Positions 1 to 22,297 of a stretch of DNA of 22,297 bases are shown piece by piece. The DNA comes from a virus, in IMG/VR virus record IMGVR_UViG_3300047643_000012, positions 1-22,297 of that record; one strand, 5' to 3'. Under the pieces are notes generated by a model. That model was not told the DNA's origin, made no database searches, and worked only from the letters and a program-made list of their open reading frames with translations. Made by a program: the position numbers and the translations under genes. Numbering within the stretch: position 1 is the stretch's first letter; each line of letters opens with the position of its first letter.

Positions 1-73
1 GCGTAAACATCAGGCCCGCGATCAGCATGGCCGCGAAGATAACGCCAAACTTTCCAAGAATATTTCTTTTCAT
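1..73 (-). CDS. Small protein with N-terminal hydrophobic segment, 3' end outside window
   Basis: Only the first 24 codons are visible, running off the left edge. The protein starts MKRNILGKFG and continues into a hydrophobic stretch (VIFAAMLIAGLMF), which looks like a signal peptide or membrane anchor. A strong Shine-Dalgarno GAGGAGGAA lies 7-8 bases before the ATG. It is the first gene after the capsid gene, on the same strand, so it probably belongs to the late head/tail operon. No family can be named from this fragment. Confidence 0.6.
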   Translation of the reverse strand, partial: MKRNILGKFGVIFAAMLIAGLMFT

Positions 74-111
74 TTTAAAAATTCCTCCTCAATCGAGAAT
101 GTTTTTTAATC

Positions 112-133
112 GGCGGGCGACGGTTCGCCCGCC
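112..133. other. Perfect 9-bp GC-rich hairpin between capsid gene and next ORF
   Basis: GGCGGGCGA (112-120) and TCGCCCGCC (125-133) are exact reverse complements around a 4-base loop. On the plus strand a TTTTTT run follows at 136-141, so it would be a good terminator for plus-strand transcripts. On the minus strand, where the genes lie, it is followed by GATTAAAAAA, so it may instead be an mRNA processing or stabilising hairpin after the abundant capsid message. Confidence 0.6.
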
Positions 134-145
134 CTGTTTTTTGTC

Positions 146-180
146 ATTGCGAGGCGTCTGTGCAGACGCCGTGGCAATCT
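146..180. repeat. Dispersed palindromic element, copy 1 (ATTGCGAG...CGTGGCAATCT)
   Basis: ATTGCGAG (146-153) and CGTGGCAATCT (170-180) flank a perfect inner stem, GGCGTCTG (153-160) with CAGACGCC (163-170). A second copy with the same ends but a different inner stem lies at 20190-20223. The element sits just after the capsid stop codon. It looks like a REP/MITE-type intergenic palindrome. Confidence 0.6.
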
Positions 181-183
181 TTT

Positions 184-2715
184 TTACACGCTGGCTTTAT
201 AACCGGTGCGGAAGTCGATTACCGCGCCCGCGTATTCATGGCGAATCTTGTGGCGGATTTTGTCGGCCACGAAAACCTGTTCGCTCTGCGGCATGTCGGC
301 CACAAACAACTCCGGATCCTCGCGCCCGTTCAGATAACCCATTTCCACCATGTCGCAGATGTTGGGCGGAAGCAATAGGCCCCAATCATTGGCATCGGTG
401 AAGAGAGGACAAATAACCGGATTGACTTTGCCCTTTAAGGGATTGGACACTTTTGTCGTCAGGTCATTGCTGGAATAATAGAAATCGTCATTGGCGACTT
501 TATTGATCAGTTCCATGATGTCGATCGGGCCGACCAGATTCGGTTTAACGCTCGGGTCTGAAAGCAGGCCGATGCGCTCGCCGGAATCCTTTTCCGTCAT
601 GCTGCCGAGAGCCTTGTAAGCTGTCAGAGCGGTGGAAAATGTTAATGCCGCAGTTCCCAGGTTGAGATGAGCGCCCGCGCCGGTGAACCAGGCCGTGCCG
701 TCCGAACAATTGGCGTTGTTGATGAACATATTCCAGACATACTTCGCGTGGGTGCGCCGTGCAGCGCGACCCAGACCGTCAATCAATCTCTGGATGATAC
801 TGATATCATCGTTGATGATGGTCTTGCGGGTAATGGTCAGGATATTACCCTTCTGTCCGATGGCATAACTGGACTCTTCATCCGTCACACCGGCAATTTC
901 TTTATAATCTCCGCTTTCCGGATCCACATCGGCAAGATCGGAGAAACCGCCGACAAGAACCGCTTCCTGAGTACGGAAATCCTTGACCGGTTTTTTAACC
1001 GAGATCAGCAACTCTTCCAGATAGGCGATGGCTTTATAAACCTGAACAAGTCTGCGGCCCAGCGTATTGCCCAGCACATAGGTAAACGTGCCGCTGTTTA
1101 CGTCCATGCTGCCGCGCAGTTCGGACGTCAATGCCTTGCGGTTGAATGTGCCCCTTACTTCCGGATCGCCGGTGAAATAGGTATACATTTCCCTGAGACT
1201 GGAGAAAGCGGGCACCTTGTCAAAATCATCATAATCCTGGACGCTCCGGACATCGGCAAAATACGGTTTATGATCCAGCCTGGTTAACTGCGCCAGGCGA
1301 ATCATTTCGTCTTTTTTGAGGCCGAACATCTTGTCTGCCGCCATGCAGGCGCGGTCGAAAGAACCGAGACCGCCGCTGATGGTGCCTGCACCCACCATCG
1401 CAATAGTCTGCGAAGTATTGATCTTGGCCAGATAATCCTTTTCATCGGCGATGGCTTTGTCCAGATCGGCAGACTGGAAAACTCTGCCAACGAACTGGCC
1501 TTTGATGCGTTCCACGGATACGGCAGGCAGACCCAGATCGGCATCAGCCAGTTTCTTGTCGAGCGACATTTCGCAACGCATAGTGGCGAGCTCGTCTTTG
1601 GTGACAAGTTTATCCTTGTCGATTCCGTCGCCTGCAGGCGGTTCCATCGCCATGCGGGCCAACGCTTCAATGTCCTGATTGGTCAGGGTAGCCTCATCCT
1701 TCCCCGTCAGGAGGTCGGGTCTTTTCTGCTTAATAATTGCTAAAAGCTGTTTCATAGAATTATCCTCCTCGTTTTGGGCCAAAGGCAAGCCTGCCACTGC
1801 CCTGATAAATTTTCCGCCTGCGGCGGGTCTGCTTACGACATCGAGCGAATCCGCCCGATTGAAGCCATCAATTCTTATTACCGGTTTTCCGTCAATTTGC
1901 GTCTGGACTCCGCGAATTTTCGCGTCCCAGGATAAACCATAAACGTTTCTTCCCTGACTCATGGCTGCCAGCATATTTTTGCCCATCCATTTGGCGCTAT
2001 CCAGAAAATGAACAATGCCCATCAACCCCCGTCCGGCTGCATATTTTACATTGTCAAGCCAGCCCACTTTATTTTTAACCAGGAGGGACTTGAGATCAAA
2101 CAGAGGACTCGGAACATGCGTCGCGCCGGTCGGCAATTCATAGAGATTAACATCGAGACCTTCAAACGCAGCGGCAGTATCAGCGCGGCTAAGCATGTCT
2201 TCAGGCATGTAAAAGCCGTTCTTCGTAAATTTGGGTTCGCAGACAATGACATCCCATTCCGTTCCCTCCGGATTTTTGGCCTGTGCCATTCTTACGACCA
2301 GAGAACATTCATCTATGCTAATATGCTCATCCAGCGAGAGACCCATTGCGGCGGCTTGCGCTTCCGACCATGTCTGAATCACTTCCACGGACGTATCTCC
2401 CAGGGTGACTTTGCCGTCCATGATCGACCATGCGATCTTGTAATGATGGGCTTCCAGTTCGTAAATCAGATAGGCAGGATAGACCTCTTCGATATATGCG
2501 GATGATTCTATAAGATCAGAACTTGCCTGTGTTTTATCAAATCTTGCGTGAATTGCCTGTCTCAGCAGGTCTTCGATATCATCCATGCTTAAATCCGCCG
2601 CCATGCGGGCCAGCGTTTCTATTTCCTGATCGGAAAGTTTGTCCGGATCCTTGCCTTCCAATAGAGCGGGTTTTTTTATCCTGATCAGGTCGAGTTGCTT
2701 TTGTCTCTTTTTCAT
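184..2715 (-). CDS. Prohead protease fused to major capsid protein
   Basis: One uninterrupted frame of 843 residues (ATG at 2715 behind AAAGGTG; a GTG at 2724 is an alternative start). Residues about 55-320 resemble a phage prohead maturation protease: the block KNGFYMPEDML, then VGWLDNVKY, then GLSWDAK with the likely catalytic serine, then VVSRPAAGGK, the usual end of this family. From about 321 onward is a Mu gpT-like major capsid protein, with ITRKTIINDDIS and a C-terminal IRHEYAGAVIDFRTGY, forming the icosahedral shell. Mu encodes the protease/scaffold (I/Z) and capsid (T) as separate genes. Here no stop codon separates them, but a strong internal start at 1755 would give capsid alone (523 residues). 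A roughly 32-residue module near the N-terminus of the protease recurs at the N-terminus of the capsid half. Domain assignments are by family resemblance. Confidence 0.85.
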   Translation of the reverse strand: MKKRQKQLDLIRIKKPALLEGKDPDKLSDQEIETLARMAADLSMDDIEDLLRQAIHARFDKTQASSDLIESSAYIEEVYPAYLIYELEAHHYKIAWSIMDGKVTLGDTSVEVIQTWSEAQAAAMGLSLDEHISIDECSLVVRMAQAKNPEGTEWDVIVCEPKFTKNGFYMPEDMLSRADTAAAFEGLDVNLYELPTGATHVPSPLFDLKSLLVKNKVGWLDNVKYAAGRGLMGIVHFLDSAKWMGKNMLAAMSQGRNVYGLSWDAKIRGVQTQIDGKPVIRIDGFNRADSLDVVSRPAAGGKFIRAVAGLPLAQNEEDNSMKQLLAIIKQKRPDLLTGKDEATLTNQDIEALARMAMEPPAGDGIDKDKLVTKDELATMRCEMSLDKKLADADLGLPAVSVERIKGQFVGRVFQSADLDKAIADEKDYLAKINTSQTIAMVGAGTISGGLGSFDRACMAADKMFGLKKDEMIRLAQLTRLDHKPYFADVRSVQDYDDFDKVPAFSSLREMYTYFTGDPEVRGTFNRKALTSELRGSMDVNSGTFTYVLGNTLGRRLVQVYKAIAYLEELLISVKKPVKDFRTQEAVLVGGFSDLADVDPESGDYKEIAGVTDEESSYAIGQKGNILTITRKTIINDDISIIQRLIDGLGRAARRTHAKYVWNMFINNANCSDGTAWFTGAGAHLNLGTAALTFSTALTAYKALGSMTEKDSGERIGLLSDPSVKPNLVGPIDIMELINKVANDDFYYSSNDLTTKVSNPLKGKVNPVICPLFTDANDWGLLLPPNICDMVEMGYLNGREDPELFVADMPQSEQVFVADKIRHKIRHEYAGAVIDFRTGYKASV
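1753..1770 (-). promoter_or_regulatory. Internal ribosome-binding site and ATG for the capsid part
   Basis: On the minus strand GAGGAGGATAATTCTATG places a near-perfect Shine-Dalgarno 7-8 bases before an in-frame ATG at 1755. The encoded start MKQLLAIIKQ is the natural beginning of a separate capsid gene. This predicts a 523-residue capsid protein (184-1755) made in excess over the fusion. Confidence 0.75.
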
Positions 2716-2757
2716 TGTCTTCACCTTTCACCCTTTACAATTCACAGGGATTTATTT

Positions 2758-3006
2758 TCATGCCCCGGTAATGGGTTTTTTCTTCGGTGCCTTATTAACG
2801 CCGGTGATAGCGACAATGCTCAACTTTTCCGGTTTATCGCCATCCTTGAACCGTACTTTTGATCCGCCAATGGTTACAATAACCGCTTCGCCGGTTACTT
2901 CATCGTAGCGGCTTCCCGCTACAAATTTTGAATCGATGCCGAAAGCATCACATGCCGTTGCAATTAATTTGTCTCCGATTGCGTTTCCATCATTTTTGGG
3001 TGGCAT
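2758..3006 (-). CDS. Conserved small phage protein of unknown function
   Basis: An 82-residue protein starting MPPKNDGNAI, preceded by a strong TAGGAGGAAATGAACA ribosome site. The middle reads as short beta-strands (EAVIVTIGGSKVRFKDG), and the end is lysine-rich (APKKKPITGA). It lies between the MuF-type head morphogenesis gene and the protease-capsid gene, so a role in head assembly or decoration is likely by position only. I do not recognise the family. Confidence 0.7.
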   Translation of the reverse strand: MPPKNDGNAIGDKLIATACDAFGIDSKFVAGSRYDEVTGEAVIVTIGGSKVRFKDGDKPEKLSIVAITGVNKAPKKKPITGA

Positions 3007-3049
3007 TGTTCATTTCCTCCTAAAGTTATTTTATTGTTAATTAAAAATA

Positions 3050-3874
3050 TCAGGCTGCTGCCTGTTCTAAATCACTCCAGCTATCCATAAACGGCACGGT
3101 GAAACATGAGCAATTAAGTATATTGCCCAGGGATCCTGCCGGATCGCGCGGATACATCAACTCCTCACCGCCGACATTAAACGGTTTATCCACGTCGCGC
3201 GTTTGATTCTCTGCCGCCAGATGCGGCAATCTCGGAATCTTTGAGTTTCCGTGTTTCCATTGTTTCTTTAATCCCGGTACCACCTTCATTGCCGCTTCCA
3301 TGCGTTCTTGACTGGCTCTCTCTAAAATCGTTCCGCATTCCTGCCGTGTGATCATTTCCGCCCGCGCCGCGATGGAAGAAAATATCCCCTTGTCGTTTAA
3401 ATTATTTCCCACTGCCTGCATGACTTCAAAAGGCGTTTTCTTCCCGATCAATCCCGCTGCAAATTCGCTGTAGATTTTGTTCGTCGCGTCCGCGCCCAGG
3501 GAATCAATCAGGTGCTTTGAATAATTCTGCATCGCGCCGAAGATAGTGGTATCAATCGCCGGGATCGCCGCCATGATGCCGACCGTCCGCAGCGGATCAT
3601 CGATCATCTGTTGGCCGAAGTTCCAGAACAGTGATTGATCCCGATTTAATTCGATGCCGTATTTTGAAGCAAATTCCTGCATTGCTCTTTCGATTGCTGT
3701 CTTTAATTGCGGCAAGTGATAGAGCTGCCAGTCAGTCGTCCCGACAGTAGCGGCCACTTCCTTGCGCGCCCGGTCTAAAAACTGGACAGCCTTGACAACC
3801 TGGTCATCGGTCATCTGTTCGGCCTCAGCGATTAATTCGGCCACTTTTTTATCGAACTTAGTTTGTAGGGACAT
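3050..3874 (-). CDS. Head morphogenesis protein, MuF/SPP1 gp7-like
   Basis: Minor head protein of 274 residues. The ATG at 3874 (MSLQTKFDKK) is chosen because AGGGGATACGA precedes it; the frame is open 12 codons further up, into the portal gene. The C-terminal third carries the MuF-type signature: RAEMITRQECGTILERA, a W-x-H-x-N segment, then YPRDPAGSLGNILNCSCFT, matching the family's ending with P-D-P and N-C-x-C. Such proteins associate with the portal and are injected or help DNA delivery. It overlaps the end of the portal gene by 17 bases, as expected for translational coupling, in the Mu gp29-gp30 order. Confidence 0.85.
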   Translation of the reverse strand: MSLQTKFDKKVAELIAEAEQMTDDQVVKAVQFLDRARKEVAATVGTTDWQLYHLPQLKTAIERAMQEFASKYGIELNRDQSLFWNFGQQMIDDPLRTVGIMAAIPAIDTTIFGAMQNYSKHLIDSLGADATNKIYSEFAAGLIGKKTPFEVMQAVGNNLNDKGIFSSIAARAEMITRQECGTILERASQERMEAAMKVVPGLKKQWKHGNSKIPRLPHLAAENQTRDVDKPFNVGGEELMYPRDPAGSLGNILNCSCFTVPFMDSWSDLEQAAA

Positions 3875-5339
3875 TCGTATCCCCTGTCTTTTTCTTCGCC
3901 GTTTTAGCAATTCTCAACAGAGCTTCATAATCTGTCGCGTTATCCGGTAACTCTTTTGCTGCGTCAATTTCCGCCTGAGCGTCAATGTCATAACCGAGGT
4001 ATCCGGCAACAAAGCAAAAAAGTTGAATTGCCGTATCGAGACGAATAAATTTATTAGATACGGCGAGAACTAATGCCGTTGTCAGTTGCGGTAGGACATT
4101 GCCCATTTTGGCTACGTCCTTCTTTGATACTTCCGGCATCGTAATCGTAATGGCTGCTTGAGCCTGGGCAGGTGTCAATTTGCTGTGAATTACGGCTTGA
4201 TCAATGACAAACTGAATAACCGTTCGAATCATGTACTTTAGATATTCCTGTCGTTGCTCCAGATCAGAAATTGGTCCCTGCAGTGCCGAATCCGCTTCGG
4301 TTTGATACATTTTACCGCCGCTGCCAAACCAACTATCCGGTCTACCCGCCGCGCCCATGATGAAGGATTTCCCCATCTCAAAACCAGATTTAAAGTCTGT
4401 GGCTTTCAGTTCGGGAGACACGGCTTGCCAGGTAACCTGTTCATTATGCGCCCGCTGGGATCCGGGTTCCGGCGGCGGATTATCCCGCAACCAATCTCTT
4501 ATCTGGTCGGCATTCATTCCCTTGAGCGTAATATCCCAGACAAAATTGAGCATTAACTCCGCCCGTTCCAGATAGTTGTAGCCATAGCGTTCCAGGGAAT
4601 CTATCCAGTCAACCAGCGTCATGAAGTCGGACCGGCCCCGCGCGGCGTTGGGCGGTTTATTGATGGCAAAGAAAAAACAATCTCCGACCAGACGGTCGTA
4701 TGTTTTGGAACTGATGTTATAATCCTTGCGGATGATCGCATATTTATTGCCGGTGCGGCCATTGAGGCCCATCATTTCCACCTGCATAAGCTGTTCAGCA
4801 TTAAGCGGATTCACCCAGATATCTTTAATCAGGGCAGGATCCTCATATTTTAACCGGACATGGCCATTGAATGGATTGACGTCCACCGGCCAGCACTGCT
4901 CACCGAGAATGGATAACCACATCGCTTTATCGGGGAATTTTAAAGCCATGCAATTGTCGGGATCATTCCAAAAATCATCGATCACGGCCTGCACATTATC
5001 ATCGTCTGCACTTACGGTTATCGGGCCGGAGAAAAGAAAACCTTTGTCCAACTGTGCCAGCCGTTTGAACATGGCTGAGGAATCGTACATGAAATATGCA
5101 ATCTCAAACATCCGCTGCTGCTGCACCGGCAATAGATTGCGGGTATAAATGCTTTGGGATGCGAGGCGATAACCTTCATTTTTCGGATCATAATTGACGG
5201 ATATCGGGATATCCATTTTGGCTTTTTTGATTGCCTCTGAGACGGTTGACTTGATTTCTTCAGCCATTATGGCGCGCAGTTCCGTTTCAGTCTTTAATCC
5301 CGGCGCAATTGCTTTTGCTATCGTTTCACGAATATTCAT
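3858..5339 (-). CDS. Phage portal protein
   Basis: A 493-residue protein in the portal position, starting where the large terminase ends (the A of TAA is the A of ATG). The body has the features of DUF935/SPP1-like portals: a central NKPPNAARGRSDF segment, a helical stretch LVDWIDSLERYGYNYLERAE, and a helical C-terminal part. The portal forms the dodecameric DNA gate at one head vertex and docks the terminase. Assignment rests on sequence feel plus strict synteny between terminase and MuF, the same order as Mu gp28-gp29-gp30. Confidence 0.85.
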   Translation of the reverse strand: MNIRETIAKAIAPGLKTETELRAIMAEEIKSTVSEAIKKAKMDIPISVNYDPKNEGYRLASQSIYTRNLLPVQQQRMFEIAYFMYDSSAMFKRLAQLDKGFLFSGPITVSADDDNVQAVIDDFWNDPDNCMALKFPDKAMWLSILGEQCWPVDVNPFNGHVRLKYEDPALIKDIWVNPLNAEQLMQVEMMGLNGRTGNKYAIIRKDYNISSKTYDRLVGDCFFFAINKPPNAARGRSDFMTLVDWIDSLERYGYNYLERAELMLNFVWDITLKGMNADQIRDWLRDNPPPEPGSQRAHNEQVTWQAVSPELKATDFKSGFEMGKSFIMGAAGRPDSWFGSGGKMYQTEADSALQGPISDLEQRQEYLKYMIRTVIQFVIDQAVIHSKLTPAQAQAAITITMPEVSKKDVAKMGNVLPQLTTALVLAVSNKFIRLDTAIQLFCFVAGYLGYDIDAQAEIDAAKELPDNATDYEALLRIAKTAKKKTGDTNVPTN

Positions 5340-6904
5340 TAAGCCGCCCTCTCTGTAATCTTCTGCGAAAACCTTCCGAAAAATCCGCCCTTGTGCTGTG
5401 ATATTCCGCTGCGTCCCATTGGAGATTCATGTTTTGAAGGATTCTGACCAATACAAACGGCGACAACATTACTGGATGCCGCCTGCACGGAAAGAGCCTT
5501 CGCCCAAAAGTGATCCGCGTGGCCGGTTGCTTCAGTCCGTTCCGCGTCAAAGCGAAAATGTTTGGTAGTTGTCGCGTATTTTTTAACGCTGTGCAGGGAG
5601 TTGCGCACCGTGCTGGATGCTGGAAGAACACTGCCATGATCTTCCAGATTCTGTTTTAAACCGACAGCCAGAGTTTCTTTGCTTTCAGGCGTAAAGGAAA
5701 TTCCTTCCACGCGGGAACTTCCGAAAACATCCTGCGCGCTCTCAACCAATTGTGCGCCGATGCCGGTTTCATCAATATCGATTCGTTTCAAAATGTGCAG
5801 AGAAACACCGGCATTGATGTTTGATTGTAACGCCAGCAAGGTATGCAGCACCTGCATCTGGACAAAAAACGGCTGACGCCTTAACTCAATGATGGCGACC
5901 GGATTCAGGACGTTGTTGATTTTCTGGTCCAGCCAGATCACGGAAAGATCGTGCCGACGCCCGATATCCATTCCGGCAAAGAGTTCTCCCAGGAAAGTAA
6001 CATTTTCAAGAATATTCAGGGGGAGGGGAGGAGCAATTTTGGTGCGTTTGTATTCGATATAGTTTGTTTCCGCCGCCTTAATCAGCATACTCACCCATTC
6101 GGGTGATGCGTTTACCTTCACATCTTCGCAGGAGGAAATCATATCATGCGTAAGGAAAGCCGATACTTCATCGGACGGAACGCACATATATTCCTCTTCC
6201 CAAGCATCGTCATCATTAAGCGCGAGCCGCAGATCTTCCGGCTCGCAGGGTTTGCCCTGTTCATCGACCAGTTTAAGACCCATCTCAACGGCCTGGCTTA
6301 TGCTGACGAAATGCTTCGACCAACCGCCCTTATCGCCGACATATTCATAATCCTTGCCGTTGTATCTCTGCAGAGTAGGAGCGCCGAAAAACAACTCATA
6401 GAATTTATTTGTCTTGCCTTTAAAAGTAGATATGACGCGGATTTTATAGCCGCGAGTAACCGTCGGGAAGAGAGCCTTCCAGATTTCCCGGCTGTCTTTG
6501 TGAAGGGCGAATTCATCCAGGATTATATTTGCCGACCAGCCGCGGGCCGTATCCGGATTAGCGGGCAGGCCGATAATTCTGGTCCCATTGGGCAGAATGA
6601 TCTCAAGTTGTTTATATTTTGTGTCCTTATCGACAATAAAATCATATTCCAGTTCCTGAATGGCCATGCCATAGGCACGCGCATGCATGGCGCACTTATT
6701 AATAACTTCCTTCGATTGCCGTTCACCGGCGGAGAGGATCACCCACATAGTCTTATGACTCATGCCGTCGTCAACGGCATCAAGGGCGGCTTCAAATGAT
6801 TTGCCGCCCTGCCGGGTGATAACGCCGATCTTAAACCGGCTCTTATCGTTGACCCAGTTTATCTGGTATTCAGTTAGCGGTACTGCTGGCTGGGACGATC
6901 CCAT
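5339..6904 (-). CDS. Terminase large subunit (Mu gp28-like)
   Basis: A 521-residue DNA packaging motor. The N-terminal ATPase has a Walker A variant RQGGKS (31-36) and a Walker B IILDE (127-131) followed by F-A. The C-terminal RNase H-like nuclease shows three acidic positions, in AGMDIGRRHD (D313), DIDETG (D378) and GHADHFWAKA (D464). ATG at 6904 follows AGAGGAAAT. It overlaps the small-terminase gene by 35 bases and abuts the portal gene. Mu-type phages package by headful from DNA integrated in the host, so this enzyme would cut outside the phage ends. Confidence 0.93.
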   Translation of the reverse strand: MGSSQPAVPLTEYQINWVNDKSRFKIGVITRQGGKSFEAALDAVDDGMSHKTMWVILSAGERQSKEVINKCAMHARAYGMAIQELEYDFIVDKDTKYKQLEIILPNGTRIIGLPANPDTARGWSANIILDEFALHKDSREIWKALFPTVTRGYKIRVISTFKGKTNKFYELFFGAPTLQRYNGKDYEYVGDKGGWSKHFVSISQAVEMGLKLVDEQGKPCEPEDLRLALNDDDAWEEEYMCVPSDEVSAFLTHDMISSCEDVKVNASPEWVSMLIKAAETNYIEYKRTKIAPPLPLNILENVTFLGELFAGMDIGRRHDLSVIWLDQKINNVLNPVAIIELRRQPFFVQMQVLHTLLALQSNINAGVSLHILKRIDIDETGIGAQLVESAQDVFGSSRVEGISFTPESKETLAVGLKQNLEDHGSVLPASSTVRNSLHSVKKYATTTKHFRFDAERTEATGHADHFWAKALSVQAASSNVVAVCIGQNPSKHESPMGRSGISQHKGGFFGRFSQKITERAA

Positions 6905-7409
6905 ATATTTCCTCTCGTATGATCCTCAATGTTTCCGGATCCAGAGACTTCTTGCCTCCGGTGGTTGTCTTATCTTCGATATTTTTCAAAGCTGCAGCGG
7001 CTTTCTTGCGTGTCTCCGCCATCCACTTCTTTTGATCCACGGACGCCTTACTGAGTTTGGCGATCATCACGCCCATCTTCGGCAGATTGTCTGCATTTTC
7101 CGCGTCAGTAAGCGCCTCAAAGGCTTTAGTCTGCACCAGGCGGATCAGGGCTTCATTCATATTGCCTTCATCATCTTTGGCCGCTTCGGCCACGGCGCGG
7201 GCCTGTTCTGTGGCCAATGCGATCGCAGCCAGTCGCTCTTCAAAATCCTGGCCATAACGATGGAGCGATGAGCGCGATATGTTAAATCCATTTGTTTGCA
7301 ACCATTCAGCCAAAGCGCCGTAGTCGCAGAATTTACCTGCGACCAGTTTCTGATTTAACTCAGCCAGAATATTTTCGGGCAGTGTTATGACTTTTGAACG
7401 TTGCGGCAT
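6870..7409 (-). CDS. DUF3486 protein, small terminase (Mu gp27-like)
   Basis: A 179-residue protein starting MPQRSKVITLPENI at 7409, behind GGTGACAAT. The frame is open 20 codons upstream, but the family normally begins with this P-x-R-S-K motif. The N-terminal half has the DUF3486 pattern L-A-E-W-L-Q-x-N-G-F-x-I-S-R-S-S-L-H-R-Y-G (an HTH), followed by a long helical, alanine-rich region and a basic tail. It recognises phage DNA for packaging and partners the large terminase encoded next. Its start sits 3 bases from the stop of the preceding gene. Confidence 0.88.
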   Translation of the reverse strand: MPQRSKVITLPENILAELNQKLVAGKFCDYGALAEWLQTNGFNISRSSLHRYGQDFEERLAAIALATEQARAVAEAAKDDEGNMNEALIRLVQTKAFEALTDAENADNLPKMGVMIAKLSKASVDQKKWMAETRKKAAAALKNIEDKTTTGGKKSLDPETLRIIREEIYGIVPASSTAN

Positions 7410-7413
7410 ATTG

Positions 7414-7719
7414 TCACCATTTTTTCGGGCGTGCGATGCCCGGATAACATTCGACAGAATATTCAACAAAATCTATGCCGTGATTGTTAATCTTGGCGAA
7501 CCATACAGGACGGTTTTTTTCGACACTGATGAGTTTTCGTTCAGTGAGATAATCAAGTTGGTTGCGTGCTTCCAGTTCGGTAACTCCAGGAATAATCGAA
7601 TCTACCGCAGTGCGGATAATAATTTCTGAAGTGCCTACCGGCTGTGCTGCATAAAGCGCGCGCAGAATGAGCCACCGTAATTCTTCACGTCGCGCTTTTT
7701 CCATATCCATTAAAGTCAT
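7414..7719 (-). CDS. Winged-helix protein, Mu gp26-like
   Basis: A 101-residue protein, ATG at 7719 behind AGGAGAGTGACCG. The pattern LRWLILRALYAAQPVGTSE, then a helix, LDYLTERKLI and RPVWFAKINNHGIDFVE is a winged-helix fold of the kind encoded just before DUF3486 in many Mu-like phages. The role is unknown; proximity to the terminase pair suggests packaging or late regulation. Confidence 0.75.
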   Translation of the reverse strand: MTLMDMEKARREELRWLILRALYAAQPVGTSEIIIRTAVDSIIPGVTELEARNQLDYLTERKLISVEKNRPVWFAKINNHGIDFVEYSVECYPGIARPKKW

Positions 7720-7722
7720 CGG

Positions 7723-8052
7723 TCACTCTCCTGATGGTGAAGGAAATTTTTTATCAATAAGGTCTCTTAATTTATCCAGTTTGTCGTTTATTCCGACATC
7801 GAAACGGATGAAATCCTCTCTGCGTACATACTTTTCCGGTAAATCTGCTTTCAATTGCATCAGGTCTTTTTCAACTTTGCGGCACTCTTCGGAAATATCA
7901 CCGACGCCGGATATTTTTGCGGTCAGTTCCTCTTTTAAAGAGTTCATCACACGGGAAAGCATGATTTGAAAAACAGTGACAAGAAGCGCGCCCCAGATAC
8001 CCATCACCGTTATCATTGCAATGAATAATTGCATGTGATCTATTTCGTTCAA
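7723..8052 (-). CDS. DUF2730-like membrane protein, Mu gp25-like
   Basis: About 109 residues from a TTG at 8052 that overlaps the previous stop (TTGA) and follows GAGGAGAAATGGACA; an ATG at 8034 and a GTG at 8091 are alternatives. One N-terminal membrane segment (LFIAMITVMGIWGALLVTVF) is followed by a charged helical/coiled-coil region and LPEKYVRREDFIRF, the typical ending block of the DUF2730 group. In Mu-like phages this gene stands immediately before the gp26-gp27-gp28 packaging genes, as here. Function is not known. Confidence 0.75.
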   Translation of the reverse strand: MNEIDHMQLFIAMITVMGIWGALLVTVFQIMLSRVMNSLKEELTAKISGVGDISEECRKVEKDLMQLKADLPEKYVRREDFIRFDVGINDKLDKLRDLIDKKFPSPSGE

Positions 8053-8297
8053 ATGTCCATTTCTCCTCTCTTTTCTTTCCGTGTCTGGCACTCTATGCAG
8101 CGTCTGGCTGCTGGATTTGCCTTCAGCCTATTGGCCGGAATCGTTTTGCCGCAATCTTCACATTCTCTGTTTGTCGTTGCGGGAATGTAGGGCGTGTTCC
8201 CCGAACGCGCCGAATTCCGACCGGCAAAATGTTTATCGAGCGCGTTCTGTCGAAAAATCTGATCATATTCCTGCGCCTTGTCGATACTGTCGCCCAT
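8049..8297 (-). CDS. TraR/DksA-type C4 zinc-finger protein
   Basis: An 82-residue protein. The C-terminal half has a four-cysteine finger, CEDCGKTIPANRLKANP then RRCIECQ, the arrangement of phage TraR/DksA-like proteins. Full-length TraR/DksA proteins act on RNA polymerase through the secondary channel; acidic residues in the N-terminal helix (MGDSIDKAQEYDQ) would be needed for that. It sits between the lysis-type membrane proteins and the packaging genes, as in several Mu-like phages. It could tune host or phage transcription late in infection, which is inference. Confidence 0.85.
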   Translation of the reverse strand: MGDSIDKAQEYDQIFRQNALDKHFAGRNSARSGNTPYIPATTNRECEDCGKTIPANRLKANPAARRCIECQTRKEKRGEMDI

Positions 8298-8298
8298 G

Positions 8299-8544
8299 CT
8301 ATTTCAATATGGCTTTGATTTTCTCAACATCAGCGACGCCGGTTTTAAAAGCCTCAATTACAGATGTCGCCTTCGCTGTTAAAGCCGCATCCAGGGCAGC
8401 TTCATCAGCTGCAATTTTTGCCTGTGCAGCGGCGATTTTTGTTGCATTGTTTTTATAAATGTAAAAACCGCCAATCACGCCGATTGCTGAAGATATTGCT
8501 GAAGCTAATAAAATCATGAGTAAAAGCTGTATCAATGTAAACAT
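8299..8544 (-). CDS. Small protein with one membrane segment and helical tail (i-spanin candidate)
   Basis: An 81-residue protein from ATG 8544, which has GGAGGG at good spacing; an ATG two codons up overlaps the previous stop but lies directly against the GGAGGG. One N-terminal membrane segment (about residues 3-30) is followed by an alanine-rich helix (ATKIAAAQAKIAADEAALDAA). The shape fits an inner-membrane spanin or a lysis accessory protein, and it follows the holin candidate. No o-spanin-like lipoprotein is visible nearby, so the function is tentative. Confidence 0.65.
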   Translation of the reverse strand: MFTLIQLLLMILLASAISSAIGVIGGFYIYKNNATKIAAAQAKIAADEAALDAALTAKATSVIEAFKTGVADVEKIKAILK

Positions 8545-8546
8545 GG

Positions 8547-8795
8547 TCATCCCTCCGTTTCTTTTTTATTGTTTTCCGCAAAGCGTTGAATTACTTTGCA
8601 CGTAAAAGCCGTGGAAAATATCGCCACGGTTCCCCACGGTATATCGCTAATCGTACCCGATTTGATGCAATTGAATGTCCAGACAGACATGATGTCAGTA
8701 ACTACAACCGCACTGAGTATTCTGGTTAAGGATATATCTCCCACACCGAATATCCTGGTCAAAATCGAGCCTATTTTTTTAATTAGTTCCTTCAT
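8547..8795 (-). CDS. Holin candidate, two membrane segments
   Basis: An 82-residue protein with an amphipathic N-terminus (MKELIKKIGSILTRIFGV), two hydrophobic segments (about residues 24-45 and 52-72, the second with IPWGTVAIFSTAFTCKVI) and a charged C-terminus (NNKKETEG). Size, topology and charged tail match phage holins, which permeabilise the inner membrane and set lysis timing. It is in the same operon as the endolysin, three genes downstream. Ribosome site is weak. No specific holin family is recognised. Confidence 0.65.
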   Translation of the reverse strand: MKELIKKIGSILTRIFGVGDISLTRILSAVVVTDIMSVWTFNCIKSGTISDIPWGTVAIFSTAFTCKVIQRFAENNKKETEG

Positions 8796-8809
8796 TATTT
8801 AATTGAAAA

Positions 8810-9028
8810 TTACCCTTTCAAAACATCTGGTATCTCTACCGCCGCAATATCATCGATGTGCAGACAGTCTTTTATATTCACCCACGGATCATTGGGTGAA
8901 GCCATTGCCAGTCTTCCATTGCAAGTATCTGATTGTGCATTTAAGGTATGTAAAATACCGAATTGTTTTTGAGCAACATTAACAACAACATCTCCTTGCT
9001 TTGCTTCTCTTCCGTTTTTGTAATGCAT
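8810..9028 (-). CDS. Conserved small phage protein of unknown function
   Basis: A 72-residue protein starting MHYKNGREAKQGDVVV, behind a strong AGGAGGAATT ribosome site. The opening Y-K-N-G-R-E-A-K-x-G-D-x-V pattern is seen in many small phage proteins of unknown function with a beta-rich core. It lies inside the lysis gene group. Confidence 0.7.
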   Translation of the reverse strand: MHYKNGREAKQGDVVVNVAQKQFGILHTLNAQSDTCNGRLAMASPNDPWVNIKDCLHIDDIAAVEIPDVLKG

Positions 9029-9047
9029 AATTCCTCCTTTTATTTTC

Positions 9048-9611
9048 TTAAAACCTATACTCTGCCTGGATCATTGCTTTGCCATCGCCCAGGGAGTTGA
9101 CTTCACCATACAGTCCCAGGTGAACAGAGCCAACGCGAACAACATCCCATCGGCCATAAACATCCGCCTCATAATTAATTTTAGATGCGGATCCAAAACC
9201 GTAACGCAATCCGATCGCTTTTTTGTTTTCCAATGCAAAAAAGGAAAGAGGCTCCTGCTTGGTAACAATTTCAGTGGTGCCTTTGTCGGTGTCCATGACA
9301 GCCACAATATCGGTTTTCCCGGTGGTATCGGTTGCGGGAGTTTGAGCCGTGGCGACAACCTGTTCTTTATCGTTGCTGGCAATTTCATCCGGCAGTTTAA
9401 GTTTTTTTGAAACAATCTTCTTATCGAGAGCGACAATTTGTTTGATGGGTATATTCACGGTGGGAATATTCACCGCTTCGGGAATCGCCGGTGCTTTTGT
9501 ATAGTTTGTCGTCGATTGCGTTGACGGATTGTGATACCAAAACCAGATGGCAATAATTACGGTAACAATAACAACTGCGATTACGGCTGTGATTGATTTT
9601 TTTATTGTCAT
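9048..9611 (-). CDS. Membrane-anchored protein of unknown function in lysis region
   Basis: A 187-residue protein from ATG 9611 behind AGGAAAAAGAC. A single strong N-terminal membrane segment (VIAVVIVTVIIAIWFWYH) is followed by a proline/valine/isoleucine-rich linker and a helical KKIVSKKLKLPDEIA segment. The C-terminal half (about 120-187) is beta-rich, with aromatic-glycine alternation, and ends AEYRF, a terminal phenylalanine like outer-membrane barrels. It would be anchored in the inner membrane with a periplasmic domain. Its place directly after endolysin makes an envelope role (spanin-like or exclusion) possible, but nothing in the sequence proves it. Confidence 0.7.
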   Translation of the reverse strand: MTIKKSITAVIAVVIVTVIIAIWFWYHNPSTQSTTNYTKAPAIPEAVNIPTVNIPIKQIVALDKKIVSKKLKLPDEIASNDKEQVVATAQTPATDTTGKTDIVAVMDTDKGTTEIVTKQEPLSFFALENKKAIGLRYGFGSASKINYEADVYGRWDVVRVGSVHLGLYGEVNSLGDGKAMIQAEYRF

Positions 9612-9625
9612 GTCTTTTTCCTATT

Positions 9626-9678
9626 GGTCCTGGGCAACTTTCTAGCAATGTGAAGATGCATTGCGTTTGCCCAGGACC
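9626..9678 (-). other. Long two-part hairpin between endolysin and next gene
   Basis: GGTCCTGGGCAA (9626-9637) is perfectly complementary to TTGCCCAGGACC (9667-9678). Nested inside is a second perfect 6-bp pairing, GCAATG (9645-9650) with CATTGC (9659-9664). No T-run follows on the minus strand, so it is not a simple intrinsic terminator. It lies in the 90-base gap between the endolysin stop and the 187-residue membrane protein, ending about 14 bases before that gene's ATG. Confidence 0.7.
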
Positions 9679-9701
9679 TATCTCAAAGGAGTTATATTTT
9701 T

Positions 9702-10142
9702 TTAACCTGCCTGAATTAAATCAGTAATCTGTTTGCAAAGATTCAAAACTCTGAAGATATGTCCCTTGACGTAAACATCCTGGGACACTCTCTGATACCT
9801 CTGCATCCTGAAAATCATGTACTCTTGCCAGTTGGCAGGTTTAAGATTTAAAATTTCCTGATTGCCGCCTCCCGGCAATTTGGGATCGTTTTGCGGGTTC
9901 ACCTGGGAATCAAACAAAGTAATGTCCATCGGAAAAGGTTGATTGTCACACCCTGCCGGAATCCAATAATCTGTGAGGTAGGTTTCTTTCGCCTGTTCGA
10001 TTGTAGTATTGGGACTTATCCAGGGATGAAATTTCTTTGCTAATCCCCAAATAGTAAAACCACCGGGATCATGGGGATCGCTTGAGGGTTTTCCTTCAAG
10101 GCCAATTGTTAATTTAAATGCTATGTCGAAGTTTTCTCTCAT
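9702..10142 (-). CDS. Endolysin, GH108-type N-acetylmuramidase
   Basis: A 146-residue lysis enzyme starting MRENFDIAFKLTIGLEG, behind a strong AGGGGGATTGAAGC. LEGKPSSDPHDPGGFTIWGL is the GH108 active-site block, in which the glutamate before G is catalytic (families usually show E-G-G-x-x-x-D-P-x-D-P-G-G). It cleaves peptidoglycan glycan strands once the holin opens the membrane. The C-terminal half (W-I-P-A-G-C-D, FPMDITLFDSQVNP) fits the rest of the family. At 146 residues it is somewhat shorter than many members. It is the first gene of the late transcript, behind the promoter at 10267-10295. Confidence 0.88.
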   Translation of the reverse strand: MRENFDIAFKLTIGLEGKPSSDPHDPGGFTIWGLAKKFHPWISPNTTIEQAKETYLTDYWIPAGCDNQPFPMDITLFDSQVNPQNDPKLPGGGNQEILNLKPANWQEYMIFRMQRYQRVSQDVYVKGHIFRVLNLCKQITDLIQAG

Positions 10143-10163
10143 GCTTCAATCCCCCTAAAATGC

Positions 10164-10201
10164 AAAAAGCCCGACGCCGGAATTTAATCCGGTGCCGGGC
10201 T
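10164..10201 (-). terminator. Intrinsic terminator in the leader, just before the endolysin ribosome site
   Basis: A roughly 14-bp stem (10168-10181 with 10188-10201, one mismatch and one wobble in RNA) with a 6-base loop is followed on the minus strand by TTTTTGCATTTT. The endolysin Shine-Dalgarno begins about 8 bases after the T-run. It is therefore downstream of the 10267-10295 promoter and upstream of the first late gene. Confidence 0.8.
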
Positions 10202-10216
10202 CTCGTTTCTAATATG

Positions 10217-10231
10217 GGCGGTCTGGCCGCC
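10217..10231 (-). other. Short GC hairpin in the late leader
   Basis: GGCGG (10217-10221) and CCGCC (10227-10231) pair around a 5-base loop. It lies between the promoter start point and the terminator hairpin, so the leader RNA of about 100 bases would contain two stem-loops in series, as in attenuators or small RNAs. Confidence 0.55.
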
Positions 10232-10266
10232 TCAAAATTTCAAAAGATCAATCATTAAACGACTGC

Positions 10267-10295
10267 AGAATAAAGAAGTAAAAAGCAAAAGTCAA
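10267..10295 (-). promoter_or_regulatory. Sigma70-like promoter before the lysis/late operon
   Basis: On the minus strand TTGACT (10290-10295) and TATTCT (10267-10272) are separated by exactly 17 bases, within AT-rich flanks. Transcription would start near 10260 and run through a leader of about 115 bases to the endolysin ATG at 10142. The 10296-10376 stretch upstream is AT-rich with no gene seen. Confidence 0.6.
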
Positions 10296-10376
10296 GTTTT
10301 TTCTTCAAAAATTTGCATTTAATTTTAAAATAGACTATTCTGAAAAATTTCTTAATATAACGACCGAAAAAAAGAC

Positions 10377-10406
10377 AAAAAAAAGAGGGCGGCAAAAACC
10401 GCCCTC
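10377..10406 (-). terminator. Strong intrinsic terminator ending the early operon/cassette
   Basis: GAGGGCGG (10385-10392) pairs perfectly with CCGCCCTC (10399-10406) around a 6-base loop. On the minus strand it is followed by eight T residues (10377-10384). It stands 28 bases after the stop codon of the 51-residue protein and cleanly separates early genes from the late promoter. Confidence 0.92.
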
Positions 10407-10434
10407 AATCGAACATTTTGAGTATGATATATTA

Positions 10435-10590
10435 TTACTCATGGCCTTTTTTCTGAGATTTCTTTTTTGGCCTCCCGCCTCTTTTTCCATTTTCTCTACT
10501 GGCGGCTGCTTTCTTTTCTGATGTTACCGACCCGCCTTTGCGGCCCAGTAACGCTGCAGCTTCGTTTATTTGTTTTTTATTATCTTTCAT
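10435..10590 (-). CDS. Tiny basic protein, KGG/GGRPKK type, 51 residues
   Basis: MKDNKKQINEAAALLGRKGG opens a 51-residue, very basic protein with the tail ENGKRGGRPKKKSQKK. The ribosome site TAGGAAAATAAG precedes the ATG and overlaps the stop of the preceding gene. Small proteins with a G-R-x-G-G-S-x-x-S-E-x-K and G-K-x-G-G-R-P pattern are widespread on mobile elements, but their role is unknown to me; nucleic-acid binding is likely from charge. It is the last gene before the terminator at 10377-10406. Confidence 0.7.
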   Translation of the reverse strand: MKDNKKQINEAAALLGRKGGSVTSEKKAAASRENGKRGGRPKKKSQKKGHE

Positions 10591-10591
10591 C

Positions 10592-10756
10592 TTATTTTCC
10601 TAAAGCATTGATTAAATTTTTATGTGCCTTATTGATGGCCTTCTGATAAATAGCGGGACCTATTTTGTTCCGTCTATCAAGTCCGATTTTTTTCAATTCT
10701 TTTTTAACTTCATCCTGGAATATTTCTTCTATTATTTTATTTTCTTTTTTAGTCAT
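10592..10756 (-). CDS. Tiny basic helical protein, 54 residues, unknown
   Basis: A 54-residue lysine-rich protein (MTKKENKIIEEIFQDEVKKE at the start), probably all helical, with GGGGGAAATCAAG before the ATG. It ends 1 base before the start of the 51-residue gene. It is the first gene of a two-gene unit with its own promoter (10783-10811) and terminator (10377-10406). No family recognised. Confidence 0.65.
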   Translation of the reverse strand: MTKKENKIIEEIFQDEVKKELKKIGLDRRNKIGPAIYQKAINKAHKNLINALGK

Positions 10757-10782
10757 CTTGATTTCCCCCGTTTTTTGATTTC

Positions 10783-10811
10783 ATCTTATCCCAAACGCTT
10801 GGGTTTGTCAA
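10783..10811 (-). promoter_or_regulatory. Sigma70 promoter with palindromic operator in its spacer
   Basis: On the minus strand TTGACA (10806-10811), a 17-base spacer and TAAGAT (10783-10788). The spacer contains CCCAAGCGTTTGGG (10790-10803), 12 of 14 positions symmetric, placed exactly where a bound repressor would block RNA polymerase. Transcription would start about 20 bases before the ATG at 10756. Confidence 0.75.
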
Positions 10812-10820
10812 GCATTATTT

Positions 10821-11009
10821 TTAATTATTTTCAATTTTTTCCGCATATACCCAGTGGCCGCAGTGTTTGCATTTGACACGGAATTTATCAGCGGTCGCCT
10901 CCAGAATAATGTGCCGACAATACGGACAGGCGAATGCCGGTCCGGGATTGCCCGGAAGATCATCTTTGTTTCGTTTGGCAGTTACCTTATAACCGGGGTT
11001 AAGACTCAT
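10821..11009 (-). CDS. Zinc-ribbon protein, Com-like size and layout
   Basis: A 62-residue protein with two CxxC knuckles: FACPYCRHIILEATADKF and VKCKHCGHWVYAEK. Length and finger spacing recall the Mu Com regulator, an RNA-binding zinc protein that activates translation of the mom DNA-modification gene, but no mom-like gene follows here. It overlaps the stop of the previous gene by 4 bases (ATGA). A generic zinc-ribbon role in nucleic-acid binding is safer than the Com assignment. Confidence 0.75.
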   Translation of the reverse strand: MSLNPGYKVTAKRNKDDLPGNPGPAFACPYCRHIILEATADKFRVKCKHCGHWVYAEKIENN

Positions 11010-11212
11010 GTTCTATGCTCCCATAAGCCGCGTATATGGTTTGCAGCGAACCAAAGACTGACAAGGAATATTCCCCATTGCCCGGAAGTAAAAGAGGCAT
11101 ATATCCAGAACGGCTGGCCGCACAGGCCGCAAATGAATCCGAGCCGGTACCGCTTTCCGGATAACGCCCAGATCGAGATGCATGAAAAGATAAATATCGC
11201 TGTTTGGATCAT
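11006..11212 (-). CDS. Small two-segment membrane protein
   Basis: A 68-residue protein with two hydrophobic segments (about 2-17 and 43-58) joined by KRYRLGFICGLCGQPFWIY. The G-L-x-G-Q-P-F-W-x-Y and QWGIFLVSLWF blocks are typical of a small membrane protein found in many phages, function unknown. It is joined to both neighbours by 4-base ATGA overlaps. Confidence 0.75.
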   Translation of the reverse strand: MIQTAIFIFSCISIWALSGKRYRLGFICGLCGQPFWIYASFTSGQWGIFLVSLWFAANHIRGLWEHRT

Positions 11213-11817
11213 AATGATTTTCCTTTAACCTCTTTACTTCCAAACAGACCATTAGCAAGATCACGCGCTCTTTGTTTATTTGCCTCGATCTCCGCAGGCG
11301 TGAGTTTTCCGGGCTTAACCTCTTCATCACCGGGATAAATCGGCGCGCGCGGAATCGGCACATCCGAACGTTCATCACCGCGAAGGTTGCTTTGTTCTCT
11401 CTGGCGGAGATCCTTCTCCGCCGCAATGGATTTGCCTGTTTCCTCTTTACCTGAAATACTGATCATCACTTTCTTTAAATAATTATGATTATCCAGTCCG
11501 TCTTCAAAGTTCATGCGGATGCAAATATTCAATGCCTCAATTATTCCGGCATGACTTATTTGATAATGTTTCTTTTTATAGGAAAAGGCCTGAGCATCGA
11601 ACAGTTTCACCATATCTGACATTAAGAGCCGCATTTTAGGTGCCTTCAAATGAAACGGTGTAACACCGAACAGACTTATATAACCCATAACGGGAGTCGA
11701 ATATTTTTTACCAATATCGTGCTGAGTAAGCGCATTGAAAACATATTCCAGATCCCTTGATATCTGTATATCCATAAAGTTTAATTCCTTTCTACAATGT
11801 GGGCAATGAAATTTCAT
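11209..11817 (-). CDS. Phage protein of unknown function with N-terminal zinc knuckle
   Basis: A 202-residue protein. It opens KFHCPHCRKELNF, a single CxxC knuckle, then a helical core with HAGIIEALNICIRMNFEDGL and DNHNYLKKVMISI, a block I associate with uncharacterised phage proteins. A disordered, charged linker follows (about 120-170), then LTPAEIEANKQRARDLANGL at the C-terminus. Its place among early/middle genes suggests DNA metabolism or regulation, without a specific function. Confidence 0.7.
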   Translation of the reverse strand: MKFHCPHCRKELNFMDIQISRDLEYVFNALTQHDIGKKYSTPVMGYISLFGVTPFHLKAPKMRLLMSDMVKLFDAQAFSYKKKHYQISHAGIIEALNICIRMNFEDGLDNHNYLKKVMISISGKEETGKSIAAEKDLRQREQSNLRGDERSDVPIPRAPIYPGDEEVKPGKLTPAEIEANKQRARDLANGLFGSKEVKGKSL

Positions 11818-11820
11818 GAG

Positions 11821-12231
11821 TTATGCCTTTTTTATAAGTTCAATATTTTTATTATTCTTAATGAAATGCCGCTTCAGCGCAGGGAAGGAATTCCATGAAT
11901 ATCCTTTGTATTCCCTTCGTGCATTGAGATTGATGCCGTTCTCTCTACAATATTTTTTACCGAATGGAGCCTTCAACCAGAATTTCTTTTCCTTCATGGA
12001 ATATTGATTTATAAAATGCGTAGGAAAGAAACGGCGCGCTTCTTCAGAAATAGCGCCATTCTTGAACCACTCACCCTTAAACCAGCCGTTCACATAAGGA
12101 ATAATTTCCAGTTTGAACTGGCCGACCTGGCATAACGTCAGAGCAACCTCATAATCATCACATTTTAAATGTACCGTTCTGAATTGGTGCTTCAGATCTT
12201 CATCAACACTCTGCCAGTCTTCGCTTGTCAT
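11821..12231 (-). CDS. Hypothetical phage protein, 136 residues
   Basis: Starts MTSEDWQSVDEDLKHQFRTV; rich in aromatic and basic residues (GWFKGEWFKNG, KKFWLKAPFGKKYC, GYSWNSFPALKRHF). The N-terminal half is probably a mixed alpha/beta domain and the C-terminus a basic helical tail. The start overlaps the previous stop by 4 bases. No family recognised. Confidence 0.65.
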   Translation of the reverse strand: MTSEDWQSVDEDLKHQFRTVHLKCDDYEVALTLCQVGQFKLEIIPYVNGWFKGEWFKNGAISEEARRFFPTHFINQYSMKEKKFWLKAPFGKKYCRENGINLNARREYKGYSWNSFPALKRHFIKNNKNIELIKKA

Positions 12232-12464
12232 TTCTGCCGCTCCTGTTCAGTTAGGTTATTTATAAATTCCTGTAGTCTATTTATGACATCAGGAATATCT
12301 AAGCCATCTAAGCGATGGTGTCTGTTGCGATATGGAAGTCTCCGATCATTTCTTTCTTCATCGGCGGCATCTTCCAGTTCCAGTATTAAATTCTGTAAAT
12401 CCTCCAGCCGAAAGACTTCCGTGCAGGCATACTGCTTTTTGTGATTAAATATTCTCTGACTCAT
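12228..12464 (-). CDS. Hypothetical acidic helical protein, 78 residues
   Basis: Starts MSQRIFNHKKQYACTEVFRL; ATG at 12464 is chosen because GAGGGGTATAAA precedes it, while an in-frame ATG eight codons up has no such site. The middle is a charged helix (LEDLQNLILELEDAADEE) and the end is also helical. No family recognised; ATGA overlap with the next gene. Confidence 0.65.
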   Translation of the reverse strand: MSQRIFNHKKQYACTEVFRLEDLQNLILELEDAADEERNDRRLPYRNRHHRLDGLDIPDVINRLQEFINNLTEQERQK

Positions 12465-12465
12465 T

Positions 12466-12720
12466 TTATACCCCTCGAAACATTTCAACTTGCACTGGCT
12501 TTTTCTTGACTTTTAACGCGCCCATTTTTATTAACTTATTCCGTAGTTTTTCGATGTCACGGAAATAGTAATACCGCAGGTAGGTATCTTCTTGATTATC
12601 AAACCGTTCATCAATGACACAGGGATAGGATTTAGGTTCCGATGCATATTGCACTAAATTCTTGCGGCAGAATCGCTTCCATCCTCTTTTATTTTTTACT
12701 ACGGCCATCTTCATTGACAT
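12466..12720 (-). CDS. Hypothetical basic protein, 84 residues
   Basis: Starts MSMKMAVVKNKRGWKRFCRK behind GAGGTGTGAGAA. Basic and aromatic (YASEPKSYPCVIDERFDN, YYYFRDIEKLRNKLIKMG), ending KKPVQVEMFRGV. The layout suggests a small nucleic-acid or protein-binding domain, but I do not recognise it. It lies 3 bases after the HNH gene's stop. Confidence 0.6.
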   Translation of the reverse strand: MSMKMAVVKNKRGWKRFCRKNLVQYASEPKSYPCVIDERFDNQEDTYLRYYYFRDIEKLRNKLIKMGALKVKKKPVQVEMFRGV

Positions 12721-12723
12721 TTC

Positions 12724-13530
12724 TCACACCTCTTTTAAAAGGCTAGACGTCTTTGCTTTCAGTTTCGCCATTGTCAGCAATGCCGGTTTAATTTCCGGTG
12801 GCATGTCTCTATATTTATTTTGATTTAATACGAGAAGTTCCGCACGGCTTACCAATTCCAGATTTTCAGGAATACAATTCATCCGATCGCCGTCTTTAAA
12901 TATTACAGCAAACCCTTTTGGTACTGGACCATGCTCACGTTCCCAAAGGACAACGTGTTTTTGTTTGAAGCGCGTTTGCGCTTTTGTATAGGGATTAGGC
13001 TCGGTTATTTTTATGTGGATATAACCATCTTTATTATCGATGCGTTCAGATCCAAGAGGTCTGGTATTGGCAGGAATCTGTCCTTTTTTAAAACTCGTAC
13101 AACTACCATGCAATAATCCTTTTGTACCTTTATCCCACGGAACATGCCCTTTGTTGAAACGCCCGGTACGTCCAGACCTGATATGATGATTACGCATAAA
13201 CGATACGATCTGCTGTTCTGTCAGAGTGGTTATAAATCGTTTATTGAATTTGGCGATCAATTCTTTCTGGCTGTATAAGGGATAATTTGTTTTTAAAAAT
13301 TTAATTTGTGACGGGACGTTTAATATCAGGAGCCGGATGCGTCCTTTGTTCAGAGCACCGGTTGACCGGCCAGAGGTTATTTTACGATTAGTAAGGGCAT
13401 TCTTAATTGCACCTTCCGTTTTATTTTTTCTGAACTTTCGATTAAAAGCACGCGTAAGTTCAGGAATCCCCATCACCGGATATCCTGTGCTTAAGAATTT
13501 AATCTGTTTAGGTGTATATTTATTTCGCAT
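12724..13530 (-). CDS. HNH endonuclease with duplicated N-terminal DNA-binding module
   Basis: A 268-residue protein. Residues about 5-63 and 72-127 are two copies of one module: each begins with a QIKFL...YP segment and ends in S-G-R-(S)-T-G-x-x-N-K-G. The C-terminal part has an HNH_3-type nuclease: KHVVLWEREHGPVPKG (H192 and H200), FKDGDRMNC (D213, D215, N218), then PENLELVS (N223). Such enzymes are often free-standing homing endonucleases in phages, cutting intronless sites in related phages and spreading their own gene. It lies in the early operon and overlaps the previous gene's end by 11 bases; its ribosome site is weak, as is common for homing genes. Confidence 0.85.
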   Translation of the reverse strand: MRNKYTPKQIKFLSTGYPVMGIPELTRAFNRKFRKNKTEGAIKNALTNRKITSGRSTGALNKGRIRLLILNVPSQIKFLKTNYPLYSQKELIAKFNKRFITTLTEQQIVSFMRNHHIRSGRTGRFNKGHVPWDKGTKGLLHGSCTSFKKGQIPANTRPLGSERIDNKDGYIHIKITEPNPYTKAQTRFKQKHVVLWEREHGPVPKGFAVIFKDGDRMNCIPENLELVSRAELLVLNQNKYRDMPPEIKPALLTMAKLKAKTSSLLKEV

Positions 13531-13969
13531 TTTCCGGCGTCATCTCCAGCATTTTCGGTAATGATATTTTATGTTCCTTAATCGCGACCATCGCATCCAG
13601 AGTTAATCTACTGTTATTGATTATTTCTTTCGCGATACCGGTCATTGCTCTGGAGCGTTCTACTTCAGCTTTTAATTTATCTCCCGTTAGTTCATCGGTA
13701 TTCAGACGTTCCATCTGTTCAAAAAGATGATTGCTTAAATCGCTAAGTTTGTTTTTCATATATTCTCTCTCCTTTGAAAAATTGTCCGGAATATCTGGCG
13801 CGGATTTTGTGCTGCAGATCGGTTCCGGTTTATTAATTTTAACAGCTGCCGGTTTAATGGCGCCGGATGGTATCGGAAATAATTCGCCGCATGTAATGCA
13901 ATGCATCTCATCCCCATCCAAATAGGTGCTGTATGATTTACAGTGAGGACAGATTATTTTTGTTGGCAT
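13520..13969 (-). CDS. Zinc-ribbon protein with helical C-terminal domain
   Basis: A 149-residue protein from ATG 13969 behind GATAGGAGAAACA. The N-terminus is a zinc ribbon, IICPHCKSY...MHCITCGELF (CxxC-15-CxxC). After a flexible linker, a helical region (about 75-140) follows the pattern DLSNHLFEQMERL...AKEIINNSRLTLDAM, which resembles a short helical domain common in small early phage proteins. The combination suggests a nucleic-acid-binding regulator. The exact role is unknown. Confidence 0.7.
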   Translation of the reverse strand: MPTKIICPHCKSYSTYLDGDEMHCITCGELFPIPSGAIKPAAVKINKPEPICSTKSAPDIPDNFSKEREYMKNKLSDLSNHLFEQMERLNTDELTGDKLKAEVERSRAMTGIAKEIINNSRLTLDAMVAIKEHKISLPKMLEMTPENAK

Positions 13970-13977
13970 TGTTTCTC

Positions 13978-14169
13978 CTATCCCGGTAATCTGCACAGTA
14001 ATGCTTTCAATATTCCCATAAAAATTATGAAGGCAAATCCTCCAACCAAGAGATACATGATCACTTCCAAAAGACTGACCCGAATCTCATGATTTGCTCT
14101 CGATTCCAGATCGTGATTCAGATCCAACAATAACTGTCCTAATTTCTGGTTTTGTTTTTCAATGTCCAT
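13978..14169 (-). CDS. Small single-pass membrane protein
   Basis: A 63-residue protein: a polar helical N-terminal half (MDIEKQNQKLGQLLLDLNHD) and a hydrophobic segment (about 34-58, IMYLLVGGFAFIIFMGILKA). It overlaps the end of the preceding gene by 31 bases and stops 8 bases before the zinc-ribbon gene. An early membrane protein such as Mu Kil-type or superinfection exclusion is conceivable, but nothing specific is seen. Confidence 0.6.
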   Translation of the reverse strand: MDIEKQNQKLGQLLLDLNHDLESRANHEIRVSLLEVIMYLLVGGFAFIIFMGILKALLCRLPG

Positions 14170-14336
14170 GTATTATCCGTCAACGCATTCGGCGACAAAC
14201 AGGAATCCTGCCATGCGCGATGTGTACATATCAATGCTCCGAACTGGCGCTCATAATGTTTACATCCAGCTTCAGATTCTTCCGGCGCGGTGCAGTTTCC
14301 GTCTTTGTCGCAATAATTTATTTTGTCTTCTTCCAT
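14139..14336 (-). CDS. Small cysteine-rich protein, 65 residues
   Basis: Starts MEEDKINYCDKDGNC from ATG 14336 (a GTG at 14351 overlaps the Gam stop and is an alternative). Five cysteines with interspersed histidines (YCDKDGNC, GCKHYERQ, LICTHRAWQDSC) suggest a small metal-binding fold. No family recognised. Its start has only a weak ribosome site, so coupling to Gam translation is likely. Confidence 0.6.
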   Translation of the reverse strand: MEEDKINYCDKDGNCTAPEESEAGCKHYERQFGALICTHRAWQDSCLSPNALTDNTWTLKNKTRN

Positions 14337-14340
14337 CGTT

Positions 14341-14832
14341 TTACTTTTCACCCTTAACCGTATATTTGAACTCTTCCTTTTTCTTACGCTCTGCGCCGAT
14401 CAGCACCAGTTTGGCGTCCGGCCATTTTTCAATGGCATCGCGATCCAGCGATTCGACAATCTTGATGACGTCGTTAAATTTATTTTCTTTGCAGGATTCC
14501 AGTGCGGTTTTAGGAATAGTGACATGATCGCCAACATTACGGATTAATGATCCATGCGGCAAATTGACAACGTCCGTACCGTCGAAAAGTATTTTCTTTT
14601 CGTATTTCATGGTCTGCATGATAGCCAGGTCACAACTCTTTTTTAATGCTTCAAGGGCTTCCAGTTTAAGAGCATATTTTTTATCAACTTCTTTTATCGC
14701 TAATTCATATGCGGCGCGCAGATTATCAAGTTCGACAGTATGATAGTATAGAGCTTGAAGATACGTATCCGCAGTTCCGCGCACTATTGCTACATCGCCA
14801 TTACCATTTCCGTATTTGTTCTTCTTAGCCAT
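14341..14832 (-). CDS. gam: Gam-like DNA-end-binding protein
   Basis: A 163-residue host-nuclease inhibitor starting MAKKNKYGNGNG at 14832 behind CGGAGGCC; the frame is open further upstream but the ribosome site decides. The N-terminal part is a long helical/coiled region (LDNLRAAYELAIKEVDKKYA), followed by the Phage_Mu_Gam-type block with LPHGSLIRNVGDHVTIPK and a C-terminal EKWPDAKLVLIGAERKKKEE. Gam dimers bind double-stranded DNA ends, Ku-like, and protect linear phage DNA from exonucleases. Its place in the early operon after GemA matches Mu-like gene sets, though in Mu gam precedes gemA. Confidence 0.88.
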   Translation of the reverse strand: MAKKNKYGNGNGDVAIVRGTADTYLQALYYHTVELDNLRAAYELAIKEVDKKYALKLEALEALKKSCDLAIMQTMKYEKKILFDGTDVVNLPHGSLIRNVGDHVTIPKTALESCKENKFNDVIKIVESLDRDAIEKWPDAKLVLIGAERKKKEEFKYTVKGEK

Positions 14833-15244
14833 TGGAATTGGCCTCCGTTTCGATCTTGAGTTGACCGAGATAATTAGGCAGAGTTGTTTTAAGCATTTTC
14901 GCGTCACGATGAAGGATGCGAAGGGCGCGGAATTTATCGCGGCGCAGATATTCTTCCTGTTCGCTTCCCGCCGCCGCTATGTAATAGCCTCCGCCATGAC
15001 ACGAAGTTACCGAACAGATCGGAATCCCTTCATCGCGCATTAATTCTATAAGTTTCCGCAATGGACGGGTATCATTGACGCGATTATGCCACGGTCGATC
15101 AAAGACGGTCTCATAAAGTTTCGTCATGCTTACCGCATTGACCTCACCGATATGGTTGCTTAATTCCGCAAGCAGGCGATGCCTGTTTACTGCTGTGTCT
15201 ATTATCTGTTTCATTTCTATTATCGGTTTCTTTTCATTCTCCAT
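14825..15244 (-). CDS. Winged-helix phage protein
   Basis: A 139-residue protein from ATG 15244 (MENEKKPIIEMKQI), preceded by GGAGGATGAAGCGC; the open frame above it is a shadow of gemA. The core VNAVSMTKLYETVF, NDTRPLRKLIELMRDEGIPI and CHGGGYYIAA is a winged-helix layout (helix, recognition helix, beta wing), with a helical C-terminus. It occupies roughly the place of Mor in Mu (directly after gemA) but does not look like Mor. It overlaps gemA by 11 bases and gam by 8. Confidence 0.75.
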   Translation of the reverse strand: MENEKKPIIEMKQIIDTAVNRHRLLAELSNHIGEVNAVSMTKLYETVFDRPWHNRVNDTRPLRKLIELMRDEGIPICSVTSCHGGGYYIAAAGSEQEEYLRRDKFRALRILHRDAKMLKTTLPNYLGQLKIETEANSNG

Positions 15245-15725
15245 GCGCTTCATCCTCCATTTTAATTTTTCCCAGGACGGCCAGAAGCCGTTCCAATTTC
15301 GGCACGCTATTGCACCAGACCAATTGCGATGTGCCGCATATTTTCTCGGCCAGACCTGCCAGCCGTTTGTCTCCGTTTTTAATTTCTCTCGCGGCCTGGA
15401 CGCAGCGGGCGCGCAGGGCGATGATCTGTTCAGGATTCGTTCCCGGTTTCTTGCGAGAGATCTCTTTCCATCCATAGTGCTTGAGCATCTTGACCATTCC
15501 CTCAAGTTGCGCGATGGTCATGTCGGCTGCCGAAGCCGTTTTGAATGAGCGAAGGATCATTTCATACTCGCCTTCATTGAGTTGCATCTGCTGCTTGGCT
15601 ATATGAATTTTCGCCAATAACCCGCGCCGTTGCTTCTTTTCCTTCGTGGTCAATAGTTTGGGCGGACCCTTGCGTTCGATGACTGTAAAAGGAAAATTGG
15701 TGCCGGGAATGGTTTGAATATTCAT
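15234..15725 (-). CDS. gemA: GemA regulatory protein (Mu gp16, DUF1018)
   Basis: A 163-residue protein. LLAKIHIAKQQMQLNEGEYE, then SAADMTIAQLEGMVKMLKHY with G-W-K, is the DUF1018 signature; the second half (LAGLAEKICGTSQLVWCNSV, KLERLLAVLGKI) is the family's C-terminal helical unit. In Mu, GemA modulates host gene expression, supercoiling and cell division. ATG at 15725 follows AGAGGGAAGAAA and overlaps the preceding stop (ATGA). Confidence 0.88.
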   Translation of the reverse strand: MNIQTIPGTNFPFTVIERKGPPKLLTTKEKKQRRGLLAKIHIAKQQMQLNEGEYEMILRSFKTASAADMTIAQLEGMVKMLKHYGWKEISRKKPGTNPEQIIALRARCVQAAREIKNGDKRLAGLAEKICGTSQLVWCNSVPKLERLLAVLGKIKMEDEAHGE

Positions 15726-15901
15726 TTTCTTCCCTCTATAATTTCTCTCATGAGAGAATTATTTTGATCATCTAATTGCCCGAATTCCATCCATGCCACT
15801 GCAATTTTGAAATTTGCTTCCGGAACAGGCCTTCCGCTCGACGTAATGTAAAACTTAGTATGATTAATTGAATCTTTTTGACGGATAGTTATTTCTTTCA
15901 T
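15722..15901 (-). CDS. Hypothetical small protein, 59 residues
   Basis: Starts MKEITIRQKDSINHTKFYIT, ends LMREIIEGRK. GGAG lies 8 bases before the ATG, and both ends are tied to neighbours by 4-base ATGA overlaps (15898-15901 and 15722-15725), which is strong evidence that it is real. Probably a small alpha/beta protein. No family recognised. Confidence 0.65.
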   Translation of the reverse strand: MKEITIRQKDSINHTKFYITSSGRPVPEANFKIAVAWMEFGQLDDQNNSLMREIIEGRK

Positions 15902-16185
15902 TGTGGCGTCTCCGTTATAAATTCAGTCCATTGATTTATTGGCAATGATGCTTCTATCTCTTTTCCGCTATCGCATATTCCAAAGGCATGGACACCGCGA
16001 GGACGTGGATCGTCATCCGGTAAACGTAGAGTGAATTCCCTGGGTAATCCTCCGTAGTAACATTGCTCATAGTTTGCCCAACTCAAAAACCGATAGATTT
16101 TCCCATTCCATTTAAACCAATATCTTGTAACCGGGTCATACCAGGAAGAACGCTTCCCTCTTTTTTTATTCATTTGATCTTTCAT
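15898..16185 (-). CDS. Hypothetical protein, 95 residues
   Basis: Starts MKDQMNKKRGKRSSWYDPVT behind GAGGTGATGAA. A basic, aromatic N-terminal half (WFKWNGKIYRFLSWANYEQC) is followed by a polar beta-rich part (PREFTLRLPDDDPRPRGVHA). ATGA overlap at both ends. No family recognised; the position between the winged-helix gene and gemA suggests an early accessory role. Confidence 0.65.
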   Translation of the reverse strand: MKDQMNKKRGKRSSWYDPVTRYWFKWNGKIYRFLSWANYEQCYYGGLPREFTLRLPDDDPRPRGVHAFGICDSGKEIEASLPINQWTEFITETPQ

Positions 16186-16682
16186 TTCATCACCTCTAAT
16201 TTAAACTTGTCGCGGTTCGCTATGTTGAAGACTGTTTCGGCCCCGGCCCCATGAGCGCATCGGCGGCGGGACACCTGCTGAATATGTCCGTCTTTTTTTA
16301 GTTGGCGGCATATCTTGTCTATCCAGCAACGCTCTTTAAGTCCGGTGTGCCGTTGGATATCCGTCACGGCAAAGTTCTGCGACACATACATGGCTTTAAA
16401 AATCTTCCTGTTGATCCTGCCTTTCAGAACTTTCTGCCAATCCATGATATAGATATATTGTCGCCGATTGCGTTTCGCGGTGATGTAACTCTCCACTTCT
16501 TTGCGCCGGATGAAATCAGTCAGGGCATTGACCAGGGTTGCATGCTGCTCGCCCGGTTCAACATTCAGGGCATCGCATATATCCTGAATGGTGAAATGCC
16601 GCTGCGCCTTTGTGCCGGTGCGCGCTTTCATCCATGTGCGCATCCTGTCGGCAAGGCCGGATTTAGGAATTCTTGATGACAT
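16182..16682 (-). CDS. Winged-helix DNA-binding protein downstream of MuB
   Basis: A 166-residue protein with two predicted winged-helix units: FTIQDICDALNVEPGEQHAT with LVNALTDFIRRKEVESYI, and NFAVTDIQRHTGLKERCWID with ICRQLKKDGHIQQV. Both follow the helix-turn-helix plus short wing pattern of small regulators. GGAGATGG lies about 10 bases before the ATG, inside the end of the B gene, which it overlaps by 20 bases. Likely a regulator or replication accessory; no exact family. Confidence 0.75.
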   Translation of the reverse strand: MSSRIPKSGLADRMRTWMKARTGTKAQRHFTIQDICDALNVEPGEQHATLVNALTDFIRRKEVESYITAKRNRRQYIYIMDWQKVLKGRINRKIFKAMYVSQNFAVTDIQRHTGLKERCWIDKICRQLKKDGHIQQVSRRRCAHGAGAETVFNIANRDKFKLEVMK

Positions 16683-17352
16683 TCTGAACCATCTCCAATG
16701 TGATTTCTTTTAAACTGCTGGCCTGCATTGTGCGTTCAATTCCGATTGCCGTGGTCAGTACCGGTCTCCAATCGCCGTTCGCATTTTTGTGGATGAGGGA
16801 AGCCACATCCGCTCCCACTTTGATGCCTAAAGAAGTCTTGATAAAATGCGCGATGTCGAACTGATTTATGGCCTCGAACTCCATCCGTCTCCGGACGCGG
16901 CTTATAATTCTTTGTCGTGAGCTGAGGTTGCCTTTGAGTTTTTCCTCACCGATCAGCATTATCGGGCAGGCAAAGCGTTCATTGACGTTACGCAGCATTT
17001 CGATGACGGCCATCTGCAGCAGATCCGCTTCGTCAATCATGATTAAACGGCGATGCTTGGCCATTTCCTCTCCGATGATATTCAGGCAGGCATCCGAACG
17101 CGTTGGCCTTGTGTTGGCCAGTTCAAACGCGATTTCCCGCAGTACCATCGCAGGTGTGCGGATGTTCATCGGCGGGATATAGATCGCGTCTGAGTTGACG
17201 GAGTAATGTTTTGCGGTTTCGCTTTTTCCGCGTCCTGCCGAACTGGTGACCATCGCCAATGATGGGCCGATAAGCGATGATGCCGATGTCATTTCATCGC
17301 AGATTTCATCAAACTTTCTGGTATTACTTGTCTCAATAAATTCCGGTTTCAT
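16663..17352 (-). CDS. B: MuB-like AAA+ ATPase, transposition target selection
   Basis: A 229-residue ATPase with Walker A SSAGRGKS (37-44), Walker B LIMIDEAD (103-110), a LIGEEKLKG sensor segment and an arginine-rich SRVRRRMEF. In Mu, MuB binds target DNA as an ATP-dependent filament, gives target immunity and stimulates MuA. Mu's MuB is about 312 residues with an N-terminal HTH domain. Here the ATPase starts almost at once, so that domain is missing or replaced by a neighbour. It lies about 500 bases downstream of MuA. Confidence 0.9.
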   Translation of the reverse strand: MKPEFIETSNTRKFDEICDEMTSASSLIGPSLAMVTSSAGRGKSETAKHYSVNSDAIYIPPMNIRTPAMVLREIAFELANTRPTRSDACLNIIGEEMAKHRRLIMIDEADLLQMAVIEMLRNVNERFACPIMLIGEEKLKGNLSSRQRIISRVRRRMEFEAINQFDIAHFIKTSLGIKVGADVASLIHKNANGDWRPVLTTAIGIERTMQASSLKEITLEMVQNVIKNS

Positions 17353-17373
17353 TCTTCATTCTCCCCTGTGATG

Positions 17374-17568
17374 TCATGAACGCAATATAGAACCCCAATC
17401 GCGTCCTGCTTTATTATTAGGATTAGTTCTTCCAACAAATTGAAGTGTTGGATGTTTATCTAAACCATGTACTTTGCAGTGGAATTCACTTCCTTTCTGT
17501 TTGTGAGTTTTAGGAGTATAGATAATAATTTCTTCCATTTTCTCCCCGCACTTACTGCAATATGCCAT
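17374..17568 (-). CDS. Small zinc-binding protein, 64 residues
   Basis: Starts MAYCSKCGEKMEEIIIYTP behind CAGGAGAAGATC. A CxxC knuckle near the N-terminus and a later C-x-x-H (FHCKVHGLDKH) suggest one zinc site. The C-terminus (GRTNPNNKAGRDWGSI) is polar. No family recognised. It lies in the A-B interval with a good ribosome site. Confidence 0.65.
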   Translation of the reverse strand: MAYCSKCGEKMEEIIIYTPKTHKQKGSEFHCKVHGLDKHPTLQFVGRTNPNNKAGRDWGSILRS

Positions 17569-17590
17569 GATCTTCTCCTGTGATTTATTG

Positions 17591-17749
17591 TTATAATTCC
17601 GGAAACTTATTATAAATTTGTTTCAACTCTTCAGGTGTCGGTACCACCAGGTACTGATGATCTTTTTCAATCGCGATCGACCTATCATCAGGACAATAAA
17701 AAATTGCTTCGCCGGTTTCGGTCTCTCCAATAAATGTAGAACTCTTCAA
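17591..17749 (-). CDS. Hypothetical small protein, 52 residues, TTG start
   Basis: MKSSTFIGETETGEAIFYCP at the start (TTG at 17749), with AGGAGG 7 bases upstream that fixes this non-ATG start. It continues to VPTPEELKQIYNKFPEL. Acidic, probably alpha/beta, no known family. It follows the tRNA-like element by 22 bases. Confidence 0.6.
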   Translation of the reverse strand: MKSSTFIGETETGEAIFYCPDDRSIAIEKDHQYLVVPTPEELKQIYNKFPEL

Positions 17750-17771
17750 TGTTGATCCTCCTGTATTATTT

Positions 17772-17861
17772 TGGTGGCAGTGGGCGCGATGGGATTCGAA
17801 CCCATGTCTCGCCGTCTTTCAGGTGCCTTCTCCATATTGGCTTACTAACGCCCCTCTGCCA
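17772..17861 (-). tRNA. Degenerate tRNA-Ser-like element
   Basis: On the minus strand there is a perfect T-arm (ATGGG-TTCGAAT-CCCAT, 17789-17805 read in reverse), an acceptor-like pairing GGGCG/CGCCC and an outer 6-bp pairing TGGCAG/CTGCCA followed by an encoded CCA (17772-17774). A D-arm-like hairpin has stem GCC/GGC and a G-G in its loop, followed by GAAGGCACC, a string typical of bacterial tRNA-Ser. The anticodon stem is not formed properly (only CC/GG around TGAAAGAC), so a working tRNA is doubtful. It sits between the MuA stop (17867) and the next small gene, on the same strand. Confidence 0.45.
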
Positions 17862-17866
17862 TATTA

Positions 17867-20164
17867 TTATTGCGCTGCCTGTTCGGCGCGGTATTGCCTC
17901 TCAAACACCCACCGTTCGCGGGCTTCCGGTGTCATTGCTGCTTCGTAATTCTCCATCCATGCGCGGTCTTCATCCGTTATGGTCCCGTCAACGGAAGCCA
18001 AAATGCACCAGGTATGCCGGTCGGCATCGGACATCCAGAATGATGGCCTTGCTCCGGCCAGCGGCTGGTTTGTTTTCGCCGGGATCCTGTTTAATACTTC
18101 AAGCGCCTGCACGCCGCGATCCAGTTCTTCCTCGCTGATGACTCTTGTCTTTGCTTTATTTTCGATGGCGCGCTTCGTCTTTTCCGCACCAATAAGGGCG
18201 GCAACGCGCTCAATCTGCGGCACGGTTGAATAGTGTCTGAAGTCCGGCGCTACCGATGAAATTTTCTTGTATTGCTCGGCGAATTTGGCCCGACGTTCTC
18301 TCTTCTCGGCGATCTTCTGCGAGGCAATATCCTGATTAATCATGGATGAACGCTCGACCGGATAAGCGGTGCATATATATTTTCCGCCCTGGTAGATGTG
18401 CACTTCGGCATAAGTCATGGGGTTGTAGCGGATATCCACTTTCTGCTTATGCATTTCTATAAGGGGTTCCGCCCTGTAGAATTCATTATTGAGTTGAATT
18501 TGTCCTTTATTAACAGTGAGGGGTTTATGCGAACGTGCTAAAAATAGCAGATCGGCGGCATCGTTGGACATCTTCTTGGGTCGCCATCCGTCATTATAAC
18601 AAGCCCGCAAACAATCAAGCGGCGTGACTTCCTTTGGCCGGGGCTTCCATGACCATTCCGATAGCACGCCGCGATGCGTTTTTTTATTGTTGTAGTAGTC
18701 GCATGCCTGATACATGGCCAGCGCAAACTCACGGCTGGTAAGGAGTTTGCCTTGTGCCGCCAGTTTCATGGCTTCCTGATGATCGACATCCTGCCAGTGA
18801 ATATCATCCGACATTTTCTTTGTCTGGCCGGGCAGCATCATGACGGAGGCCATGACCTGTTCAAGGCGATGGAAGGTGCCTTCGATCATCTTCGCTTTAG
18901 CATTTTTTACGATGGCCTTTCTGTGGGATCCCGGCATGGTGCAGCATGGCGCTATGTCCTCGGCATCGACATCCAGCAGGTCGGTAATTAACTCCTCGGT
19001 CTTTTCCCAGTTCATGCCATGTGCGGTCATGTTAGCCAGGATAGACGTGAGGAAGCGCGAGAGTTCCGGCTTGCCGTTGTCGGTATAGATGGACCCGAAT
19101 GCGCCGTACTGGGCGACGCCGATCCGCAGAGCCAGGCCGATCAGCCAGGCATCATATTTTTTGTCGACTGCAGCTCCATAAATGGAGCGCGAGCGCAGAT
19201 CCTGCCACAGATATCCTTCCGGTCTGAATACTTCGCCAGTATCCTCATCCATGACCCACCGGTCGAAGCGATGCTGATCTCCGACAAGGATCTGGAAGGG
19301 TGCGAGGTCTGAATAATCGCGTAGAATCGGCGGCAGGATATTGTCCAGGGCGCGCATGCCGCCGCGTTGCAAGGCTTCCAGACAGGGATTCCACTTCTTT
19401 TTGAACCACCAATTGGCCGATGCATAACCGCCGATGGTCCATTCACGCCTTTGCGCTTCGATAACCAGATAATTATCATATAAATTTCGATGGTTGGCGG
19501 CGCGATGTTCACGTTTTCCGCACAAGGAAACCCAAAAATCAATGGCTTCAGGAGTCCAGATACGCGGATCATCGGCATAAGATTTGGTGTGCCGCAGTCC
19601 GGCGATGCCGCTTTTTTCGTACTTTTTCATCCATTTATATACGGATTGCCAGCCGACCTCATTCCGCAGGGCAACGGATTCAATCCATTTACGTTTTCCC
19701 TGCGTCCAGTCGCGCGGCATGGCGTCTACTTCGCGCAGGATGGCCATGATTTTGCAGATGCGTGGATCGGTGAGGTCTTGCTCGCGGATGGCGGTCTCTG
19801 GAGTGCGTTGACCTTCCAACAAACCCAAACCGCCCTGATTAACCGGCGTTAAGGTCTGCTGAAAGGTCGGGAAAATATCATTTGTACCATTATATTGATT
19901 GATCGCTACGGCGACGGCGGAGGGTTTGAGCGCCGGAAGCATTTCGGGGTGGATCCCTTCCTTATATATAAGGGCTTCCTGAACATCAGCTGGCAGGGAA
20001 GAAATAGAATATTTCTTTGTCTTGCCGCCACGGCCATTTCCTGCTTCCTCTATATAGTGCCAGTTTTCCTTTTTGGCACGGAGTTCTATTGCTCGTTGTG
20101 ATTTACTCATGATCACTGATATTTCTTTTGCTGTGAACATTTTGTCGCCGTTTGCGTTTCCCAT
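17867..20164 (-). CDS. A: MuA-like DDE transposase
   Basis: A 765-residue transposase, longer than Mu A (663). The N-terminus (MFTAKEISVIMSKSQRAIEL) is the MuA-type winged DNA-binding domain for phage ends. A second HTH region (about 155-190, WQSVYKWMKKYEKSGIAGL) precedes the RNase H-like core, with catalytic D296 in ILVGDQHRFD, D362 in IYTDNGKPE and E428 in KAKMIEGTFHRLE. A beta-barrel region with HKPLTVNKGQIQLNNEFY follows, then a helical C-terminus for MuB contact. It inserts phage DNA and drives replicative transposition. ATG 20164 follows GGAGCGGAA. Confidence 0.95.
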   Translation of the reverse strand: MGNANGDKMFTAKEISVIMSKSQRAIELRAKKENWHYIEEAGNGRGGKTKKYSISSLPADVQEALIYKEGIHPEMLPALKPSAVAVAINQYNGTNDIFPTFQQTLTPVNQGGLGLLEGQRTPETAIREQDLTDPRICKIMAILREVDAMPRDWTQGKRKWIESVALRNEVGWQSVYKWMKKYEKSGIAGLRHTKSYADDPRIWTPEAIDFWVSLCGKREHRAANHRNLYDNYLVIEAQRREWTIGGYASANWWFKKKWNPCLEALQRGGMRALDNILPPILRDYSDLAPFQILVGDQHRFDRWVMDEDTGEVFRPEGYLWQDLRSRSIYGAAVDKKYDAWLIGLALRIGVAQYGAFGSIYTDNGKPELSRFLTSILANMTAHGMNWEKTEELITDLLDVDAEDIAPCCTMPGSHRKAIVKNAKAKMIEGTFHRLEQVMASVMMLPGQTKKMSDDIHWQDVDHQEAMKLAAQGKLLTSREFALAMYQACDYYNNKKTHRGVLSEWSWKPRPKEVTPLDCLRACYNDGWRPKKMSNDAADLLFLARSHKPLTVNKGQIQLNNEFYRAEPLIEMHKQKVDIRYNPMTYAEVHIYQGGKYICTAYPVERSSMINQDIASQKIAEKRERRAKFAEQYKKISSVAPDFRHYSTVPQIERVAALIGAEKTKRAIENKAKTRVISEEELDRGVQALEVLNRIPAKTNQPLAGARPSFWMSDADRHTWCILASVDGTITDEDRAWMENYEAAMTPEARERWVFERQYRAEQAAQ

Positions 20165-20189
20165 TTCCGCTCCATCCTTATTATATGTT

Positions 20190-20223
20190 ATTGCGAGCCG
20201 CCTCTCTGGCGGCGTGGCAATCT
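20190..20223. repeat. Dispersed palindromic element, copy 2
   Basis: ATTGCGAG (20190-20197) and CGTGGCAATCT (20213-20223) are the same ends as the copy at 146-180, but the inner stem is GCCGCC/GGCGGC with a TCTCT loop rather than GGCGTCTG/CAGACGCC. It lies in the short gap between the 47-residue membrane protein gene and the A gene. Confidence 0.6.
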
Positions 20224-20233
20224 CTTCCTTTAA

Positions 20234-20377
20234 TTATCCTTTAATACAAGGTGCGATCACGCCGAAATAGAGGCATGCAAAAATAAGAAAAAAATAAATA
20301 ATCATCTTTGCTTTTGGACTGTCCAGTCTCTCAATCCAACAATCAACCGCCTTATCTACTCTTGTTAAAATCGCCAT
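20234..20377 (-). CDS. Small single-pass membrane protein, 47 residues
   Basis: Starts MAILTRVDKAVDCWIERLDS behind GGAGGGATAACG, which overlaps the stop of the preceding gene. One hydrophobic segment (about 24-42, MIIYFFLIFACLYFGVIA). It lies in the early operon just before the A gene. Function unknown. Confidence 0.6.
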   Translation of the reverse strand: MAILTRVDKAVDCWIERLDSPKAKMIIYFFLIFACLYFGVIAPCIKG

Positions 20378-20379
20378 CG

Positions 20380-20847
20380 TTATCCCTCCATCTCTCTAAG
20401 GAACATCATGCGTTTGCGTTTATCGTTTTGCTTTTTGCTTATTTCTTCCTCGATGCGGTGGATCTCCGCTCGCAAAGCCTCCGGCCCAGGCATAACGAAC
20501 ATGCCGACTAACTTACCCATCATTATTAAAGGTTCGTTACATCCGGATGCTTCGCAGAATGCAGGCAAAAAAATAGCCGGAAAGCGGTGATTCTCTTTTG
20601 ACTCCGCCGTCCAGCTATCCAGCATTGCTTTGGTGATCTCTTGCCCGGTCAATTCCGACATCCTTGCCGCTACCTGCCAACGTGACAGTGGACAATGCTT
20701 CAATGCCTCGCTGATAGCGGCCCGCAGTTGCCGGTCAATATCGAAACTGCCCGCTGGTCGCGAGATCATATTTTCTTCCTGGTAATTTTTAAGGATATCG
20801 AAAAGGGATGCTTGCCTGTGGTCTAATCTTGGTTTTAACTTAGCCAT
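20380..20847 (-). CDS. HTH-like early protein, 155 residues
   Basis: Starts MAKLKPRLDHRQASLFDILK. The central block ISEALKHCPLSRWQVAARMS, then TGQEITKAMLDSWTAES, looks like a helix-turn-helix DNA-binding domain and recurs in Mu-like phages between ner and A. The C-terminal third is a charged coiled coil (IHRIEEEISKKQNDKRKRM). Probably a regulator of early transcription; I know of no assigned function. Confidence 0.75.
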   Translation of the reverse strand: MAKLKPRLDHRQASLFDILKNYQEENMISRPAGSFDIDRQLRAAISEALKHCPLSRWQVAARMSELTGQEITKAMLDSWTAESKENHRFPAIFLPAFCEASGCNEPLIMMGKLVGMFVMPGPEALRAEIHRIEEEISKKQNDKRKRMMFLREMEG

Positions 20848-20911
20848 TGAAAAACCTTTTTAAATAAGTTATCTTTTATCCATGAAGATAAGATTCTTAA
20901 ATTTAATCGGT

Positions 20912-21190
20912 TTATGCCGCCGACTGGTTTTGGTTTCCGCAAAATGGTCTTCCTGCTTTGCGCGGACCGCCGAGCAGATAGGGATCCGGCCAAATGCGCT
21001 TGATATCCGTGTTGGTTTTTTCCGCTATGCATTTTCTAATCCTGTCGGAAGCGCTCAAACCCTGAATAACTTTGTAGACCGATTGCCTTCCTACTTTTTT
21101 TTCCCTGGCTATTTCGGCTTGCGACACCTTCGCGCGGATAAGCAGAACACGAATTTCATCGGGTTCCATATTTTGAATTTTTCTCGGCAT
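20912..21190 (-). CDS. ner: Ner-like early DNA-binding regulator
   Basis: A 92-residue protein, first gene of the leftward early operon. The HTH core VSQAEIAREKKVGRQSVYKV is followed by RIRKCIAEKTNTDIKRIWPD and P-Y, the I-W-P ending typical of Ner/Nlp proteins. In Mu, Ner represses the early and repressor promoters during lytic growth. ATG 21190 follows AAAAGGAGCACC. It faces the repressor gene across a 229-base control region. Confidence 0.85.
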   Translation of the reverse strand: MPRKIQNMEPDEIRVLLIRAKVSQAEIAREKKVGRQSVYKVIQGLSASDRIRKCIAEKTNTDIKRIWPDPYLLGGPRKAGRPFCGNQNQSAA

Positions 21191-21238
21191 CGTTTTGGTG
21201 CTCCTTTTTTAATGTCTATTGAAACCGTTTTGTGTAGA

Positions 21239-21267
21239 CTTATAAACCTGTTTTTATATTGTGTCAA
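21239..21267 (-). promoter_or_regulatory. Early promoter for the Ner/transposition operon
   Basis: On the minus strand TTGACA (21262-21267), a 17-base spacer and TATAAG (21239-21244): nearly consensus sigma70. It starts about 40 bases upstream of the ner ATG. A TTTCGCAGT repeat lies 13 bases upstream of the -35 box, a likely operator. Confidence 0.85.
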
Positions 21268-21279
21268 GCAAAAAACACG

Positions 21280-21383
21280 TTTCGCAGTAACTTTTATTGA
21301 TTTTCCCATTATAAAATTTATAAATATAAGTGATTATTGATTAATAATATTATTTCGCAGTGTTTCGCAGTTCATTTCGCAGT
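21280..21383. promoter_or_regulatory. Operator region with four TTTCGCAGT repeats
   Basis: TTTCGCAGT occurs at 21280-21288, 21353-21361, 21363-21371 and 21375-21383, all in the same orientation. The last three are almost head to tail just before the repressor gene. A partial inverted copy (GCGAAA, about 21397-21402) follows. The AT-rich stretch between (21300-21350) probably carries the repressor promoter, but several -10-like sequences make it ambiguous. Confidence 0.7.
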
Positions 21384-21419
21384 TCAACGCCGAACAGCGA
21401 AATAGGAGAAAGCAAAAAA

Positions 21420-22058
21420 ATGGACGATGCAGAATTTAAAAAAAGGGTTGGTTGGGCTATAAATAGGATTTCATCTGATAGGCATTTAGGTAATATTGAA
21501 ATCGCGAAGTTATTGAGTAGTTCCGCTACCACCGTCAGCAATTACAGAACGGAGAAAAACAGTCCTAAAACTGCTTTTATTATTAGTTTTTGTAAAGAGT
21601 TTGGATTTAACCAGGACTGGTTTATGACCGGGTCCGGTGAACCATTTGTGGGTGCCCGTGAAAAGTATTCTGAAATTTGCGGTCCTAAAACACCTACTGA
21701 AATTAAATACGATCAAATAACAGAGGGTGTTCATAATCACATTAAAGATGCACAGATGCAATATAACCCAAATGCCGACCTGCTGTTTACATCAGATCAG
21801 AAAATAAATATTGAAGAAGCAATGGGAAAAACGTATAAGGTTCTACGTGCCGGTACTGCCCTGTCAGTCGCCCTCTATATGAATATCCAACAATTCGCCG
21901 CAGCCCTGGATACCGGCCAAGCATTACAAATTTGTCAAGAACAGATGAAAGAAATGCAGGAGCAAATTAATGCTCTAAATGAAAAAGTTGACCGACTATC
22001 TGCGGTTCCCAGTACTACCGAAGGGCAAGGCGATGGTTCGGTAGAAAAGGTAGCGTGA
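21420..22058 (+). CDS. HTH phage repressor (CI-like)
   Basis: A 212-residue protein, the only complete plus-strand gene, divergent from ner. ATG 21420 has AGGAG upstream; the open frame above lies in the operator repeats. The HTH (about 22-45, GNIEIAKLLSSSATTVSNYR) is followed by a short helical unit and the WFMTGSGEPF block of bacteriophage CI-type repressors. No S24 peptidase site (S/K dyad) is seen. The C-terminus has a coiled coil (LQICQEQMKEMQEQINALNE) for oligomerisation. It probably binds the TTTCGCAGT repeats to hold lysogeny; induction cannot be through classic LexA-like self-cleavage. Confidence 0.85.
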   Translation: MDDAEFKKRVGWAINRISSDRHLGNIEIAKLLSSSATTVSNYRTEKNSPKTAFIISFCKEFGFNQDWFMTGSGEPFVGAREKYSEICGPKTPTEIKYDQITEGVHNHIKDAQMQYNPNADLLFTSDQKINIEEAMGKTYKVLRAGTALSVALYMNIQQFAAALDTGQALQICQEQMKEMQEQINALNEKVDRLSAVPSTTEGQGDGSVEKVA

Positions 22059-22081
22059 TTTATCTTAATTAAAGGTATTCT

Positions 22082-22297
22082 ATGAAAAAAATATTAATTA
22101 TATCACTCATCTTTCTACTTACATTTATTATAAGTTGCCAAAACAAAGAGGATATCGACTCACAAGAAAACCAAGTGAGTGTTCAAACTCAAACCATGCC
22201 CCAAAATAAACCTAACACTAATGAGAATAATGATCTTATTCAGCAACAATATAGAGACTCATATTTTGGTCTTCATAGTAAGAGATTGGATGTATGT
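22082..22297 (+). CDS. Partial lipoprotein, cut by window edge
   Basis: The frame is open to the end (72 codons). MKKILIISLIFLLTFIISC is a lipoprotein signal peptide with lipobox I-I-S-C, followed by a polar, Gln/Asn-rich linker. AAAGGTATTCT precedes the ATG. It starts 23 bases after the repressor stop, so it may be cotranscribed as lysogenic cargo. Lipid anchoring to the envelope is expected; the rest of the protein is out of view. Confidence 0.75.
   Translation, partial: MKKILIISLIFLLTFIISCQNKEDIDSQENQVSVQTQTMPQNKPNTNENNDLIQQQYRDSYFGLHSKRLDVC

Follow-up and report, generated by a model that had tools for sequence, protein, structure and literature searches.

A prohead protease-capsid fusion gene of a Mu-like phage with a conserved internal start, predicted to yield a second, scaffold-capsid product

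In phage HK97, gp5 is a scaffold delta domain fused to the capsid protein, and the protease gp4 is encoded by a separate gene. In herpesviruses, UL26 and UL26.5 encode a protease-scaffold protein and the scaffold in one frame with two starts, using separate transcripts, and the capsid gene is separate. Nested genes for protease and scaffold have been described in phage KS10 (gp28/gp29; PMC2628397). Fusions of the prohead protease with the major capsid protein have been reported in Arthrobacter clusters AM, AU and AN (PMC5513430), and such fusions are already named in NCBIfam (NF045541, NF045540) and PHROGs (phrog_4523, phrog_133, phrog_29592). The fusion genes are thus known, while our search of the open-access literature found no report of an internal start in them. 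Here we analyzed a stretch of 22,297 nucleotides (IMG/VR record IMGVR_UViG_3300047643_000012, positions 1 to 22,297; hereafter the window), a Mu-like transposable phage with Mu transposase domains, a Gp27 small terminase, a large terminase, a portal and a MuF-like protein.

Domains of the fusion gene

A preliminary description of the window had placed protease and capsid in one frame; its positions were right, although the minus strand was not mentioned. The open reading frame (ORF), in which a prohead protease and an HK97-fold capsid domain are joined with no separating stop, runs uninterrupted from 2724 to 184, and its likelier start is the ATG at 2715 (843 codons). The features of the gene are collected in Table 1.

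Table 1. Features of the fusion gene, in window coordinates.
Feature	Position	Strand	Details
Protease-scaffold-capsid fusion gene, full length	184..2715	minus	843 aa, 93 kDa; stop codon 186-184
Weaker Shine-Dalgarno (SD) of the long product (AAAGGTGA)	2721..2728	minus	-4.3 kcal/mol
N-terminal helical module of the long product	2599..2694	minus	residues 8-39; copy of residues 325-356
Prohead protease domain (S78/herpes-like)	1786..2496	minus	residues about 74-310; alignment, AlphaFold model, Foldseek
Internal SD GAGGAGGA	1763..1770	minus	-11.7 kcal/mol with anti-SD
Internal start codon ATG (Met321)	1753..1755	minus	junction ATG in 35/35 sequences; low mRNA structure
Inner product, scaffold-capsid precursor (predicted)	184..1755	minus	523 aa, 57.6 kDa; predicted from the conserved start
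Scaffold/delta-like region	1111..1755	minus	residues 321 to about 535, putative boundary; mostly helical in model; N-terminal to PF25209
Second module copy, start of inner product	1648..1743	minus	residues 325-356
HK97-fold, Mu gpT-like capsid domain	187..1095	minus	residues about 541-843; Pfam PF25209 Phage_capsid_4, E 3.7e-32

The fusion protein matched phrog_29592 over residues 90-845 (E 4.4e-75), with protease and capsid both aligned. NF045541 and NF045540 aligned to the capsid half only, at 151 of 525 and 123 of 475 bits, under their curated cut-offs (E 4e-44 for NF045541). By these alignments, the window fusion is a relative of both families through its capsid and a member of neither model. 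PF25209 is the sole Pfam domain in the ORF (residues 544-844 in the 846-aa ORF numbering).

No match to Pfam PF04586 was found in the fusion ORF, and a PDB sequence search using the family profile gave no match either. In the AlphaFold model of the fusion protein (mean pLDDT 69, pTM 0.44, capsid domain poorly modelled), residues about 74-310 form a mixed beta domain. Foldseek searches with the model retrieved T4 gp21 (prob 1.0, E 0.01, fold only) and herpesvirus proteases from the PDB, and phage capsid maturation proteases, one of them a Mu-like I protein, from viral models. In the alignment, His200, Ser262 and Asp292 are invariant across 30 relatives, and so are the flanking protease motifs. 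Alignment and model together identify an S78/assemblin-like prohead protease with the herpes-protease fold and the catalytic His and Ser. Since the triad is invariant and the fold is that of a protease, the long product is under selection as well.

The helical region from residue 321 to about 535 occupies the position of the Mu Z scaffold or the HK97 delta domain, and given this position and the moderate model (mean pLDDT 69), we regard it as scaffold-like. The two copies of the helical module are 56% identical over 32 aa by BLASTP (E 4e-10) and have a matching helix pattern in the AlphaFold model. At the N-terminus of the long product the relatives have swapped modules, with the helical module, a ChaB domain (L016, L022, L033), a roughly 100-aa YPATAYLYVPDP domain with no Pfam match (L001, L010, L012) or, in others, a short charged tail; in L029, the module stands in tandem downstream of the internal start.

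Several neighbouring genes were also recorded. The gene directly past the capsid gene (window 1-73, minus strand; 6480-6956 in L001, the closest relative; just after 6385 in L004) looks decoration-type; its protein opens with a segment resembling a signal peptide or membrane anchor (MKRNILGKFGVIFAAMLIAGLMFT in the window), which is odd for a phage head protein, and it had no Pfam family and only a weak match to a PHROG of unknown function. An 82-aa protein with a strong SD lies between the MuF-like gene and the fusion gene (2758-3006, minus strand) and had no family match in NCBIfam, Pfam or PHROGs. In the early/middle gene block, a 268-aa protein (12724-13530, minus strand) is HNH-endonuclease-like by eye. 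Downstream of its capsid genes, L001 encodes a 672-aa protein (7327-9345) with many [SA]LDA[LF]I-type repeats.

The internal start signal in the window and its relatives

We propose, with a probability of about 0.83 as judged from sequence, that the gene is nested and that its one frame has two starts, one for a protease-scaffold-capsid protein of 93 kDa and one for a scaffold-capsid protein of 58 kDa. The SD and ATG noted earlier at 1753-1770 are present (GAGGAGGA at 1770-1763, ATG at 1755-1753) and stand exactly at the protease/scaffold junction, which reads GAGGAGGATAATTCTATG. The Met321 codon is the only in-frame ATG, GTG or TTG of the ORF with a 6/6 AGGAGG, and its SD duplex (-11.7 kcal/mol) compares with -4.3 kcal/mol at the gene's own start. 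In codon-shuffled versions of the ORF, such a site arose anywhere in 3.4% of trials, which makes the window sequence by itself modest, suggestive evidence. A local RNA hairpin governing the internal site in the window was considered and rejected (fold z 0.46).

To cover relatives, alignment-based scans were performed and returned 34 loci in viral and 5 in genome sequences; a scan of genome contigs with a single protein as query gave no match, and the 5 loci appeared once the alignment was used. After duplicate removal, 35 sequences including the window remained, the relatives sharing 46-81% amino acid identity with it. Protease and scaffold lie in a single frame in all 35, and in every contig that is long enough this frame continues through to the capsid. 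Separate genes in all relatives would have spoken against the fusion; the same fusion was found instead, with no split genes among the 35 sequences and no stop at the junction. Nor is the arrangement peculiar to this phage, being common to its relatives and to two other fusion families described below.

The junction ATG is present in 35/35 sequences and has the strongest SD among the internal in-frame ATGs in every one of them; this conservation settles, at the level of sequence, that the junction SD and ATG are not a chance occurrence. A GGAG or GGAGG core is retained, mostly 5-8 nt ahead of the ATG. By comparison, other conserved Met codons (355, 357, 458, 471, 706, 792) lack an SD, the median energies there being -2.0 to -3.3.

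The main alternative is that only the full-length fusion is made, so that each subunit of the shell begins as a fusion from which the protease later cuts itself off, and that an acidic linker happens to spell something like an SD. The frame is indeed continuous in all relatives, AGGAGG can be spelled by a Glu-rich linker, and a per-locus synonymous test was mostly not significant (median p 0.22; Fisher p 0.0024), this test being weak because E/K-rich linkers can spell the SD. Against a linker by-product, a conserved ATG follows directly behind the motif with start-like spacing, and the motif persists with different amino acids in L026, L035 and L038. The codons xxG GAG G are found at the junction in 33/35 sequences, with a joint chance of 10^-21.7 given each ORF's own usage, a value that treats loci as independent and that kinship inflates. 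Although GAG accounts for just 14-36% of Glu codons in the window and in the relatives closest to it, the two codons at the SD are GAG GAG. Predicted mRNA folding averages -3.3 kcal/mol at the junction ATG versus -8.5 over the 657 in-frame ATGs elsewhere (p about 1e-16), and third-position A/T rises just downstream of it (0.45 vs 0.30); both are sequence marks of true start codons, and the dip in structure resembles that at real starts. We therefore consider a fusion-only gene unlikely.

A second alternative, which we hold to be very improbable, is that the purine-rich motif causes a translational pause through anti-SD pairing in elongation, so that the protease folds first, with no initiation taking place. 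The motif does lie exactly at the domain boundary, but the ATG, its fixed spacing and its unstructured state are all conserved, and none of them is needed for pausing. Least probable of all is that only the inner scaffold-capsid protein matters and the protease part is a decaying relic, as the weak long-product SD in the window might suggest, given the invariant His, Ser and Asp with their surrounding motifs in 30 relatives and the strong long-product SDs in many relatives.

Predicted products, assembly and cleavage

From the frame, the domains and the selection for the internal start, we infer how the nested gene may work. Ribosomes starting at ATG 2715 would make the protease-scaffold-capsid protein, and those starting internally at ATG 1755, with its strong site, the scaffold-capsid protein. 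In this phage the latter probably predominates, given its far stronger ribosome site; the strength of the long product's own SD in many relatives means that a ratio of much short and little long product is no rule of the family. As the scaffold and capsid parts are common to both products, the two would co-assemble into a procapsid, whose interior would hold a minority of covalently carried protease subunits. The protease would then remove itself and the scaffold, most likely cutting between scaffold and capsid domain, and leave identical mature capsid subunits.

Sequence evolution supports these proposals of the preliminary description: two products from one gene, an internal start, a protease carried covalently into the shell, and a likeness to Mu I/Z in the in-frame internal start at the protease/scaffold junction. 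Two others need revision. The inner product had been taken for free capsid; as a stretch of about 200 residues (321 to about 535) stands ahead of the gpT-like capsid domain, it would be a precursor of scaffold(delta) and capsid, comparable to HK97 gp5. Self-cleavage had been placed at or near residue 321. The linker there varies among relatives in sequence and length (EEDNS, KEDL, QEEL, NGRSV, GGRI, REDI) while the SD nucleotides stay, so the conserved feature is the RNA signal, with no evident protease site, and a cleavage site at 321 was rejected for the poor conservation of the linker as protein. A release site after the scaffold is more likely. Where scaffold and capsid would be cut is only a guess: in the model, a low-confidence variable linker at residues about 430-452, preceding a conserved GGLGSF, is a candidate.

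Other fusion families and known systems

Two further groups of fusions were collected by full-length similarity, a set biased towards fusions. S78-type queries (fusions of Pseudomonas, Stenotrophomonas, Bordetella and Rhodobacter phages) gave 80 loci with 44 representatives, and ClpP-type queries (mEp043, cdtI, Paracoccus and Synechococcus phages) gave 80 loci with 25 representatives. The junction ATG is present in 44/44 and 25/25 representatives, respectively, with median junction SD energies of -6.7 (S78-type) and -6.0 (ClpP-type) versus -1.7 and -1.5 elsewhere. The junction SD is the strongest in 28/44 and 16/25. A dip in mRNA structure is found at the junction in both groups (-4.2 vs -10.0 for S78-type; -3.4 vs -8.0 for ClpP-type). 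In two actinophages, Maggie and RRH1, the capsid part had no match to PF25209; there too the junction ATG has an SD and is the least structured in-frame ATG of the gene. We lean somewhat towards the view that nested genes with two starts are the rule among the protease/capsid fusions of tailed phages. On this view the scaffold-capsid start was kept each time a fusion arose, whether with an S78 or a ClpP protease and with a gpT-like or an actinophage capsid, and the deposited "fusion protein" represents the lesser of the two products; in the window, both products share the N-terminal helical module, which may be a docking tag.

Like the window gene, the NF045541/NF045540, PHROG and Arthrobacter fusions join a protease, a scaffold-like region and a capsid without a break in frame, and their capsid half is homologous; in contrast, their records describe one product, and the internal start, seen here in S78-type and ClpP-type fusions alike, is mentioned in no paper that our open-access search retrieved. 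If the start is nested, it resolves by a simple rule the stoichiometry puzzle of annotated fusions, in which hundreds of shell subunits and few proteases are needed, and it would mean that in many phage genomes only the long form of the capsid gene has been annotated. Herpesvirus UL26/UL26.5 resembles the window in its two starts in one frame and its related protease fold, but it uses separate transcripts instead of an internal ribosome site, and the gene for its capsid protein lies apart. Mu I/Z, KS10 gp28/gp29 and lambda C/Nu3 have an in-frame internal start at the protease/scaffold junction, as predicted here, but there the scaffold ends at a stop codon and the capsid has its own gene, whereas no stop precedes the capsid domain in the window or in any relative covering the capsid, and the frame runs through. 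HK97 gp5 is likewise a scaffold-capsid precursor, as predicted for the inner product of the window, with the difference that the HK97 protease stands in a gene of its own. The window gene would thereby link the nested protease-scaffold genes of lambda and Mu and the scaffold-capsid fusions of the HK97 type as variants of one arrangement.
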